From the NCBI GenBank assembly GCA_022843265.1, contig JALHNZ010000014.1, positions 1-63,708 on the forward strand: 63,708 bases of DNA, in the 5' to 3' direction. The stretch comes from Gemmatimonadaceae bacterium. Its GTDB lineage: Bacteria > Gemmatimonadota > Gemmatimonadetes > Gemmatimonadales > Gemmatimonadaceae. Positions 1 through 63,708 of this stretch are shown in pieces (positions within the stretch are counted from its first letter, which is position 1; each line of letters begins with the position of its first letter). The notes beneath the pieces were generated by a model. The model was not told where the DNA came from, searched no databases, and worked only from the letters and a program-made list of their open reading frames with translations. The position numbers and the translations under genes were made by a program.

Positions 1-212
1 CAGTAGCCGGAGCCCAAGGCCATTTGGCCTTTCGGCCTCACCGTTTCGAAAGGGGGCACGGAACGTAGGAAAGGCCGTTCAGCTCCTGCGTATATGCGCG
101 AAAAAGCGGGCTGCGTGCTCCGTGCCGTTGTCCGAATCGGTGAGGCCGAAAAGCCAAATGGCCTTGGGCTCCGGCTACTGGGCCGAATGACCGCATCAGG
201 AACGGCAACTGC
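1..212. repeat. Intergenic long inverted repeat, copy 1 (left end cut by the window)
   Basis: Positions 1-50 and about 133-180 are near-perfect reverse complements, and both contain the core GGCCATTTGGCC or its single-base variant. The right arm continues to 212 with a CGGTCATTCGGCC-type segment whose partner must lie upstream of base 1. The 80-base centre also begins and ends with complementary GGCACGGA/TCCGTGCC, so the stem could extend inward. The element ends 19 bases before the stop codon of the leftward kinase gene. Copies 2 and 3 are at 7349-7590 and 44719-44832. Confidence 0.85.
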
Positions 213-231
213 ACGACGCGACGAGAACGCG

Positions 232-2547
232 CTACAACCTCCGCATCTCCTCAGCAACATCCAGCGCCCTGCCAATATCCTTCGAAATTGCGCGCGCTTC
301 CTGCGTTGCACTGGTCACATCACCAATCGCGGCCCCAACCCCCAGCGCGCGCAGTTTCACCACATCAAGCCGCAGCGACCTGAGCGCCAGTGACGCACTC
401 TCCAGCTGTCGCTGCAGCGCATCCTGCCGCTCGACCAGTTCCTGCAACGACGCATACTGCCGCTTGAGCAACGACAAACGGCGCTCGGCTTCCACCGTGG
501 GCGACTCCATCGCTTCCGCTTCGGCAATCCGCGCTTCAAGCGATGGCAGCGAATGGGCATCCACGGCGCCGTCGAGGCGCGCGAGATTGCTCACCAGCGC
601 AGACACACGCTCCAGCAGTGCATCGGCCGTGGGGCCCACATCCGGCACCAGCTCGCGATCGGCCGCATCCAGTTTTGCCCACGTCTCGCGAATCGTGGTG
701 CAATCATCAACCGCTTCCCGCAACACGCGGCCATGCGGCGAACGCAGCACCTCGGGATCTGCCAGCAGTGCGGTTTCCTGTGCCATGCGCACGCTGCGCG
801 GACGATCATCCATGGCGGCAATTTTGTCTTGCCACGATTCGCCAATCGCGTCACGCGTGGTGAGGCCGACATCACGCAAGCGCAGCGCATCGCGCGTGAG
901 CAGCAGGCCGTTGTAGAGCGCCAGTGCACCGCCGCCGAGAAACGGAATCAGAAATCCTTCATCACCGCCCGATGCCGCCAATCCCACCAGACCGGCCGCG
1001 GAGCCGAGCAGCGAGATGCCAACCCATTTCGCGCGTCGTTTGAAGTCACGCAGCACTTCGCGCGCACGCTGCGCCTTGGTGGACTCTACCGTTGCTCGCG
1101 GTTCGTCGAGCATGTGCCCGCGAAGCACATCACGCAACCGGATGTCGTGCTCACCAAGACCAATCAGTGAGCCAACCAGACCGAGCGAAATACCAAAGCT
1201 CGGAAAAATGAACCACGGAAACCCACTCGATGTCACCATGTTGATGACAAAGAGCATGAGGATCAGCAATCCCGCTTGCACCACGCTCATGCGGAACTTG
1301 GCAATGCGTCGATTGCGTGAGATGCCTTTGCTATCAGCTGGCTCCTCGGTGGGCGCCACCGCACCGCGTGATCGGCGCAGCTGCTCGCCGGCGTACGCGA
1401 GCGATTCGTTCATGCGTTCCATCGACTCGCCGAGCGAGGTGTTGGCGCGCTTCATCGCACGGTCCGCCTGCAGGCGCGCTTGCGCGAGTTCACGTGCACC
1501 GGGTGCCGCTACGTCGTAGTGCGCCAGGTGCGGTTCTGCGCCACGCACCATGCCAACACTCTGCGCGTCGGCACCCGCTCGCAACTCCAGTGCGCGGGCC
1601 GCTCGTTGGCGATCCCGTTCCGAACGCTCACGCTCACCGGCTCGATCATCGTCATCACCGGCCCGAAGCGCCGCCGCAAATGCAGCCGCGTCTGACCAAC
1701 GCGACGCGGGTTCGCGCGAAATTGCACGCGTGATCGCATCGGTAATGCTGAATGGCAGATCCGGACGAAAGTTGGCAATCGGAAACGGCGTGCCCTGCAC
1801 ATGCTGCACGAGCATACCGGCGCTTGTTTCTGCATCGAACGGCAAACGGCCCGTGAGCATGACATAGCCCACTACGCCAAGTCCGTACACATCGCTGCGT
1901 CCATCAACATCACGCTGACCCATGGCCTGCTCGGGGCTCATGAACGCCGGCGTACCAACCGCGATTCCGGTTTGTGTCAGTCGCGCGCCGCTCTGCACCG
2001 CGTGCGCGATGCCAAAGTCAGTGACGATCGCGCGGCCGGTGGCGTGTTCGAGCAGAATGTTGTCAGGCTTGATGTCCCGGTGCACCACACCCGAGCGATG
2101 CGCGTAGGCAAGCGCATCGGCCACTTGCGCCAGCACATTGCGCACAAAGGCGAGTGGCGGTCGCGCCTCGCGCGAAAGCCGCGTCGCCAGACTTTCACCC
2201 TGGACGAGCGCCATGGCGAAGTACACAAGGCCATCCGCTTCATCCACCGCGTAGATCGGCACGATGCTCGGATGATTCAGTCGTGCTGCTGTTTGTGCCT
2301 CGCGCACAAATCGTTCGCGAATATCGCTGCGAAACGCGAGGTCGGGCGGCAGGACTTTGAGCGCGATATCACGATTGAGTCTGCGATCACGCGCGGCGTA
2401 CACGACGGCCATGCCACCGCGCCCGATTTCACGCAACCCGTCGTAGCGTTCGGCGACGGCCACGCGAACGCGAGCCAGCAGCAGCTCGCTATCGTCCGGT
2501 CGCGGCGCGCCGGAGAGCGCTGACGGATTCACGGGTGTCGCCATCAT
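232..2547 (-). CDS. Membrane-bound serine/threonine protein kinase with C-terminal coiled coil
   Basis: Hanks-type kinase of 771 residues. The glycine loop IGRGGMAVVY is near residue 41, the ATP lysine (IALKVL) near 64, then HRDIKPDN, TDFG and the activation-segment SPEQ, so it looks catalytically intact. A charged linker follows, then two hydrophobic hairpins (about 430-475 and 525-570, four membrane segments) and a helical, probably coiled-coil tail of about 200 residues. Even numbers of crossings would keep the kinase and tail on the same, cytoplasmic side. The ATG lies 3 bases after the stop of the upstream kinase, so the two form one transcription unit. The tail resembles that of the upstream kinase, suggesting tandem duplication. 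Substrate and signal are unknown. The kinase call is certain; the topology is inferred. Confidence 0.95.
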   Translation of the reverse strand: MMATPVNPSALSGAPRPDDSELLLARVRVAVAERYDGLREIGRGGMAVVYAARDRRLNRDIALKVLPPDLAFRSDIRERFVREAQTAARLNHPSIVPIYAVDEADGLVYFAMALVQGESLATRLSREARPPLAFVRNVLAQVADALAYAHRSGVVHRDIKPDNILLEHATGRAIVTDFGIAHAVQSGARLTQTGIAVGTPAFMSPEQAMGQRDVDGRSDVYGLGVVGYVMLTGRLPFDAETSAGMLVQHVQGTPFPIANFRPDLPFSITDAITRAISREPASRWSDAAAFAAALRAGDDDDRAGERERSERDRQRAARALELRAGADAQSVGMVRGAEPHLAHYDVAAPGARELAQARLQADRAMKRANTSLGESMERMNESLAYAGEQLRRSRGAVAPTEEPADSKGISRNRRIAKFRMSVVQAGLLILMLFVINMVTSSGFPWFIFPSFGISLGLVGSLIGLGEHDIRLRDVLRGHMLDEPRATVESTKAQRAREVLRDFKRRAKWVGISLLGSAAGLVGLAASGGDEGFLIPFLGGGALALYNGLLLTRDALRLRDVGLTTRDAIGESWQDKIAAMDDRPRSVRMAQETALLADPEVLRSPHGRVLREAVDDCTTIRETWAKLDAADRELVPDVGPTADALLERVSALVSNLARLDGAVDAHSLPSLEARIAEAEAMESPTVEAERRLSLLKRQYASLQELVERQDALQRQLESASLALRSLRLDVVKLRALGVGAAIGDVTSATQEARAISKDIGRALDVAEEMRRL

Positions 2548-2550
2548 CGC

Positions 2551-4566
2551 CTAACGCGACGATCCAGCACCGCGTGCCGACGTGAGTTCGCGTACTTCCT
2601 GCGCCGCTTCCACGACACGATCCACTTCGCGCGCCACGGCCATGGCCTGTTCGGCAACCAGCGTCACGCTTTGCACCGTACTGCCGCCGGTACGCAACCG
2701 CACCAGATCCAGTCGAATGTTTTCGAGCGCGAGCGTGCACGAATCGATTCGGGCCCGTGCATCTTCGCGCTTGCGTTCATACTCAACCGCCGCACGACGT
2801 TCGCGGCGCAGCAATGCAAGTCGACGCACGCGCGTGTCCGAGCCCGCTTCGAGCGGATTGGCGGCCGCTTCGAGGCGTTCGATCTCGGCATCAATCGACG
2901 CCATTGGTTTCGCTGTCAGCGCTTCGTCATGCAGCGTAATGGACTGCGCTAACTGCTCGACCTTTTGTACCAGCGCGTTGGCGGTCTGCGCTACGTCGGG
3001 AATCTTGCCGCGATCGCCAGCGGGCAGTGTCGCCAGCAGTCGCACGATCTCGTCGCGAGCGCCGCGTGCGCCGTCAACGACCGGACCATGTGCGCCGAAT
3101 GACGCGGGCGTCATGGGGACGGCGCCAGGCGCAATGCCGCGCACCGGCGAACGTGGCGAGAGCGCGCCGGCGAGCCCCGCACCGGTGCGACCCAGGGCCC
3201 GCAGCTCGTCGCGCTTCTTGGCGGAGAACGCAGAGTGCACAGAGTCTCCGACGTCCGACATTACGTCGCCAAACATGCGGTCCCGCGGCTGTCGCAGCAC
3301 ATCGCGCCAGTCAAAGCCGTCGGACCACAACTTGGCGTATTGATACGACAACACAATCGACCAGATCGCGGTGATCGGCAAAAAATTCGAACCGGCGAAG
3401 ATCGACACCACAATCATCACACCATTCACAAACAGAAACGGCGCAAGCTTGCTGCGGAACTTCTGCACGATCGGTGCTTCCCACCGCACCAGTTCTTCCG
3501 CCGTGGGCACGTACTGATCACCATCAAGCGGCGTGTAGGCACCGCTCGACGTGCGCGGCAGTGTGGCGGCGGCCAACGGCTGTCGCGACGCGAGCGGCGC
3601 GGTGGCCGGCACACTGGCACCGACATTCACATTGGCTTGCAGCGGACGCGTGGTCCGCGACGGCATCGACGAAAATGTGGCCGATGGCACAATGCCTGAA
3701 CGCAGTGCCTGCGCAAACTCGGCCGCGCTCTGAAAACGATGGCTCGGATCTTTTTCGAGCAGTCGCATCACCATGGCCGCAAGAATGGGCGGCGTATCAG
3801 GACGACGCTCTTCCACCGGCACGGGTGTTTCGGTGAGATGCTTGACCAGCAACACTGGTGTCGTATTGCCGGTAAACGGCGGCTCCCCGGCGAGCATCTG
3901 ATACGCCACGATGCCGAGCGCATACAAGTCCGTCCGCCCGTCAATGTCGCGATCACCCGACGCCTGCTCCGGCGACATATAGGCCGGAGTGCCAATCGCC
4001 AGACCGGTGGCGGTGAGCCGTGAACCGTCGCCGCCTTCACCGCCCTCGGCCGCGCGCGCAATGCCAAAGTCTGTGACCAGCGCACGTCCGTCGAGCGCGT
4101 CAATCAGAATATTGTCGGGCTTGATATCGCGATGGATCACTCCGCGCGCGTGCGCGTACGTGAGCGCGTCCGCGACTTCCATGAGGTAGCGCTGAATCTC
4201 GGTGGGCGGTAGCGGACCACGTTTGCGCAGCTGTGTGGCGAGATTATCGCCGTCGACACACGCCATCACGAAAAACACCAGGTTACCGATCTCATCAACG
4301 GAATAGATCGGCACGATGTTCGGATGACTCAGCTGCGCGGCGGTTTCGGCCTCGCGCTGAAAGCGCTGACGCACATCGCGACGAAACGCGAGTTCAGGCG
4401 GCAGCAGCTTGATGGCCACCGGACGCTTGAGACGTTTGTCGATGGCGCGGTAGACCACGCCCATTCCACCACGACCGATTTCGCGCTCAACATCGTACGT
4501 AGCGGCGAGGGTGCGTTGGACGTGTTCTCTGAGTTCTGCGTCGCTCGAGGCGGCGGAATCGTGCAC
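2551..4566 (-). CDS. Membrane-bound serine/threonine protein kinase (first of tandem pair)
   Basis: Hanks-type kinase. Counting from a GTG at 4566, the glycine loop IGRGGMGVVY is near residue 31, the ATP lysine near 53, HRDIKPDN near 144-151 and DFG near 166. A Ser/Pro/Ala-rich linker leads to one hydrophobic hairpin (about 375-420), then a predicted coiled coil with the same IPDV...TA.AL pattern as its downstream neighbour. The open frame continues upstream to an ATG at 4683, but those 39 residues look non-coding (Cys/Arg/Thr-rich), so the GTG is preferred. Neither start has a clear ribosome-binding site. It is divergent from lon and the first gene of a two-kinase operon. Confidence 0.93.
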   Translation of the reverse strand: MHDSAASSDAELREHVQRTLAATYDVEREIGRGGMGVVYRAIDKRLKRPVAIKLLPPELAFRRDVRQRFQREAETAAQLSHPNIVPIYSVDEIGNLVFFVMACVDGDNLATQLRKRGPLPPTEIQRYLMEVADALTYAHARGVIHRDIKPDNILIDALDGRALVTDFGIARAAEGGEGGDGSRLTATGLAIGTPAYMSPEQASGDRDIDGRTDLYALGIVAYQMLAGEPPFTGNTTPVLLVKHLTETPVPVEERRPDTPPILAAMVMRLLEKDPSHRFQSAAEFAQALRSGIVPSATFSSMPSRTTRPLQANVNVGASVPATAPLASRQPLAAATLPRTSSGAYTPLDGDQYVPTAEELVRWEAPIVQKFRSKLAPFLFVNGVMIVVSIFAGSNFLPITAIWSIVLSYQYAKLWSDGFDWRDVLRQPRDRMFGDVMSDVGDSVHSAFSAKKRDELRALGRTGAGLAGALSPRSPVRGIAPGAVPMTPASFGAHGPVVDGARGARDEIVRLLATLPAGDRGKIPDVAQTANALVQKVEQLAQSITLHDEALTAKPMASIDAEIERLEAAANPLEAGSDTRVRRLALLRRERRAAVEYERKREDARARIDSCTLALENIRLDLVRLRTGGSTVQSVTLVAEQAMAVAREVDRVVEAAQEVRELTSARGAGSSR

Positions 4567-4716
4567 GCGCTTGGGATCCAGGGACAGAAGCGGGGAGGCG
4601 ACCCGATGGGTCACGGTAGTGTAGCACAACGAGACGGCGATACAACAGCCGGTCCGCCTCGTCGGCAGCCGGGTAGACATCACTACGTCACGAGGTCATG
4701 GGAAAGTTGCAGAGTC

Positions 4717-4729
4717 TGCCACAGTGGCA
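4717..4729. promoter_or_regulatory. 13-bp perfect palindrome between kinase operon and lon
   Basis: TGCCAC-A-GTGGCA lies in the divergent region upstream of lon (start 4800) and of the kinase operon. It could bind a dimeric regulator of either gene. It is short enough to be chance, and it does not match the CIRCE heat-shock operator. Confidence 0.35.
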
Positions 4730-4799
4730 CACTCCGGTGGGTGCGAATCGTGCTCCTGACATGCACATTCTCTTTTCTCCCGAGCCAGGAAGTCACTTT

Positions 4800-7343
4800 A
4801 TGGGCGAGCGTCAAACCCTACCCGTCCTGCCCCTTCGTGGGACGGTCATGTTCCCCGGCATCACCGCGCCGATTGCCGCGGGACGCCCGGGCACACTGCG
4901 TGCGATCGAGGCCGCCCTGAAAGGCGACCGGGTCGTGTTCGCCGTGGCCCAGCGGGACAACACCGAGGAGCCGTCGTCGGATATCCTCTACAGCATGGGC
5001 GTGATTGCCCGCATTGGACAGATCCAGCGAGGCCTGGGTGGCGTGCAGCTGCTGCTTCAGGGCGAGCAGCGAGCCACGGCCCTTCACTATTCGGAGTCTG
5101 ACGGCCATTTGCAGGCGGTCGTGGTCGCGGCCGACGAAATGCTGCCACTGGAGCCCAAAGACCCGGCCTTCGAGGCGCTCCATAAGGAGACGCGCGAGCG
5201 CGCCGCCGAGTTGGGTGAGAAGCGGGGTTTGCCGGAAGAGGTGCTGCATCAGGTACTCGACTCAGTCACCGAGCCCGGCCGATTCTCGGATCTGGTGGCC
5301 GGCTACATCGAGCTGACCGTGCCTGAGAAGCAGGGACTGTTGGAGACGCTCTCCGTTGAGGAGCGCCTCCGCCGCGTGCTGGTGCATGTGCAGCGTCAGA
5401 TCGGCCTGCTGGAAGCGCAGGAAGACATCAAGTCGCAGGTGCAGGAAGAGTTGGGCGAGCGGCAGCGCGAAATGTTTTTGCGTGAGCAGCTCAAGGCGAT
5501 TCAAAAAGAGCTGGGCGACGACGATCAGTCCAAGGAAATCGAGGAGCTGCGCGAAAAACTGAACGCGCTGCAGCTTCCGAAAGAAGCGCGCGCGGAAGTG
5601 GAGCGTGAACTCGGACGATTGGAGCGTACGGGCCGCGAGTCGATGGAGGCGCAGGTCATTCGTACCTATCTCGAGTGGATCGCCGAATTGCCGTGGAACA
5701 CGCGCTCTGACGACCACCTCGATCTCGCGGGCGCGCAGCACATTCTTGATGACGATCACTACGGTCTCAAGGACGTCAAGGATCGCGTGCTCGAGTTCCT
5801 GGCAGTGCGTCAGCTTCGTGCCCAGCAGTTGGCCGAAGAAGTGGCGACCACCGGCGAGTTTCCGGCGTCCAAGTTGCGCGATGAAGACAGTGCCAAGGCG
5901 CATGACGATCGCACCATCACGGACACACGTGAGGCGAAAGCGCGCGCCATGGCAAAAGGGCCGATTCTGCTCTTTACCGGTCCGCCAGGCGTAGGCAAAA
6001 CGTCCATCGCGAAATCCGTTGCGCGGGCGCTCGGTCGCGAGTACGTGCGCGTGGCCCTCGGTGGCGCGCGTGATGAGGCCGACATTCGTGGCCATCGTCG
6101 GACCTACGTGGGTGCACTGCCCGGTCGTATTGTGGCCGGCATGAAGCAGGCGGGCACCAAGAACCCGGTGTTCCTGCTCGACGAAATCGACAAGCTGGGT
6201 TCGTCGTTTCAGGGCGACCCATCGAGCGCGTTGCTCGAAGTGCTGGATCCGGCGCAAAACGATTCGTTTACCGATCACTATCTCGGCATTCCGTTTGACC
6301 TGAGCGAAGTCCTGTTCATCGCCACGTCCAACTTTGTGCAGAATATTCCGGGCCCGCTGCTTGACCGTATGGAAGTGGTGGACTTCAGTGGTTACACCGA
6401 GCGTGAGAAGCTGGAGATCGCCAAGAAGTATCTCATTCCGCGTCAGCTCGAAGAATCCGGTTTGTCAGGACGCAATCTTGAGTTCGACGATGACGCCGTG
6501 AACAAGGTGATCACCGAGTACACGCGCGAAAGTGGTGTGCGTCAGTTGGAGCGTCAGCTCGGTGCGGTCGCGCGCAAAGTCGCGCGTCGGGTTGCCTCGG
6601 GTGACGAAGCGGTACTCGCCGATAATCGGGTGAGTGCCGAAGAAGTACGCGAGTTGCTGGGCCGTCCGAAGGTGCATCCGGAGCACGTGGCCGAGCACGA
6701 CGAGGTCGGTATTGCGTCGGGCATGTACTACACGCCAATGGGCGGCGACATCATGTTCGTGGAAGCGTCGATCCGTCGCAGCGCCGCTTCCCGTCCGCGT
6801 GACGGTGAGGAATCGGAGAATGTGCGCGTAGGCCCGATTTCACTCATCCTCACCGGTCAGCTTGGTGATGTGATGAAGGAAAGCGCGCGCGCCGCGCTGA
6901 CGTATGCCACGAACAACGCGGAGCTGCTCGGCATTCCAGCTGATCGACTCGCGCGTGCGAGCGAGGCACACATTCACGTACCAGCCGGAGCGATTCCGAA
7001 GGATGGGCCGAGTGCCGGCATTGCGATCGCCACGGCGCTGGTGTCCGAAATGTCGAATCGCAAAGTGCGTCGCGATGTGGCGATGACGGGCGAGATCACG
7101 CTACGCGGTCGCGTGCTGCCGATTGGCGGGCTGAAAGAAAAAGTGCTCGGCGCACATCGCGCGGGCGTGACGACCATCATTTTGCCGAAGAGCAACTTTG
7201 ATGACCTCGAGGATGTCCCGCAGGATGTGAAGGATACGTTGACGTTCCACCCGGTAGAGACACTGCAGGAAGTGCTGAAGATCGCGCTGGTCGGTGGCGG
7301 CGTGCACGAGGCAGTCGAAGAGCCGGAGTTAGTTGGGGTGTAG
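4800..7343 (+). CDS. lon: ATP-dependent endopeptidase Lon
   Basis: LonA protease, an ATP-driven cytoplasmic protease that removes misfolded and regulatory proteins. It has the N-terminal substrate domain, a long coiled-coil section (EELGERQREMFLREQLKAIQ), an AAA+ module with Walker A GPPGVGKTS near residue 393 and Walker B VFLLDEIDK, and the C-terminal peptidase domain. The catalytic serine lies in KDGPSAGIA and the lysine in GGLKEK. Length is 847 residues. Walker A lies later than in typical LonA because of a hydrophilic insert of about 40 residues just before it. The ATG at 4800 is chosen because AGGA lies about 10 bases upstream and MGERQTLPVLPLRG is the usual Lon N-terminus; upstream in-frame ATGs add an unconserved leader. 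It stands alone and is divergent from the kinases. Confidence 0.97.
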   Translation: MGERQTLPVLPLRGTVMFPGITAPIAAGRPGTLRAIEAALKGDRVVFAVAQRDNTEEPSSDILYSMGVIARIGQIQRGLGGVQLLLQGEQRATALHYSESDGHLQAVVVAADEMLPLEPKDPAFEALHKETRERAAELGEKRGLPEEVLHQVLDSVTEPGRFSDLVAGYIELTVPEKQGLLETLSVEERLRRVLVHVQRQIGLLEAQEDIKSQVQEELGERQREMFLREQLKAIQKELGDDDQSKEIEELREKLNALQLPKEARAEVERELGRLERTGRESMEAQVIRTYLEWIAELPWNTRSDDHLDLAGAQHILDDDHYGLKDVKDRVLEFLAVRQLRAQQLAEEVATTGEFPASKLRDEDSAKAHDDRTITDTREAKARAMAKGPILLFTGPPGVGKTSIAKSVARALGREYVRVALGGARDEADIRGHRRTYVGALPGRIVAGMKQAGTKNPVFLLDEIDKLGSSFQGDPSSALLEVLDPAQNDSFTDHYLGIPFDLSEVLFIATSNFVQNIPGPLLDRMEVVDFSGYTEREKLEIAKKYLIPRQLEESGLSGRNLEFDDDAVNKVITEYTRESGVRQLERQLGAVARKVARRVASGDEAVLADNRVSAEEVRELLGRPKVHPEHVAEHDEVGIASGMYYTPMGGDIMFVEASIRRSAASRPRDGEESENVRVGPISLILTGQLGDVMKESARAALTYATNNAELLGIPADRLARASEAHIHVPAGAIPKDGPSAGIAIATALVSEMSNRKVRRDVAMTGEITLRGRVLPIGGLKEKVLGAHRAGVTTIILPKSNFDDLEDVPQDVKDTLTFHPVETLQEVLKIALVGGGVHEAVEEPELVGV

Positions 7344-7348
7344 TTGCA

Positions 7349-7590
7349 GTTGCAGTAACTGATTCGGTCATTCGGCCCCGTTGAGGGAGCCCACGGCCAT
7401 TTGGCCTTTCGGCCTTACCGTTTCGAAACGTTGCACCCAGAGAAAACGCAGCCCGGAGATCAGCGCTACTGGCGAAGATCCTCCGGGCTGTTTGGTATCA
7501 GTGTGCGAGCATTCGAAACGGTGAGGCCGAAAGGCCAAATGGCCGTGGGCCCCCGCAGGTGGGCCGAATGACCGAATCAGGAACTGCAAC
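7349..7590. repeat. Intergenic long inverted repeat, copy 2 (complete)
   Basis: This is the best-preserved copy. The left arm 7349-7427 and right arm 7512-7590 (79 bases each) are reverse complements with few mismatches, starting GTTGCAGT and carrying TGATTCGGTCATTCGGCCC and the GGCCATTTGGCC core. The 84-base centre holds an independent 10-bp hairpin at 7449-7490. The element fills nearly the whole gap between the convergent lon and amine-oxidase genes. It encodes no protein. Confidence 0.9.
7449..7490. terminator. Hairpin inside repeat copy 2, probable terminator
   Basis: CAGCCCGGAG pairs perfectly with CTCCGGGCTG around a 22-base loop and is followed by TTTGG. It lies between the 3' ends of lon and the amine oxidase gene and could stop transcription from either side. 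The T-run is short, so efficiency is uncertain. Confidence 0.6.
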
Positions 7591-7595
7591 AGCGA

Positions 7596-9245
7596 TCAGC
7601 GCCCCGCAGCAACCATCTCCCGAATCCTCTCCGCCGCCTTCTCCCCCGTCTCGCATCCACCTTCCATGTACCCCTGCGCATCCAGCGAGCAGTGCTCACC
7701 GGCAAAGTGCAGCGTATCCACCGATTCTCCCTCAAGCCCACGCACGGTCGTCCACTGCCCCGCCAGATAACTCGCATAACTCCCGCGCACCCAGCGATTG
7801 GTCGGCCAATGGAATCGCGTCTCTGTCATTCCCTCACGCGCAGCCTGCACACCAGGGAAAATTTTCTCGAGGTCGCGCACCAGCGCATTCGCCTGTTCCG
7901 CCGCCGAGCCCTGCGCCACCGCGACGCCATGCGCTCCACCACTGAAGTTGGTGAGTATTCCCGCGCGCCCCGATTGCAGCCGACTCGTCTCCCACACGAG
8001 CTGAAACGGCAGATTCGTGACCACGCTGCCGTTTGATCCGTGTTGCTCACGCCACGGCCGCGATGAAAATCCGATCATCAACTTCGCGTTCGTACCGTAA
8101 CCCAACTCGGAAATCGCGCGCCGTTTGGCCTGGGACATCGGTACATCAAGCTGCACATCACGCAACACGGTAAATGGCATGGCCAGCACCACATGGCGCG
8201 CAATCACGGTGCGCACGCCGCTGTCACGACGGAAGGTGAGTGTGTGCCGTCCGTCGGCACGTCGCGTCACCGCTTCGAGCACCGTGCTCGTTTCGATCTG
8301 ATCTGCGACGCGTTCGGCAAGCGTACTCACGATGCGATCGTTGCCACCTTGCACATGGAATCGTTCGTCGCTGTCACCGAACACACGGAACGGTGGCGCA
8401 TCCGGATCGATCATCAACAAAAAGTTGAGCGCCGACTGACGTTGCGGCTCAAGTCCGTACTCCGTGGTGTAGGCGACATCGAGCAACTTGCGCAGCCAGC
8501 CGCTCACCCCTTCACGATCAAACCACTCGGCGAGCGTCATGCGGTCCAGCGAAGCGGCGCCTTGCGGTGCCAACGCGGTGGGATCGAACTCGTCTCCAAA
8601 CGGCTCGATGGTAGCGAGAATCCGTTTGGCTAACGGAAGAAACGCGGTGATGAGATCTTCCTCGCTGCGCTTCGCACCGTCAACAAACCACACCGTCTCA
8701 TCAAGTGCGGGATCATCGGTCGCAAGGTCGTTCAACGGAATGTTCAACTCCTGCGCCAACGCTCGAATCTGCGTGTGTCCGGTGTCAATGAGTTCACCGC
8801 CCAGCTCACACACCTGTCCATCGGCAAAATGGTTGCGCAGCGAGAACATGCGACCGCCGGTGCGCGACTGCGCCTCAATGACGCGAACGGCGATGCCAGC
8901 CTGACGCAATCGGTACGCGCACGTGAGGCCCGCGATTCCGGCACCAACAATCACCACAGGCTCGCCATCATTGAGGCGCGATGGGGCGGGTAGGGCACCC
9001 GCCGCTCCGCCCGCGCGACCAGCGGGCGCGCATGCTCCAGCGGCGAGCAGCGCGACCGCGGCCGACGAACCGGCGACGAAGTGCCGTCGAGAAAGCGAGG
9101 ACGTTTCCCGCCACTCGTCGTGCACCTCGCGGGTTGGTGTGTCGGTACGTGCCGCGTGTCGCGCGAGTTGCAGCGAACGGCGGATGAGCGAAAAAAGTGG
9201 GGTGCGAGACACGGCGTGCGCTCCGTTTGGCAATTGATCGGCCAA
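7596..9245 (-). CDS. Exported FAD-dependent amine oxidase
   Basis: Flavin monoamine-oxidase family (amino_oxidase fold). A twin-arginine signal SRRHFVAG is followed by a hydrophobic stretch ending in LAAGAC, so it is probably a Tat substrate and possibly a lipoprotein. The Rossmann motif VVIVGAGIAGLTCAYRL and the E/GGR motif of the FAD-binding fold come next. The C-terminus has the FAGEHCS...GYMEGG segment typical of the family's second FAD-contact region. Such enzymes oxidise amines to aldehydes/imines with release of peroxide; the substrate here cannot be read. The ATG at 9245 leaves a long region before the twin arginines, and a GTG at 9125 would give a more usual Tat leader. Confidence 0.88.
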   Translation of the reverse strand: MADQLPNGAHAVSRTPLFSLIRRSLQLARHAARTDTPTREVHDEWRETSSLSRRHFVAGSSAAVALLAAGACAPAGRAGGAAGALPAPSRLNDGEPVVIVGAGIAGLTCAYRLRQAGIAVRVIEAQSRTGGRMFSLRNHFADGQVCELGGELIDTGHTQIRALAQELNIPLNDLATDDPALDETVWFVDGAKRSEEDLITAFLPLAKRILATIEPFGDEFDPTALAPQGAASLDRMTLAEWFDREGVSGWLRKLLDVAYTTEYGLEPQRQSALNFLLMIDPDAPPFRVFGDSDERFHVQGGNDRIVSTLAERVADQIETSTVLEAVTRRADGRHTLTFRRDSGVRTVIARHVVLAMPFTVLRDVQLDVPMSQAKRRAISELGYGTNAKLMIGFSSRPWREQHGSNGSVVTNLPFQLVWETSRLQSGRAGILTNFSGGAHGVAVAQGSAAEQANALVRDLEKIFPGVQAAREGMTETRFHWPTNRWVRGSYASYLAGQWTTVRGLEGESVDTLHFAGEHCSLDAQGYMEGGCETGEKAAERIREMVAAGR

Positions 9246-9473
9246 ACTTCCTCATCGGTGTGGCATCAGACAAGGGTGACGGAACAGTTCCCGCCGCCGC
9301 GGGTTCAGTCAGAAGCGCCCGGATCCCGCATCGCCACGATCAGGTCACATTTCTGCTGCGGGTTGCTTCGGGCACGCGCCCGTGCGAGAATGCGCTATGG
9401 TGAGCCAGTCGACGCCCACCGCTGGAACGCGGGAACGCGTACCGATCCATGATTCCCTTCGCAGGAGGTTCTG

Positions 9474-9743
9474 ATGACCGATCTGTCCATCATTTCGACA
9501 GTGGAGTCCACGTTGCGCGAAGCCGGACGGCAGCATCGTAAGGTGCGGGCCCGCATTCGCTTCGACTCTGAGAACGGCGAAACGGAATACGAACGCAGTT
9601 ACGAACCGTACGCGATCGAGAATGGCGGCGTGGTCGTGTTCTCGTTGTTTCGCAATGAGTTTCGCACAATTCCGCTGGCCGACATCAAACGCGTTGAACT
9701 CTCCGACGATCAGTTCCGCCCGAGACGTCCGATCGAGATGTGA
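9474..9743 (+). CDS. Free-standing WYL-like domain protein, 89 aa
   Basis: Small soluble protein preceded by a good AGGAGG ribosome-binding site. Its second half (YEPYAIENGGVVVFSLFR, then RTIPLADIKRVELSD and QFRPR) follows the pattern of a WYL domain: a strand ending in EPYA, a core strand, then a basic-to-acidic strand and F.PR. WYL domains bind ligands, including nucleic acids, in bacterial regulators and are normally attached to an HTH domain, which is absent here. The family assignment is by pattern only. It stands alone between divergent and convergent genes. Confidence 0.7.
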   Translation: MTDLSIISTVESTLREAGRQHRKVRARIRFDSENGETEYERSYEPYAIENGGVVVFSLFRNEFRTIPLADIKRVELSDDQFRPRRPIEM

Positions 9744-9754
9744 AGTCCGCGCGT

Positions 9755-9783
9755 GATCCGCGAGCCACGGTTGCTCGCGGATC
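9755..9783. terminator. Hairpin between convergent genes
   Basis: GATCCGCGAGC and GCTCGCGGATC form a perfect 11-bp stem with a 7-base loop, between the stop of the WYL-like gene (9743) and the stop of the penicillin-binding protein gene (9796). There is no T-tract on either strand, so it may be a weak or factor-assisted bidirectional terminator. Confidence 0.55.
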
Positions 9784-9795
9784 CGCGCCGCGCAT

Positions 9796-11844
9796 CTAGT
9801 GCCCGATCGGACCGAGTCGAAACAGGCTCCATGGCCAGCTGCGCGCCGCACCTGGTTCCGTGCCATCGAGGAACCACTCGGTGTAGCGTCGATCGCGCGG
9901 CGTCAGTTCGTCCGCGTCCAATCCCGTTTCGCGATCCAGCGTCACGCCCACCAGGCCGAGCGGCGCCTCCCACGCTGACGGCCCGCGCGTTGGTGCGATA
10001 GCACTGAGCATCCGACCGACAATGGGCGCAGCCAGACTTCCGCCTGCCGCTCCGGGAGTAATCGTGCGTGGTATGTCAAAGCCCAACCACGCACCGGCCA
10101 CGAGATCCGGCGTTACCCCAACGAACCACACGTCTGCATTGTCGTTGCTTGTGCCCGTTTTTCCCGCGAGCGGCACCGACGATTGCAGCGCACGGCGCGC
10201 CGCCACACCCGTGCCGCGCTCGACCGCATCGCGCATCATGTCGCGCACGATGAACGCCACGCGCGGATCCATGGCCACCGTTGGCGTTGACGGTCGCGCA
10301 CTGTACACAGCACGCCCCTCTCGATCCTCCACGCGATCGATGAACCGTGGCTCGACCGCCATTCCACCATTGGAGAACACGGCATACGAGGCCACGAAGT
10401 CCAACGGTTGCACAACACTTGCACCAAGCGCGCTCGACGGAAACGGTGCAATCGTGGACCGGATGCCAGAGCGCTGCGCGGTCGCCGCTACACTATCAAT
10501 GCCAAGTTGCATGGTGAGGTCAACGGCCACCGGGTTGCGTGACCGTGCCAGCGCTTCTCGCAGCGTGAGATCACCCAGAAACATGCCGTCGGCATTCGTC
10601 GGCGAGTACGTGCGGCGTTCGGGGAGCAGAATATTCATGCTCGTATCGCCCACGTGCGCGTTGGCCGTCATGCCACGCGCGATCGCGGTGGCGTAGACAA
10701 ACGGCTTGAACGCACTGCCCGGCTGACGATTACCGTCGACCGCACGATTGAAAGACGACGCCGAGTAGTCACGGCCGCCCACAAGCGCCCGCACATCGCC
10801 GCTGTACGCGTCGAGTGCAACTACGGCACCCTCCAGACATGTGCGGGGCGTGTTGGACGCGTTCCGACACGCACCATGCCGCCAGCCCGGGCGTGACTCC
10901 ATGTCTTCAATCCCCGCCACCAGCGCATCCTGCGCCGCGCGCTGCGCGACAGGATCGATCGTGGTCACAATCCGATAGCCGCCACGCACCACCGGCACGC
11001 CCGCTCGTTCCGCTTGCACACGCACCACATCGGTCACCCACGGTGCGCGCACCATACCAAAATCGGTCGCTGTCCGCACCGGTTCGCGCTGTGCAGACGT
11101 GGCCTGCGCGGGCGTGATGTAGCCTTGATCACGCATCAGCGAGAGCACGAGGTTGCGGCGTTCACGATTGCGATCCGGATACCGAATGGGATCGTATTGC
11201 ACCGGGCTCTTGGGCATCGCGGCAAGCGAAGCGGCCTCGGCCAACGAGAGCTCGGACGCCGGTTTGCCGAAGTAGTGCAGCGCCGCCATTTCGATGCCGT
11301 GCCAACCACGACCGAACGGAATCTGATTCAGAAACGCTTCAAGGATCTGTGCCTTGTTGTAGCGCTTCTCCATTTCACGCGCCGCCTGCTGTTCACGCAG
11401 CTTGCGTGAAATCGACCGATCACTCCGGTCGATAATGTTGGGGTGCATGTTGCCCACGAGCAGCTGCGTGATGGTGCTCGCGCCGCGCAGATCGCCACTG
11501 GTCGCCGCGTCCTTGATGGCCGCCGCCACACCAACCAGGTCCACGCCGTCGTGCTGATAGTAGCGTTTGTCTTCCACCGCGATGAACGCCTGGCCCACGT
11601 ACCTTGGCAGGGTGGCCAGCGGCACCGAGAACCGGCGCTCCGTGCCGAACTCACCGATCAGGCGGCCGTCTCGCGCGACCACCAACGTGGCCTGCGCCGG
11701 CTCGACAATGCGCCATGGTTCCGTAGGCGCGGCCTGCGCATGGCTGCCAGCCGGCACGAACATCATCGCGACCGCCGCAAGCGAGGACAACCAAGCGCTT
11801 TTTCCCGCCGCAGTCGGGGGCAAGTGACGTACAAAAATCGACAT
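9796..11844 (-). CDS. Class A penicillin-binding protein (glycosyltransferase/transpeptidase)
   Basis: Bifunctional peptidoglycan synthase. The GT51 glycosyltransferase domain has EDKRYYQHDGVD and GASTITQLLVGN; the second Q of the usual TITQQL is L. The transpeptidase domain has SAFKPFVY (SxxK, acylated serine), SRNPV (SxN) and KTGTSND (KTG). Length is 682 residues from the ATG at 11844. The open frame extends upstream to 12018, but that part overlaps nadE antisense and looks non-coding. The N-terminal hydrophobic stretch ends in an Ala-rich HAQAA that could be a signal-peptidase site, unusual for a family that normally keeps an uncleaved anchor. It is divergent from nadE with a 61-base gap. 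Confidence 0.93.
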   Translation of the reverse strand: MSIFVRHLPPTAAGKSAWLSSLAAVAMMFVPAGSHAQAAPTEPWRIVEPAQATLVVARDGRLIGEFGTERRFSVPLATLPRYVGQAFIAVEDKRYYQHDGVDLVGVAAAIKDAATSGDLRGASTITQLLVGNMHPNIIDRSDRSISRKLREQQAAREMEKRYNKAQILEAFLNQIPFGRGWHGIEMAALHYFGKPASELSLAEAASLAAMPKSPVQYDPIRYPDRNRERRNLVLSLMRDQGYITPAQATSAQREPVRTATDFGMVRAPWVTDVVRVQAERAGVPVVRGGYRIVTTIDPVAQRAAQDALVAGIEDMESRPGWRHGACRNASNTPRTCLEGAVVALDAYSGDVRALVGGRDYSASSFNRAVDGNRQPGSAFKPFVYATAIARGMTANAHVGDTSMNILLPERRTYSPTNADGMFLGDLTLREALARSRNPVAVDLTMQLGIDSVAATAQRSGIRSTIAPFPSSALGASVVQPLDFVASYAVFSNGGMAVEPRFIDRVEDREGRAVYSARPSTPTVAMDPRVAFIVRDMMRDAVERGTGVAARRALQSSVPLAGKTGTSNDNADVWFVGVTPDLVAGAWLGFDIPRTITPGAAGGSLAAPIVGRMLSAIAPTRGPSAWEAPLGLVGVTLDRETGLDADELTPRDRRYTEWFLDGTEPGAARSWPWSLFRLGPIGH

Positions 11845-11905
11845 GCGTAAAAATACCCCGGGGCCAATCAGTTGATCGGCGACGCGGGTCACATCACCTT
11901 CCGGT

Positions 11906-13834
11906 ATGTCTTCTGAACCAATTCGTCCGCTGACCCTCGCGGTCTGCCAATTCGCCCCTCGCAAGAGGGATGTCGTCGGAAACATCTCCCGCATCGGTCG
12001 CCTGTGTGCGCAGGCCACGAGCAGCGAGCCATCGCCACAGGTGATTCAGTTCCCGGAAACGGCCCTGAGTGGTTACTTCGTGGAGGGTGGTGTGCGCGAG
12101 CTTGCCTGCACCGCGGGCGCGCTCGCCAATGATCTTGACGATGCATACCGCGCCGCGTGCGTCGAACTCGATCGCGTGCCGAGCACGGTCGACGTGGTGA
12201 TCGGTTTCTACGAACGGTGGCGCGACACGCTCTTCAACAGCGCCGCGTACATCACGATTGGTTTGCCCGATGGGCCGCCGATCATTCGCCACGTGCATCG
12301 CAAGAATTATCTGCCCACGTACGGGCTATTCGATGAAGAGCGGTTCGTTGAACGCGGCACGTCGTTGCGTGCGTTTGAAACACCGTGGGGTCGCGCCGCG
12401 ATGCTGATCTGCGAAGACGCGTGGCACTCGCTGTCGGGGACGATCGCAGCGCTTGATGACGCGAAGGTTGTCTTCGTACTCAGCGCGGCGCCGGCGCGTG
12501 GTCCGTACGCGCGCGAAGACGGAGTCCCTGGACCGGCCAGCGTCGCGCGCTGGGAGCGCCTCGTGCGTGACATCGCCGACGAACACGGTGTCTACACGGC
12601 GTTTTCAAATCTCGTCGGTACCGAGGGCGGGAAGCGCTTTTTCGGCAGTTCGTTGATCGTTGGCCCGAGCGGCGATATTCGGGTGCGTGCCCCGGTGTGG
12701 GACGAGCACCTCGTGGTCGCAACGGTGGATCTCGATGACCTCGTTCGCGCGCGCACCGATTCCCCGTTGCTGGCGGATTTGCGTGTGGCCTTGCCGCACG
12801 TGCTGGAACAGTTGCGCGTGGTGAGAGCGCGCGAGCCGGAGCGTCTGGAGTATGACGGACCGGAACCAGCAGCAGCCGATTTGCTGCTCGACGCGCGCGG
12901 CTTTCACACGGGTGAGTACGCCATTCCTCCAGAGCTCACGGTGAGCGACGCCACGAGCGATATGAGTTTCGCGGCCGATGATATTGCCGTTACCCGGGTG
13001 ACGCTGCGTGAGCAGGGCGGACCGCCGTCGCTCACGCTCGACGCAGAGCTCACGGAACAGTGGCTGACCGGGTTTTTGCGCGAGGAGTTCGCACGTCGCG
13101 GATATCAGAAAGCACTCGTTGGCCTGTCCGGTGGCCTCGATTCGGCCGTCACGGCGTATCTCGCCGCGCGCGCGTTCGGGGCCGAGAATGTCATGGCCGT
13201 GCGCATGCCGTATCGCACGTCGGGCGCCGACTCGCTGGCCCATGCGCAGCTTGTGATTGACGCACTTGGCATTGACGAACGTACCGTCGACATCTCGCCG
13301 GCGGTGGACGGATACCTGACTGCCGAGCCCGACGCAGATCCTGCTCGCCGTGGCAATGTGATGTCCCGACTGCGCATGATCACACTGTTTGATCTGTCGG
13401 CCAAGTATCACGCGCTGCCGCTCGGCACAGGCAACAAGACCGAACGACTGTTCGGCTACTACACGTGGCACGGTGATGATTCTCCGCCGGTGAATCCAAT
13501 CGGCGACCTGTACAAAACCCAGGTGCAGCAGCTGGCGCGACACCTTGGCGTGCCGGCAGTGATTATCGACAAACCGCCAACGGCGGATCTGATCGAGGGA
13601 CAGACCGACGAATCAGATCTCGGGATCAGTTATGCCAAAGCGGACGAGTTGCTGCATTGGTTGCTCAGCGGCTGGTCGGCAGAGGCGTTGATCTTACGAG
13701 GCTTCCGCGCGGCTGATGTCAAACTCGTGCGCACGCGTCTCGACGGTACGCACTGGAAGCGTCGCGGCCCCTCGGTCGCGCTCCTGAGCAATACCGCGAT
13801 TGGCGAGTCGTACCTGCGACCGGTGGACTACTAA
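11906..13834 (+). CDS. nadE: Glutamine-dependent NAD+ synthetase
   Basis: Last step of NAD synthesis: deamido-NAD + ATP + glutamine to NAD. The N-terminal nitrilase-type glutaminase domain has the Glu-Lys-Cys triad: E51 (FPETALSG), K133 (HRKNYLPTYG) and C169 (LICEDAWH). The C-terminal synthetase domain has the PP-loop GLSGGLDSAVTAYLA near residue 405, then GTGNKTERLFGYYTWHGD and the C-terminal DESDLGISY. Length of 642 residues fits the two-domain enzymes. Its stop codon overlaps the convergent gene at 13831 by 4 bases, so there is no terminator between them. Confidence 0.95.
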   Translation: MSSEPIRPLTLAVCQFAPRKRDVVGNISRIGRLCAQATSSEPSPQVIQFPETALSGYFVEGGVRELACTAGALANDLDDAYRAACVELDRVPSTVDVVIGFYERWRDTLFNSAAYITIGLPDGPPIIRHVHRKNYLPTYGLFDEERFVERGTSLRAFETPWGRAAMLICEDAWHSLSGTIAALDDAKVVFVLSAAPARGPYAREDGVPGPASVARWERLVRDIADEHGVYTAFSNLVGTEGGKRFFGSSLIVGPSGDIRVRAPVWDEHLVVATVDLDDLVRARTDSPLLADLRVALPHVLEQLRVVRAREPERLEYDGPEPAAADLLLDARGFHTGEYAIPPELTVSDATSDMSFAADDIAVTRVTLREQGGPPSLTLDAELTEQWLTGFLREEFARRGYQKALVGLSGGLDSAVTAYLAARAFGAENVMAVRMPYRTSGADSLAHAQLVIDALGIDERTVDISPAVDGYLTAEPDADPARRGNVMSRLRMITLFDLSAKYHALPLGTGNKTERLFGYYTWHGDDSPPVNPIGDLYKTQVQQLARHLGVPAVIIDKPPTADLIEGQTDESDLGISYAKADELLHWLLSGWSAEALILRGFRAADVKLVRTRLDGTHWKRRGPSVALLSNTAIGESYLRPVDY

Positions 13835-15828
13835 CGAGACGGCGGGGTGAGCGTGATGAACTCAATGTCGTCTGCCGCCACGGCTTGCATCCACGCAATC
13901 ACTTCAACAATGCGTTGTGGTGGATGCACGCCTTCGCCCTCGCCGCGCAGCACGCGGCGCATCACCAGATCTCGTCCGTCCATTCGGTAGCTGCTTTCGT
14001 AGCGCGCGAAAAAGCTGCGCGTTGACACTGCATTGGGCAGCTGGGCGCGCCAGCCCTCTGGAAGCGTTACGCGATATTCCACCTGCATGATGCGCGCCCC
14101 GATGACGCGCGATGCGTCGATCGGCATCTTTCGCTCAGGCAGTGCCAACAGCTCGCGCGCGGTGTTGGACGCGCTGGCCGCGATCTGTCGGTAGGCAAGT
14201 GGCAAATGCAATAACCACACCGGGCCGGCAGGGCGTGCACCGCGACCGTTGTCCAGCACGGCTTGCACGCGCGCCGGTTCCGTAAAATCCAATCCGTTGA
14301 ACACCTGCAGCGAGTCGGCGGTGGACTCCGGCAAATAGCTGGTGGCGATACTGCGCAATCCCGTCGCACGTCGTGCGGAGTCGAGCGGCTGTGAAAACGC
14401 CGCGCGCATGGCCCACGCATTGTCGCCGCGTGGCGTGTCATCAATGCGCATGGTCATGCGACCATCTTCGCGCAGCGTCGCCACAAGGCGCACGACGCTC
14501 CCGGTGGAATCAGCGGCGCGTTGCGGAAACTGTACTTCGTCTGCGGTGCCGTCCGGGCGGATCACCACGCCAAACGCGCCGCGATACGACACCGGAATCT
14601 GGCCGTACGGAATGTGCCCTGCCGTGAGATCGGTGAACGTATAGTTGTCATTCGGTCCGGCAATCGCGGCAATGGCGTGGTTAAATCGGTTGATCGCCAC
14701 GGGTCGCGAATCGCGTCCGCCGTTCAGGTTCAGGAGCACTGCCCGGGCGTCAAATCCCCAGCGCCGAGCAGCGGCCACAAACAGTGTGGTTTTGTCTTTG
14801 CAATCGCCGTAGCCCGTGTTGAGCACCTCGAGTGGTGAACGCGGTTGAAAGCCGCCGAGTCCGAGCGATACCGACACGTACCGAATGTCCTGCGCGATCC
14901 ATTTGTGAAGCCGCCGGAGCGTATCCGTACGCGATGTTGCGCCGCGGACCACACTGTCCGCGCGCGCCGCCGAAACCGCATCGAGCGTGTAGGACGGCTT
15001 CGCGAGGGCGTGGTACCATGTCGTGACCGAATCCCAGCCATGCGGCGCCGAGACCGTCACGGTCATGCGTACGTCATTCGAGTCCGACGCAAAGGGTTCC
15101 GGGCGAACGATGGGCGGTTGCTCGGCGCGCCACTCGTACACCGTGCGGTTGTTCTCGCGGCGCTCGCTCCGACGCATCGTAAGATTTGATTCCGCAATGC
15201 GGGGCGAAAAATCCTCCGGTACACTTACGCGTAACTGCGACACGCGCATTGGCCCGGGTGGCGAAAACTGCCACGAAATGAGAAAGTCTCCGTTGCGCCA
15301 CGGTGATTTATCGATCACGGTGTACTGCACATCAACGATCGTATTCGCGGCGACGCCCGCCAGCGATAGCCGCCGCGTGCGGCTATCCACGTAGATCGGA
15401 TTTTGCATCGACGCGGTCGCGTCGCCTGTTTGATCAGTGCTCGCGGCATTGCTTACCACGGTACCGTCGGGACGCAGCACGCGTACCCAGTCGAGCACCA
15501 GCTCCTGACGACTCGGTTGCCAGCTAAAAAATCGCTCGGCCGATGCATTCACCGCGGACTGCTGCAACACATGTACTACCGTACGATGCGTGCGTCGGCC
15601 GCTGCCGTTGCGCTCAACCTGCGCGTCCATGGATTCGAGCAATATCGCGGCGGAGTTTGTACCCGCTCGAGATAACTCCACGGCCCATTTGGCCACGCTA
15701 TCGCCCGGCTGAGAGGCCAGTGGCTGCTGTGCACCAACGCTCACGGCGATCGTGAGAAGCGGCGCCACGATCGAAAGCGTGCGTCGGCACGCTAGGCGAA
15801 GCGCGGGCGGAAGAAACACAGCAGACAT
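13831..15828 (-). CDS. Secreted DUF3857 / transglutaminase-like protein
   Basis: A signal peptide ends near VSVGAQQ. The N-terminal half is the beta-sandwich DUF3857 domain. The middle has a transglutaminase-like core with a Cys-His-Asp triad: GYGDCKDKTTL (Cys), RFNHAIAA (His) and FTDLTAG (Asp). The C-terminal part is further beta-structure (DUF2569/3858-like region, not firmly assigned). Proteins of this layout act in the periplasm or at the cell surface, probably as proteases or peptide-processing enzymes; the substrate is unknown. Its 3' end overlaps nadE by 4 bases. Confidence 0.88.
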   Translation of the reverse strand: MSAVFLPPALRLACRRTLSIVAPLLTIAVSVGAQQPLASQPGDSVAKWAVELSRAGTNSAAILLESMDAQVERNGSGRRTHRTVVHVLQQSAVNASAERFFSWQPSRQELVLDWVRVLRPDGTVVSNAASTDQTGDATASMQNPIYVDSRTRRLSLAGVAANTIVDVQYTVIDKSPWRNGDFLISWQFSPPGPMRVSQLRVSVPEDFSPRIAESNLTMRRSERRENNRTVYEWRAEQPPIVRPEPFASDSNDVRMTVTVSAPHGWDSVTTWYHALAKPSYTLDAVSAARADSVVRGATSRTDTLRRLHKWIAQDIRYVSVSLGLGGFQPRSPLEVLNTGYGDCKDKTTLFVAAARRWGFDARAVLLNLNGGRDSRPVAINRFNHAIAAIAGPNDNYTFTDLTAGHIPYGQIPVSYRGAFGVVIRPDGTADEVQFPQRAADSTGSVVRLVATLREDGRMTMRIDDTPRGDNAWAMRAAFSQPLDSARRATGLRSIATSYLPESTADSLQVFNGLDFTEPARVQAVLDNGRGARPAGPVWLLHLPLAYRQIAASASNTARELLALPERKMPIDASRVIGARIMQVEYRVTLPEGWRAQLPNAVSTRSFFARYESSYRMDGRDLVMRRVLRGEGEGVHPPQRIVEVIAWMQAVAADDIEFITLTPPSR

Positions 15829-15874
15829 GGGCGAATACTGAAAAGGAATCGCGTCGCAGTGACACGCTAACGAC

Positions 15875-15912
15875 GATCGGGGAGCCGCATCGTTGCGATA
15901 CGCTCCCCGATC
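15875..15912 (-). terminator. Hairpin downstream of Ig-repeat lipoprotein gene
   Basis: GATCGGGGAGC and GCTCCCCGATC form a perfect 11-bp stem with a 16-base loop, 28 bases past the stop of the leftward lipoprotein gene and before the start of the transglutaminase-like gene. There is no T-run. It probably separates the two genes. Confidence 0.55.
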
Positions 15913-15939
15913 TGAACATACCCGCTGACGCGCGTGGTG

Positions 15940-18159
15940 TTACGGCGTCACCGCGCCCTGCTTCGATGCGGAGCGTACTACCGCACCTTCGGTAAAGACC
16001 GGGCTGGTTGGATTGAAGCTCGCGTCCCATCCGCTGGCGCTGAACTGCCACGTGGTATTCTGACCGGCACGCAGCCCCCAGTTCGTATTCCACCCTGCCA
16101 GTCCCGTGAGATCCGGCACATCAATCGTGATGGCGCCGCCCGCGGTGTAGCTGGCGTTCACCGAGATCGACACACTGGCGCCATTGTTCTGCGCGTATGT
16201 AACCGACCACTGGCTGCCGTAGTCGGCCTGCGGATTGTAGACCGCACGCAGTCGGCTATTGCCGCCACTTGCGCCGAGTGACGTGACCGTGGGCGCGCTG
16301 AGTACGGCGGGCAACGTGTAGGTCTGATTGGTGGCCTCACGGAACACACGCGCCATGCTGCGCATCTCCGACTGGTTCACACCCGTTGACGCGTTCACAA
16401 ACAGCAGGTGAAAATCGCCCGCGGCGCGTTTGTCGTTCGGCACGCCGTACCAGTTACGCGTGGTCTGTGCGGACCCTTCAAAATCCGAGAAGTACAGTCC
16501 ACCGCTCGAGCCGCCCTGCAGCACGTACAAGCCGAACGCGGTAAGTTCCTGACCCTGCGCGTTGTTCACCGTGACCGTGCGCTGCACCGGATCAAACGCT
16601 TCGGGGCCGTTAAAGTCGAGCACGGGCAGCGCGCTGTTGTTCGCCGGATTCAGATTGCGGCGAATGATGAACTTGCCAGCCCCGCCGGTGAAGGCAAAGC
16701 GCGTGGCCAACAGGTCAAACGATCCGGCGGCCACATTTTCCAGCGTATACGTAGGTGCCCCAAAGCCGGTGACGGTGGCGAATGCATTGCCCGCGACTAC
16801 CGACACAAAGTCCATCGGTCCCATGCCGGCCACCGAACCCGTGAACGTGCGACCGGTAGCGGGCGCAGTACCGCACGAGCTGGTGCCCAGTGCATTCAGT
16901 TCAGCCGCGCTGCCGTACTGAACCGAAAGGTCAGCGCCACCGATGTTAGTTACATACGCCACACCACCACGACCGCTTGCAATGTTGAACGAGTACACGT
17001 TGTTCGCGGCCGCATTCGCACGCGTCCACGCCCCATTGCCGTCCTGATACGCCACGAACACCGGCAGGCCCGTATCCTCACAGAACGTGAATGAGACGTT
17101 TCCACCACCACCGCCGCCACTCGCCGCCACCGTCAGCGCCACGGTGATGGCGGCGGACGTCACGGTTCCACCGGTGCCAACGATGTTCACCGTGCTGGCA
17201 CCAATCGCTGCGCCCGCGGCTGCCGTAAACGTGATGGTCGCGGTATTGCCAACAATCGGCGTGGGGTTCACCGTTGCGGTGACGCCGGTGGGAAGTCCCG
17301 TAATCGCGAGCGTGACCGGTGCAACGTGCGGCGCACCACGATTCACTGTGATGGTGGTCTGGGCGCTCTGGCCCTGCGTGACCGCAACGGCTGCAGGGTT
17401 CACGGCGAGCGTGAAGTTACCAACGTTGGTCACGGTCACGGTGAGTACGACGTTGCGCGCGGCAACCCCGGTGCCGGTGGCGTTGATTGTGATGGGATAG
17501 TTACCCGCGGCAACCTGCGACCCTACAGCGATGTTTACGGCCGCCGTATTGCCAGCCACCGGGCCCGCCGGCGGTGTGACCGTGATTCCAGCCGGCGCGT
17601 TGCCCTGCAGAGCGAACGTCACCGCACCAGCAAAGCCGCCGCTGCGTGTGATGTTCACGTTGCTCGTGCCTTGCGCTCCGGCGGCAATCGTAAGCGCCGC
17701 AGGATTGAGCGCGATATCCATGGCCGGCGTAGCAGCCGCATTCACGGTGAGCGTGAGTGTACTCGTTTTTGCTGCAATGCCCGTTGCGGTCGTGCGAATC
17801 GTGATGGGATACGCGCCTGGTGTGGCCGTGGCCGCAACCGTTGCCGTGATTTGGGCGCTGTTACTCCCCGCCGCGATCGCAATCGGTGAAAGCGTCACGC
17901 CAGCCGGTGCGCCTTCTGCGGTGCCCGCGATCGCGCCCGCAAAACCTCCCGTGCGCGTAGCCGTGACGGTGAACGGTGCACTCTGCCCTTGTGTGATGGT
18001 GAGTGCGGCGGGATTGACGGCCACCGTGAAATTGCCCTGCGGTTCATTCGGGCCGTCACCGTCGTCGCTGCCGCAGGCCACGACAGTGGCAAGCAACGCC
18101 GCCACGAAAAGGTGTGTGATGCGAAAACCTGTTGACGTGTGCACTGATGTACGAAACAC
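15940..18159 (-). CDS. Lipoprotein with three Ig-like repeats
   Basis: Surface or periplasmic lipoprotein of 739 residues. The signal peptide ends in LLATVVAC, giving a lipid-attached Cys followed by an acidic GSDDGDGPNEP linker. Three repeats of roughly 100 residues follow, each with a variant of NPAALTITQGQS, TRSGGFAGAV and an AG.YPITI...TG strand, as in bacterial Ig-like folds. A Gly-rich linker leads to a unique C-terminal region of about 380 residues with two cysteines (FCEDTG, SSCGT). Function is unknown; surface adhesion or binding is plausible. The start is GTG (18159); a second in-frame GTG at 18144 is possible. Codon use is Gly/Ala/Thr-heavy because of the repeats. Confidence 0.85.
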   Translation of the reverse strand: MFRTSVHTSTGFRITHLFVAALLATVVACGSDDGDGPNEPQGNFTVAVNPAALTITQGQSAPFTVTATRTGGFAGAIAGTAEGAPAGVTLSPIAIAAGSNSAQITATVAATATPGAYPITIRTTATGIAAKTSTLTLTVNAAATPAMDIALNPAALTIAAGAQGTSNVNITRSGGFAGAVTFALQGNAPAGITVTPPAGPVAGNTAAVNIAVGSQVAAGNYPITINATGTGVAARNVVLTVTVTNVGNFTLAVNPAAVAVTQGQSAQTTITVNRGAPHVAPVTLAITGLPTGVTATVNPTPIVGNTATITFTAAAGAAIGASTVNIVGTGGTVTSAAITVALTVAASGGGGGGNVSFTFCEDTGLPVFVAYQDGNGAWTRANAAANNVYSFNIASGRGGVAYVTNIGGADLSVQYGSAAELNALGTSSCGTAPATGRTFTGSVAGMGPMDFVSVVAGNAFATVTGFGAPTYTLENVAAGSFDLLATRFAFTGGAGKFIIRRNLNPANNSALPVLDFNGPEAFDPVQRTVTVNNAQGQELTAFGLYVLQGGSSGGLYFSDFEGSAQTTRNWYGVPNDKRAAGDFHLLFVNASTGVNQSEMRSMARVFREATNQTYTLPAVLSAPTVTSLGASGGNSRLRAVYNPQADYGSQWSVTYAQNNGASVSISVNASYTAGGAITIDVPDLTGLAGWNTNWGLRAGQNTTWQFSASGWDASFNPTSPVFTEGAVVRSASKQGAVTP

Positions 18160-18404
18160 GGAATGCCTCAGCGTGTGTGTTGACGAGTCGACGTGCTCGA
18201 GATGACGCCAACACTACGCGCGTTGCGTTTCCCGCACCTATGTCAACTGACCTACATCCTCGGCGCGTATATTCGCGCGCACTGCGGGTCTTGTGACCTA
18301 TTGGTGATGTGGCACACGAAGACTTGTACGGTGTATTACATATGTTGTTGGCGGTTCCATCACAGCGTTCGCGGATCGCCTTTCGCTTTCAAGGGAGGCT
18401 CTGC

Positions 18405-19295
18405 ATGGAGCGACTTCGCGTCGCAGCGCTGCAATATCTGATTCGCCCCGTCGCAACGTTCGACCAGTTTCGCGATCAGGTAGAAGCACTGTTGCAAACC
18501 GCTGCTGATTATCGGTGCCAGCTCGTTGTGTTTCCCGAATATTTCTGCGTGCAGTTGCTCACGCTGGGGGACATCCGGCGGCCCATTCGCGATCAAATCC
18601 GCACGCTGGCAGATCAGGCACCCGCGGTGATCGACCTCATGGCATCCTGCGCGGAGCGTTTCGGCCTGTACGTGGTGGCCGGCACAGTGCCAGAGCGCGA
18701 CGTGCACAATCCGGACATCGTGCGCAATCACAGTTATGTGCTTGGCCCGAACGGCGCACGCGGCGTGCAGGGAAAGCTCCACATGACACGCTTTGAGCGC
18801 GACGAATGGCACGTCTCGCCAGATTCACAACTGCGCATTTTTCAGGCGCCGTTTGGCAAGTTTGCAGTGGCCATTTGCTACGATGTGGAATTCCCGGAGA
18901 TCGCACGCGCCGCGGCGCGCGCCGGTGCCGACATTCTGTGCGTGCCCAGCTGCACCGACGACCGGCAGGGTTTCTGGCGTGTGCGCTACTGCGCGCACGC
19001 ACGCGCGATCGAAAATCAGATGTACGTGATCAATGCCGGCACGGTGGGTTCGCTCCCTCAGGTGCCGGCTGTCTCGCTCAATTACGGCCTCGCCTCCATT
19101 CTCACGCCCAGCGATTTTCCGTTCGCCCGCGACGGTATTCTCGCCGAAGGCAATGTGAATCAGGAAATGATGGTCATTGGCGATCTCAATCTCGATACCA
19201 TTCGGCGCAGTCGCGAGGAGGGCACTGTGCTCCCGCTGCTCGATAGCGAGCGCACGTCAGCGCTTGTGGCAGAAACTCATCTGGTGGTGTTGTGA
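18405..19295 (+). CDS. Carbon-nitrogen hydrolase (nitrilase superfamily)
   Basis: Amidase/nitrilase-fold enzyme of 296 residues with the full triad: E45 (VVFPEYF), K124 (GKLHMTRFE) and C158 (AICYDVEFPE). It hydrolyses an amide or nitrile; the substrate cannot be read. The ATG at 18405 has an excellent GGGAGG site about 9 bases upstream, so the longer upstream frame is discarded. The last 4 bases overlap the next gene, a GNAT acetyltransferase, giving translational coupling. In many bacteria related nitrilase and GNAT domains are fused in one protein, which supports a joint role in one modification or repair pathway. Confidence 0.92.
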   Translation: MERLRVAALQYLIRPVATFDQFRDQVEALLQTAADYRCQLVVFPEYFCVQLLTLGDIRRPIRDQIRTLADQAPAVIDLMASCAERFGLYVVAGTVPERDVHNPDIVRNHSYVLGPNGARGVQGKLHMTRFERDEWHVSPDSQLRIFQAPFGKFAVAICYDVEFPEIARAAARAGADILCVPSCTDDRQGFWRVRYCAHARAIENQMYVINAGTVGSLPQVPAVSLNYGLASILTPSDFPFARDGILAEGNVNQEMMVIGDLNLDTIRRSREEGTVLPLLDSERTSALVAETHLVVL

Positions 19296-20104
19296 GCGCA
19301 CGCCGTCGCATTGAGGTGCGCAATACCACGCCCACCGATTTCGCCGGCATTATTGCATTGACGGAGGCGACATATCCGGGTTCGCCTCCGTGGCACCGCA
19401 CGCAGCTCGACGCGCATCTGCAGACGTTTCCCGAAGGGCAGCTGGTGGCCATCGATCGGGAAACGGACAGCATTGTTGGCATGGCCGCCAGTTTGATTAT
19501 CTCGTGGGATGACTACGCGTTTCACGCTTCGTGGCGCGACTTCACCGCGAGCGGCGCATTCAGCAATCACGATCCCGCCAAGGGTCGCACACTGTACGGC
19601 GCAGAAGTCATGGTCATGCCCGGTCGTCGCGGACTCGGCATTGGCAAAGCGCTCTACAAAGCCCGGCGCGAACTGGCCGAACAGCTGGGGCTTCTTCGCA
19701 TTCGCGCCGGTGCCAGGCTGCGCGGCTATCACCGGGTGGCAAATCGCTTGTCCGCCGAGGAGTACGTGAATCGGATCGTGACGTCGCGTTTGAGTGATCC
19801 AACACTCAGCTTCCAGCTCAGACAAGGGTTTCGCGTGCTTGGTGTGGTGCCGAACTATCTGTCACACGATCCTGAGTCACTGGGCTGGGCCGCCGTGATC
19901 GAATGGCTCAACCCGAATGTGGCGTCAGAGCATCCGCGTGTTGTGCACGACTACGGAGACACACCCGTCACGAACGCGGATCAGCGCGGCACCATGCCAG
20001 CGCACGACATTGCGCTCGGCGCGTCGGGCACGCCAAACGACGACACGACCACGCGCGCCTCGGCACCAACGGCTCCCGGCACCACCGAAAACAGCGACGC
20101 GTAG
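19292..20104 (+). CDS. GNAT-family N-acetyltransferase
   Basis: Acetyl-CoA-dependent transferase. The GNAT core includes VMPGRRGLGIGKALYKARREL, whose R-G-x-G-I-G/A is the acetyl-CoA pyrophosphate loop (about residues 110-130), and a C-terminal beta-strand region (LRQGFRVLGVVPNYL). It starts with GTG overlapping the nitrilase stop (GTGA), so the two are co-translated. The last 50 residues are low-complexity (Thr/Ala/Asp/Pro-rich) and lie antisense to the 3' end of the histidine phosphatase gene; they may be a non-functional extension. Confidence 0.88.
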   Translation: MSARRRIEVRNTTPTDFAGIIALTEATYPGSPPWHRTQLDAHLQTFPEGQLVAIDRETDSIVGMAASLIISWDDYAFHASWRDFTASGAFSNHDPAKGRTLYGAEVMVMPGRRGLGIGKALYKARRELAEQLGLLRIRAGARLRGYHRVANRLSAEEYVNRIVTSRLSDPTLSFQLRQGFRVLGVVPNYLSHDPESLGWAAVIEWLNPNVASEHPRVVHDYGDTPVTNADQRGTMPAHDIALGASGTPNDDTTTRASAPTAPGTTENSDA

Positions 20105-20592
20105 CGCGCATCGCACAGGTCGGCCATTTTGGGACCGCCAAGGGCGTGCACGATGGCCGGCACCGTGTTGCTGTGCCCGACAATCAACACCACTTTGCCG
20201 GTCTGCTTTCTGGCCGCAGCCGCGACCTCCGCGACATGCGCGTCCATTGACGCGCCAAAACCGATTGCTTCGGGCGTGAGTCCGCGCGCGCTCATGGTCG
20301 GCCCGGCAGTCAGTCGCGTGCGCTGCCGCTGCGTAACGATCACGTGTTCGATCTTCGCATCAACCAGCGCCTCGGCGAGAGCGCGAGCGCGAGCGATTCC
20401 CGCTTCACTGAGCGCCGGATCCGCACTGTTGTCCACCTTCTCCGCGTGTCGGACGACCAGCACGAGCGCCGGCGGCGCAGCCGCTTGTGCCTGCACCATG
20501 GCGGGGCACAACGCGGTGACGGCCAGGAGGGCGAGTGTACGAAACAGCTCGCGACGGGTGGCCGTACGACGGGGAGCGAAGAAAAGAGTCAT
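19981..20592 (-). CDS. Exported histidine phosphatase (SixA/phosphoglycerate-mutase-like)
   Basis: Signal peptide (ELFRTLALLAVTALCPAMVQAQ) followed by a histidine-phosphatase core: LVVRHAEK (nucleophilic His), TQRQRTRLTA and GHSNTVPAIV (second His). It is short, like SixA. It probably removes phosphate from a small molecule or protein in the periplasm. The ATG at 20592 is chosen because upstream residues do not fit a signal peptide. Its last 124 bases overlap the convergent GNAT gene, and its own C-terminus there (FSVVPGAVGAEARVVVSSFG) looks like real protein, so the overlap is probably genuine. Confidence 0.85.
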   Translation of the reverse strand: MTLFFAPRRTATRRELFRTLALLAVTALCPAMVQAQAAAPPALVLVVRHAEKVDNSADPALSEAGIARARALAEALVDAKIEHVIVTQRQRTRLTAGPTMSARGLTPEAIGFGASMDAHVAEVAAAARKQTGKVVLIVGHSNTVPAIVHALGGPKMADLCDARYASLFSVVPGAVGAEARVVVSSFGVPDAPSAMSCAGMVPR

Positions 20593-20730
20593 GTCCGAAC
20601 ATTCACTCACCGCACCCGAAATGCCAACGACGGCCCGACCCCACTGGCGCGATGGCGTGGACAGTGACACCATGTGCCAGTCTCGACGGGACACCAATTC
20701 GTCGCCCCAGACCACCACTGCCCCAAATGC

Positions 20731-21813
20731 ATGCGCGTTCTCGCGTCACCCGCGTTGATCAATCGTTGGTGGAATCCGTACAACTGGTTGCTCAACACGC
20801 ACCTGGAGCGCGAGGGAGTGGAAGTGTTCGGCGCCGCGCCATGGCGGGTGCTGCGCGCGCAGGGTGATATCTGGCATATGCACTGGCCAGAGCATGGCTT
20901 CAACGGCAAGAGCGCGGCGCGCGCCGCGTGGCGAGCGCGCACCCTGCTGCACATGGCGCGTGAAGGCAAACGGCTCGGGCTCAAGCTGGTCTGGACGGTG
21001 CACAACCTGCGCGCTCACGACGGCCGACATGCTGAGCTGGAAGAAGTGTTCTGGCGTGAGTTCCTGCATGAGGTCGACGGGTTCGTGCATCTCAGCCGAT
21101 CCGGGCAAACCGCGGCCGAGTCGCGCTTTCCGCAACTCGTGGGGCGCGCCTCATGGGTGATTCCGCACGGCCATTATCGTAGCGAATACGTGACCACCAG
21201 AAGTCGGGCGGCTGCACGAGATGTGCTCGGTCTGAGTGAATCGGCGCCGGTCGTGTTGTTTAGCGGCCGGATTCGTCCGTACAAGAATGTGCCGGCGTTG
21301 CTGCGCGCGTTTCACGGCATTCAGGACCGTCAGGCGCGCTGCGTGATCACGGGTGCACCTGCCACGACCGCGCTTCGAGATGAAATCGAAACGCTCGCGG
21401 CACGCGATGCACGCGTGCAGCTGCAGCTTCGACACTTGCGTCAAAAGGATCTCGCGTCCGCATTGAGCGCGAGTGATTTGGTTGTCTTGCCGTATCGTGA
21501 AATTCTCAATAGCGGCAGCGCCCTGCTCGCGCTCTCTCTTGGCAGGCCAGTGCTCGTTCCGCGCCTGGGCGCGCTGGCTGAACTCGCCGAGGAGGTGGGC
21601 ACGGATTGGGTGCGCTGCTTTGATGGCGAGCTCACCAGCGAAATACTCAACGACGCCATCGTGTGGGCGCGCGACACACCGCGCAGCACGCTGGCGCCGC
21701 TCGATGCATTCGGCTGGCCCGCGATTGCGCGCGCCCATCATGAGGCGTACCGCGCGCTGTGCGCGGACGCCCCACACGCCACCGCACCACGCGAGCTGAG
21801 TCGCACGTCGTGA
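20731..21813 (+). CDS. GT4-type glycosyltransferase
   Basis: GT-B-fold glycosyltransferase. The N-terminal domain has WTVHNLRAHDG and an HLS segment. The C-terminal donor domain has VVLFSGRIRPYKNVPALLRAF, then LPYREILNSGSALLALSLGRPVLVP, typical of family GT4-like enzymes using a nucleotide sugar. It begins near MRVLASPALINRWWNPYN, and a GTG 57 bases upstream (20674) is the alternative. The last 4 bases overlap the next gene, a multi-span UPF0104-type membrane protein, suggesting the pair makes or modifies a membrane-linked glycan or glycolipid. Acceptor and donor are unknown. Confidence 0.9.
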   Translation: MRVLASPALINRWWNPYNWLLNTHLEREGVEVFGAAPWRVLRAQGDIWHMHWPEHGFNGKSAARAAWRARTLLHMAREGKRLGLKLVWTVHNLRAHDGRHAELEEVFWREFLHEVDGFVHLSRSGQTAAESRFPQLVGRASWVIPHGHYRSEYVTTRSRAAARDVLGLSESAPVVLFSGRIRPYKNVPALLRAFHGIQDRQARCVITGAPATTALRDEIETLAARDARVQLQLRHLRQKDLASALSASDLVVLPYREILNSGSALLALSLGRPVLVPRLGALAELAEEVGTDWVRCFDGELTSEILNDAIVWARDTPRSTLAPLDAFGWPAIARAHHEAYRALCADAPHATAPRELSRTS

Positions 21814-22655
21814 CGTCGGTGCTGTTGGTACATGGTGCCTGCGTCCTGCTCGTCGTTCTCAACCTGGCGGTCCGCACCTGGCGCACCCAGGTGATTTTTT
21901 TCGGTCTCAAACACCGCGCGAGTTTTGCCGATGTCGCAGCGGCGAATCTGGCGGGGGACGCAGCAGCGGCACTCACGCCGCTACGATTTGGTGGACTGCC
22001 AGCGCAAATCGCCTTTTTTCAGCGCATTGGCACACCGCCGATGGTCACGATTCCGGTGCTGCTCGTCGAGTCGATTTTGCTGTATCCCGTGTACGCGTTG
22101 CTCGGTGCGGCGCTCGCCCTGTCGGCGGGACTTGAATGGATTGAGTTACTGCAAAACGCCGGCAGCACCGCTACGAGAATGACCCAGTACGTGGGCGGCC
22201 TTTTTATCGTTGGCTGGCTGATTGTCCTGATTGCACGTCGGGCCGCGCCGGGACATTCGCGAATGGTTGGTCGATCGGTGCGGGATGGTATGCAACTTGT
22301 GCGTGGTATGGGCATCGCCACCGCACTGCGCACGGTGCCGCTTACGGTCGTCGACGTGTTCACCCGTCTTGCACTCTTGCCGCTACTCGCGTCAGCAGTT
22401 CCCAATGCGCCGCCACCGGATGTTCTCGCGATTGCGTCATTCGCGATGCTGTACGGACAGATCGCAATGCCAACACCAGGTGGTGCCGGCATTGTGGATC
22501 TCGGCCTGATGGGCGGCATGGCCGGTGATCTCGGAAGTGATGCGGGCGAGATCGTGGTGTGGTGGCGTGTGTATACCGCCGGCCTGCACATCGCCGCCGC
22601 GCTGCCGGTGGTGTGGTGGCGTCTGCGCAGTCGAAAACGCGAGGCGCGAGCTTAG
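21810..22655 (+). CDS. UPF0104/lysylphosphatidylglycerol-synthase-like membrane protein
   Basis: Polytopic membrane protein of about 280 residues with roughly seven hydrophobic segments. It has the family's early L..GD..AAALTPLRFGG motif (compare N.GDL.P.R.GG) and a late QIAMPTPGGAGIVDLGLMGG motif. These flippase-like proteins sit beside glycosyltransferases and are proposed to move or modify lipids. The GTG start overlaps the glycosyltransferase stop (GTGA), showing a coupled pair. The 3' end overlaps the convergent PepSY gene by 4 bases. Confidence 0.85.
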   Translation: MTSVLLVHGACVLLVVLNLAVRTWRTQVIFFGLKHRASFADVAAANLAGDAAAALTPLRFGGLPAQIAFFQRIGTPPMVTIPVLLVESILLYPVYALLGAALALSAGLEWIELLQNAGSTATRMTQYVGGLFIVGWLIVLIARRAAPGHSRMVGRSVRDGMQLVRGMGIATALRTVPLTVVDVFTRLALLPLLASAVPNAPPPDVLAIASFAMLYGQIAMPTPGGAGIVDLGLMGGMAGDLGSDAGEIVVWWRVYTAGLHIAAALPVVWWRLRSRKREARA

Positions 22656-23188
22656 GCGGATCCCGTCTTGAGCGACTCTCCGCGAGCCTTGGCTCGCCGC
22701 GATCGAATCGGCAACAAAAAGAGGTAGATGCCGGTTACCCACAGCGCGAACACGATCACGCCTGCGGGCAGAAAGATCCACAGCTTGGCCAGTGGATGAA
22801 ACCACGACCCGTCGTGCAGACTCTCCATGAGATCGGAGCGACGATACGCCGTTTGCAGCACTGCGCCGGAGCTCGCGTCGAGCTGGATCTCCCATCGCGA
22901 GTTGCCAATGACCTTGATCAGCCCCTTACTGGGCCGCACGTCGATACGATCGACGTCGCTCCATTCGGCGATGCCGGCCTCGGGCACACTGCGCGCGGCC
23001 GCCAGCATGGCATCCATGGTGACAGCAGGCGCAGCGTTCGTGCCCTTTTGCTCAGAGGGCTGTATCCAGGCCAGCTGCTTCTTGAGTTGAAGCAGCAGCC
23101 CGGTACTGATCACGATCAAAAATGGGAGCGCAACGGCAATAGCGCCCCATCGATGCAGCTTTCGGTTCCAGATGCGAGGATTCGACAT
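22652..23188 (-). CDS. PepSY-associated transmembrane protein
   Basis: 178 residues. The N-terminal membrane helix carries the NRKLHRWGAI motif, with a conserved His, and a hydrophobic run to about residue 35. A soluble PepSY-like region follows (SRWEIQLDASSGAVLQ near 95-110), then HDGSWFHPLAKLWIF and a C-terminal helix (GVIVFALWVTGIYLFLLP). Relatives are found in iron-siderophore reductase and heme-linked membrane systems. No redox partner is visible nearby, so its job here is open. Confidence 0.85.
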   Translation of the reverse strand: MSNPRIWNRKLHRWGAIAVALPFLIVISTGLLLQLKKQLAWIQPSEQKGTNAAPAVTMDAMLAAARSVPEAGIAEWSDVDRIDVRPSKGLIKVIGNSRWEIQLDASSGAVLQTAYRRSDLMESLHDGSWFHPLAKLWIFLPAGVIVFALWVTGIYLFLLPIRSRRAKARGESLKTGSA

Positions 23189-23239
23189 TCAGCAATAACG
23201 CACAACGCACCCAACTCGCTGAAGCCCCCGGCCGTCCGC

Positions 23240-23737
23240 TTACGCCGCGAGGCGATCCCTCGACCGTCGCATCAACTCGCGCCCCTCGTCCGCGCAGGCC
23301 AGACTGACGGCGCGACGAGCCACACGTTTGAGCGCGCGATGCACCGATCGCGCGTACTGAATGAAATGTTGTCCCGCCCACGGGTGCCGCGCGAAAAACT
23401 CCTGCGGCAGCAGGTCGCCCTTGAGGCGATTGCAGGGACCACATGCGACTACCACGTTGGCCGGATCGTGCGTGCCTCCACGTGCCAGCGGATGCACGTG
23501 ATCCAGCGTGGCGTTGTGTGTGTCGAGCGGGGACGCGCAGTACACACAGCGTTGACCGCAGTCTCGGAGCGCCACGCGTCGCATGGCTCGCTTCATTGCC
23601 ATGACCACCGGACGTACGGGGGCGTGTTTTGAGGGCGCCGCACCTCGTCGCGCGTGAACTGCTCCACGCCGCGAGGGACGCTCACCGCGTGCGGCTTTGT
23701 TGCGCGCGGTGCGATCGGACATCACAGGGCGCCGCAT
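23240..23737 (-). CDS. HNH endonuclease-domain protein
   Basis: Small basic protein with an HNH domain: CVYCASPLD, then LDHVHPLARGGTHDPANVV and CGPCNRLKG. The two CxxC pairs bind structural zinc, and DH...N...H provides the metal-dependent nuclease site. The N-terminal 40 residues are Arg/Lys-rich. The start is uncertain: ATGs at 23737 and 23722 are both possible; the frame extends further upstream but crosses a strong hairpin at 23761-23794. There are no phage or restriction genes nearby. A second, only distantly similar HNH gene is at 47611. Confidence 0.82.
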   Translation of the reverse strand: MRRPVMSDRTARNKAARGERPSRRGAVHARRGAAPSKHAPVRPVVMAMKRAMRRVALRDCGQRCVYCASPLDTHNATLDHVHPLARGGTHDPANVVVACGPCNRLKGDLLPQEFFARHPWAGQHFIQYARSVHRALKRVARRAVSLACADEGRELMRRSRDRLAA

Positions 23738-23760
23738 CTTAGCGGGCCACCAATAGAGAC

Positions 23761-23794
23761 GCCCCGCGAGAGGCATCAAAGCCTCGCGCGGGGC
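23761..23794 (-). terminator. GC-rich hairpin between HIT and HNH genes
   Basis: GCCCCGCGAGAGGC pairs with GCCTCGCGCGGGGC (one mismatch) around ATCAAA. It lies downstream of the leftward HIT gene and upstream of the HNH gene. In the leftward direction it is followed by a modest T/C stretch. It is probably a terminator for the HIT gene. Confidence 0.6.
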
Positions 23795-23920
23795 GAGCGG
23801 CACAAACAACACGAAGGGTGGGCATCGTCCTCCTGACTTGGCGAGAGCAAGGGACAGCGTCAACGTGTACAGCCTACTGTACGACTACGACACCACAACG
23901 GTCAAGAGGGAACAGCTACG

Positions 23921-24409
23921 TCACGACTTTGCAGTGCTGCCTGATGCACGGTTGCGAAGTGCGGCACCGATTTGCGCCGCCATTGCGTCGAGCAAATGGC
24001 GATTCGGCATTTCTGATCCCGGAAACGGCAGCGGAATATCAAACCCGTCGCCTTCCTTGCGCGGAATCAAATGGATGTGATAGTGAAACACATTCTGTCC
24101 CGCGGCCGCGCCCGAGTTCACCACAATGTTCATGTCCTCAGCGCCGGCGACCTTTTGCACAACCGGAATGAGGCGCGTGGCCACATCGTACATGTGCGCG
24201 CCGACATCGCGCGGAATGTCCTGCAGTACTTCGTAGTGCTCCCGCGGCACGACCAGCACGTGCCCGGCGTTCACCGGCTGAATATCCATGAAGGCAATGA
24301 CTTTGCTGTCTTCGTAGCACATGGACACTTCCGCCGCACCGCGAATGAGATCGCAGAAAATGCAGTGCTGGCTGGACGTGACACCGGTGGAATGAACGGG
24401 AGCATGCAT
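23921..24409 (-). CDS. HIT-family hydrolase
   Basis: Histidine-triad nucleotide hydrolase/transferase of 162 residues. The triad HYHIHLIPR has its histidines at about 109, 111 and 113. The N-terminal CIFC plus downstream His suggest the structural zinc seen in some HIT proteins. Such proteins cleave AMP-linked or dinucleoside polyphosphate substrates in the cytosol. It is divergent from the fused E1 gene with a shared 189-base control region in which no clear operator was seen. Confidence 0.92.
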   Translation of the reverse strand: MHAPVHSTGVTSSQHCIFCDLIRGAAEVSMCYEDSKVIAFMDIQPVNAGHVLVVPREHYEVLQDIPRDVGAHMYDVATRLIPVVQKVAGAEDMNIVVNSGAAAGQNVFHYHIHLIPRKEGDGFDIPLPFPGSEMPNRHLLDAMAAQIGAALRNRASGSTAKS

Positions 24410-24598
24410 ACGGGCAACTTCTCAGGTCGGGAGGTGGGCGCGCGGTCGCATGTCTCGTATACGGCCGACACAGGCAGCATTCACGCGGCGACGGCTTGTG
24501 TCAAGCGAAGTTTACACCTTTGCGCGGCGACTGGTCCCAGGTGCCTCGCCCTGACTACGTTACGGGGCTACCCCTGAACCTGATACGGGACTGATCTC

Positions 24599-26755
24599 AT
24601 GGCTACTTCCGCTCGACCGACCCGCGCCCGCAAGAGCACGGACGCCCCCGAATCCAACGGGGCCGCCCCAGAAACTGCCGCCTCGCTGAGTCGAGAGCAG
24701 CTGCTGCACGCGTTCCGGATGATGTATTTGTCGCGCCGGTTGGACGACAAGGAGATTCAGCTCAAACGTCAGAACAAGATCTTTTTTCAGATCTCTGGCG
24801 CCGGTCACGAGGCGATTCTTGCCGCCGCAGGTTTACTGCTGCGCCCCGCGCACGACTGGTTCTATCTCTACTACCGCGACCGCGCGCTCTGTTTGATGCT
24901 CGGCATGACGGGCGCCGAGATGCTCTACTCCGCTGTGGGCGCGGCCATCGACCCGAACTCGGGCGGTCGCCAGATGCCCAGTCACTGGGGACACAAGGAT
25001 CTCAACATTGTGTCGGTGTCATCGCCAACCGGCACGCAGTTCCTGCAGGCCGTCGGGTGCGCCGAAGCGGTGACGCGGGCCAAGCAGCTCGAGATCACCG
25101 AGGGGTTTGCGAGCGACGAAGTGGTGCTTGTGACTACGGGTGACGGCACCACAAGCGAAGGTGAGTTCTGGGAGTCGCTGAATACCGCCTGCAATCTCAA
25201 GTTGCCGGTGGTGTACCTCGTGGAAGACAACGGCTACGCGATCTCCGTACCGGTTGAAGTGGGCACCGCCGGCGGTTCCATTTCCAAGCTGGTCACGGGA
25301 TTCCCTGGTCTCTACATCCAGGAAGTCGACGGCTGCGATGTGCTCGCGTCGTACGATGTCATGGCGCGTGCGATCCAGTATGCACGAGAGCGTCGCGGTC
25401 CGGCGCTGGTGCACGCGAAAGTCATTCGCCCGTATTCGCACTCGCTCTCCGACGACGAGGTGATGTATCGCCCCGACGAGGAGCGCGAGGCCGACCTTGC
25501 TCGCGACCCGATTGCGCGCTTCCCCGAGTGGCTGATTGCCAACGGTCACGCTACGGAAGCCGAGCTCGAAGCGATTCGTGAATCGGTTGACGCCGACGTA
25601 CTGGCGGCGACGGACGACGCGCTCGAGCAGCCGCAGCCAGACGCGAGCACCGTGCACTTTGCAGTGTACTCACCCGACGTGGATCCCACCGGTGAGCAGT
25701 TCGATACCGAAGATGATCCGCAGTTCAGCGGCGTGCCGACCACCATGGTCGAGTTGCTCAACGCCTGCATGCGCGACGAAATGCAGCGCGATGAGCGTAT
25801 TCTGGTATTCGGTGAAGACGTGGCTGACGTGTCGCGCGAGCAGTACCTCGGCAAAGTGAAGGGCAAGGGTGGCGTATTCAAAGTCACGCACGGCTTGCAG
25901 TCAAAGTTTGGCAGCACGCGGGTGTTCAACACGCCGCTTGCCGAAGCCAACATCATCGGTCGCGCGATCGGTCTCGCGCATCGAGGCTTCAAGCCGGTCG
26001 TCGAGATTCAGTTCTTCGACTACATCTGGCCTGCGTACATGCAGCTGCGTGACGAACTGGCCACCATGCGCTGGCGCTCTAACAATGCCTTCAGTGCGCC
26101 GATGGTCGTGCGTACCACGTACGGCGGCTACATCCGGGGCGGCGTGTACCATTCGCAGACCGGCGCGTCGCTCTTCACACACTGCCCCGGGTTGCGCGTG
26201 GTGTGCCCAAGCTCAGCGCTCGATGCCAACGGATTGCTGCGCACCGCGATTCGCTGCGAAGATCCCGTGATCTTCCTCGAGCACAAGCATCTGTACCGCC
26301 AGACGTACAACAAGGGCGCGTATCCGGGACCGAACTTCATGATTCCGTTGGGCAAGGCGCGCGTGTTGCGCGAGGGTACCGACATCACGCTGGTGACGTA
26401 CGGTGCCACCGTGCAGCGCGCGCTCGTCGCGGCCAATCAGATTGCCGACGAAGGTGGTCCGTCTGTTGAAGTGATCGACTTGCGCACGCTGCAACCGTGG
26501 GATCAGGAAACGGTGTACAACAGCGTGAAGAAGACCAGTCGTGTGATCGTCGCGTACGAAGACAGCATCTCGTGGGGCTACGGCGCCGAGATTGCGGCTC
26601 GTATTGCCGACGACTGCTTTGGCTGGCTCGATGCACCGGTCAAGCGTGTCGCGAGCACGGATACGTTCGTCGGCTACGCGCCGAGTCTCGAAGACGCGAC
26701 GCTTCCGCAGATTGAAACGTTTCGTCAGGCGTATCTGGAGTTGGCGAAGTATTAA
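24599..26755 (+). CDS. Fused alpha/beta E1 component of branched-chain 2-oxoacid dehydrogenase
   Basis: Thiamine-diphosphate enzyme that decarboxylates a 2-oxo acid and passes the acyl group to an E2 lipoyl protein. Residues 1 to about 345 are the alpha subunit, with the ThDP motif starting [11 protein letters not shown] at 181 and ending in the VYLVEDN segment. An acidic linker follows. About 375-718 is the beta subunit ([33 protein letters not shown] and [11 protein letters not shown]). The subunits are normally two genes; here they are one 718-residue chain. The sequence fits 2-oxoisovalerate-type E1 best; pyruvate-type specificity cannot be excluded. No E2 or E3 gene lies nearby. A strong terminator follows. 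Confidence 0.93.
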
Positions 26756-26772
26756 ACGACGCGTGTGAACAA

Positions 26773-26810
26773 AAAAACGGCGGCGCTCCTCGGTGAGCGC
26801 CGCCGTTTTT
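26773..26810. terminator. Bidirectional Rho-independent terminator
   Basis: A 16-bp perfect stem, AAAAACGGCGGCGCTC with GAGCGCCGCCGTTTTT, has a 6-base loop and A/T-tracts on both sides. It sits between the convergent E1 gene (stop 26755) and the DUF4412 gene (stop 26829) and should terminate both. It is the strongest terminator in the window. Confidence 0.95.
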
Positions 26811-26828
26811 GTTTGTCGAGTGCGTTGG

Positions 26829-27944
26829 TCAGATGGCCGGCGGCCTGCGCCGCAACAAACCACGTACACCGGCTTTCACCGCGTTCGCGCCAGCATCTTT
26901 CGCTTCCTGCTTGGCCTGATCCTTGGCGCCATCGAGCGCCGCCTGCTTCAGCGCGGCAGCGATGTCTTCATCCTTGAATCCGGCCTGCTTCATGGCCGCC
27001 TTCATGTCGATCGTGTCCATGCCTGCGGCCTTCATCGAATCGGAAAGCGCGGCCATGTTCGGCATTTCGATCGCCTTGAAATCCTTCGGCAACTCAAGAT
27101 CCGCCGCAGCGACATCTCCCTTGCTCCACTTGGTGACTTCCATGTCGGATATCGAGAACTGCGGCTTGCCCTTGTCCGCCGTAGTCTTGGACGTGGATCG
27201 CATCTTCAGCACCGCCACCTGCGGCAGCTCTTTTGAGGGACCGGTCAGGGCCTTCTCCCACTCCGCATTGCCTTCAAACAGTGCCGCCATGTTCCGGCCC
27301 ATGTCAATCATCGGGTTCATCAGCTCCGAACTCTTCAGCTGCGGGGCCATCCAGAGTGTTGTGTTGCTTTCGGTACGCGAGGTGCTGCCAAAGCCGAAGG
27401 TCTTGACCGTCATCGTATACGCCTGCGCGATCTGCCACTGCTCGGTGGCGTAGCCAACGATCGATTCCCCAGCGCCAGCTTTTTTCACCGACATCGACGC
27501 GTCTTTCACCTCGATTTTCATCAGGCCGCCAGACATGCTCGAAAGCGAAGAGAACATGGAGCCGAGGGCCTTGGCATCGATCTTCATGTACTGCTTCTCT
27601 TTGGTGTCGACCATGAACATGGTGTTGCCACCGTCGTGCACGAGCATGTAGCCGTCTTTGCTCATCATGGGCGTTGACGGGCCTTTCACTTCAGCAAAGT
27701 CAATGCGCGCCTTGTCTCCGGCAATGCGCACCGTGCCAACGGACTTCGAGAGCGTTTTTCCAGCGGCCGCAAAGCTTTCGTCGGATTCCGACGTGCTCAT
27801 GTTGAACTGATAGGTGAGGCCCGGTACCAGCGCGGTACGAATGCCCGGTGTAAAGGCGACGGTACTCACGCCGATAGCCAGCGAGGCAGCGGTCCAGAGC
27901 GCGCGGCGGGCTCCGCGACGCGACGCGAAGGGAGACAAGGACAT
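26829..27944 (-). CDS. Secreted DUF4412-type protein
   Basis: Exported protein of 371 residues with an N-terminal signal anchor (RRALWTAASLAIGVSTVAF). The central region resembles DUF4412: a beta-rich domain with an MLVHDGGNTMFMVDTKEKQYMKID-like pattern. The C-terminal 90 residues are helical and Ala/Lys/Asp/Met-rich (MKAAMKQAGFKDEDIAAAL). Members are probably periplasmic or outer-membrane-associated lipid- or metal-binding proteins of unknown role. The ATG at 27944 has AGGAG 6-8 bases upstream; a longer frame upstream lacks support. Confidence 0.8.
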   Translation of the reverse strand: MSLSPFASRRGARRALWTAASLAIGVSTVAFTPGIRTALVPGLTYQFNMSTSESDESFAAAGKTLSKSVGTVRIAGDKARIDFAEVKGPSTPMMSKDGYMLVHDGGNTMFMVDTKEKQYMKIDAKALGSMFSSLSSMSGGLMKIEVKDASMSVKKAGAGESIVGYATEQWQIAQAYTMTVKTFGFGSTSRTESNTTLWMAPQLKSSELMNPMIDMGRNMAALFEGNAEWEKALTGPSKELPQVAVLKMRSTSKTTADKGKPQFSISDMEVTKWSKGDVAAADLELPKDFKAIEMPNMAALSDSMKAAGMDTIDMKAAMKQAGFKDEDIAAALKQAALDGAKDQAKQEAKDAGANAVKAGVRGLLRRRPPAI

Positions 27945-28180
27945 GTGCAGCTCCTGAAAAGGCGGGCAGTGCAGAATCGAAGGCATCGACACTTCGGACA
28001 GGAATTCCAGCATTACGTTGCGCGAGCTCGTAATTTGTGTGCTCGCCTTCGCAAGCTTCCAATCTACGCGCGATGAGCGATGCAGCAAGCGAGCTGGAGC
28101 ATGTGAACGCTTCTGATCCACGGTCGTGACACCGCGCAGGCTGTGCGGTGCGAATGTGTCCCACCCTTCCCCACCAAACA

Positions 28181-29938
28181 ATGCACCGATTCAAAACCGG
28201 TCGATCACCGATCGGCGCGATGGTCGCCGTCGCCGCGTTCGTCGGCGCGACGGCGCCCGGCACTGCGCTGGCGCAGCGACCCGCCAACGCGCCATCGACA
28301 GGATATCTGTCGCACGGCGCGCTCACCTCCGCGATTGACGAAGTGCGTCGCGCCAATCCGTCGCTGGTGACGGTTCGTGAAATCGCGAAATCACCTGGTG
28401 GACGCGCCGTACACGTGGTGCGCATTGGAAGCGGCGGCGATGCCGCCGACAAGCGCCCCGCCGTGCTCGTGGTCGCCAATGCGTTCGGACCGCACGTGGT
28501 ATCGAGCGAAGTCGCGCTGCGCATCGTGCGTCAGATGGCGAGTAGCTACTCGCGCGATACCGCCATGAAGCGGTTACTCGACCAGCACACGTTTTACGTG
28601 GTGCCGCGCGCAAATCCCGACGCGGCGGAAGCTTTCTTTGGTCCGGTGCTCTCTGAGCGCACCGGCAATGACGAACCGTTCGACAGCGATCGTGATGGCA
28701 AAGTTGATGAAGATGGGCCGAGCGATGTGAATGGTGACGGTCGCATCACCAGCATGCGCATTGAAGATCCGGCCGGACAGTGGATCGCTGATTCGCTGAA
28801 TCCGATGCTCATGCGCCGCGCTGATGCGACGCGTGGCGAGCGTGGGCGCTATCGCGTGATGGTCGAAGGTCGTGATCTCGACAAGGACGGCGCCTTCAGC
28901 GAAGACGGTCCGGGCGGTACCGACATCAACGCAAACTTCCCGAACTTCTACGAATACTTTGGCGCCACGTCAGGCAACTGGCCACTTTCGGCGCCCGAAG
29001 CGTGGGGCATCGCGGAGCTTTTTCAGACGCACCAGAATATCGCCGTAGCGTACGTGCTCGGCCCGCAGGACAATGTGAACTCGCCGTGGGTCGGCCGTCG
29101 TGTACCGGGTATTGGCGGACAGCCGCAGGGCACGTCCGCGTCGGGTCCGTTTACTGCAACTCTGCCGGAAGATGATCCGTGGTTTGCTGAGGGCAGCCGT
29201 GTATTCAAGCGCACCACAGGACTGTCACGCGGTCCGTCCGGAGTAGAAGGCAAGGGCGATGTGCTCTCGTGGATTTATTACCACATGGGACGACTCGCGT
29301 TTGGTTCTCGCACCTGGTGGACACCAGACATGCCAGCCGATACCACGCGTCGTGCCGGCGCGCCGGCGGCCGGTGGCAATGATGCGTTGTCGGCCGAGCG
29401 CGCAACGCTTCGCTGGATGGAAGCGAACCGCGCGGATGCCGTGGTCCCGTGGACCCGTGTGCAGCACCCCGATTTTCCTGGACAGACTGTGGAAGTGGGT
29501 GGCATTGCACCGTATGCAGCGCTGAATCCTCCGGCGTCGATGCTTGATTCACTCGGCGCGCAACACGCGCGATTTGTTGGCGCACTGGCGGGCATGCTGC
29601 CGCGACTGGAGCTGCGTGTGGCCAAAGTTGAAGCCGTTGGTACGCGCACGTGGCGCATCACGGCACATGTCGCGAACACGGGTTTCTTGCCCACGATGTC
29701 GGCAATGGGTGCGCGTGCACGCTGGCCACAGCGTGTACGTGTTGACCTCAAGACATCGCGCGGTCAGGAAATCGCTTCTGGACGCACCATGCAGCTGCTC
29801 AATCCGCTGCGCGGTAGTGGCACCAGCACAGAGCTCACCTGGGTGATTGTTGGTGACGCTGGCTCTTCCGTGACGCTCTCCGCCGCCTCGGCAATCGTTG
29901 GCGAAGCGAGCGAAACGATCACGCTCCGCGCACGGTGA
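28181..29938 (+). CDS. Exported M14-type carboxypeptidase homologue lacking zinc and catalytic residues
   Basis: Signal peptide (AMVAVAAFVGATAPGTALAQ), then an M14 peptidase-like domain clearly paralogous to the next gene: same order of blocks, including RANPDA and two DxDxDG loops. The zinc motif HxxE of the paralogue (NIHSNE) is replaced by NAFGPH, the third zinc His by Gly (AYVLGP versus AQSYHN), the substrate-binding Arg in NRNW by Ala (NANF), and the catalytic Glu by Thr. It is therefore probably a pseudo-enzyme with a binding, scaffold or regulatory role. The N-terminal ATG at 28181 is the plausible start. The next gene starts at or beside its stop (GTGA overlap), so they are one unit. 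Confidence 0.85.
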   Translation: MHRFKTGRSPIGAMVAVAAFVGATAPGTALAQRPANAPSTGYLSHGALTSAIDEVRRANPSLVTVREIAKSPGGRAVHVVRIGSGGDAADKRPAVLVVANAFGPHVVSSEVALRIVRQMASSYSRDTAMKRLLDQHTFYVVPRANPDAAEAFFGPVLSERTGNDEPFDSDRDGKVDEDGPSDVNGDGRITSMRIEDPAGQWIADSLNPMLMRRADATRGERGRYRVMVEGRDLDKDGAFSEDGPGGTDINANFPNFYEYFGATSGNWPLSAPEAWGIAELFQTHQNIAVAYVLGPQDNVNSPWVGRRVPGIGGQPQGTSASGPFTATLPEDDPWFAEGSRVFKRTTGLSRGPSGVEGKGDVLSWIYYHMGRLAFGSRTWWTPDMPADTTRRAGAPAAGGNDALSAERATLRWMEANRADAVVPWTRVQHPDFPGQTVEVGGIAPYAALNPPASMLDSLGAQHARFVGALAGMLPRLELRVAKVEAVGTRTWRITAHVANTGFLPTMSAMGARARWPQRVRVDLKTSRGQEIASGRTMQLLNPLRGSGTSTELTWVIVGDAGSSVTLSAASAIVGEASETITLRAR

Positions 29939-29943
29939 TTCCC

Positions 29944-31728
29944 ATGACAACCATGACAAACTTGAAAACGCGTTCGTTGTTTGCCGCGCTTGCGTTCGCT
30001 TCGCTTGCTACCGTTGCGACGACCCTTGAGGCGCAACAGCGTCCCGGCGATCGCATTCCGCTGACAGGTGCCCTCGAAGCGCTTGGCTCACCACGCAATC
30101 CCAAGGTTCCCATTCTGTGGGATCGCTGGTACGACAGCGATCAGTTGCGCGAACTCGCCGAGCGTCTGGCGCGTGCGCATCCGGACTATGTGAAGGTGTC
30201 GTCCATTGGCAAGAGTTTTGGCGGTAAAGACATTACGCTGATCACCGTCACGAACTTCAAGGTCGGCGACGCGGACAAGAAGCCCGCGATGTGGATCGAT
30301 GGCAACATTCACTCCAATGAAATTCAGGGCAGTGAGTTTTCCATCTATACCGCGTGGTATCTCGCTGAAATGGCAGGACAGGTTGCGGCCGTGGATACAC
30401 TGCTGGCGCAGCGCACGCTGTACATCGCGCCCACAATCAATCCTGACGCGCGCGATCACTATCTCAAGCAGGCCAACACGGCGAGCTCGCCGCGTACCGG
30501 CCTTATGCCACGCGACAACGACGGCGATGGCTTGATCGACGAAGACGGTCCGAACGATCTCAATGGCGACGGACACATCACGCAGATGCGTCGTCGCAAT
30601 CCGAATGGCCGCTTTATTGAGGCGCCGTATGACAAGCGCATCCTGATTCCCGCGCCCGCCGGTACCAAGGGTGAGTGGGACATTCTCGGGCAGGAAGGCT
30701 ACGATGCAGACGGCGACGGCAGCGTAAGCGAAGATGGTATTGGTGGCTACGATCCAAACCGCAACTGGCCGTGGCGTTGGGTTCCGCAATACGTGCAGGG
30801 CGGTGCGGACTGGTGGCCCGGTTCACTGCCGGAAACGCGCGCGGTTCTGAACTTCGTGATGAAGCGCGACAACATTGCCGGTGCGCAGAGTTATCACAAC
30901 TCGGGCGGCATGTTGCTGCGTGGGCCTGGTGTACCACAGGACGAATATCGTCCGCAGGACGTCGCAGTCTTCGATCAACTCGGCAAAACCGGCGAACAGA
31001 TTCTTCCCGGCTATCGCTACATGATCGTATGGAAGGATCTGTACACGGTGTGGGGTGGCGAACTTGACTGGTTCTACGGCGCGCGCGGAGTACTCACGTT
31101 CTCCAACGAGCTGTTTACACCGTTCCTGTATTTCAATCGCACTGGCAACACCGGTCCGACTGGTCAGGAGGAGAGTTCACTGTTTGACCGCCTGCTGCTG
31201 CTCGGCGAGGCGTTTGTGCCGTGGACCAAGGTGCAGCATCCGCAGTATGGCGAGATCGAAGTAGGCGGCTTCAAGAAGAACTTTGGACGCGTGGAGCCTG
31301 GCTTCCTGCTGCAGAGCGATGCGCATCGCAACATGATGTTCACGCTGTATCAGACGTCTGAGATGCCGTTGGTGGAGGTTGATTCGATCGAAACGCGCTC
31401 CATGGGCGGTGGACTCACGGAAGTCACAGCCATCGTGATCAATCGCAAACTTGCGCCCACGCATACACAGCAGGACGTGGAGAACAAGATCTCGCGTCCT
31501 GATCACGTCACGCTTACCGGCGGCAAGGTGATCACCGCGTTCCGGGTGACGAACCCGCTGCAGAATGTCACCGAGGAGCAGACGCTTGATCCCACCACGA
31601 TCAAGCTCGCGAACATTCCCGGTGGTGGTGTGCCGGTCACGGTGCGCTGGATTGTAGAGGGCAGCGGACCGTTCACGGTGACGGTGGATTCGCCCAAGGG
31701 CGGATCGCATAGCATGCGGTCGCGGTAG
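29944..31728 (+). CDS. Exported M14 zinc carboxypeptidase
   Basis: Signal peptide near residues 1-32 (SLFAALAFASLATVATTLEAQ). Zinc ligands are in NIHSNEIQGSE (H and E, bases about 30310-30321) and SYHNSGG (second His). DPNRNWPW supplies the substrate-carboxylate Arg and FSNELF the catalytic Glu, so it looks active. Between the catalytic strands are calcium-binding-like loops DNDGDGLIDEDG and DADGDGSVSEDG. The C-terminal part is a beta-sandwich domain. It probably removes C-terminal amino acids from peptides outside the cytoplasm. The start is ATG 29944 or GTG 29935; the latter overlaps the upstream stop. A terminator follows at 31748. Confidence 0.93.
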   Translation: MTTMTNLKTRSLFAALAFASLATVATTLEAQQRPGDRIPLTGALEALGSPRNPKVPILWDRWYDSDQLRELAERLARAHPDYVKVSSIGKSFGGKDITLITVTNFKVGDADKKPAMWIDGNIHSNEIQGSEFSIYTAWYLAEMAGQVAAVDTLLAQRTLYIAPTINPDARDHYLKQANTASSPRTGLMPRDNDGDGLIDEDGPNDLNGDGHITQMRRRNPNGRFIEAPYDKRILIPAPAGTKGEWDILGQEGYDADGDGSVSEDGIGGYDPNRNWPWRWVPQYVQGGADWWPGSLPETRAVLNFVMKRDNIAGAQSYHNSGGMLLRGPGVPQDEYRPQDVAVFDQLGKTGEQILPGYRYMIVWKDLYTVWGGELDWFYGARGVLTFSNELFTPFLYFNRTGNTGPTGQEESSLFDRLLLLGEAFVPWTKVQHPQYGEIEVGGFKKNFGRVEPGFLLQSDAHRNMMFTLYQTSEMPLVEVDSIETRSMGGGLTEVTAIVINRKLAPTHTQQDVENKISRPDHVTLTGGKVITAFRVTNPLQNVTEEQTLDPTTIKLANIPGGGVPVTVRWIVEGSGPFTVTVDSPKGGSHSMRSR

Positions 31729-31747
31729 CGCGCGAGCGGTAGCAACC

Positions 31748-31781
31748 AAAAGGGCCACCCGACACCGGGTGGCCCTTTTTT
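31748..31781. terminator. Rho-independent terminator
   Basis: AAAAGGGCCACCC and GGGTGGCCCTTTT form a 13-bp stem with loop GACACC, followed by a T-run on the plus strand and A-rich sequence on the minus strand. It ends transcription of the M14 operon and probably of the convergent DUF4184 gene, whose stop codon it touches. Confidence 0.93.
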
Positions 31782-32614
31782 CAGCGCGTCGACGAGTAGC
31801 GCGGCGCGAACAACTCCCCGCGTCGGAGCTGCAGCCACACGCCAAAGAGCAGCGCGCCGAGCAAGACGAAGTTGATCGCGCCGAAGACCACGCCAGCGGT
31901 TGCAAGCTTGAAGGCTCCGGTGCCGCGCAGCACGTAGCCCAGCGCTGCGCCCTGCAGTCCCATCATCGAGAGCCCCAGTGCGAGTCGCTGGCCTTCTGTG
32001 CGCTCACGCTTCGGTAGCGTCGCCGGTGGTTTCTTGCGCCACACCCACAGCAGTCGGTGGCGCGTGATGTACGCGCACATCTGCACACCTGCGATGCCGA
32101 GGCCGACCGTGAGCCAGAGCTGCAGCGAATCGTGGAGCGGTACGGCACCGCCGGGGTGCGGAACCAGGGTGCGCAGCCACGGGAGAAACTCCACGGCCCA
32201 TCCGGAGTGTCCGCCGTGCGTGATCCCGTCGAGCGCCCAGTGCGACACACCACCAAGAAACGCCGAGATCCCGATGATGCGCCACTCGCGCCAGCTCGCG
32301 GGCGCATGCAGCGCGGCAAGATCGTGCAACCGCAATCGCGGATGATCACGCACGAAGGGCAGCACGGCGGGCGCCAGCACCGATGTGAGCAGCCACACGA
32401 GCAGCATGGTCACTGGCACACTGAAGTAGAGCTGCGCGGAGAGCGTGTGACTGAAGAGCCAGTCGTCACTCATTCGCCAGATGAACTCGAGGTCCGGCGC
32501 CATGCTGCCAATGCACAGGGCCAGACCACTGAAGCGCTCCGGCCAGCGGAGCTTGAGTGGCAGGACGAGTGCTTGATGTGCAAAGATCGTTGCAGGCACG
32601 TGCGACGGGGTCAT
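31781..32614 (-). CDS. DUF4184 family membrane protein
   Basis: Polytopic membrane protein of 277 residues beginning MTPSHVPATIFAHQALVLPL, with CIGSMAPDLEFIW and FSHTLSAQLYFS. This TPSH...GSMAPD...SH pattern is that of DUF4184. The conserved His/Asp residues suggest metal binding and a possible membrane hydrolase, but no activity is established. There are six or so hydrophobic segments, and the C-terminal helices are strongly hydrophobic. It is convergent with the M14 operon across a terminator. Confidence 0.85.
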   Translation of the reverse strand: MTPSHVPATIFAHQALVLPLKLRWPERFSGLALCIGSMAPDLEFIWRMSDDWLFSHTLSAQLYFSVPVTMLLVWLLTSVLAPAVLPFVRDHPRLRLHDLAALHAPASWREWRIIGISAFLGGVSHWALDGITHGGHSGWAVEFLPWLRTLVPHPGGAVPLHDSLQLWLTVGLGIAGVQMCAYITRHRLLWVWRKKPPATLPKRERTEGQRLALGLSMMGLQGAALGYVLRGTGAFKLATAGVVFGAINFVLLGALLFGVWLQLRRGELFAPRYSSTR

Positions 32615-32791
32615 GTGAGGATGTGCCTCAACCGAGGCGTTACGTCGCTCACTAATGTCGGTCGCTTATGTCGGCGGGCGCCCCACGATCCTGTCGCATT
32701 CCTGTACGCGACCTGCAACGGTTCGGCGACGTCGGAGCGGTGCGCTGGACCGCGACGCGTGCGCTGCGGGTCGCGCGCTGCGGTCAAGCGT

Positions 32792-33505
32792 TCAAACTTT
32801 GATCGTTCCTCGCAAGTACGCCTGACGCTCTGGCTCCGGAAATCGCTCGATCGCGTATCGCAGCATGGTGCGGGGCATCGTTGCGTAATGCCGTGCGAGG
32901 AACTTGCGCTCCTGCATCGGGTCGCGCTTGCCGATTTCACGAAGCATCCAGCCAACGGCCTTGTGGATCAGATCGTGCGGATCGTGAAGCAGCAACGTGG
33001 CGATGGTCAGCGCGTCGGAGAACTCGCCGCGCCTGATGCCATGAAACGTCGACATCATCGCGATGCGTCGTTCCCAGAGGCTGTCGGATCGGGCCAGGCG
33101 CGAGAGCGTATCAAGTCGCGCAGGATCAATGTGCGCTCCAACAATGTGTTCCGCTGACGAATCGACCAGATCCCAGTTGTTGATGCAGCGCGTGTGCGCG
33201 AGATACAAACGATAGATCTGCTCGCGGACCGGGGGTGACGACCGGCGGTACAGGTTCACCAACAACATCAGGGCAACGAACCGCTCTTCGTGCCATTGGG
33301 ACGTCAACAACGCCACCGCGTCGTCCAGCGGCACTGCATGGGCGCGCTTTGCCAGCGTGCGCAGTTGCGGAACGCGAATGCCGAGAAACTTGTCGCCGTG
33401 CCCGTATTCGCCTGGTGCGGTTTTGAAGAACCGCTGAAGAAACTCCGCGACCTCCGGATCAGCCAGTGCACGAATCTCCTGCGTGAGCACTGGGAGCGAG
33501 TTCAT
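32792..33505 (-). CDS. DNA alkylation repair protein (AlkD-like)
   Basis: Helical HEAT-like-repeat DNA glycosylase family of 237 residues. Features include YGHGDKFLGIRVPQLR, the NNWDLVDSSAEHIVG motif, whose Trp-Asp is part of the DNA and active-site surface in AlkD, and ERRIAMMSTFHGIR. AlkD removes bulky or positively charged alkyl bases. The ATG start at 33505 (MNSLPVLTQEIRALADP) fits the family. It is on the same strand as, and downstream of, the cytochrome c gene, 125 bases apart. Gene symbol withheld because the AlkC/AlkD division is not certain by eye. Confidence 0.88.
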   Translation of the reverse strand: MNSLPVLTQEIRALADPEVAEFLQRFFKTAPGEYGHGDKFLGIRVPQLRTLAKRAHAVPLDDAVALLTSQWHEERFVALMLLVNLYRRSSPPVREQIYRLYLAHTRCINNWDLVDSSAEHIVGAHIDPARLDTLSRLARSDSLWERRIAMMSTFHGIRRGEFSDALTIATLLLHDPHDLIHKAVGWMLREIGKRDPMQERKFLARHYATMPRTMLRYAIERFPEPERQAYLRGTIKV

Positions 33506-33629
33506 AGCGCGACCGGTTGACGGGTTGGCTGTATTCAGAGCTCGCGATACAGGCGCGAGCGTGTCCGCCGCACGAAACGTATGTCAGGGCTCATGACGAA
33601 AACACCGGCACTTGTTCCGCTTGGCCGAG

Positions 33630-34073
33630 TTACGGATACGCCTTCTGAAGCTCCGCCGCCGTCCACTGTGTTTTGCGCGCCTTGGTTGCGGTGCGCACCG
33701 CCGCAACTTGCGCAGGCGTCACGGCGCTCGCCTTGTTGCCCCACTGCGAACGAATGTACGTCACCACGTTCGCCACTTCCTGATCGCTGAACAACGACGC
33801 CCACGGTGTCATCACGCTGTTGTACTTGGCGCCGTTCACCGTGACTTCGCCCTGCATGCCGTGCAGCACAATCGCGATCGGTACTTCAGGCTTCCCCGTG
33901 ACCCACTCCGAGCCGGCCAAGGGCGGAAACACACCCGCCATGCCCGCACCGTTCGCCATGTGACACGCGGCGCACGTGCCGTACACCTCGGCGCCGGTTT
34001 TGGCCTTCTGCGCGTGCAGCGCGATCGGCGCAGCCAGAGAAAGCGCAACCAGCGCGGCTGACATCACTCGCAT
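33630..34073 (-). CDS. Exported c-type cytochrome
   Basis: Small periplasmic monoheme cytochrome of 147 residues. A signal peptide ends near ALHAQ, then the heme-attachment site CAACHM (CxxCH) follows about 35 residues in, and a distal VMTPW Met could be the second axial ligand. Such proteins carry electrons, often to a dehydrogenase or oxidase. The ATG at 34073 has GGAG about 10 bases upstream. It is divergent from the M28 peptidase gene. Confidence 0.9.
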   Translation of the reverse strand: MRVMSAALVALSLAAPIALHAQKAKTGAEVYGTCAACHMANGAGMAGVFPPLAGSEWVTGKPEVPIAIVLHGMQGEVTVNGAKYNSVMTPWASLFSDQEVANVVTYIRSQWGNKASAVTPAQVAAVRTATKARKTQWTAAELQKAYP

Positions 34074-34178
34074 TCGGATAAACTCCAGAGGGGATCGCGC
34101 AACGCGCCACGGAAACGCAGCAGCTATAAATTGTACCAGCCGCTCGTGGGAAACGGCAGCCACCGGTAGCTTTCGGTG

Positions 34179-36008
34179 ATGACGACTACCCCCACCCGCC
34201 CGCTTCGATCCGGGCGTGCCCGCTCGCATCGCACGCCGCATCATGTGGGCCGCGCCGTCGCGACTCTGTTCGCGTTGGTGATGGCCCTCGCCATCACAGG
34301 AAATGCCGCAAGGGCACAAGCGACCAACGCCACGCAGCCATCGCTCCCGTTCGAAGACCGCGTCCGCGCCCTGTTTGACGGCGCACGCGCCAAGACAACC
34401 GTGGCGTTTCTCGATCAGTACGTGCGGTGGCCCGGCAATCGCGGGTTCGATGCATCCATTGCGCATATCGCCGAACAGCTGGAGCGCGCCGGATACGTAC
34501 CTCAGGCACGCGCCACGGCATCTGATGCGCTGACCTATCGTGTTGAGCAGTACCCCATGACCCAACCAGCATGGGAACCGATCAACGCGTCCGTCACCAT
34601 TGACGGCGACAATGCGCCGCTGTTGCAGTTCGCCAGCAATCGCAACATGCTTGCCACGAATTCGTTCGCGACGCCGGTGGGCGGCGTGCGAGCCGCGGTC
34701 GTATCTGTAGGCGGAGGTACCCCCGCCGAGTTCGACGCGGCTGGTGATGTACGCGGAAAAGTCGTGTTCGCCAACGCGCCGGTGAGTCGCGTCTTTCAGG
34801 AAGCCGTCGTACGTCGCGGCGCGGCCGGCGCACTAGGATACGCGCTACCTGCGTACCTCAAACCGGAAATCAATCGCCACTCGATTCAGTTTGCGTCGGT
34901 CGCACGCGACACGAGCGTAAACTCGTGGGGCATCGCGCTTTCGTATGCGGCGCGCGAGCGCCTCACGGCCGCGCTCGCGAACGGGCCAGTCTCGGTACAT
35001 GTCGTCACGGATGTTCGGTTCACCACGAACGCCGTCGAACAAACCGTCGTGGCCGAAGTGCGCGGCACATCGCACGCGAACGAACGCTTCGTGTTCAGCG
35101 CGCACGTGCAGGAGCCCGGCGCCAATGACAACGCCAGTGGCGTGGGCGCGCAGCTCGAAATGGCGCGCGTCATGGCGCAGCTGCTGCGTGAGGGCATGCC
35201 GCGCTCGGCGCGCACGCTCACCATGATCTGGGGTCAGGAAATTCGGTCCACCGATCGCTTTATCACTCAGGACTCCGTGCGCGCGCGGGATATTCGCTGG
35301 GGCATGTCACTGGACATGGTGGGTGAAGACACCGACAAAACAGGCGGCACGTTTCTGATTGAAAAAATGCCGGATCCGTCGGCCATCTGGACGCGCGGCA
35401 ACGACAAACACAGCGAGTGGGGCGGACGCCCGCTTGAAAAGAAGGATCTGCGCCCGCACTACTTCAACGACTTCGTCGAAGCCCGCGCCCGTGCGCATGC
35501 GGCCACCACGAACTGGGTCGTGAACACCAATCCGTTTGAAGGAGGAAGCGATCATACGCCGTTTCTCCGCGCCAACAAACCAGGCCTGCTGCTCTGGCAC
35601 TTCACCGATCAGTTTTATCACACCGACGGTGATCGCATTGACAATGTCTCGGCGGCCACGCTGCGCAATGTGGGCGTGACCGCGCTGACCAGCGCGCTGC
35701 CGCTGCTGCGCGGTGATGGGGCGACCATCGATCGCGTGCTGCGCGAAGTTACGAACGCCGCACAGGCACGATTAGCGACTGAAGCACAACTCGCCACGGC
35801 GAACATTCAACGCTCACCAACGAGCGAAACGCGCGCGCGTGAACGTGATATTCTCGAAACGTGGACGAAGTACTACGTGGACGTCCTGTCCACGGTGCGC
35901 GATATCCCGATTGGCACGGCGTCAACGCAACTCGAGGCCGCCATTGCTGCCGCACAGCGGGCGATCGAGGCGGCGGGCGCCCAACACGTGGCCGCTCTCG
36001 CGCGCTAA
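34179..36008 (+). CDS. Exported M28 family zinc aminopeptidase
   Basis: Peptidase of 609 residues. A long N-terminal leader includes the hydrophobic GRAVATLFALVMALAITGNAA and ARAQ. The N-terminal inserted domain carries the VRGKVVFANAP strand. The M28 metal site is seen as FVFSAHVQEPGANDNASGVG (His and bridging Asp), WGQEIRSTD (catalytic Glu), LDMVGED and GSDHTPF (last His). It probably trims N-terminal residues from peptides outside the cytoplasm. The C-terminal region is helical. A GTG three bases upstream is the alternative start. Confidence 0.92.
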   Translation: MTTTPTRPLRSGRARSHRTPHHVGRAVATLFALVMALAITGNAARAQATNATQPSLPFEDRVRALFDGARAKTTVAFLDQYVRWPGNRGFDASIAHIAEQLERAGYVPQARATASDALTYRVEQYPMTQPAWEPINASVTIDGDNAPLLQFASNRNMLATNSFATPVGGVRAAVVSVGGGTPAEFDAAGDVRGKVVFANAPVSRVFQEAVVRRGAAGALGYALPAYLKPEINRHSIQFASVARDTSVNSWGIALSYAARERLTAALANGPVSVHVVTDVRFTTNAVEQTVVAEVRGTSHANERFVFSAHVQEPGANDNASGVGAQLEMARVMAQLLREGMPRSARTLTMIWGQEIRSTDRFITQDSVRARDIRWGMSLDMVGEDTDKTGGTFLIEKMPDPSAIWTRGNDKHSEWGGRPLEKKDLRPHYFNDFVEARARAHAATTNWVVNTNPFEGGSDHTPFLRANKPGLLLWHFTDQFYHTDGDRIDNVSAATLRNVGVTALTSALPLLRGDGATIDRVLREVTNAAQARLATEAQLATANIQRSPTSETRARERDILETWTKYYVDVLSTVRDIPIGTASTQLEAAIAAAQRAIEAAGAQHVAALAR

Positions 36009-36102
36009 CCGGGCCAGACGCCCGGCCTCCTGTCCCCCGCACGTTCCGATCGCAGCGCGCGGCACGTAGTTTTCGCGAGTTCCTTCCCACTCGGAGACTC
36101 GC

Positions 36103-39009
36103 ATGCGCTTCCGTACCCGTTCGGCCGTGGCCGCCATGGCCGTCCTGCTCACCGGGCCGGTTATCACCGGCTCCATGCTCACCGCTCAAACCACTGAGCC
36201 CGCGGCTCCCGCGCGTCCCATGACACTGGCGACCGCGCCCAACAGCAACGGCCCGCGCGCCATGACGCCCCTCGACATTGCGGCGTGGAAATCGATCCGC
36301 ACCACCCAGCTGTCACACGACGGTCAGTGGTTCGCCTATCTGCTGGCGCCGAATGAAGGCGACGGCGAAGTCATTCTCCGTCAGGTCGCCGCGGGCGGCA
36401 AAGAGTGGCGCTATCCGGTGGGAGACGCGGGATCAAATCCGGCGCTTCAGCTCTCACCAGACGGCAAGTGGGCCGCATTCCTCTCGTGGCCCAAAGCCGT
36501 GGACGCGGAGAAAATGCGCAAGGATCGCCGACCGATTCAGGGGAAACTGTCGCTCGTCAACCTCGCGACCGGCCAGAAAAAAGACATCGACAAAGTGCGG
36601 GGCTTCTCGTTCTCCGGGGAGACGCCGCGCTGGATCGCCATGCAGGGATACGGCGCAGATGCTCCGGGCGCCGGCCCCGCCGGTCCACCCGCCGCTGGCG
36701 CCGCCGCCAGCACGCGTCCGTCTGGCAGCGATCTGATTCTGCACGAACTGGGCACCAACGTGATGCTCAATGTTGGCAATGTGGGTGACTACGCGTTCGA
36801 TCACTCCGGTCGCTGGCTCGCCTACTCCATTGATGCCGCGAACAAACTCGGCAACGGTATTCAGCTGCGCGACATGAACGCCGGCACCGTGCGCAGCATT
36901 GATGCCGCCGACCGTGCCACGTATCGCCGCCTCGCCTGGGCCGACACCATGGCCGCATTCACCGTGATGCGCACAACGATCGACTCCGCCGGCAAAGACA
37001 CCACGCTTACCGTAATGGGATTGCGCCGCGTGGGCACACCGCAGGAGAAGCTGGTGTCGATTGCGCAGGCAGGACGCGCCGATTGGCCCGCCGATCAGCG
37101 CATCAGCACCGACCGTGCACCGCGTTGGTCACAGGATCTTGAAGGCCTCTTTTTTGGTGTGCGTCCGGTCGAAAAGGCGGTGCCGAAGGAAGAGCAGCTG
37201 GAAGACGACGATAAGCCCACGCTTCGCCTGTGGCACGAAAAAGACGAGCGCTTGCAGTCGCAGCAGGATGTCCAGGCGACCGCCGATCGCACGTTCTCGT
37301 ATCTCGCCGCGTACTGGCCCGCCACGGATCGTGTCGTGCGTCTCACCGACATGAACGCGCGCACCGGCAATACGATCGACCTTGATCGCTGGGTCATTGC
37401 GTCTGATGTCTCGCCGTATCAGCGTCAGGCCAGTGTAGATGGCATCAACATGCGTGATGTGTACGTGGTTGATCCGCGCACCGGCGACAAGCGGCTTGCA
37501 GTAAAGGCGCTCAAGGGTTCGAGCAGCACGTCACCTGATGGCCGTCGTATGGCATTCTTTGACGACGGTGAGTGGCATGTGATGGAGCTCGCCACGCTCG
37601 CGCGCAAGCCGCTCACCAACGGTGGCCGTTTTATCAATGTGGAAGACGATCACAACGTGGATCGCCCCGGCTATCCGTTGTTCGGTTGGGCGTCCGATGG
37701 CAACGCGTTCCTCGCCAGCGATGGTTGGGATGTGTATCGCGTGAACGTGGCGGGTGGTGAACCCGTGAATCTCACGCGCGATGGCAAGGCCAAGGGCATT
37801 CGCTATGGCCGCCCCATGATCTTTGATCCGCGTCAGCGAGGTGTTGACATGAACGCACCGTTCATGATCACCGCGCGCGAAGAACGCACGAAAAAGGAAG
37901 GCGTGTTGCGCATTGACGCCAAAGCGGGCCGCATCACCGCACTCGACTGGCGCGACGCAAGCGTTCGCCCCATCAAGGCGCGCAAAGCAGACGTGTGGCT
38001 GGCGAGCATCTCCACTGCGGCGCGTTATCCTGACTACTGGAAGATCAACTGGGGCGGCGATTCACTGCGTCTCACCGACGGCGCACCCAACATGAACGGC
38101 CTCAAGTGGAGCCCGGGTTCGCGTCTGGTCACCTACGTCAGCGACAAGGGCGATACGCTGCAGGGCGCGCTGTTCTTGCCGGCGGGATACGAAGAAGGCA
38201 AGAAGTATCCCACGGTCACGTACATCTACGAAAAGATGTCCGACAATCTGCACACGTTCTACAGCCCTACGTTCAGCAGCTCGTACACGCCGAGCATTTA
38301 TACGAGCCGCGGGTACGCGGTGTTCATGCCCGACATCAAGTACACGATCAATGATCCGGGCATGTCGGCCGTGTGGTCGGTCCTGCCTGGTATCAAGGCC
38401 GCGATTGCCACGGGCATTGTGGACTCCGCGAAGGTCGGTCTGCACGGCCACTCGTGGGGCGGATATCAGACCGCGTTTCTCGTTGGTCAGACGGATGTGT
38501 TCACCGCCGGTGTGGCGGGCGCTCCTTTGACAGACATGGTGAGCATGTACAGCTCGGTGTATTGGAACACCGGTTCCGCGAACCAGCCAATCTTCCAGAG
38601 CTCACAGGGTCGTTTCAAAGGCAACTTCATTGAAAATCGTGAAGCGTACGAGCGCAACTCTCCGAACCGCTACGCCGACAAGATCAACACACCGCTCATT
38701 ATTCTGCACAACGATAAAGACGGCGCCGTGGACTACAATCAGGGCATCACGTTCTACAACACACTGCGTCAGCTCGACAAAGATGTGATTCTGCTCGAAT
38801 ATCAAGGCGAGAATCACGGCCTGTCGCAGCTCAAGAATCGCCGTGACTACACGATCCGACTGATGGAGTTCTGGGACCATCACCTCAAGGGGGAGAAGGC
38901 GCCGGAGTGGATCGAGAAGGGTATTCCGCGGCTCGAAATGGATCGCCACTATCGCGAGCGCAAGCCGCTCTACACGCCACCCAAGGTGGTTGCACCAATC
39001 AAGATGTAA
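36103..39009 (+). CDS. Exported S9 prolyl-oligopeptidase-like peptidase
   Basis: 968 residues with a signal peptide (SAVAAMAVLLTGPVITGSMLTAQ). The N-terminal beta-propeller is a run of blades such as LSPDGKWAAFLSW and DHSGRWLAYSID. The C-terminal alpha/beta hydrolase has GHSWGGYQTAF (nucleophile Ser), HNDKDGAVDYNQG (Asp) and GENHGLSQ (His). It cleaves peptides of limited size. A Gly/Pro/Ala-rich insert lies near residues 185-205. GGAG lies about 8 bases before the ATG. It is the first of two S9 genes, 53 bases apart. Confidence 0.93.
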   Translation: MRFRTRSAVAAMAVLLTGPVITGSMLTAQTTEPAAPARPMTLATAPNSNGPRAMTPLDIAAWKSIRTTQLSHDGQWFAYLLAPNEGDGEVILRQVAAGGKEWRYPVGDAGSNPALQLSPDGKWAAFLSWPKAVDAEKMRKDRRPIQGKLSLVNLATGQKKDIDKVRGFSFSGETPRWIAMQGYGADAPGAGPAGPPAAGAAASTRPSGSDLILHELGTNVMLNVGNVGDYAFDHSGRWLAYSIDAANKLGNGIQLRDMNAGTVRSIDAADRATYRRLAWADTMAAFTVMRTTIDSAGKDTTLTVMGLRRVGTPQEKLVSIAQAGRADWPADQRISTDRAPRWSQDLEGLFFGVRPVEKAVPKEEQLEDDDKPTLRLWHEKDERLQSQQDVQATADRTFSYLAAYWPATDRVVRLTDMNARTGNTIDLDRWVIASDVSPYQRQASVDGINMRDVYVVDPRTGDKRLAVKALKGSSSTSPDGRRMAFFDDGEWHVMELATLARKPLTNGGRFINVEDDHNVDRPGYPLFGWASDGNAFLASDGWDVYRVNVAGGEPVNLTRDGKAKGIRYGRPMIFDPRQRGVDMNAPFMITAREERTKKEGVLRIDAKAGRITALDWRDASVRPIKARKADVWLASISTAARYPDYWKINWGGDSLRLTDGAPNMNGLKWSPGSRLVTYVSDKGDTLQGALFLPAGYEEGKKYPTVTYIYEKMSDNLHTFYSPTFSSSYTPSIYTSRGYAVFMPDIKYTINDPGMSAVWSVLPGIKAAIATGIVDSAKVGLHGHSWGGYQTAFLVGQTDVFTAGVAGAPLTDMVSMYSSVYWNTGSANQPIFQSSQGRFKGNFIENREAYERNSPNRYADKINTPLIILHNDKDGAVDYNQGITFYNTLRQLDKDVILLEYQGENHGLSQLKNRRDYTIRLMEFWDHHLKGEKAPEWIEKGIPRLEMDRHYRERKPLYTPPKVVAPIKM

Positions 39010-39062
39010 CGCACGCCCAATCACACGAAGTCTTTCTTTTCGCATTCCGGGAGAGGTCGTTC

Positions 39063-41306
39063 ATGCGCGTCTGTACCGTCGTTCTTGCCGCCGTAGTGGC
39101 GCCGCTGTTCTCCATATCAGCGCAGACGGCACAGCCGCTGCGACCGATGACCTTCCTCGACATGCAACACCTCAAGTCGGCCGGTTCGTTCGCGCCGAGC
39201 ATAGACGGGAAGTGGTTGCTGCACACCGTGACCACGCCCGACTGGGATGAAGCCCGATCGCAGACCGACATCTATCTGGTGTCGGTAGGCCAAGGGGTGT
39301 CGTCGTCCAGGCAAATGACCTTCAGTACGGAAAAGAACGAAACGTCGCCCGCCTGGTCGCGCGACGGTTCGTTCTTTGCGTTTCTTTCCAATCGCGATGC
39401 AACGGGCGAGGCTGCCGGCAATCAGCTGTACGCCATGCGCCCGGATGGCGGCGAAGCGCGCAAGATCACGAGTGCAACCGGCGGCGTGAGCAACTTTGCC
39501 TTCAGCGCAGACGGCAAGTGGCTGGTGTACCGCGCGGGTCGCGCGGCCATGCAACAGCTCTACCGGTTGCCCATCGCCGAGTTGCATACCGCAGAGCCGC
39601 AGAAGCTCACAACGCACGCGGGTGGTGTGGAATCGTGGCAGTGGGCGCCCGACAGCAAGCGCATCTTTTTCACCGGTCCCGATCAGGACGCGGCTGACGA
39701 GCGACTGCGTCGTGAGAAAAAGTTCACAGTGAACATTCAGAACGCGGAAACACCGATCGCGAGTCTGTGGATGTTGGACATTGATCCGGTGCGTGCGACT
39801 CGGCTTACGCGTGACTCGTCGTACACCGTGCAGAGCGTCACGGTCTCGCCCGACAGCCGGTGGGTTGGGTTTACGGGAATCTCCGCGTCGCGCTATGATC
39901 GCAACATCACCGAGCAGAACATCAACGGCGATTTGTATCTGCTCGATGTCGCATCGAACGCCATTGAGCGACTCACGAACAACAAAGAAGTGAGCGAAGG
40001 CGGACTTGGGTTTTCACCCGACAGCCGACAGGTGGTGTTCTCCGCGCCCGACGACATGACGCGCTACACCATGGGCAATCGTCGGCTGTACATCCGCGAT
40101 GTCACCGCGCGCGGGGGTGCGTTCAGGAAACTCGGCGCGTCATTTGACGGAAATGTGGCGGCGGAGTTCTGGTCCGCCGACGGACGCACCGTCTACTTCA
40201 ACGAAGGCATCAAGGCCACACGCCAGCTGCTCGCGCTTGATGTGGCGAACAACACCGTTCGGCAACTCACGAACATGCCCGCGGCGCTGTCGGTAAGCAA
40301 AGACGAAGACTCCGGTCTGCTGCTCATCAATTATTCAGACCCGAAAACACCGTCCACGTTGTACACCGTGAGCTCACTCGACCGGCTCAGTAACCGTGCC
40401 TCCTGGGTGCAACTCTCCGACGTGAACCCGAATGTGCGTACACTCGCCCTCGGTGAAGAACGTGAGATCACCTGGACATCGACGGACGGCAAACAGGTGG
40501 GCGGCGTGCTCAATCTGCCGGTTGGCTATCGCGCCGGTGACCGCGTTCCACTTGTCGTGGCGATTCACGGTGGTCCCGCCGCCGCTGACCTGCTCAGCTT
40601 CAACGGTGGCTACGGTTCTCAGGTGTACGCGGGCGCTGGATACGCCGTGCTCAAGCCAAACTACCGTGGCTCCACCAACTACGGCGAAGCGCATCGTACC
40701 GGTATTGTTGGCAACTACTTCAAGCAGGGCTACGAGGACATTATCAGCGGCGTGGATCATCTCATTGCACAAGGCATTGTGGACTCCACACGTATGGGCA
40801 TGCTCGGCTGGAGTGCTGGTGGGCACTGGTCCAACTGGACGCTTGTGAACACCGACCGCTTTAAGGCCATCAGCTCAGGTGCTGGCACATCGAATTGGGT
40901 GTCCATGTACGCGCAGAGTGATGTCCAGCGTAATCGTCAGTTCTATCTGGGCGACGACCTGCCGTACAACAACTTTGACGCGTACTGGGATCAGTCACCG
41001 ATCAAGTACATCACCAAAGCAAAAACACCCACCATGATTCACGTGGTGGAAGGTGATCCGCGTGTGCCGAGTCCACAGTCGGTCGAGCTGCACATGGCGC
41101 TGAAGAAGCTTGGTGTGCCAACGGAGCTGTTCATGTATCCCGGCAACAGCCACGGTATCCCCGATCCGCGCAATCGGTTGGTGAAGTCGGTGAGTGAACT
41201 TGCGTGGATGGACTATTACGTGCGAGGCAAAGGCAAACAGTTCGATTGGCGTGATGTGCTCAGCACGCTGAAAGACGTGAAGCCCGCGGCGCCAACGGTT
41301 CCCTAG
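39063..41306 (+). CDS. Exported S9 prolyl-oligopeptidase-like peptidase (second copy)
   Basis: 747 residues with a signal peptide (VVLAAVVAPLFSISAQ). Beta-propeller blades (SPAWSRDGSFFAFLSN, FAFSADGKWLVYR, FSPDSRQVVFSAP) are followed by a hydrolase domain with LGWSAGGHWSN (Ser), VEGDPRVP (Asp) and GNSHGIPD (His). It is shorter than and diverged from its upstream neighbour, so specificity probably differs. GGGAGAGG about 6-13 bases upstream supports the ATG at 39063 over a longer frame that overlaps the previous gene. The next gene starts only a few bases after the stop. Confidence 0.93.
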   Translation: MRVCTVVLAAVVAPLFSISAQTAQPLRPMTFLDMQHLKSAGSFAPSIDGKWLLHTVTTPDWDEARSQTDIYLVSVGQGVSSSRQMTFSTEKNETSPAWSRDGSFFAFLSNRDATGEAAGNQLYAMRPDGGEARKITSATGGVSNFAFSADGKWLVYRAGRAAMQQLYRLPIAELHTAEPQKLTTHAGGVESWQWAPDSKRIFFTGPDQDAADERLRREKKFTVNIQNAETPIASLWMLDIDPVRATRLTRDSSYTVQSVTVSPDSRWVGFTGISASRYDRNITEQNINGDLYLLDVASNAIERLTNNKEVSEGGLGFSPDSRQVVFSAPDDMTRYTMGNRRLYIRDVTARGGAFRKLGASFDGNVAAEFWSADGRTVYFNEGIKATRQLLALDVANNTVRQLTNMPAALSVSKDEDSGLLLINYSDPKTPSTLYTVSSLDRLSNRASWVQLSDVNPNVRTLALGEEREITWTSTDGKQVGGVLNLPVGYRAGDRVPLVVAIHGGPAAADLLSFNGGYGSQVYAGAGYAVLKPNYRGSTNYGEAHRTGIVGNYFKQGYEDIISGVDHLIAQGIVDSTRMGMLGWSAGGHWSNWTLVNTDRFKAISSGAGTSNWVSMYAQSDVQRNRQFYLGDDLPYNNFDAYWDQSPIKYITKAKTPTMIHVVEGDPRVPSPQSVELHMALKKLGVPTELFMYPGNSHGIPDPRNRLVKSVSELAWMDYYVRGKGKQFDWRDVLSTLKDVKPAAPTVP

Positions 41307-41318
41307 CGCGTGATCACG

Positions 41319-42119
41319 ATGCTGCTGCGAGCAGTTGCCGCCTCGCTGCTCGCGACGATGTTGCTCTCTTGCGCAGCATCGTCACCGCGCGCCGCTGAGA
41401 ACGGCGCCACTCCCCTGCGTACGGCGAGCTACAATATTCGCCACGGCGCGGGCATGGACAATCGCGTGGATCTCCCACGTACGGCGTCGGTGTTGCGCGC
41501 ACTGAGCGCCGACGTCATTGGGCTCCAGGAAGTGGATCATCGTGTCACGCGCAGTGGGAGCGTGGCACAGATGGATTCCCTTGGCCGTCTGCTCGGTATG
41601 CAGGCCGCGTTCGGCGCGTTCATGCCATATCAGGGTGGCGAATACGGGCTTGGGATTCTGTCACGTCACCCGATCTCGCGAATGCACACGATTCGCCTTC
41701 CCGATGGAAACGAACCACGCGTGGCGCTGCTCGTCGATATCGTGGTAGCTGGCCGCGATACCGTGTCGGTGGTGAACGTGCACTTCGATTGGGTTGGCAA
41801 CGATACACTCCGCTACGCACAAGCCAGCGCACTTGCACGCGTGCTGGACACGCTGCGCACGCCATACGTGCTGCTCGGCGATTTTAATGACGAACCGGGA
41901 TCGCGCACGCTGGCACTGTTCTCGGCGCGGGCCACGGAGGCGCAAAAGCCGGCCGATAATCACTTCACGTTTTCGTCGACTGCGCCGAGCAAGGAAATTG
42001 ATTTCATCTTTGCCGCACCGAGCGTGCGGTGGACATCAGGTGGTGCACGCGTGATCGATGAGCGCGTGGCGTCTGATCATCGCCCTGTGGTCGCGGACTG
42101 GATACTTCGCGCGCGATAA
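41319..42119 (+). CDS. Lipoprotein endonuclease/exonuclease/phosphatase family hydrolase
   Basis: Lipoprotein signal ending LLSC. The EEP fold has SYNIRHGAG (Asn), GLQEVD (catalytic Glu), VLLGDFNDEPGS (Asp/Asn), KEIDFIF and SDHRPVVAD (catalytic His). Enzymes of this fold hydrolyse phosphodiesters of nucleic acids, phosphoinositides or sugar phosphates; the substrate here is unknown. A GTG at 41310, 3 bases after the S9 stop, would extend it by three residues. A hairpin terminator follows. Confidence 0.88.
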   Translation: MLLRAVAASLLATMLLSCAASSPRAAENGATPLRTASYNIRHGAGMDNRVDLPRTASVLRALSADVIGLQEVDHRVTRSGSVAQMDSLGRLLGMQAAFGAFMPYQGGEYGLGILSRHPISRMHTIRLPDGNEPRVALLVDIVVAGRDTVSVVNVHFDWVGNDTLRYAQASALARVLDTLRTPYVLLGDFNDEPGSRTLALFSARATEAQKPADNHFTFSSTAPSKEIDFIFAAPSVRWTSGGARVIDERVASDHRPVVADWILRAR

Positions 42120-42125
42120 ACGCAA

Positions 42126-42157
42126 AACGGGAGCACCAGTATGGTGCCCCCGTTCTT
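42126..42157. terminator. Rho-independent-like terminator
   Basis: AACGGGAGCACCA and TGGTGCCCCCGTT (one mismatch) form a 13-bp stem with a 3-base loop, followed by CTTGTG. It sits between the convergent EEP hydrolase and aldo/keto reductase genes. Confidence 0.8.
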
Positions 42158-42176
42158 GTGACGACACCTTCCGCGT

Positions 42177-43172
42177 TCAGTAGCCGGGACGACGCGCCGG
42201 TGCAGGTTGCGGCAACGCATCCACCAACTCGGCCATGCGCTTCCGCATCGCGGCGTCGGGAAGGCGTCCCATGCCGCCACCGATATTATCAATCATGTTC
42301 TTGGCCTGACTCGTGGCCGGCGTGACCACCGTAACAGCCGGATGACTCACGATGTACTTGAGGAAGAACTGCGCCCACGTCGTGGCGTCAATGTCCTTCG
42401 CCCATGCTGGTAGTTCAACACCGGCGGCACGACGGAACAAGCTGGTGCGACCAAACGGCACGTACACAAGCACACCAATCTTGCGTTCCTGCGCGAGCGG
42501 AAGGATCACGTCTTCCACACCGCGATTATCAACGGCGTAGTCCACGCCAATGAAATCAATCGGCTCGTTGCGCATGATCTCGGCCAAACGATCATACTGG
42601 TTGTCGCTTGTGGTGGTGACACCGGTGTAACGAATGCGCCCCTGTGCTTTCATCTCTTTCAGAATGCCAAGCTGCGTTGGCACGTCGGCCAGGTTGTGCA
42701 CCTGAATGAGATCAATCTTCGGCACTTTGAACTTTGCAAACGACGCTTCGATCTGCGCGCGTGCGGCCGCAGGATCCGCCGTTGACGCACCGCGTCCCAC
42801 CACATTCACCTTCGTAGCCCAGAACACCTTGTTCGCGATGCCCAATTCATTCGCGATGTTGCCGGCCGTCTGCTCCGACGCGCCGTAGCTCGGCGCCGTA
42901 TCAAACACCGACGCACCACGGTCGACCATCGTTTGCAGCACTTCCTTCAGCGCGCTCACATCTTCACTGCGCGCGACCTGCGAGAACGTGGCCGAGCTGC
43001 CGAGTCCGATCACCGGGAGCATTTCGCCGGATGATGGCACCGCACGTTTGAGCAGCGCGCCAGGCTGCAGCAGACGCGTGGACTCTTCAAGCGCGCGCAG
43101 CAAGCGCGGTGACAGTGCAAGCGATGCGCCAACGCCCAGCGTAGCGCCAAACCAATCGCGGCGAGAAATCAT
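42177..43172 (-). CDS. Tat-exported aldo/keto reductase
   Basis: NADPH-dependent reductase fold of about 330 residues behind a twin-arginine signal (ISRRDWFGATLGVGASLAL). The catalytic tetrad can be followed: FDTAPSYG (Asp and Tyr), WATKVN (Lys) and IQVHNL (His). Substrate is unknown. Export through Tat fits a folded, cofactor-loaded enzyme. The ATG at 43172 places the twin arginines at the N-terminus; an upstream ATG (43202) adds ten unlikely residues. Confidence 0.88.
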   Translation of the reverse strand: MISRRDWFGATLGVGASLALSPRLLRALEESTRLLQPGALLKRAVPSSGEMLPVIGLGSSATFSQVARSEDVSALKEVLQTMVDRGASVFDTAPSYGASEQTAGNIANELGIANKVFWATKVNVVGRGASTADPAAARAQIEASFAKFKVPKIDLIQVHNLADVPTQLGILKEMKAQGRIRYTGVTTTSDNQYDRLAEIMRNEPIDFIGVDYAVDNRGVEDVILPLAQERKIGVLVYVPFGRTSLFRRAAGVELPAWAKDIDATTWAQFFLKYIVSHPAVTVVTPATSQAKNMIDNIGGGMGRLPDAAMRKRMAELVDALPQPAPARRPGY

Positions 43173-43267
43173 GGGGATGCTCCGAGGAAGGGATTCGATC
43201 AACTACGCACCACGTGACGCCAGCGCTGGCCCATCAGGCCGCGCTGACGCGCGAGGGTATGACCGAG

Positions 43268-43765
43268 TTAGTGCTTCATCGGCTTGCAAGCCGCTTCGAC
43301 CACGTGGTAGGTGTCGTGCACCGTCTTCAGCGCGGCCTTCACGGCCGCATCGTCCGCCTTGCGAGCAACGAGCGCCACCACCGCTTCTGACTCGGGCACG
43401 AGCTTGGCGATGCCGGTCTTCACGGCGGGGGCTTCACAGCCCATCGGAGCCTTGGCCGCATTCCACGCCTTGGCAGCAGCGACGATCTTTCCAGCCGACG
43501 CACGCGCGGGAGCGAGGGTGTCATTCTTGGCCGGATGCCACGCGGCTGACATCACGTCATGAAAGGCGTCGAGCTCGGCCCAGCCGCTCTTGGCATGATC
43601 CGCCTCTTTCGCTTCGGCTTTGCCGTGCGCGGAGTGATCCATGGCGCCATGACCGGCCGGCGGCTTGGGCGGCGCAGCCTGTGCAGACGCGTTGGTGACG
43701 AGCAGGACGGTGGCCAGCGCAGCGCCGGCAGGCAGGACGAACAGACGACGGAACGACGACGTCAT
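43268..43765 (-). CDS. Exported His-rich helical protein
   Basis: Signal peptide (FVLPAGAALATVLLVTNASAQA), then a His/Lys/Ala-rich segment with HGAMDHSAHG, and a helical domain with AFHDVMSAAWHP and HDTYHVVEAAC near the C-terminus. It has no CxxCH, so it is not a c-type cytochrome, though helix spacing is reminiscent of four-helix periplasmic proteins. A metal-binding role is plausible but not shown. The ATG at 43765 has GGAG about 9 bases upstream. Family not recognised. Confidence 0.7.
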   Translation of the reverse strand: MTSSFRRLFVLPAGAALATVLLVTNASAQAAPPKPPAGHGAMDHSAHGKAEAKEADHAKSGWAELDAFHDVMSAAWHPAKNDTLAPARASAGKIVAAAKAWNAAKAPMGCEAPAVKTGIAKLVPESEAVVALVARKADDAAVKAALKTVHDTYHVVEAACKPMKH

Positions 43766-43920
43766 AGGGAGTCTCCACAAGGGGTTGGGGTGTAACACGG
43801 AAAAGTCTCGCATCCGAGCTTCGAGCACAACTGCCACACTTTGGCGCAACGACAGCACGGGGTCGGGGCGTTATACACCGAACAGGCCCAGTTCGTGCTC
43901 GTCCTCCTTCCGGCCCGCCC

Positions 43921-44688
43921 ATGCCACGCCCGCCTCAATGGTCCCGACTCCGATTTCGCCGTGCCGCGGCGCTGATCGCCCTGTTGGTGGTGGCGGCGCC
44001 ACTGGCGTGGTCGCAGCGCGGTCGCGGACGCACGGAGATTCTCCCGAACGTGGAGTATGACGGCAAGTTCACGTTCGCCCGCATTCGGTATACGCAGGGC
44101 TACCGCATGTCGTGGAGCGCGGACTATCCGGCCATGGAGCGAAACTTCATGAGCATTCTGAGCGAACTCTCGTCCATTTCGCTGCACAAGGATGCGAGCA
44201 ACGTGCACACGCTGGATGATCCGGAGTTATTCAAGTATCCGGTCGCGTATCTCACGGAGCCGGGGTACTGGTATCCAACCGAAGCGGAAGCCGACGGACT
44301 GCGCGCGTGGCTGGCAAAGGGCGGATTTCTGATCGTGGACGACTTCTACTTTCAGCAGCAGTGGGATGTGTTTGAACAATCCATGCGTGCGGTGTTACCG
44401 AATGCGCAGATTGTGACGCTGGATGTGTCGCACCCGGTATTCAATTCGTTCTTCACGATTGCCACGCTCGATGGTATGACGCATCCGTCGAGAAGCGACG
44501 CAAAAGCGCAGTATCTGGGGATTTTTGAGAACAACGACCCGTCGCAGCGGTTGCAGGTCATTATCAACTTCAACAATGACATTGGCGACTACATGGAATG
44601 GTCGGGCGAGGGGTGGTACCCGGTGAATCTTTCCAATGATGCGTACAAGTTCGCGACGAACTATGTGGTGTACGGGTTGTCGCGCTGA
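43921..44688 (+). CDS. Exported DUF4159 protein
   Basis: 255 residues with an N-terminal hydrophobic signal (AALIALLVVAAPLAWSQ). The DUF4159 core runs through FTFARIRYTQGY, YLTEPGYWYPTEAEADGL and LAKGGFLIVDDFYF, resembling the glutamine-amidotransferase-like fold reported for the family. Function is unknown. Repeat copy 3 lies immediately downstream. Confidence 0.85.
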   Translation: MPRPPQWSRLRFRRAAALIALLVVAAPLAWSQRGRGRTEILPNVEYDGKFTFARIRYTQGYRMSWSADYPAMERNFMSILSELSSISLHKDASNVHTLDDPELFKYPVAYLTEPGYWYPTEAEADGLRAWLAKGGFLIVDDFYFQQQWDVFEQSMRAVLPNAQIVTLDVSHPVFNSFFTIATLDGMTHPSRSDAKAQYLGIFENNDPSQRLQVIINFNNDIGDYMEWSGEGWYPVNLSNDAYKFATNYVVYGLSR

Positions 44689-44718
44689 GGTTCGTTGTCG
44701 CGGGCGCGTTGGGCGAGA

Positions 44719-44832
44719 TTGGTGCTCCGTGCCGTTGTACGAAACGTGTTCGCCGAAAGGCCAAATGGCCCAGGAGCCCACGGCCATTTGGCCATTCGGC
44801 AAATCATTTTCGAAAGGCCGCACCGAGCGCCA
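44719..44832. repeat. Intergenic inverted repeat, copy 3 (inside-out arrangement)
   Basis: A palindrome centred on CAGGAGCCCA. 44752-44770 (GCCGAAAGGCCAAATGGCC) and 44782-44800 (GGCCATTTGGCCATTCGGC) pair with one mismatch, and flanking GTGCTCCGTGCC (about 44722) and GCACCGAGCG (44819) extend it. Compared with copies 1 and 2, the half-units are joined in the opposite order. It fills the gap between the convergent DUF4159 and amidohydrolase genes. Confidence 0.85.
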
Positions 44833-44834
44833 TT

Positions 44835-46520
44835 CTACGGCCGTTCAAAAACCACACGCCCACCCACCACCGTCATCACCACCTGCGCATCCCGAATCTC
44901 CGGCGCAGCAATCCGCGACAAATCCCGATCCAGCACCACAAGATCCGCGAGTCGCCCGCGTGACAGCACGCCGGTCGTGCCATCCGCAAACCCGGCAAAC
45001 GCCGCGCCGCTTGTGTACGCGCGGAGTGACTCCTCAAGCGTGATCTTCTGCTCCGGTACCCAGCCATCCGGATTGGCGTCATCAAGCGTGCGCCGTGTCA
45101 CCGCGGCATACATCCCATCGAGCGGAGTGGGCGGCGCCACAAACCAGTCACTGCCGAACGCCAGCATCGCGTTGTTGTCGAGCAACGAACGAAATGCGTA
45201 GGTCCCGCGCGCCCGCTCGGTACCGATCACTTTGTCCGCCCAGCGCCCGTCATCGATCGCGTGGTATGGCTGCATGCTCGCAATTACACCGTGTTTTGCG
45301 AAGCGCACAAAATCAGCCGGGTGCACGTGTTGCGCGTGTTCAATGCGCCAGCGGCGATCACGCGGTCCAAACTCTTCTTCGACACGCGCAAACAGATCCA
45401 ACTGTGAGCGAATGGCGCGGTCACCAATGGCGTGTATCGCCAGCTGCAATCCTGCGCGTTCTGCCTCACGCATCCACGCGAGCATGGTGTCAGGCTCAGT
45501 CACGAACAGTCCCGTTTCGCCCGGCGTATCAGTAAATGGCTCAAGCATGGCTGCGGTGTGCGAGCCGAGCGACCCGTCAACAAATGCCTTGAGCAATCCC
45601 ACGCGAAACCACGCGTCACCGGCCCCCTTTTCTGCGATATGCGTGGCGAGTTGCGCGTGCGTGCGCAGTGGCACCGCCGCGTAAATGCGTGTGTTCAATC
45701 GCTGACGATCGCGCGCACGCTGGAACACCGGGAGATCGTCCCAGAAGCCCATGTGGTGCACCGCGGTGACGCCCTTTGACGCGACGTACGCCATGGCCGC
45801 ATCCAGCGCACGGTCCAGCTGTACATCACTCGGCGAGGGAATCACGCGCTCGACGAGCGACATCGCGTTGTCTTTGAAGACGCCCGTGAGTTCCCCGTTG
45901 TCATCACGCACGATGCTGCCGCCGGAGATCTCCTCGGCAGACGCTGCCACACCAGCCGCACGCAATGCCGCAGAATTCGCGAGCGCCATGTGGCCATCCA
46001 GCCGATTGATCCACACCGGATGGTCAAGCGTGACACTGTCGATCCACGCGCGCGTGGGCAGTTCCCCGCCCCAGTTCTCGTGATCCCAGTCGCCGTTCTG
46101 AATCCACGTGCCCGCCGGCAGGGTGCGCGCGTATTCGGCGATGCGTCGCGTGAACTCTTCCGGCGTGCGCGCGTCTCGCAGTTGCACAGAAGACAACGCG
46201 AATCCACCGGTCAAGAAGTGGACATGCGCATCGATAAATCCCGGCGTGACCATACCGCCTCTGGCATCAACAACGCGCGTGCTGTCGGTGGTGCGTTTGC
46301 GAATCTCGGCGCTCGAACCGACCGAGAGAATCGTATCGCCGGAAATCGCGATCGCATCGGCCCAGGGTCGCGCGCTGTCGCCGGTCCACACGCGCGCGTT
46401 GACGATGGCGAGCGTGACGTCGTTCGACGCGGGTTGTTGTGAAGAATCAGACATGCAGGCAGCAGTGAGTACCGCAGTCGCGAGGGCAATAGTGGCCGCG
46501 GCGTGATTGGGATGTCGCAT
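44835..46520 (-). CDS. YtcJ-like amidohydrolase lipoprotein
   Basis: Metal-dependent amidohydrolase family 3. A lipoprotein signal (TIALATAVLTAAC) starts from the ATG at 46520. Metal-site residues are GFIDAHVHF (HxH), the region KAFVDGSLGSHTAAM, AIHAIGD (His), WRIEHAQHV (His) and FGSDWFV (Asp). This subfamily includes exported enzymes acting on N-acyl or cyclic amides. The substrate is unknown. A short in-frame extension to 46571 is possible but less likely. Confidence 0.9.
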   Translation of the reverse strand: MRHPNHAAATIALATAVLTAACMSDSSQQPASNDVTLAIVNARVWTGDSARPWADAIAISGDTILSVGSSAEIRKRTTDSTRVVDARGGMVTPGFIDAHVHFLTGGFALSSVQLRDARTPEEFTRRIAEYARTLPAGTWIQNGDWDHENWGGELPTRAWIDSVTLDHPVWINRLDGHMALANSAALRAAGVAASAEEISGGSIVRDDNGELTGVFKDNAMSLVERVIPSPSDVQLDRALDAAMAYVASKGVTAVHHMGFWDDLPVFQRARDRQRLNTRIYAAVPLRTHAQLATHIAEKGAGDAWFRVGLLKAFVDGSLGSHTAAMLEPFTDTPGETGLFVTEPDTMLAWMREAERAGLQLAIHAIGDRAIRSQLDLFARVEEEFGPRDRRWRIEHAQHVHPADFVRFAKHGVIASMQPYHAIDDGRWADKVIGTERARGTYAFRSLLDNNAMLAFGSDWFVAPPTPLDGMYAAVTRRTLDDANPDGWVPEQKITLEESLRAYTSGAAFAGFADGTTGVLSRGRLADLVVLDRDLSRIAAPEIRDAQVVMTVVGGRVVFERP

Positions 46521-46679
46521 GAGGAGGAATGATGCCGCCGGGAACCGGCAAATGCGACATCGTCTCACCATGCCTGATCACCCGGACGCACTCATCCCGA
46601 CGCAGCGCACCGCGACCTCGCCGAGTTGCGTCCCGCACCCCGATATTCCATGCTTATGGCAACCTCAATCGCTCTGCCA

Positions 46680-47243
46680 ATGGCGATGCCCTCGCTCGTG
46701 CCCAAATACACGATTGACGATTTGGAGCGGTTCCCCGACGACGGGAATCGCTACGAGCTCGTGGACGGGTTTTTGCTCGTGACACCCGCGCCGCTTTTGC
46801 CCCACGAGCTGCTATGCAGCTCGCTGGCCACAGAACTCATACTGCAGCTTGGTAGAAACGCGCCTGCTCGCGTGTTCACGCGCGGAGCAGTCGCCATCGC
46901 TCCGTCGAACTATGCTGAACCGGACGTGATGGTCGTGCCCGCCACAGCGAAAGTCCCAGCGAAATGGACAGGTCTGCGCGAGTGGTGGCTCGTCGTTGAA
47001 GTCTCCGGCCGCGGCTCCCGCGTGTACGACCGCGATTTCAAGGGCCCCGCGTATATGCGCGCCGGCGTGCACACGTACTGGCGCGTCGACATGCTCGATC
47101 GGTGCGTTTACGTTAGCACTCCGGATGGCAAATCCGAAGAACGCCACGACACCGAACTGCGGTGGCAGCCGCCAATCAGAGACGCAGAACCAGTCGTGAT
47201 CAACGTGCCTGCGTTTTTCAACGGCATCACCGGCGACGACTGA
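46680..47243 (+). CDS. Uma2-family nuclease-fold protein
   Basis: About 187 residues of the Uma2 type (restriction-endonuclease-like fold, PF05685 pattern): YTIDDLERFPDDGNRYELVDG, AEPDVMVVP (Asp) and WWLVVEVSGRGSRVYDRDFK (Glu, Lys), ending YWRVDMLDRCVYV. The PD...EVS...D..K set is the likely catalytic site. The family is large in cyanobacteria and some soil phyla, and its function is unclear. Possible starts are 46650, 46656 and 46680; the last matches the usual family N-terminus. No ribosome-binding site is evident, see the finding on the upstream mini-ORF. Confidence 0.85.
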   Translation: MAMPSLVPKYTIDDLERFPDDGNRYELVDGFLLVTPAPLLPHELLCSSLATELILQLGRNAPARVFTRGAVAIAPSNYAEPDVMVVPATAKVPAKWTGLREWWLVVEVSGRGSRVYDRDFKGPAYMRAGVHTYWRVDMLDRCVYVSTPDGKSEERHDTELRWQPPIRDAEPVVINVPAFFNGITGDD

Positions 47244-47268
47244 ACACGCCGCCCACCGCTCACTTCGC

Positions 47269-47583
47269 CTAGCGCTTCTCCACGGCGTCCCGAACGTCCA
47301 GCAGGATCTCGAAATACAACTGCTCGCGGCGATACGCAAAATCGAGCGACGCCATTTGCGCGGCGTCACCACTTTCCTTGGCGCGAGCGAACGCCTCCGA
47401 GTACATCTCTTCAAGATTGGTCAGAATTCGATCGCGGGAGCGTGACATGCGGAGTGCCTCGAGAGCAGTGTGGGTGAGTCTGGGCGGAAGATCGCCGGCG
47501 CTGGGCGTTGCCGCTTCGTCAGGATCCAGAAAGCGCGTCAGCCGTGTCATCATGTGGCGACGCATCGGGTCAGGAATCTTCAC
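47269..47583 (-). CDS. Hypothetical helical protein, 104 aa
   Basis: Starts at GTG (47583) with GGAGG 5 bases upstream. The sequence is hydrophilic and mostly helical, with a segment RILTNLEEMYSEAFARAKES followed by YRREQLYFEILLDVRD. There is no signal peptide or membrane helix. It is divergent from the HNH gene at 47611 across 27 bases and convergent with the Uma2 gene across 25 bases. I do not recognise the family. Confidence 0.7.
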   Translation of the reverse strand: MKIPDPMRRHMMTRLTRFLDPDEAATPSAGDLPPRLTHTALEALRMSRSRDRILTNLEEMYSEAFARAKESGDAAQMASLDFAYRREQLYFEILLDVRDAVEKR

Positions 47584-47610
47584 GGTGTCCTCCGCGGCGC
47601 GCTGTCTCGC

Positions 47611-48009
47611 GTGAGCGAACCAACGCGGCGTCCGAATGCGGGCTCGATCCCACCGCACGCGTCAATCGCCCGCGACGCCGTGTTCGCGCGCGACCAGTGG
47701 CACTGTGTGTACTGCGGAGCCGAAGGAACACCGGAGACCCTGAGTGTAGATCATGTGCAGCCCCGCGTACGCGGCGGTGACCACTCGGCGGGGAACGTAG
47801 TCACGGCGTGTTTGGCGTGCAACGCACGCAAGGCACACCGCTCGCACGTGGAGTTTCTGCTCGCTGAACCCGACGCGTGGCGGAACTTTTCCGAGCGCGC
47901 CCGGTATCTCTGGCCGCGCCATTTTGCAGCCGTTCGCGACGAACTTGAGCGCCGGGCCCGGAAACGGAGCTCGTCAAAAGGCGCACAGTTCGGCAGGCGG
48001 TCGGAGTAA
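47611..48009 (+). CDS. HNH endonuclease-domain protein (second)
   Basis: 132 residues with HCVYCGAEG, SVDHVQPRVRGGDHSAGNVV and CLACNARKAHRS: a classic HNH nuclease core with two CxxC zinc pairs. A short basic N-terminus and an Arg/Lys-rich C-terminus complete it. The start is GTG at 47611; the longer upstream frame runs through the divergent gene's promoter and is discarded. It is followed 40 bases later by htpX. Confidence 0.82.
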   Translation: MSEPTRRPNAGSIPPHASIARDAVFARDQWHCVYCGAEGTPETLSVDHVQPRVRGGDHSAGNVVTACLACNARKAHRSHVEFLLAEPDAWRNFSERARYLWPRHFAAVRDELERRARKRSSSKGAQFGRRSE

Positions 48010-48048
48010 ATTGCGGCGTCGGTCGTACCTCAACTGAATAATAGATCA

Positions 48049-48900
48049 ATGAATAACGTGAAGGTTTTTGTACTGATGGCAGGGCTGACGGCCCTCGTGG
48101 TTGCGCTTGGATCAGTGATCGGCGGTTCTACCGGCGCCGTCATGGCGTTCGGCCTGGCCGCGGTCATGAACATCGGCATGTTCTGGGGCTCGTCCAAGAT
48201 GGTCCTGCGCGCCTACGGCGCGAAGGTCGTGACTGAAGCGCAGGCGCCGGATCTGTACAAAATGGTGGATCGCCTGCGGCAGAATGCGGGGTTGCCGATG
48301 CCGACCGTTGCCGTTGCGCCGCAGGCGCAGCCCAACGCGTTCGCCACCGGTCGCAATCCTGAAAACTCGGTCGTGTGCGTCACCGAAGGTCTCATGCAGC
48401 TGGTCTCGCGTGAAGAACTCGAAGGTGTGATCGCCCACGAGCTCGCGCACATCAAGAATCGCGACATGCTGCTGCAGACGATGGCGGCGACCATGTCGGG
48501 TGCGATCAGCAATCTGGCGCAGTTCGCGTTCTTTTTCGGCGGACGTGGTAGCGATGAAGAGGGCGGAAGCAATCCGCTGGTCGGCATCGTTGCCATGGTC
48601 GTTGCGCCAGCCGCGGCCATGATCATGCAGTTTGCGATCAGCCGTCAGCGCGAGTTCAAGGCCGACAAGGTGGGTGCGGAAATCTGCGGACGTCCACTCG
48701 CGCTTGCCGGCGCGCTGCAGAAGCTCGAAATGACGTCCAAGCGTATTCCGATGAATGTGTCGCCTGCGATGGCACCGCTGGCCATTGTGAATCCGCTGGC
48801 GTCGTTCAAGGGGCTGGGCCTGGGCAAGCTGTTCAGCACACATCCGCCAACGGCGGAACGAGTGGCGCGCCTTGAGTCCATTGCGGCCGCGATGGCGTAA
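48049..48900 (+). CDS. htpX: Membrane zinc metalloprotease HtpX
   Basis: M48 membrane protease for quality control of membrane proteins. Two N-terminal membrane helices and two more in the middle (SGAISNLAQFAFFFGG, VGIVAMVVAPAAAMIMQ) fit the family. HELAH at 130-134 provides two zinc His and the catalytic Glu; QREFKADKVGAEICG provides the third ligand (Glu). Length of 283 residues is normal. The start MNNVKVFVLMAG is preceded by AT-rich DNA with no clear ribosome-binding site. Confidence 0.95.
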   Translation: MNNVKVFVLMAGLTALVVALGSVIGGSTGAVMAFGLAAVMNIGMFWGSSKMVLRAYGAKVVTEAQAPDLYKMVDRLRQNAGLPMPTVAVAPQAQPNAFATGRNPENSVVCVTEGLMQLVSREELEGVIAHELAHIKNRDMLLQTMAATMSGAISNLAQFAFFFGGRGSDEEGGSNPLVGIVAMVVAPAAAMIMQFAISRQREFKADKVGAEICGRPLALAGALQKLEMTSKRIPMNVSPAMAPLAIVNPLASFKGLGLGKLFSTHPPTAERVARLESIAAAMA

Positions 48901-48909
48901 AATCTGAAA

Positions 48910-48940
48910 GCCCGCTGCGCGCGTACGTTGCGCGGCGGGC
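48910..48940 (-). terminator. Hairpin between htpX and 2Fe-2S protein gene
   Basis: GCCCGCTGCGC and GCGCGGCGGGC form an 11-bp stem with one G-U pair and a 9-base loop. Read leftward, it is followed by TTTCAGATTTT, so it should mainly terminate the leftward 2Fe-2S gene. Confidence 0.7.
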
Positions 48941-48953
48941 CTCACAACCAGCC

Positions 48954-49307
48954 TTAGCCAGTCGGCGCTGGCGGCTCGAGTCGATGAAACACTGCCTCCT
49001 CGAGCACTCGCCCGCCCTTGAGGTGCTCCACCACAATGCGCTCGAGCAGCTCTGGCGTGACATGCCCGTACCAGACGCCTTCGGGATACACCGCCACAAT
49101 CGGGCCACCTGCGCACACCCCCAGGCACGGGGCTTCGCTGCGTTTGACTCGGCGTGCACCAAACAGCAGTCCCTCGCGTTGCAGCAGTAGCGCGAGCCTG
49201 CTGTAAAGCGCGCGACCACGACGGTCATCGGAGCAAAACCCGCCCGTGCACACCAGCACGTGGCGGGCGTATGGCTCCATCTGTGGCAGCGGCGGCGCAG
49301 CGGGCAT
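48954..49307 (-). CDS. Thioredoxin-fold (2Fe-2S) ferredoxin-like protein
   Basis: About 117 residues. Four cysteines in two pairs, VCTGGFCSD and PCLGVCAGGP, match the cluster ligands of thioredoxin-like 2Fe-2S ferredoxins (NuoE-like fold). It probably transfers electrons in the cytosol. Starts at 49307 and 49280 are both reasonable; the leader before RHVLVCTGG is Pro/Ala-rich and unlikely to be structured. A TTG at 49334 extends the frame. Confidence 0.85.
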   Translation of the reverse strand: MPAAPPLPQMEPYARHVLVCTGGFCSDDRRGRALYSRLALLLQREGLLFGARRVKRSEAPCLGVCAGGPIVAVYPEGVWYGHVTPELLERIVVEHLKGGRVLEEAVFHRLEPPAPTG

Positions 49308-49447
49308 GAGCGCGGGATGGTTCAGGGCGGGCAAAGCGGTGGGCAGAGGCTGAACCCAGGACTAACACGGGGATCGCCTTGCACGTTTCAGCGTTCGCGT
49401 AGATAGACTGCGACAGCTTCCAACAGCACTCCAAACATCTCACTCTG

Positions 49448-50341
49448 ATGACGAACGCACATACTCCTGACCCAGTGATCGTGGCCAAAGGCTACGCGCA
49501 TCCCGAGGCGCTCGTAAGCACCGAGTGGCTCGCGAACAACATCGGGGATTCGACCATTCGTTTGCTTGAGTGCAACGAAGACGTGCTGCTGTACGCGATT
49601 GAACATATTCCCGGTGCACAGCGCATAGACTGGCATGTGGACCTGAATGATCACGTGCAGCGCGACTACATCTCGCGTGAGGCGTTTGAAGCGCTGCTGC
49701 GCCGACTCGGCATCGACGAGAACACCACGGTGATTCTGTACGGTGACAAAAACAACTGGTGGGCCAGCTACGCCTTCTGGGTGTTCTCACTCTTTGGTTT
49801 CCGCAACATGAAGTTGCTCGACGGCGGGCGGGCCAAGTGGATCGCCGAAGAACGCGTCACGACCACTGACGTGCCGTCATTTCCGGCGTCGCGGTACGTG
49901 GCGCGCGAGCGCGATGATCAGGCCATTCGCGCGTTCTTCGCTGACACGCTGGCCCACATGCAGGCGGGCAACGCCATGATCGATGTCCGTTCGCCGCAGG
50001 AGTACACGGGTGAGCGCACGCACATGCCCGACTACCCGCAGGAAGGCACACTACGCGGTGGACACATTCCCGGTGCGCGCAGCGTGCCATGGGCGCGCGC
50101 CGCCGAAGCCGACGGCTCGTTCAAAACAGCCGCCACGCTGCGCGAGATCTATGAAGGCGAAGCGGGGCTGGCGAACACGCAGGATGTGATCACCTACTGC
50201 CGCATTGGTGAACGTTCGTCGCACACCTGGTTTGTGCTATCTTTCCTCCTCGGCTACACACACGTTCGCAACTACGACGGCTCGTGGACGGAATGGGGCA
50301 ATGCCGTTCGCGCACCGATCACGATTGGAGTGAATCCATGA
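49448..50341 (+). CDS. Rhodanese-type sulfurtransferase
   Basis: Two tandem rhodanese domains. The first is inactive; the second carries the active cysteine in [12 protein letters not shown], with [10 protein letters not shown] at its N-terminal side. 297 residues is usual for thiosulfate or 3-mercaptopyruvate sulfurtransferases. The Cys moves sulfur from thiosulfate to an acceptor; CRIGER is the thiosulfate-sulfurtransferase type of loop. The last 4 bases overlap the OsmC gene (ATGA), so the two are coupled. Confidence 0.93.
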
Positions 50342-50778
50342 GCGGCAAACCGCCAGCGATTGTCAGCATGCAGTGGGTGGGTGGGCATGCTTTTGAAGGA
50401 GGTCGTGAGGGCAGCCCGACCATTACGCTCGACGGCAAAGGCGTGAAGGGACCCAGTCCCGTTGACACGTTGCTGCTCGCACTCGCCGGATGCACGGGCT
50501 ACGACATCCTCGACATTCTCGAGAAGCGGCGCACGCCCGTGCAGTCCATGAAAATCGATATCGTTGGCGAGCGCGCGAACACCGTGCCCGCTCGTGTCAC
50601 GAAGATCATCATGACGTACGACATCGGCGGTGAAGGCATTGAGCAGGTGCACGCTGAACGGGCCGTCGAGCTTGCGGTACAGAAGTACTGCAGCGTGCGT
50701 GACTCGCTCGACCCGAACATGCCGATCGAGACCGTGGTGCGCGTGCACAACAGCCCGCCCGCAGAAACGACGGTCTGA
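50338..50778 (+). CDS. OsmC-family peroxiredoxin-like protein
   Basis: 146 residues. Both redox-active cysteines of the OsmC/Ohr fold are present: [10 protein letters not shown] and VQKYCSVRD. These proteins reduce organic hydroperoxides or react with persulfides. The ATG at 50338 overlaps the sulfurtransferase stop. Pairing with a rhodanese suggests a role in persulfide or sulfane-sulfur handling, an inference from context. Confidence 0.9.
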
Positions 50779-50799
50779 GCAAACGATTGCGGAGTGCCG

Positions 50800-50823
50800 T
50801 TAGTGATATTACAATCTCACTAA
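50800..50823. promoter_or_regulatory. Inverted repeat upstream of ZIP transporter gene, candidate operator
   Basis: TTAGTGA-N10-TCACTAA, a perfect 7-bp inverted repeat over 24 bases, in the 93-base gap between osmC-like and ZIP genes. The AT-rich spacer includes TATTACAAT, a possible -10 element. A Fur/Zur-type or DtxR/MntR-type repressor binding here would control the transporter. Confidence 0.55.
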
Positions 50824-50871
50824 TACTACCGGCATTGGCCGGTCCTCCGTGTCCCGCTTGCACTTCGCATC

Positions 50872-51678
50872 GTGATGATGTCCGTCTGGTTTCGCACGTT
50901 GGTGGCCGTCGCACTTGTGTGCGCCGTCCCACTCGTGGTGACCATGTTGCTGGCCAACAGCGAACGCCTCGTGCGCGCCGTGCTGCCGAACCTGCTGTCG
51001 TTCGGCGTGGGCGTGCTGATTGCCTCGGCCGGATTGCACCTGCTGCCAGAAGCCTTGGCGCACGGCACCACTGCAACGGTGCTGGCAACGACCGTCGCCG
51101 GCTTCGCGCTGTTCGCGGGCATGGAGTGGCTGCTCGAGCAGCACGATCACGGTCATGTGCACGGCCTGGCGATGGGTGTTCCGCACCATGAACATCCGTC
51201 GGGACACTGGCACCCCGCTGATCATCCGCACGCGCCCAAACGCTCGCTGCTGCCCATGGCGTTTGGCGCGGATGTCCTGCACAACTTTCTTGACGGCATT
51301 TTGATTGCCGCCACGTTCATGGTGCGTCCCGAACTGGGCATCCTGACGGCGCTGGCCATCGGCTTGCACGAGCTGCCTCGCGAGCTGGGCACCTTCAGTC
51401 TGTTCGTGCACGGCGGACTGTCGCCCAAACGGGCCGTGATGTTCAACGCGCTCACCGCCCTATTTGCGCTGGGAGGCGCGGTGGTCACGCTGCTCGTGGG
51501 CGCGGCAGCCGAGCAGTTGGCCATGGCCGTGCTGCCTTTCGCGGCCGGCTCGATGCTCTACATCGCCATGACCGTAGGCCGCTCTGTGCTGCCGCCCGTA
51601 AACGGAATGATGCCATTCCGTCGCCTGGGCTGGCTGGCGGCGGGCAGTGGCATGGTGGCCCTACTGGTGGTTGCCTGA
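50872..51678 (+). CDS. ZIP-family metal transporter
   Basis: Zinc (or iron/manganese) permease of the ZIP superfamily. It has seven or eight hydrophobic segments. The long loop between about residues 92 and 125 is His-rich, with runs such as DHGHVHG and HHEHP. The HNFLDG motif marks TM4. TM5 carries HELPRELG where LIV-1-type ZIPs have HExPHE, so one metal-binding His is Arg. It imports divalent metal across the inner membrane. It starts GTG-ATG-ATG at 50872/50875/50878. It is followed by the bL31B gene and later by a Fur-type gene. Confidence 0.92.
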   Translation: MMMSVWFRTLVAVALVCAVPLVVTMLLANSERLVRAVLPNLLSFGVGVLIASAGLHLLPEALAHGTTATVLATTVAGFALFAGMEWLLEQHDHGHVHGLAMGVPHHEHPSGHWHPADHPHAPKRSLLPMAFGADVLHNFLDGILIAATFMVRPELGILTALAIGLHELPRELGTFSLFVHGGLSPKRAVMFNALTALFALGGAVVTLLVGAAAEQLAMAVLPFAAGSMLYIAMTVGRSVLPPVNGMMPFRRLGWLAAGSGMVALLVVA

Positions 51679-51717
51679 CGGCATTGTCGCCGCGGCGGTT
51701 AGAGCGACCCTCGCGCC

Positions 51718-51747
51718 TTGACGTTGAACCTCAATTCAGCCATTTAT
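51718..51747 (+). promoter_or_regulatory. Candidate promoter of the bL31B gene
   Basis: TTGACG at 51718-51723, then 17 bases, then CATTTAT near 51741. Spacing fits a housekeeping-sigma promoter, but the -10 match is poor. Two small hairpins (GTCGCCATGTGGCGAC near 51799 and GTGCCTGTTTCAGGCAC near 51834) lie in the leader. Confidence 0.35.
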
Positions 51748-51893
51748 TCAGACTGTCCTGATCGCGCTCGTTGGCGGTCAGGCGCGCCGAACCAGCGGTG
51801 TCGCCATGTGGCGACTGGTTCGGATCACCCCAGGTGCCTGTTTCAGGCACGATGCGAGCCCGCCGGAAATGGGTTCGTCAGGAGCTGCGACAC

Positions 51894-52139
51894 ATGAAGG
51901 AAGCCATTCATCCGCCGTACCATCCGGTGGTGTTCAAAGATGCCTCAACGGGCGCCATGATCCTCACGCGGTCCACGATGACCAGCGAGCAGAAGATCCG
52001 CCTTGAAGACGGCAATGAGTATCCGCTCGTTCTTCTCGAAATCACGTCCGACTCGCACCCGTTCTACACGGGCACGCAGCGTCTCATCGACACGCAGGGA
52101 CGCGTGGACAAGTTCAAGAAGCGTTACGGCCGCGCGTAA
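51894..52139 (+). CDS. rpmE2: 50S ribosomal protein bL31, type B
   Basis: 81 residues starting [20 protein letters not shown], characteristic of the B form of bL31. It lacks the CxxC zinc ribbon of type A. Type B replaces the zinc form when zinc is scarce and is a standard Zur target in other bacteria. AGGAG lies about 10 bases before the ATG. It lies between a ZIP transporter and a Fur-family gene, which supports a zinc-starvation role here. Confidence 0.95.
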
Positions 52140-52157
52140 GCGTTCGCGCTGGAACGT

Positions 52158-52808
52158 TCAGAGTACAGCGAGCGGCGAGTCTCCATTGGCGGAGACTCGC
52201 CGTTTGCGTTTCGCCGCCCAGCGCCAGACCACTTCGGTCGTCAGCCACGCCAGCACCGCAGCGGCCACCGTATCACTGACATAGTGCGCGCCGGCCATCA
52301 CCCGCGTGAGCGCGCAGCCGGCCGCGAGCGTGTACCACACCCAGCGCGTGGCCGGAAAACAGCGCGCCAGCACGAACGCCGCGCCAAACGCCACCGCGGT
52401 ATGGCTGCTGGCGAGGCCCAACCCTTTGGTGCTCCACAGGTCAACGTTGTACGGACGAAACAGGTATTCGGCCGACTCCGCGCCTGGCCGCTGCCGGCGA
52501 ACGACCAGTTTCACGAGTTCCGCAATACCGCCCGAGAGCGCTGGCGCAAGCAGCAGCGTCGCCGCACGCCAGCCGAGCCCGTTGGGCGGCTCACCGGGCG
52601 CTGGCTTGCCCACCCGCCACAGTGCCCAGGCACCAAAAATCCACGTCGGCACGTAACCCACCGACCGCAGCAACCGTCCCCACTCGCGATCGTTGACGCG
52701 GGGGTCGCGCACATGTTGCCAGGCGAGTCCATCGAGCAGATGCGCCGCCAGTAATGCAACGACCATCAGGACGAGTACGCGCGCCCACGGCACGGGCTCG
52801 GTCGGCAT
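52158..52808 (-). CDS. PAP2-family membrane phosphatase
   Basis: Membrane phosphatase of the PAP2/undecaprenyl-diphosphatase group. The three signature blocks are KLVVRRQRP, LASSHTAVAFG (His) and RVMAGAHYVSDTVAA (Arg, His, Asp). Several membrane segments are visible. It probably dephosphorylates a lipid phosphate in the inner membrane. The ATG at 52808 is used; TTG at 52841 and GTG at 52829 are alternatives. Its C-terminal codons lie inside the hairpin that terminates the rightward bL31B gene. Confidence 0.88.
   Translation of the reverse strand: MPTEPVPWARVLVLMVVALLAAHLLDGLAWQHVRDPRVNDREWGRLLRSVGYVPTWIFGAWALWRVGKPAPGEPPNGLGWRAATLLLAPALSGGIAELVKLVVRRQRPGAESAEYLFRPYNVDLWSTKGLGLASSHTAVAFGAAFVLARCFPATRWVWYTLAAGCALTRVMAGAHYVSDTVAAAVLAWLTTEVVWRWAAKRKRRVSANGDSPLAVL
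52173..52202 (+). terminator. Terminator of bL31B gene inside the PAP2 coding end
   Basis: CGGCGAGTCTCC and GGAGACTCGCCG form a perfect 12-bp stem with a 6-base loop, followed by TTTGCGTTT on the plus strand. It lies 34 bases past the bL31B stop and is translated as the last residues (SANGDSP) of the convergent PAP2 protein. Confidence 0.85.
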
Positions 52809-52895
52809 CAAATCAGAAGTAGGAATCACGGCGGGAATCAAGTCGATCGTCGCCGGTTGAGCCAGCGTCGTGGCCGAGCTGGTGCGCGATTGGTT

Positions 52896-52907
52896 ATTAT
52901 TGATAAT
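52896..52907. promoter_or_regulatory. Palindrome overlapping start of Fur-family gene
   Basis: ATTAT-TG-ATAAT, a 12-bp perfect palindrome that includes the AT of the ATG start codon at 52906. It resembles half of a Fur/Zur box (GATAATGATAAT type). Autoregulation by the encoded Fur-family protein is likely. The AT-rich stretch could also hold a -10 element, implying a leaderless or near-leaderless mRNA. Confidence 0.5.
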
Positions 52908-53277
52908 GGAACGTCGAACGCGTCAGCGCGATGCAATCAAGCAGGTTTTTGAGGACGCGGGTCGTCCCCTTGGTCCGACCGAAGTGCTCGAAGCGGGCCG
53001 CGATCATGTGCGCGGGTTGGGCATCGCGACCGTGTACCGCACGATTGCCTCGCTGATCGAGACAGAGTGGCTCACTCCCGTGGAGTTGCCGGGCGAGCCC
53101 CCGCGCTATGAAGTGGCCGGACAGGCGCATCACCATCACTTCCGGTGTCGACTGTGCGCGCGCGTCTTCGAGATTCATGGGTGCCCGGGTCAGCTGAATG
53201 ACCTGACCCCCCCAGGCTTTTCGCTCGAACGGCATGAGGTGGTGCTCTACGGGCTGTGTGAGGCATGCGCAAAATAG
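52906..53277 (+). CDS. Fur-family metal-responsive regulator (probably Zur-like)
   Basis: 123 residues. The N-terminal winged helix has MERRTRQRDAIKQVFED and GLGIATVYRTIASLIETEW. The C-terminal dimerisation domain has a HHHHF metal site and CRLC and CEAC pairs for structural zinc. Fur, Zur, Mur or PerR cannot be told apart by sequence alone; Zur is favoured by the neighbouring ZIP transporter and bL31B. The ATG at 52906 is chosen because MERRTRQR is the typical start; an ATG at 52870 would add 12 residues. The stop overlaps the SCO1 gene by 13 bases. Confidence 0.9.
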   Translation: MERRTRQRDAIKQVFEDAGRPLGPTEVLEAGRDHVRGLGIATVYRTIASLIETEWLTPVELPGEPPRYEVAGQAHHHHFRCRLCARVFEIHGCPGQLNDLTPPGFSLERHEVVLYGLCEACAK

Positions 53278-53879
53278 CGCGCGCTCTCCGCTCGAACCGG
53301 CTTGGCCTGAACCGCCTGAAGGTGTTGTCGCTAAGTCTCGTCGTGTTCGCGGCGGCGTGCGGCGAACCCACGTTCAAGGGCGTGGCCATCGAGCCGCCGC
53401 GCGAGATCCCCACGTTCACCTTTGTGCAGAGCAACGGCGACACGGTGCGTTTCGCGCCGGAAGCCGGTCGGCCGGCACTGGTGTTCTTTGGATACACACA
53501 CTGCCCCGACGTGTGTCCGGTGACGCTCGCCGATTGGTCGCGGGCCAAAGCCGCGCTTGGTGAGAAAGCCTCGCGCGTACGGTGGATCTTCGTGACCGTT
53601 GATCCGGCGCGCGACACACCGGCCCTGGCCGAGGCCTATGCCCGACAGTTTGATGCGTCGTTCATCGGCGTGTCTGGAGATTCGGCCACCACCGCCGCCA
53701 TTCAGGACGCGTTCACCATCGCGTCGTACGAAACGCCTGGCGCAACGGAGGCGGATTATCTCGTCACGCACGCGTCGCAAAGTTTTCTGGTCGACGACGC
53801 TGGCCGGTTGCGCGCGATGTATTCGTTCAACTCGGGCGTTGAGGCCATCGTTGCTGATCTCGCACAGCTGCTTCGCTGA
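53265..53879 (+). CDS. SCO1/SenC-type copper chaperone lipoprotein
   Basis: Thioredoxin-fold protein that delivers copper to, or reduces, the CuA site of cytochrome c oxidase. A lipoprotein signal ends VVFAAAC. The copper site is C80 and C84 in FFGYTHCPDVCPVT with a His in LVTHASQSFLV. GAGG lies 5 bases before the ATG, which overlaps the end of the Fur-family gene. The next gene encodes a cupredoxin, so the pair appears to handle copper outside the cytoplasm. Confidence 0.93.
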   Translation: MRKIARALRSNRLGLNRLKVLSLSLVVFAAACGEPTFKGVAIEPPREIPTFTFVQSNGDTVRFAPEAGRPALVFFGYTHCPDVCPVTLADWSRAKAALGEKASRVRWIFVTVDPARDTPALAEAYARQFDASFIGVSGDSATTAAIQDAFTIASYETPGATEADYLVTHASQSFLVDDAGRLRAMYSFNSGVEAIVADLAQLLR

Positions 53880-53894
53880 ACGCGCGACTATCAG

Positions 53895-54245
53895 ATGAGT
53901 ATCTCTCGCGCATTGCAGTTGGGACTCGTGCTCCTGTTGACCGTGGTGGGCGCACTGGCCACGTGGCCTCGACCCGCTGTTGACATTCGCATTCCACCGG
54001 GCGGCGTCGCCGAAGTGCATCATCGCTTTGGCCGGGTGACGGCGATGCCGGAAACGATTGTGGTGGCGGCCGGAGGTCGTCCGCGCATTCGCATTACCAA
54101 CAGTGACACCATCGCGCACCGACTCGGCATGTTTTCGGCGCCGGCGAGCGATCGTGTCGAATACACGTTGCCGCAACCGGGCACGTACACCGGGGCATGC
54201 AGTGCCCATCCTTCGAGCGAAACACTCACGTTTGTGGTGCGCTGA
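53895..54245 (+). CDS. Small cupredoxin-fold protein
   Basis: 116 residues with a hydrophobic N-terminal signal (ALQLGLVLLLTVVGALATW). The cupredoxin beta-sandwich has TIAHRLGMFSA (His) and TGACSAHPSS (Cys and His). The usual axial Met after the second His is not seen, so the copper centre may differ from plastocyanin. It starts 15 bases after the SCO1 stop and is likely co-transcribed. It may carry electrons or store copper. Confidence 0.85.
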   Translation: MSISRALQLGLVLLLTVVGALATWPRPAVDIRIPPGGVAEVHHRFGRVTAMPETIVVAAGGRPRIRITNSDTIAHRLGMFSAPASDRVEYTLPQPGTYTGACSAHPSSETLTFVVR

Positions 54246-54322
54246 AGGCGCGCGTTCCCGCGCGACAGGTCACCGGCTGCGTCGTGTGTGTCATGACTGC
54301 CGCTGCCTTTGCATCACATCGA

Positions 54323-54344
54323 GGCATTAGTTTGCAATAATGCC
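54323..54344. promoter_or_regulatory. Palindrome overlapping the bioF start codon, candidate biotin operator
   Basis: GGCATTA-N8-TAATGCC, a perfect 7-bp inverted repeat over 22 bases; the ATG of bioF (54340) lies inside the right half. It heads the only biotin operon in the window. There is no clear ribosome-binding site in front of bioF. It does not resemble the BirA or BioR consensus known to me. Confidence 0.55.
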
Positions 54345-55551
54345 CGATGACACATCGCTGATTTCGCCGAGTCTGGAAGAGGTTCTTGGTGACGAGCTCA
54401 CACAGCTCGCCGAGGCCGGCCTGCGTCGCACGCTCAAGTCCGTGCGGCAGCGCCGCGCCGGTACCGTACTGATTGACGGCGAACGCATAGCGGATTTTGC
54501 GTCGAACGATTATCTCGGGCTTGCCGCAGACCCTCGACTCGCGCGAGCGGCCGCCGCCGTGCTGGAATCCGAAGGCACTGGCGCTGGTGCCGCACGACTG
54601 ATCTCCGGCAACCACCCAATCCACGAAGCGCTCGAAAAGGAGCTGGCGGCGTTCAAACACTGTGCGCGCGCGCTGATGTTCGGCAGCGGCTACATGGTGA
54701 ATGTTGGTGTGATTCCAGCGCTCGTGGGTGAACAGGATGTGGTATACAGCGACGCCCTTAATCATGCTTCGCTGATTGATGGGTGCAGGTTGTCGAAGGC
54801 CACGTTGCGTGTGTTCGCGCACGCCGACCTTGGCGCGCTCGAAGCACAACTGCAAGCCGACGCCGGACAGTTTCGCCGATCGCTCATCGTGGTCGAAGGT
54901 GTGTTCTCCATGGACGGCGATATGTTTCCGCTCGCTGGTCTCGTTCCGCTCGCAAAACGATATGGGGCGTGGACGTACGTGGATGATGCGCACGGAACGG
55001 GTGTGATGGGCGAGCGTGGACGCGGCGCGATTGAACATCACGATGTGCTCGGTAAAGTCGACGTTGTGGTCGGCACGCTCGGCAAAGCGCTCGGTACGAT
55101 GGGCGCGTACGTGGCCGGCTCTGCGCGTCTGATTGAGTTCTTGCTGAACCGCGCGCGCTCGTTTGTGTTTACCACGGGCACACCGCCCGCGATGGCCGCC
55201 GCCACACTTGAGGCGATGCGAATTGCGGATACGGAGTCGTGGCGTCGCACCACGGTGCGCGAACGGGCCGCGCGCTTACGACTGCGACTGCAGCAAGGTG
55301 GGCTGAACATTCCCGGCCAGCCGGATGGCCACATTATTCCCGTGCACATCGGGGATCCGGTGCGCACGATGCAAATTGCGGGAGATATGCGGCGGCGCGG
55401 ATTCTTACTCGGTGGTGTGCGTCCGCCTACAGTTCCGGCAGGCACGTCGCGGCTTCGCATCTCGGTGAGCGCAATGCATCCGCGCGAGCTGGTCGACGCG
55501 CTCGCGGCGAATCTGCTTGATGCGCTGTCGCAGGGAGGAAAGCGCACGTGA
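54340..55551 (+). CDS. bioF: 8-Amino-7-oxononanoate synthase
   Basis: First biotin-ring enzyme: pimeloyl-ACP (or -CoA) + alanine to 8-amino-7-oxononanoate, PLP-dependent. 403 residues. FASNDYLGLA, SGYMVNVGV, VDDAHGTGVMGERGRG and TLGKALGTMGAY, with PLP lysine K249, are all present. The ATG at 54340 lacks a ribosome-binding site and sits in a palindrome; no better start is seen. The stop overlaps bioA by 4 bases. The upstream genes bioC/bioH are not in the window. Confidence 0.95.
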   Translation: MPDDTSLISPSLEEVLGDELTQLAEAGLRRTLKSVRQRRAGTVLIDGERIADFASNDYLGLAADPRLARAAAAVLESEGTGAGAARLISGNHPIHEALEKELAAFKHCARALMFGSGYMVNVGVIPALVGEQDVVYSDALNHASLIDGCRLSKATLRVFAHADLGALEAQLQADAGQFRRSLIVVEGVFSMDGDMFPLAGLVPLAKRYGAWTYVDDAHGTGVMGERGRGAIEHHDVLGKVDVVVGTLGKALGTMGAYVAGSARLIEFLLNRARSFVFTTGTPPAMAAATLEAMRIADTESWRRTTVRERAARLRLRLQQGGLNIPGQPDGHIIPVHIGDPVRTMQIAGDMRRRGFLLGGVRPPTVPAGTSRLRISVSAMHPRELVDALAANLLDALSQGGKRT

Positions 55552-57008
55552 TCCACGACGATGACGAGTACAACATTTCTGATGAATCGTTTGACGGCCC
55601 GGCCGAAGAACCGTTTGGCGAGTCGTACGACGACGAGGAAGCCTGGCAGGACGACGATGTCATTTCAGAGAATCCGCTTGGCGTAGCCGTTGGTGCGCGC
55701 GAGTATTCAGCGGAGGAGCAGCAGTTGCTCGTGCTCGATCAGGCGCATCTGTGGCACCCCTACACGCAACATCAGGGCATGGCACTGCCGCTGCCGATCA
55801 CGCGCAGCCAGGGCGCCTGGTTGTACGAATCAAACGGCCGCCCCGTGCTCGATGCAATTTCGTCGTGGTGGGTGACAACGCACGGACATTGCAACCCACA
55901 CATTGCGAATGCGATTGCCAAACAGGCGCGCACGCTGGATCATGTCATGTTCGCCGGCTTTACGCATGAGCCAGCGGTGGAACTCGGCGCCGCGTTGATC
56001 GCACGCATGCCGCGTGGCCTGGCGCGCGTGTTCTTTTCCGACAACGGCTCAACAGCCGTTGAAGTCGCGATCAAGATGTCGTTGCAAGCGTTTGCGAACA
56101 ACGGGACGCCGAGAAAGCTCGTGGCCGCGCTTGAACACGCGTATCACGGCGATACGTTTGGCGCGATGGCGGCCAGTGGGCGCGGAATATTTACCACGCC
56201 CTTCGATCCGCTGCTCTTTGAAGTCGCGCGACTGCCTGATCCCTCAGAAGGCGATACGCTGCGTGCGCTTGATCAGTTGATCGATGCACGCGGCAGTGAG
56301 TTGGCCGCGGTGATTGTGGAACCGTTGCTGCTCGGAGCCGGCGGTATGCGCGTGTGGGACGAACGCGTGCTGCAAGGCATTCGTGAGCGCACGCGTGCGG
56401 CAGGCGTGCATCTGATCGCGGACGAAGTGCTGACTGGTTTTGGCCGCACGGGACCAATGTGGGCCTGCGAACGGGCCGATGTGTCGCCCGACATCATGTG
56501 TTTGTCCAAGGGGCTCACCGGCGGTTTTCTTCCGCTCGGCGCCACGATTGCCACCGAACGCATCTTTGATGCGTTTCTCGGCGATCGCACCCGCACATTT
56601 TTCCACGGTCATTCGTACACGGCCAATCCCATTGCCTGTGCCGCCGCGCGGGCCGCGCTCGAGCTGCACACCGAAGACTCCGAAGACGCTCGGATTGCGA
56701 TTGAAGTGGCACAGGCCACACATCTGGCGTCGCTCACGGGACATCCGTTGGTGCGTGCCACGCGTCAGATCGGGACAGTGGCCGCGGTGGAGCTGGGTGG
56801 CACGGCCGGATACCTCAGCGAGATTGGACGGGAACTGAGCGCGTTTGCGATCGAATCCGGCGTGCTGCTGCGGCCGTTGGGTAACGTGGCGTATGTATTG
56901 CCGCCGTACTGCATAAGCAGCGACGAGCTGTCGCGCGTATACGAAGTGCTGACACGGTTCCTCGATGGAGAACGGGCTGCTCACGCGGGGGGTGGAGATG
57001 TCGACTGA
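55548..57008 (+). CDS. bioA: Adenosylmethionine-8-amino-7-oxononanoate aminotransferase
   Basis: Second biotin step: transfers an amino group, usually from S-adenosylmethionine, to form 7,8-diaminononanoate. The PLP fold I aminotransferase core has WHPYTQHQGM, SSWWVTTHGHCNPH, FFSDNGSTAVEVAIKM, AYHGDTFGAM, ADEVLTGFGRTG, the PLP lysine K321 in LSKGLTGG, and FFHGHSYTANPIACA. 486 residues, longer than usual because of a 58-residue acidic N-terminal extension. The GTG start overlaps bioF (GTGA). No internal start offers a better match. Confidence 0.95.
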   Translation: MIHDDDEYNISDESFDGPAEEPFGESYDDEEAWQDDDVISENPLGVAVGAREYSAEEQQLLVLDQAHLWHPYTQHQGMALPLPITRSQGAWLYESNGRPVLDAISSWWVTTHGHCNPHIANAIAKQARTLDHVMFAGFTHEPAVELGAALIARMPRGLARVFFSDNGSTAVEVAIKMSLQAFANNGTPRKLVAALEHAYHGDTFGAMAASGRGIFTTPFDPLLFEVARLPDPSEGDTLRALDQLIDARGSELAAVIVEPLLLGAGGMRVWDERVLQGIRERTRAAGVHLIADEVLTGFGRTGPMWACERADVSPDIMCLSKGLTGGFLPLGATIATERIFDAFLGDRTRTFFHGHSYTANPIACAAARAALELHTEDSEDARIAIEVAQATHLASLTGHPLVRATRQIGTVAAVELGGTAGYLSEIGRELSAFAIESGVLLRPLGNVAYVLPPYCISSDELSRVYEVLTRFLDGERAAHAGGGDVD

Positions 57009-57792
57009 AGCACCGATCCGGCTTGGCGTTACCGGTACCGACACCGAAATCGGGAAGACCGTAGTATCGTGCGCGATGCTGGCCATGGCACGTTCGCGAG
57101 GCCTTCGTATTGCCGCCATGAAGCCGCTTGAGACCGGCGTGTTTGCGCGCACACGCGTCGACAGTCCGTCCATGCGGTCCGACGCAGAGCGACTGCGCGA
57201 CGCAGCGGGTGTCACAGACCCGCTCGAACTCATTCGACCCATTGGTCTTGTTGAGCCGTTGGCTCCCATGGTCGCGGCGCGACGTGCCGGGATGACGCTG
57301 GATCTGGAGCATCTTGATCGGGCGTATCACACTCTGGCCGACAATCGCGACATGATTCTGGTGGAAGGCGCCGGCGGTTTGCTGGTACCGATCACGCGTA
57401 CATTCTCATACGCCGATCTGTTCGCACGGTGGCGCTGTGAACTCGTGATTGTGGCGGGGAACAGACTCGGCGTCATCAATCACACGTTGCTCACGGTGCG
57501 CGCCGCAGCGTCTGCTGGTCTTCGTGTGCGCGCGGTTGTGCTCACCTCGCTCACCGGACGCGATGCATCGGTCGCTGAGGCAACCAATTTTGATGCGCTC
57601 ACGGACTTGCTCCCGCACGTGCGATGCCTTCGTTTTCCATGGGTTGATCGCTGGGAAGATGCAGACGCGTTGTGCGCTGCGGCGGAAGGTACGGGGCTCG
57701 CGCAGTTGCTCGTACCGCCTGGCGCCACACCGGACCACGCACTTCCCGGCATTTCGTCACTGGCGGCACCACAGTCGCCGCTCTCCGCTTGA
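56998..57792 (+). CDS. bioD: Dethiobiotin synthetase
   Basis: ATP-dependent carboxylation of 7,8-diaminononanoate to dethiobiotin. The P-loop GTDTEIGKT is at residue 12, with KPLETG and [11 protein letters not shown] following. 264 residues from the ATG at 56998, which overlaps the bioA stop and has GGGGGTGG a few bases upstream. An ATG at 56965 would add 11 residues inside bioA. Length and motifs are normal. Confidence 0.95.
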
Positions 57793-57815
57793 ACACACGT
57801 TTTTCCGAGACCTGC

Positions 57816-58901
57816 ATGTCGATTTCGCACGAGTCGTCGTACGCTGCTCCGAACTGGCAGGACATGGCGGACATTTCGCTGTCGGGTGGAGAGCTCACGC
57901 GCGAGCAGGCGCACGCCGTACTGAGTGCGCCCGATGATCAACTGCTCGATCAACTCGCGGCGGCGTATCGCGTACGCAAGCAGTATTGGGGCAATCGCGT
58001 GCGACTGCACTTCCTGCTCAATGCACAGAGCGGACTCTGTCCAGAAGACTGCGGCTATTGCTCGCAGTCTTCGATTTCGGCAGCCGAGATCGAGAAGTAC
58101 CCCATGTTGGCGCAGGATCGCATCATGGAAGCCGCCGACCGTGCGGCGCAGCTCAAGGCGGGCACGCTGTGCATGGTGATTTCGGGCCGTGCACCGGGCG
58201 AGCGTGTGTTTGGTAAAGTGCTCGAAGCGGTGCGGGCGGTTCGCGACAAACACGATCTCAAGATCTGTGCGTGCCTGGGGCTGCTCAATGCCGAACAGGT
58301 GGGTCGCCTGAAAGACGCGGGCGTTGAAACGATCAATCACAACCTCAATGCATCGGCGCGCTTTACCAGTGAAATCGTGAGCACGCACACGTATGATGAT
58401 CGTGTGGCCACGGTGGAAGCCGTGAAGGCCGCGGGCGTGAAAACGTGCTCCGGTGGCATTCTCGGAATGGGCGAAACCGACGACGACGTGATTGACCTTG
58501 CGCTTTCACTGCGTGCCATCGATGTAAAGTCGGTGCCGGTGAACTTTCTGATTCCGGTTGAAGGCACGCCGCTCGCTGGCGTACGTCAGCTTGATCCGCG
58601 GCGTTGTCTGCGAATTCTTGTGCTGTATCGCTTGTTGCTGCCGTCGCAGGAGATTCGCATCTCTGGTGGACGCGAAGTGCATTTGCGCAGCTTGCAACCG
58701 CTCGGTTTGTATCCGGCCAATTCGATCTTCATTGGTGACTATCTCACCACGCAGGGCCAAACGGCGCGCGATGATCTGCGCATGATTGAAGACGCAGGCT
58801 TTGTGCTTGAAACACCGGACGGCGCCGAATACACGGGTGATGCATTCGCTGGCGTGCCAGACGAATATCCGCGCGCGAAGTTGCCGCTCGTCGAGGTGTA
58901 A
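57816..58901 (+). CDS. bioB: Biotin synthase
   Basis: Radical-SAM enzyme that inserts sulfur into dethiobiotin. The cluster motif CxxxCxxC is at C75, C79, C82 ([10 protein letters not shown]). The auxiliary 2Fe-2S site uses later cysteines (CMVISG, CACLG) and the family Arg in LRISGGRE-like [14 protein letters not shown]. 361 residues. The ATG at 57816 is chosen; the frame stays open to 57672 but that part overlaps bioD. It ends 3 bases before the convergent regulator gene, so no terminator separates them. Confidence 0.95.
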
Positions 58902-58904
58902 CGC

Positions 58905-61900
58905 TTAACGCCGCGCCGAGCGGCCGACTCCCGCTCGGATCGCGGCGGCTGCCGCCGGGTCCGATTCACCGAGCTCGCGCAGGAACGTTGTGCGCGGCTC
59001 GTAGCGGCCCATCGCATCGAGGTTTGAACCGAGCGCGTCGCGCCGCACCTGTTCAGCGCCGTTACGATCCCCCAGTTTGTCGAGCACGCGCGCCAGCTCG
59101 GCGTTGGTGCGCGTCCAACCGTGCGCACCCCATCGCGCTTTGAGAAACAAGTCGCGGGCTTCGGAGAGGCGATTGCCCTGCACGGCAACAAGCCCGCGAA
59201 TGTGATACGGTAAATGCGTATCGCGTGTGTAGTACGAACGGCGGCTGAAAAATTCCACGGAATCAGCCAGCTGCTTGAGTTTCACGGTGTCGCCTGACGG
59301 CGCGATTGCATCGGCCATATTTGCCGTGATCCATGAACTCATGCGCGACCATTCGCCGATGGGCTCGCGCGGCAACGTGGCCAACAACTCGCGATACGGT
59401 TTTTCGGCCTCGGCATACAAGCCAAGCCGGCTCAGACTGTTGCCGCGCATCATGTTGGCCACGTATCGGTCCGCACCTTCCTTCTCCCATCGATCGAGTG
59501 CGGCGTTGGCGCGCGACCAGTCACCAAGCTCGCGCCAGTAGAGAGCGCGGACATCGTGACCAACAACTCGCGCCAGACGATCCGGATCGCGTTCAAGCGT
59601 GAGCAGAACAGAGTCCGCGAGTTCGAACCGCCGTAACAACAGCTGAATTCGGGCGTAGCCGGCGCGAAGGTTTGCATCAGGCTGACCAATCAGCGAGAGC
59701 AACCGGCGCCACGCGCGATCCGCTTGGGCGGAATCACGCAGAATGGCTGCCGATTCCAGGAGTCCGATCCAGGCGCCCGGAAGTTCTGGCTGCAAATCGG
59801 AAAGCTTTCGTGACGCATCGAGTGCACCTTGGAGATCGCCGCTCAGCGTGCGCCACATGCGCAAGCCACCGTATGCCGCACACGCCGCGCAGGGGCCTCG
59901 CCCGACCGTTGTCGCGAGCGAGTCGAGGGACAGCTGCACCACGGTCACAGACTCGGCTTTCGCGAAATCGCCGAGATGTCCGTACAATCCTGCGAGATGA
60001 CTGTAGGCACGCGGATCGCGCGGATGTCTGGCGACGAGTTCCTGCAGCAACGCGAGAGTGCGCCGAGTATCACCCTGCCCTCGCGCCTGATCCGACTCCC
60101 GGATCAATCGCACCCAGGCGCTCGCGCGATACGCATTCTTGTCGATCTGTTTGCTGAGCCGTGCGGCGATTTCAGTCTCTCCGCGCGATCCGGCGATGCT
60201 CAGTCGCTCAACCAGCGCGCTGACAAATCCCGAGTCAATCGCAATCGCGGCGTCCAGCTCGGTAGCCGCACCCTCAATGCTCAAGCCGTCCATCAGTCGC
60301 AGTGCACGCATGTATCGCTCGAACGCTTCGGCACTCGGCGTTTCGAGATCTGCGACACGCGGACCCGGCACACTGCCACCCGTGACGTCGGCAATGCGCG
60401 CAGCGGCCGCCGATGCGAGCGTCACCAGGTCGCGGCCTTGCGCGGCGAGGACTTCAACCGTGTTGCCCGTCTTGGCATTCGTCACGGTGAGATCGAGCAG
60501 GAGCAGCGTATCACCGTGCACGAGTCCACCACGCACCAGCAGATCCGCTTGCACAGAGCGCGCCACAACCAATGCGGCGTCGGCGTCGAGTCGGTTGGGG
60601 TCGAGCTCGGCGCGCAGTGTTGCGTCGCGCACACGTGCGGGAGTCACCACATCAAGTGACGAGCTGCGGGCGAGCGATGCGGTGATCAACTGTGCGAGGC
60701 CGTCGGTAATCCACAACTCGGCGGAATCGCCGCGCACGAGGCGGATGTCGGTGAACGCAATAAGCGGTTTGGTGCCGACGCTCTGTTTGTCCACGTCACT
60801 CGAGGAGACGGATACGCTGATGTACTCCTTCTGCACCGCGACGAAGAGCGCGATTGCGACTGTGCTGAGGCCGGCAATCAACGCAGTGCGCGAACGCCAC
60901 CAAGGCGCTGCGCGCGGCGACTCCGCACGAGGTGACGCCGCACGAGGTGACGCCGTGCGAGGTGACGCCGTGCGAGGTGACGCCGCGCGAGGTGACTCGG
61001 CGCGAGGTGACGCCGCACTCGGCGTTTCCGCAGGAGCGACCGCGTGCAGCGACTCCTCAAGCGAGGCGGCCGCGCGCGCATGGTCGGCCTCCGAAGGAGG
61101 TTGCACTACACGCTGCGGCCCGGTCTTGAGCAAGGCCGCAAACTCTGTGGTCGTACCAACGCGTGCGTCCGACTCACGTACCCGATCCGCCAACTCGCTC
61201 GCAAAATCAGCCAGCGCCTGATCGGGGCGCATCCCGAAGTCATCGGCGAGTCGAGCGCGGTATCGGTCGAAGCTCCGCAGCGCCGCCAGCGCGGCTTCGC
61301 GATCGCCCGGGGCGGCCATGGCTCGGAGCTGGAAGTGCATGGCGCCCGACGAGGCCGGGTCCCGCACCTGCCAGCGCGTGGCGATCTCCGCGCACTCGTC
61401 CCATTCGCACGCTTCGGCGAGCTCAGCGCACCGTTGTTCACACGCTATAGCAAAACGCCGATCGAACTGTGAGCGGACACCATCTAGCCACTGCTCGAAC
61501 GGGGCCGATGAACTGCGGGCCAGGCCGTCGAGAAATGGTCCTTCATAAAGGGCGATGGCGGCCTGGGCATCGTTTCGCTGCACCGCCGCCACGAACTCGA
61601 GCGCGTCCACATCGAGCAGTCCCTCATCCGTTGCCAGTGCTGCGGATGTTGGCGTGGTGATGATCGCCTCGCGCCCCAGCACTCGCCGGAGGTGAGACAG
61701 CGCATCACTCAGTGAGTGCCGCGCCTTGGCCTCGTCCTGGTCGCCCCAGAAGTACTCCAGCAGCGTATCGCGAGCGATTGGCCGGCGATGGACCGCGAGC
61801 ACAGCCAGCAGCGCGAGTTTGCGTCGACGGGTGCTCAACGACGGGTCCGCCGCCTCGCCCGACTCACGGACGAGGTCCAGATGGCCCAGCGTGATGAGTC

Positions 61901-61919
61901 TCAACCCGTTGCGGGACAT
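58905..61919 (-). CDS. Transmembrane SARP/BTAD-type regulator with TPR domain
   Basis: About 1004 residues. The N-terminal winged-helix DNA-binding domain (STRRRKLALLAVLAVHRRPI; FWGDQDEAKARHSLSDALSHLRRVLG) is followed by a bacterial transcriptional activator domain to about residue 240. Next are seven 5-residue ASPRA-type repeats (about 303-337), one membrane helix (TALIAGLSTVAIALFVAV, about 345), a beta-rich region resembling TolB/FlgO N-terminal domains, and a long TPR-like helical tail. It is a membrane-tethered one-component regulator, comparable in layout to CadC/ToxR. Start ATG 61919 (MSRNGLRLITLG); upstream residues look non-coding. Target genes are unknown. Confidence 0.88.
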   Translation of the reverse strand: MSRNGLRLITLGHLDLVRESGEAADPSLSTRRRKLALLAVLAVHRRPIARDTLLEYFWGDQDEAKARHSLSDALSHLRRVLGREAIITTPTSAALATDEGLLDVDALEFVAAVQRNDAQAAIALYEGPFLDGLARSSSAPFEQWLDGVRSQFDRRFAIACEQRCAELAEACEWDECAEIATRWQVRDPASSGAMHFQLRAMAAPGDREAALAALRSFDRYRARLADDFGMRPDQALADFASELADRVRESDARVGTTTEFAALLKTGPQRVVQPPSEADHARAAASLEESLHAVAPAETPSAASPRAESPRAASPRTASPRTASPRAASPRAESPRAAPWWRSRTALIAGLSTVAIALFVAVQKEYISVSVSSSDVDKQSVGTKPLIAFTDIRLVRGDSAELWITDGLAQLITASLARSSSLDVVTPARVRDATLRAELDPNRLDADAALVVARSVQADLLVRGGLVHGDTLLLLDLTVTNAKTGNTVEVLAAQGRDLVTLASAAAARIADVTGGSVPGPRVADLETPSAEAFERYMRALRLMDGLSIEGAATELDAAIAIDSGFVSALVERLSIAGSRGETEIAARLSKQIDKNAYRASAWVRLIRESDQARGQGDTRRTLALLQELVARHPRDPRAYSHLAGLYGHLGDFAKAESVTVVQLSLDSLATTVGRGPCAACAAYGGLRMWRTLSGDLQGALDASRKLSDLQPELPGAWIGLLESAAILRDSAQADRAWRRLLSLIGQPDANLRAGYARIQLLLRRFELADSVLLTLERDPDRLARVVGHDVRALYWRELGDWSRANAALDRWEKEGADRYVANMMRGNSLSRLGLYAEAEKPYRELLATLPREPIGEWSRMSSWITANMADAIAPSGDTVKLKQLADSVEFFSRRSYYTRDTHLPYHIRGLVAVQGNRLSEARDLFLKARWGAHGWTRTNAELARVLDKLGDRNGAEQVRRDALGSNLDAMGRYEPRTTFLRELGESDPAAAAAIRAGVGRSARR
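60909..61013 (-). repeat. 15-bp in-frame tandem repeat, 7 units
   Basis: Seven 15-bp units of the form GAGGTGACGCCGCGC (plus-strand reading) encode ASPR[AT]/ESPRA in the SARP regulator, just before its membrane helix. The units differ by 1-3 bases. The repeat is likely to vary in copy number between strains and would lengthen or shorten a flexible linker. Confidence 0.85.
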
Positions 61920-62100
61920 GGTGTTGAAAACCGGTCGATTGGTCGATGCGCGGTTGACACTCGCGGCCAGATTCCCCGCACATGCAAGAAAGTAGCACGC
62001 TCGCACCGAGCCGCCAGTCAAACGCTCCCGTCCATACCGCCACCCACGTTATGCGCCGCTGCACCGTGATCGCCAAGGCAAGACCACAAGGTTGCCGCTC

Positions 62101-63030
62101 ATGCTGATGAGTCGGCGGCTGGCACGTTCGGGGCAGCTTGCTGCAGCCTGTGCCGCGGCCTGCGCGTTCATTTGCGCGTTGGTCATCGCGGTGGTGGTGT
62201 TCGCCGAACTGCTCGACCAACCTCGCGCAGACGCTTCGTCGTTCACGCCAGGCCAGCAGCCACCGCTCGTTTCGGCGCCGCCCTGCGGCGATGAGCGAGC
62301 GCGAACACTGTTGGCCGCGAACGTGGCGCGGGAGATTCGGTGGCGCGGGGGAGACAGCGTGTTGCGCTGGGGCGAGTGGCGAGTGGTGGTCGGGCCTGCA
62401 CGGCTTCCGGTCCGAGTGCTCGTGGCGGCGGTGCAGGCCGAAACGGTCAGTCTCCGCCTCGCGTCCATACCGGCGACCGATCGCGTCGCCCCCGCGACGT
62501 CACCGACCGACGGCTGGACGATTGATGACGCGCCGCTATCGGTGCGCCTGGCGGCCGGCACGACATTTCCGGCCGAGCTGGAATCATCGTTTCCTTCGTT
62601 GACTCAGCTCATTGACCAGCTCCCGATCGCGTCACAGTTGTTGAGCGAGAACGGCAAGGTGGACGCACACATTTGCGGTCAGCGCGCGCAGCTGGATGCA
62701 CTCTCCCGCGATCGCCGCCTGGCCATTGGCACGAGAGCCGATGGCAGTCTGTTGTTCGTGCTCGCTCACTTCGATGGCGTTGGTTCCGCATCAGGTACGG
62801 CGCCCCTGGGTGTTTCACTTCCCGAGCTTGCGTCCATCATGCGTGCGCTCGGCGCACAGCAGGCGGCGTTGTTGGCCACCGGTCCGTCAGCGCAGTTGAT
62901 GGTGCGTGAATCGAGTGACGGAGTGGCGCGACGCTGGGCGGGTGATGTTGGCAGTGCACATGGACTGCTCATTGAAGACCGGCGCGCGTCGCCGCACGTG
63001 AATGCGGGAGATCTCGTCTCGCGCCCGTAG
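62101..63030 (+). CDS. Degenerate phosphodiester-glycosidase-like (NAGPA/DUF2233) protein
   Basis: 309 residues with an N-terminal membrane signal anchor (AACAAACAFICALVIAVVVFAELL). The C-terminal half follows the NAGPA-like pattern: RLAIGTRADGSLLFVLA, then GVSLPELASIMRALGAQQAAL. The usual NLDGGGSS is replaced by LATGPSAQ, so catalytic and binding residues are lost. Probably not an active glycosidase; perhaps a binding protein. Start ATG 62101 (TTG at 62092 also open). It is divergent from the SARP regulator and 18 bases before pdxH, likely one transcript with it. The family assignment is by pattern only. Confidence 0.65.
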   Translation: MLMSRRLARSGQLAAACAAACAFICALVIAVVVFAELLDQPRADASSFTPGQQPPLVSAPPCGDERARTLLAANVAREIRWRGGDSVLRWGEWRVVVGPARLPVRVLVAAVQAETVSLRLASIPATDRVAPATSPTDGWTIDDAPLSVRLAAGTTFPAELESSFPSLTQLIDQLPIASQLLSENGKVDAHICGQRAQLDALSRDRRLAIGTRADGSLLFVLAHFDGVGSASGTAPLGVSLPELASIMRALGAQQAALLATGPSAQLMVRESSDGVARRWAGDVGSAHGLLIEDRRASPHVNAGDLVSRP

Positions 63031-63048
63031 CCGACTAGTTTTCAAGGC

Positions 63049-63684
63049 ATGTCCATTGCAAGCCTTCGCAAAGAATACCGACTCGCCTCACTGCGCGAGC
63101 ACGAAGTAGACGCTGATCCAATCGCGCAGTTTCAGCGGTGGTTCGACGCCGCGCGCGACGCGGAATGTCTTGAGCCTAACGCCATGACGTTGGCGACTTG
63201 TACGCCTGATGCGTATCCATCGGCGCGCATGGTATTGCTCAAAGGTGTAGACGCGCGCGGCTTTGTGTTCTACACCGATTATCGCAGCCGAAAGGGACAG
63301 GAGCTGGCCGACAATCCGGCCGCTGCGCTCTGTTTTTTCTGGCCTGAGCTCGAGCGTCAAGTGCGCATTGCTGGTGCGGTGCAACGTGTGTCGCGCGACG
63401 AATCGCTGGAATACTTCTCGTCGCGTCCGCGGGGCGCGCGCGTTGGTGCGTGGGCTTCGCGACAGTCACACGAACTCGCATCGCGCGATGAACTGGAGCG
63501 CGAACTGGCGGAGTTGACAGAGCGATTCGCTGAGGGCGAGGTGCCATTGCCGGAGCATTGGGGCGGCTTTCGGGTAGTGCCAGAGGAGATTGAGTTCTGG
63601 CAGGGTCGTGAGAGTCGTTTGCACGATCGCATTGCCTACCGACGCGAAGGGGGACGCTGGGTGCGTCGTCGCCTGAGTCCGTGA
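63049..63684 (+). CDS. pdxH: Pyridoxamine 5'-phosphate oxidase
   Basis: FMN enzyme that oxidises pyridoxine or pyridoxamine 5'-phosphate to PLP. 211 residues with ARMVLLKGVDARGFVFYTDY, SRKGQELADNPAAALCFFWP, ERQVRIAGAVQRVS, SRPRGARVGAWASRQS and the C-terminal IEFWQGRESRLHDRI, all family signatures. It is complete and ends 24 bases before the window end. PLP is the cofactor of BioF and BioA upstream. Confidence 0.96.
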   Translation: MSIASLRKEYRLASLREHEVDADPIAQFQRWFDAARDAECLEPNAMTLATCTPDAYPSARMVLLKGVDARGFVFYTDYRSRKGQELADNPAAALCFFWPELERQVRIAGAVQRVSRDESLEYFSSRPRGARVGAWASRQSHELASRDELERELAELTERFAEGEVPLPEHWGGFRVVPEEIEFWQGRESRLHDRIAYRREGGRWVRRRLSP

Positions 63685-63708
63685 ACGTGCACAGTCGCGG
63701 GCAGTACC

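Follow-up and report, generated by a model that had tools for sequence, protein, structure and literature searches.

Textbooks present M14 carboxypeptidases as single-chain enzymes, and pairs made of an active peptidase and an inactive homolog are known from other folds. In the heterodimeric metalloprotease TldD/TldE, both proteins are needed, the metal is found only in TldD, and the catalytic center is assumed by the authors to have been lost in one copy after a duplication (PMC5810440). The bacterial M16B pairs Sph2681/Sph2682 and Bcn-gP1/gP2 and the mitochondrial processing peptidase are encoded by two genes, one for a zinc-bearing subunit and the other for an inactive subunit that helps to bind the substrate (PMC11266112, PMC8960859). 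Within the M14 family, AEBP1, CPXM1, CPXM2, domain III of carboxypeptidase D, and yeast Ecm14 have the M14 fold with catalytic residues replaced and are selectively kept, with roles that consist in matrix binding or are not known (PMC11266112, PMC7706225); the M14 pseudopeptidases covered in a review of such proteins are eukaryotic (PMC11266112). Pseudoenzyme-enzyme pairs and the M14 pseudopeptidases of animals and yeast are thus established knowledge. To our knowledge, none of the eukaryotic proteins listed here is encoded beside an obligate active partner. A search of the open-licence literature for a bacterial M14 pseudopeptidase, or for a bacterial M14 pair, found no description of either, an absence that is weak evidence.

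The locus described here combines features of these systems. Within a 63,708-nucleotide stretch of a Gemmatimonadaceae contig, which was analyzed as a whole and is called the window below, two neighboring genes encode A, a pseudo-M14 carboxypeptidase, and B, an intact M14 carboxypeptidase (Table 1). We posit, with a probability of roughly 60%, that A serves B as an obligate, non-catalytic partner, probably as one subunit of a heterodimer. The trait that A and B have in common with TldD/E and the M16B pairs is the co-occurrence of a metal-bearing and a metal-less homolog. As in TldD/TldE, the two proteins are homologs of low identity (18% there and 31% here, the latter over the length of A and B in a pairwise alignment), one of which is without any metal ligand, but TldD/TldE has an unrelated fold and works on N termini by way of a closed shell; its complex is proven, whereas physical contact between A and B, and the exact role of A, are what we infer here (PMC5810440). 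The M16B pairs and the mitochondrial processing peptidase likewise differ in fold, an M16 clamshell, and in the known R/Y motif with which their inactive subunit binds substrate (PMC11266112, PMC8960859). Pfam assigns PF00246 and no other family to A and B, so homology to TldD/E or M16 is not indicated. A resembles the eukaryotic M14 pseudopeptidases in fold, in its replaced catalytic residues, and in being selectively kept; those proteins, however, retain some residues of the site (H69 in every one and E72 in most), whereas A has lost all three zinc ligands and the catalytic base (PMC11266112, PMC7706225).

The A reading frame runs from an ATG at 28181 to a TGA at 29936-29938 and encodes 585 amino acids, exactly as given in a preliminary description of this DNA. 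The first possible start of B is a GTG at 29935, and its likely start is the ATG at 29944 or 29953; these ATG codons lie 5-14 nt beyond the stop codon of A, a gap that suggests co-expression of the two genes. The N termini of both proteins are signal peptide-like, and a hydrophobic N-terminal 12-mer is found in 51 of 54 relatives of A. The PF00246 match is confined to residues 49-151 in A (E 3.9e-23) and covers most of the domain in B, residues 73-393 (E 4.6e-34); all 54 A proteins that were scanned match this family, named “Zinc carboxypeptidase” in Pfam. NCBIfam offers no meaningful model for A and none for B. An M28 peptidase gene and two genes of the S9 prolyl oligopeptidase family (Pfam) lie downstream at 34176-41306 of the window, all on the forward strand, making this a peptidase-rich region; these neighbors are not conserved with the pair elsewhere.

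Table 1. Features of the A-B locus, in window coordinates
Feature	Position	Strand	Evidence
Protein A, secreted pseudo-M14 carboxypeptidase, 585 aa	28181..29938	+	ORF; Pfam; AF2; structural alignment
A, signal peptide-like N terminus, residues 1-32	28181..28276	+	Hydrophobic stretch ending ...GTALAQ; low pLDDT
A, NAFGPH replacing the NIHSNE zinc motif	28478..28495	+	Alignment with B; column statistics
A, calcium-type Asp loops 1 and 2 (DSDRDGKVDEDGPSDVNGDGRIT)	28682..28750	+	Alignment; family pattern counts
A, calcium-type Asp loop 3 (EGRDLDKDGAFSEDG)	28865..28909	+	Alignment; family pattern counts
A, DINAN replacing DPNRN (N144/R145 equivalents, substrate carboxylate-binding)	28922..28936	+	Alignment
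A, LGPQDN replacing YHNSGG, third zinc His to Gly, followed by Asn298	29057..29074	+	Alignment
A, FGSRTWW replacing FSNELFT, catalytic Glu to Arg; A-specific Trp379	29300..29320	+	Alignment
A, C-terminal beta-rich domain, common to A and B	29606..29935	+	AF2 secondary structure
Protein B, secreted intact M14 carboxypeptidase	29935..31728	+	ORF; PF00246; AF2; structural alignment
B, NIHSNE with zinc ligands His126 and Glu129, intact	30307..30324	+	Alignment; 106/106 B proteins
B, third zinc ligand His321, intact	30895..30897	+	106/106 B proteins
B, catalytic Glu392, intact	31108..31110	+	104 E, 2 gaps in truncated ORFs

Solved structures were found for neither the A nor the B family. AF2 models and structural alignments indicate that the funnelin fold of A is intact around its inactive site. 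The A model (pLDDT 89.8, pTM 0.89) aligns with carboxypeptidase T (3prt) over 294 residues (Z 31.3, rmsd 2.9; VIA-align), and the B model (pLDDT 88.7, pTM 0.88) aligns with human procarboxypeptidase A4 (2boa) over 290 residues (Z 37.7, rmsd 2.2). Its PF00246 match together with the Z of 31.3 to carboxypeptidase T places A in the M14 fold family. Carboxypeptidase T and the A/B funnelins (3prt, 1obr, and 2bo9) have the same fold as A (Z 31) and B (Z 37), and B is like them also in its full active site and in having Tyr at position 248. The solved funnelins align over about 300 residues, to which A and B add calcium-type loops and the C-terminal beta-rich domain. The preliminary description had regarded the calcium-type loops as kept in A, and across the family they are: patterns 1, 2, and 3 are found in 87, 91, and 86 of 104 A proteins, respectively, and the loops are retained in most B proteins also.

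Pairwise alignment of A with B reproduces the losses that had been proposed from inspection of the sequence. The NIHSNE motif of B corresponds to N100-A-F-G-P-H105 in A, with the zinc His replaced by F102 and the zinc Glu by H105; SYHNSGG is aligned to VLGPQDN, which puts G294 in place of the third zinc His; and FSNE is aligned to FGSR, which puts R377 in place of the general-base Glu. The equivalent of R127 in A is uncertain, as the alignment shifts there by one residue. These replacements are not peculiar to the window. Homologs of A were taken from Gemmatimonadota and from named records of other phyla (Bacteroidota, Planctomycetota, Verrucomicrobiota, Ignavibacteriales, Calditrichota, KSB1, and others, with the phylum labels of metagenome bins as deposited). 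Homologs with an intact HxxE, the counterexample named in the preliminary description, were looked for, and 0 of 104 have one, which far exceeds what chance would produce; the third zinc His is present in 0 of 104 (G 73, S 30, C 1), as is the catalytic Glu, E270 (P 58, R 25, Q 9, and others). A has neither the HxxE with a distal His nor the general-base Glu of a competent M14 enzyme. In B, by count, the zinc ligands H, E, and H and an Arg at the R145 position (R276 in the window) are present in 106 of 106 proteins; with HxxE, the third His, Arg145, and Glu270, B carries the sequence features of a competent M14 zinc carboxypeptidase and is predicted to act as one. A relocated zinc site in A was considered and rejected: the only conserved His, H429, is also conserved in B, and the whole of A contains zero Cys residues. 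What A does conserve is its own. G265 is found in 104 of 104 A proteins, N298 in 103, and W or Y at position 379 in 103, and these A-specific fixed residues point to selection for something other than the chemistry of B.

A third M14 family is encoded in the same genome (L003, contig C49:7573-9024) and in related genomes (L022-L033). It keeps HxxE and the catalytic Glu, but all 13 of its proteins have NSMDT where the third zinc His would lie, and NRN is replaced by HRN; its members are possibly M14 enzymes with Asp as the third ligand.

In the sampled Gemmatimonadota and Bacteroidota, A and B occur together or not at all, almost always with A immediately upstream of B, and the exceptions are apparent ones. 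Both genes are present in 47 of 395 Gemmatimonadota genomes, always on the same strand and in the order A then B; single genes occur in three genomes (G340, G281, and G208), all at contig ends, and in G208 the tail of an A gene lies right at the end of the contig. Among 345 Bacteroidota genomes, A is found in 31 and B in all 31 of these, the two being adjacent by their listed coordinates in 30. Three more Bacteroidota genomes pass the search threshold with B but with no full A match. Directly upstream of B in the first (G520), A is split into two frames by a frameshift; the second retains part of A where its contig begins; and in the third, B lies at the very start of its contig. In the first set of A proteins, B adjoins A in 97 of 104 cases, and the remaining seven are mostly at or near a contig end; on one of the MAG contigs (L059) about 1.5 kb downstream of A is free of B, and the search of that genome, whose completeness is not established, listed A only. 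Adjacency can be lost while co-occurrence persists: in a Planctomycetaceae MAG (G400, L207/L208) and in G596 (L220/L221), the two genes are on different contigs and both present, and such retention is better explained by a functional bond than by linkage alone. Across 74 loci, no conserved third gene family accompanies the pair, other recurrent neighbor clusters being frames that overlap the pair itself or families seen in few loci at scattered offsets, and no natural A-B gene fusion is present among the fetched ORFs.

Variants of the arrangement were seen in Bacteroidota. Some genomes have a trio A-B-B′ with two consecutive B-type genes (L093, L217 of G520, and L218 of G726), and the first B-type gene of G726 aligns a Leu with the third zinc His, which may be a second, ongoing loss or may come from a misalignment of that region. 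G496 (L222) carries a strongly divergent second A-B pair in addition to the first; the four catalytic positions of the A in this second pair (446 bits) are occupied by E, I, G, and D.

The two families also share their history. A phylogeny of 177 proteins places A and B in one clade each (SH-aLRT 100 for both), and the inner order of the two subtrees is parallel, with the Gemmatimonadota pairs falling into two separate groups in both. Tree distances within A and within B are correlated over 93 pairs (Mantel r 0.943; largest of 999 permutations, 0.08), and 49 of 51 strongly supported splits of the A tree recur in the B tree, with 1 in conflict. Monophyly and matching trees indicate a single duplication followed by joint inheritance, which extends to placements, common to both families, that depart from phylum boundaries. 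Among close pairs (dS <1; Nei-Gojobori), dN/dS is 0.05-0.27 for A and 0.01-0.13 for B. A is under purifying selection, and its evolution is about 1.5 times faster than that of B in the trees and about 2 times faster in closely related pairs. The preliminary description had proposed a conserved pseudopeptidase partnering an active peptidase, and this is strongly supported by the universal loss of the active site, the strict co-occurrence and gene order in two phyla, the trees, and the purifying selection; A is very probably a non-catalytic partner of B rather than a decaying gene.

We envision that one ancient duplication of a gene for a secreted M14 carboxypeptidase gave rise to A and B, with B remaining a zinc enzyme and A losing zinc and catalysis and becoming a dedicated, obligate partner. 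A would then be the non-catalytic subunit of a periplasmic or extracellular A-B complex in which B would cut C-terminal residues. The remodeled pocket and surface of A could (i) hold, position, or gate the substrate or (ii) stabilize B. Some considerations count against a subunit role. A evolves faster than B and is thus less constrained than a tight, whole-surface interface would make it. Furthermore, M14 enzymes are generally active as monomers, so B may need no subunit. The A gene on the L059 contig, with no B match in its genome, also belongs on this side. Co-occurrence and co-divergence would likewise be expected of linked genes acting in a single pathway even if their products never touched.

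A could instead be a free protein that binds peptides or their C termini and hands substrate over to B, or competes with B for it, within the same pathway and in no stable complex. We consider this unlikely, although the residues that would hold a peptide C terminus are partly kept: the carboxylate-binding N144 is retained in 89 of 104 A proteins, R or K is present at position 145 in 88, and both are found together in 77. New conserved residues in the pocket of A and the two genomes with unlinked genes are also consistent with free binding. The claim of the preliminary description that A has lost the substrate Arg divides in two: it holds for the A protein of the window, which keeps the N144 equivalent and has A251 at the R145 position (PNRNW aligned to INANF), but not for the family as a whole, in which this loss is limited to a few lineages. 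Without R145, the lineage of the window is itself a poor fit to a free binder of C termini; across A, moreover, the Tyr248 equivalent is absent and the loop that bears it is mostly deleted, and a one-to-one gene order that is almost strict speaks for the two proteins being made in coupled quantities.

A role for A as a dedicated inhibitor, folding chaperone, or keeper of the pro-form of B, protecting the cell until export or maturation, appears improbable to us. Such a role would suit a protein that is made immediately before B, that has the fold of B and could form a dimer like that of B with itself, and that, like B, has a signal peptide-like N terminus. However, a 585-residue homolog with conserved calcium loops and pocket residues would be an expensive inhibitor, and the inhibitors and pro-domains of M14 enzymes known so far are small folds unlike A.

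That A is an enzyme with a different chemistry, using a rearranged-metal or metal-free site such as a swapped E-x-x-H with an Asp-Asn motif, is very improbable. A reversed ExxH does occur at the zinc motif in 43 of 104 A proteins, and the near-invariant N298 is preceded by D in 64 and N in 38. The swapped ligands are variable, however: the first position is occupied by F, Y, S, or W in the window's lineage, the second can also be Q, D, R, I, or others, and no trio of side chains capable of binding a metal at the site is common to all A proteins. A new metal site built from the reversed ExxH was rejected for this lack of conservation across the family. Finally, A as a decaying duplicate hitch-hiking beside B, a reading to which its faster evolution and the one frameshifted A gene (G520) lend some color and which the preliminary description had already turned down, is contradicted by full-length open frames spread over several phyla, dN/dS well below 1, the confidently predicted fold, the A-specific fixed residues, and the retention of A even where it is unlinked from B, and has next to no probability.

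The pair may exemplify an undescribed and widespread class of two-subunit, secreted bacterial M14 carboxypeptidases in which an inactive paralog is the essential subunit that gives substrate choice, a proposal to which we assign even odds. Many database entries labeled “zinc carboxypeptidase” would then be this non-enzyme. Pfam-based annotation calls for caution in any event, as A proteins are called zinc carboxypeptidases though the zinc ligands are absent. The bacterial pseudo-M14 protein spans several phyla, is old enough for its tree to mirror the tree of its active sister protein, and is strictly tied to that sister; the presence of the pair in culturable Algoriphagus, Roseivirga, Siphonobacter, and Parapedobacter makes the role that a dead peptidase plays for a live one open to experiment.
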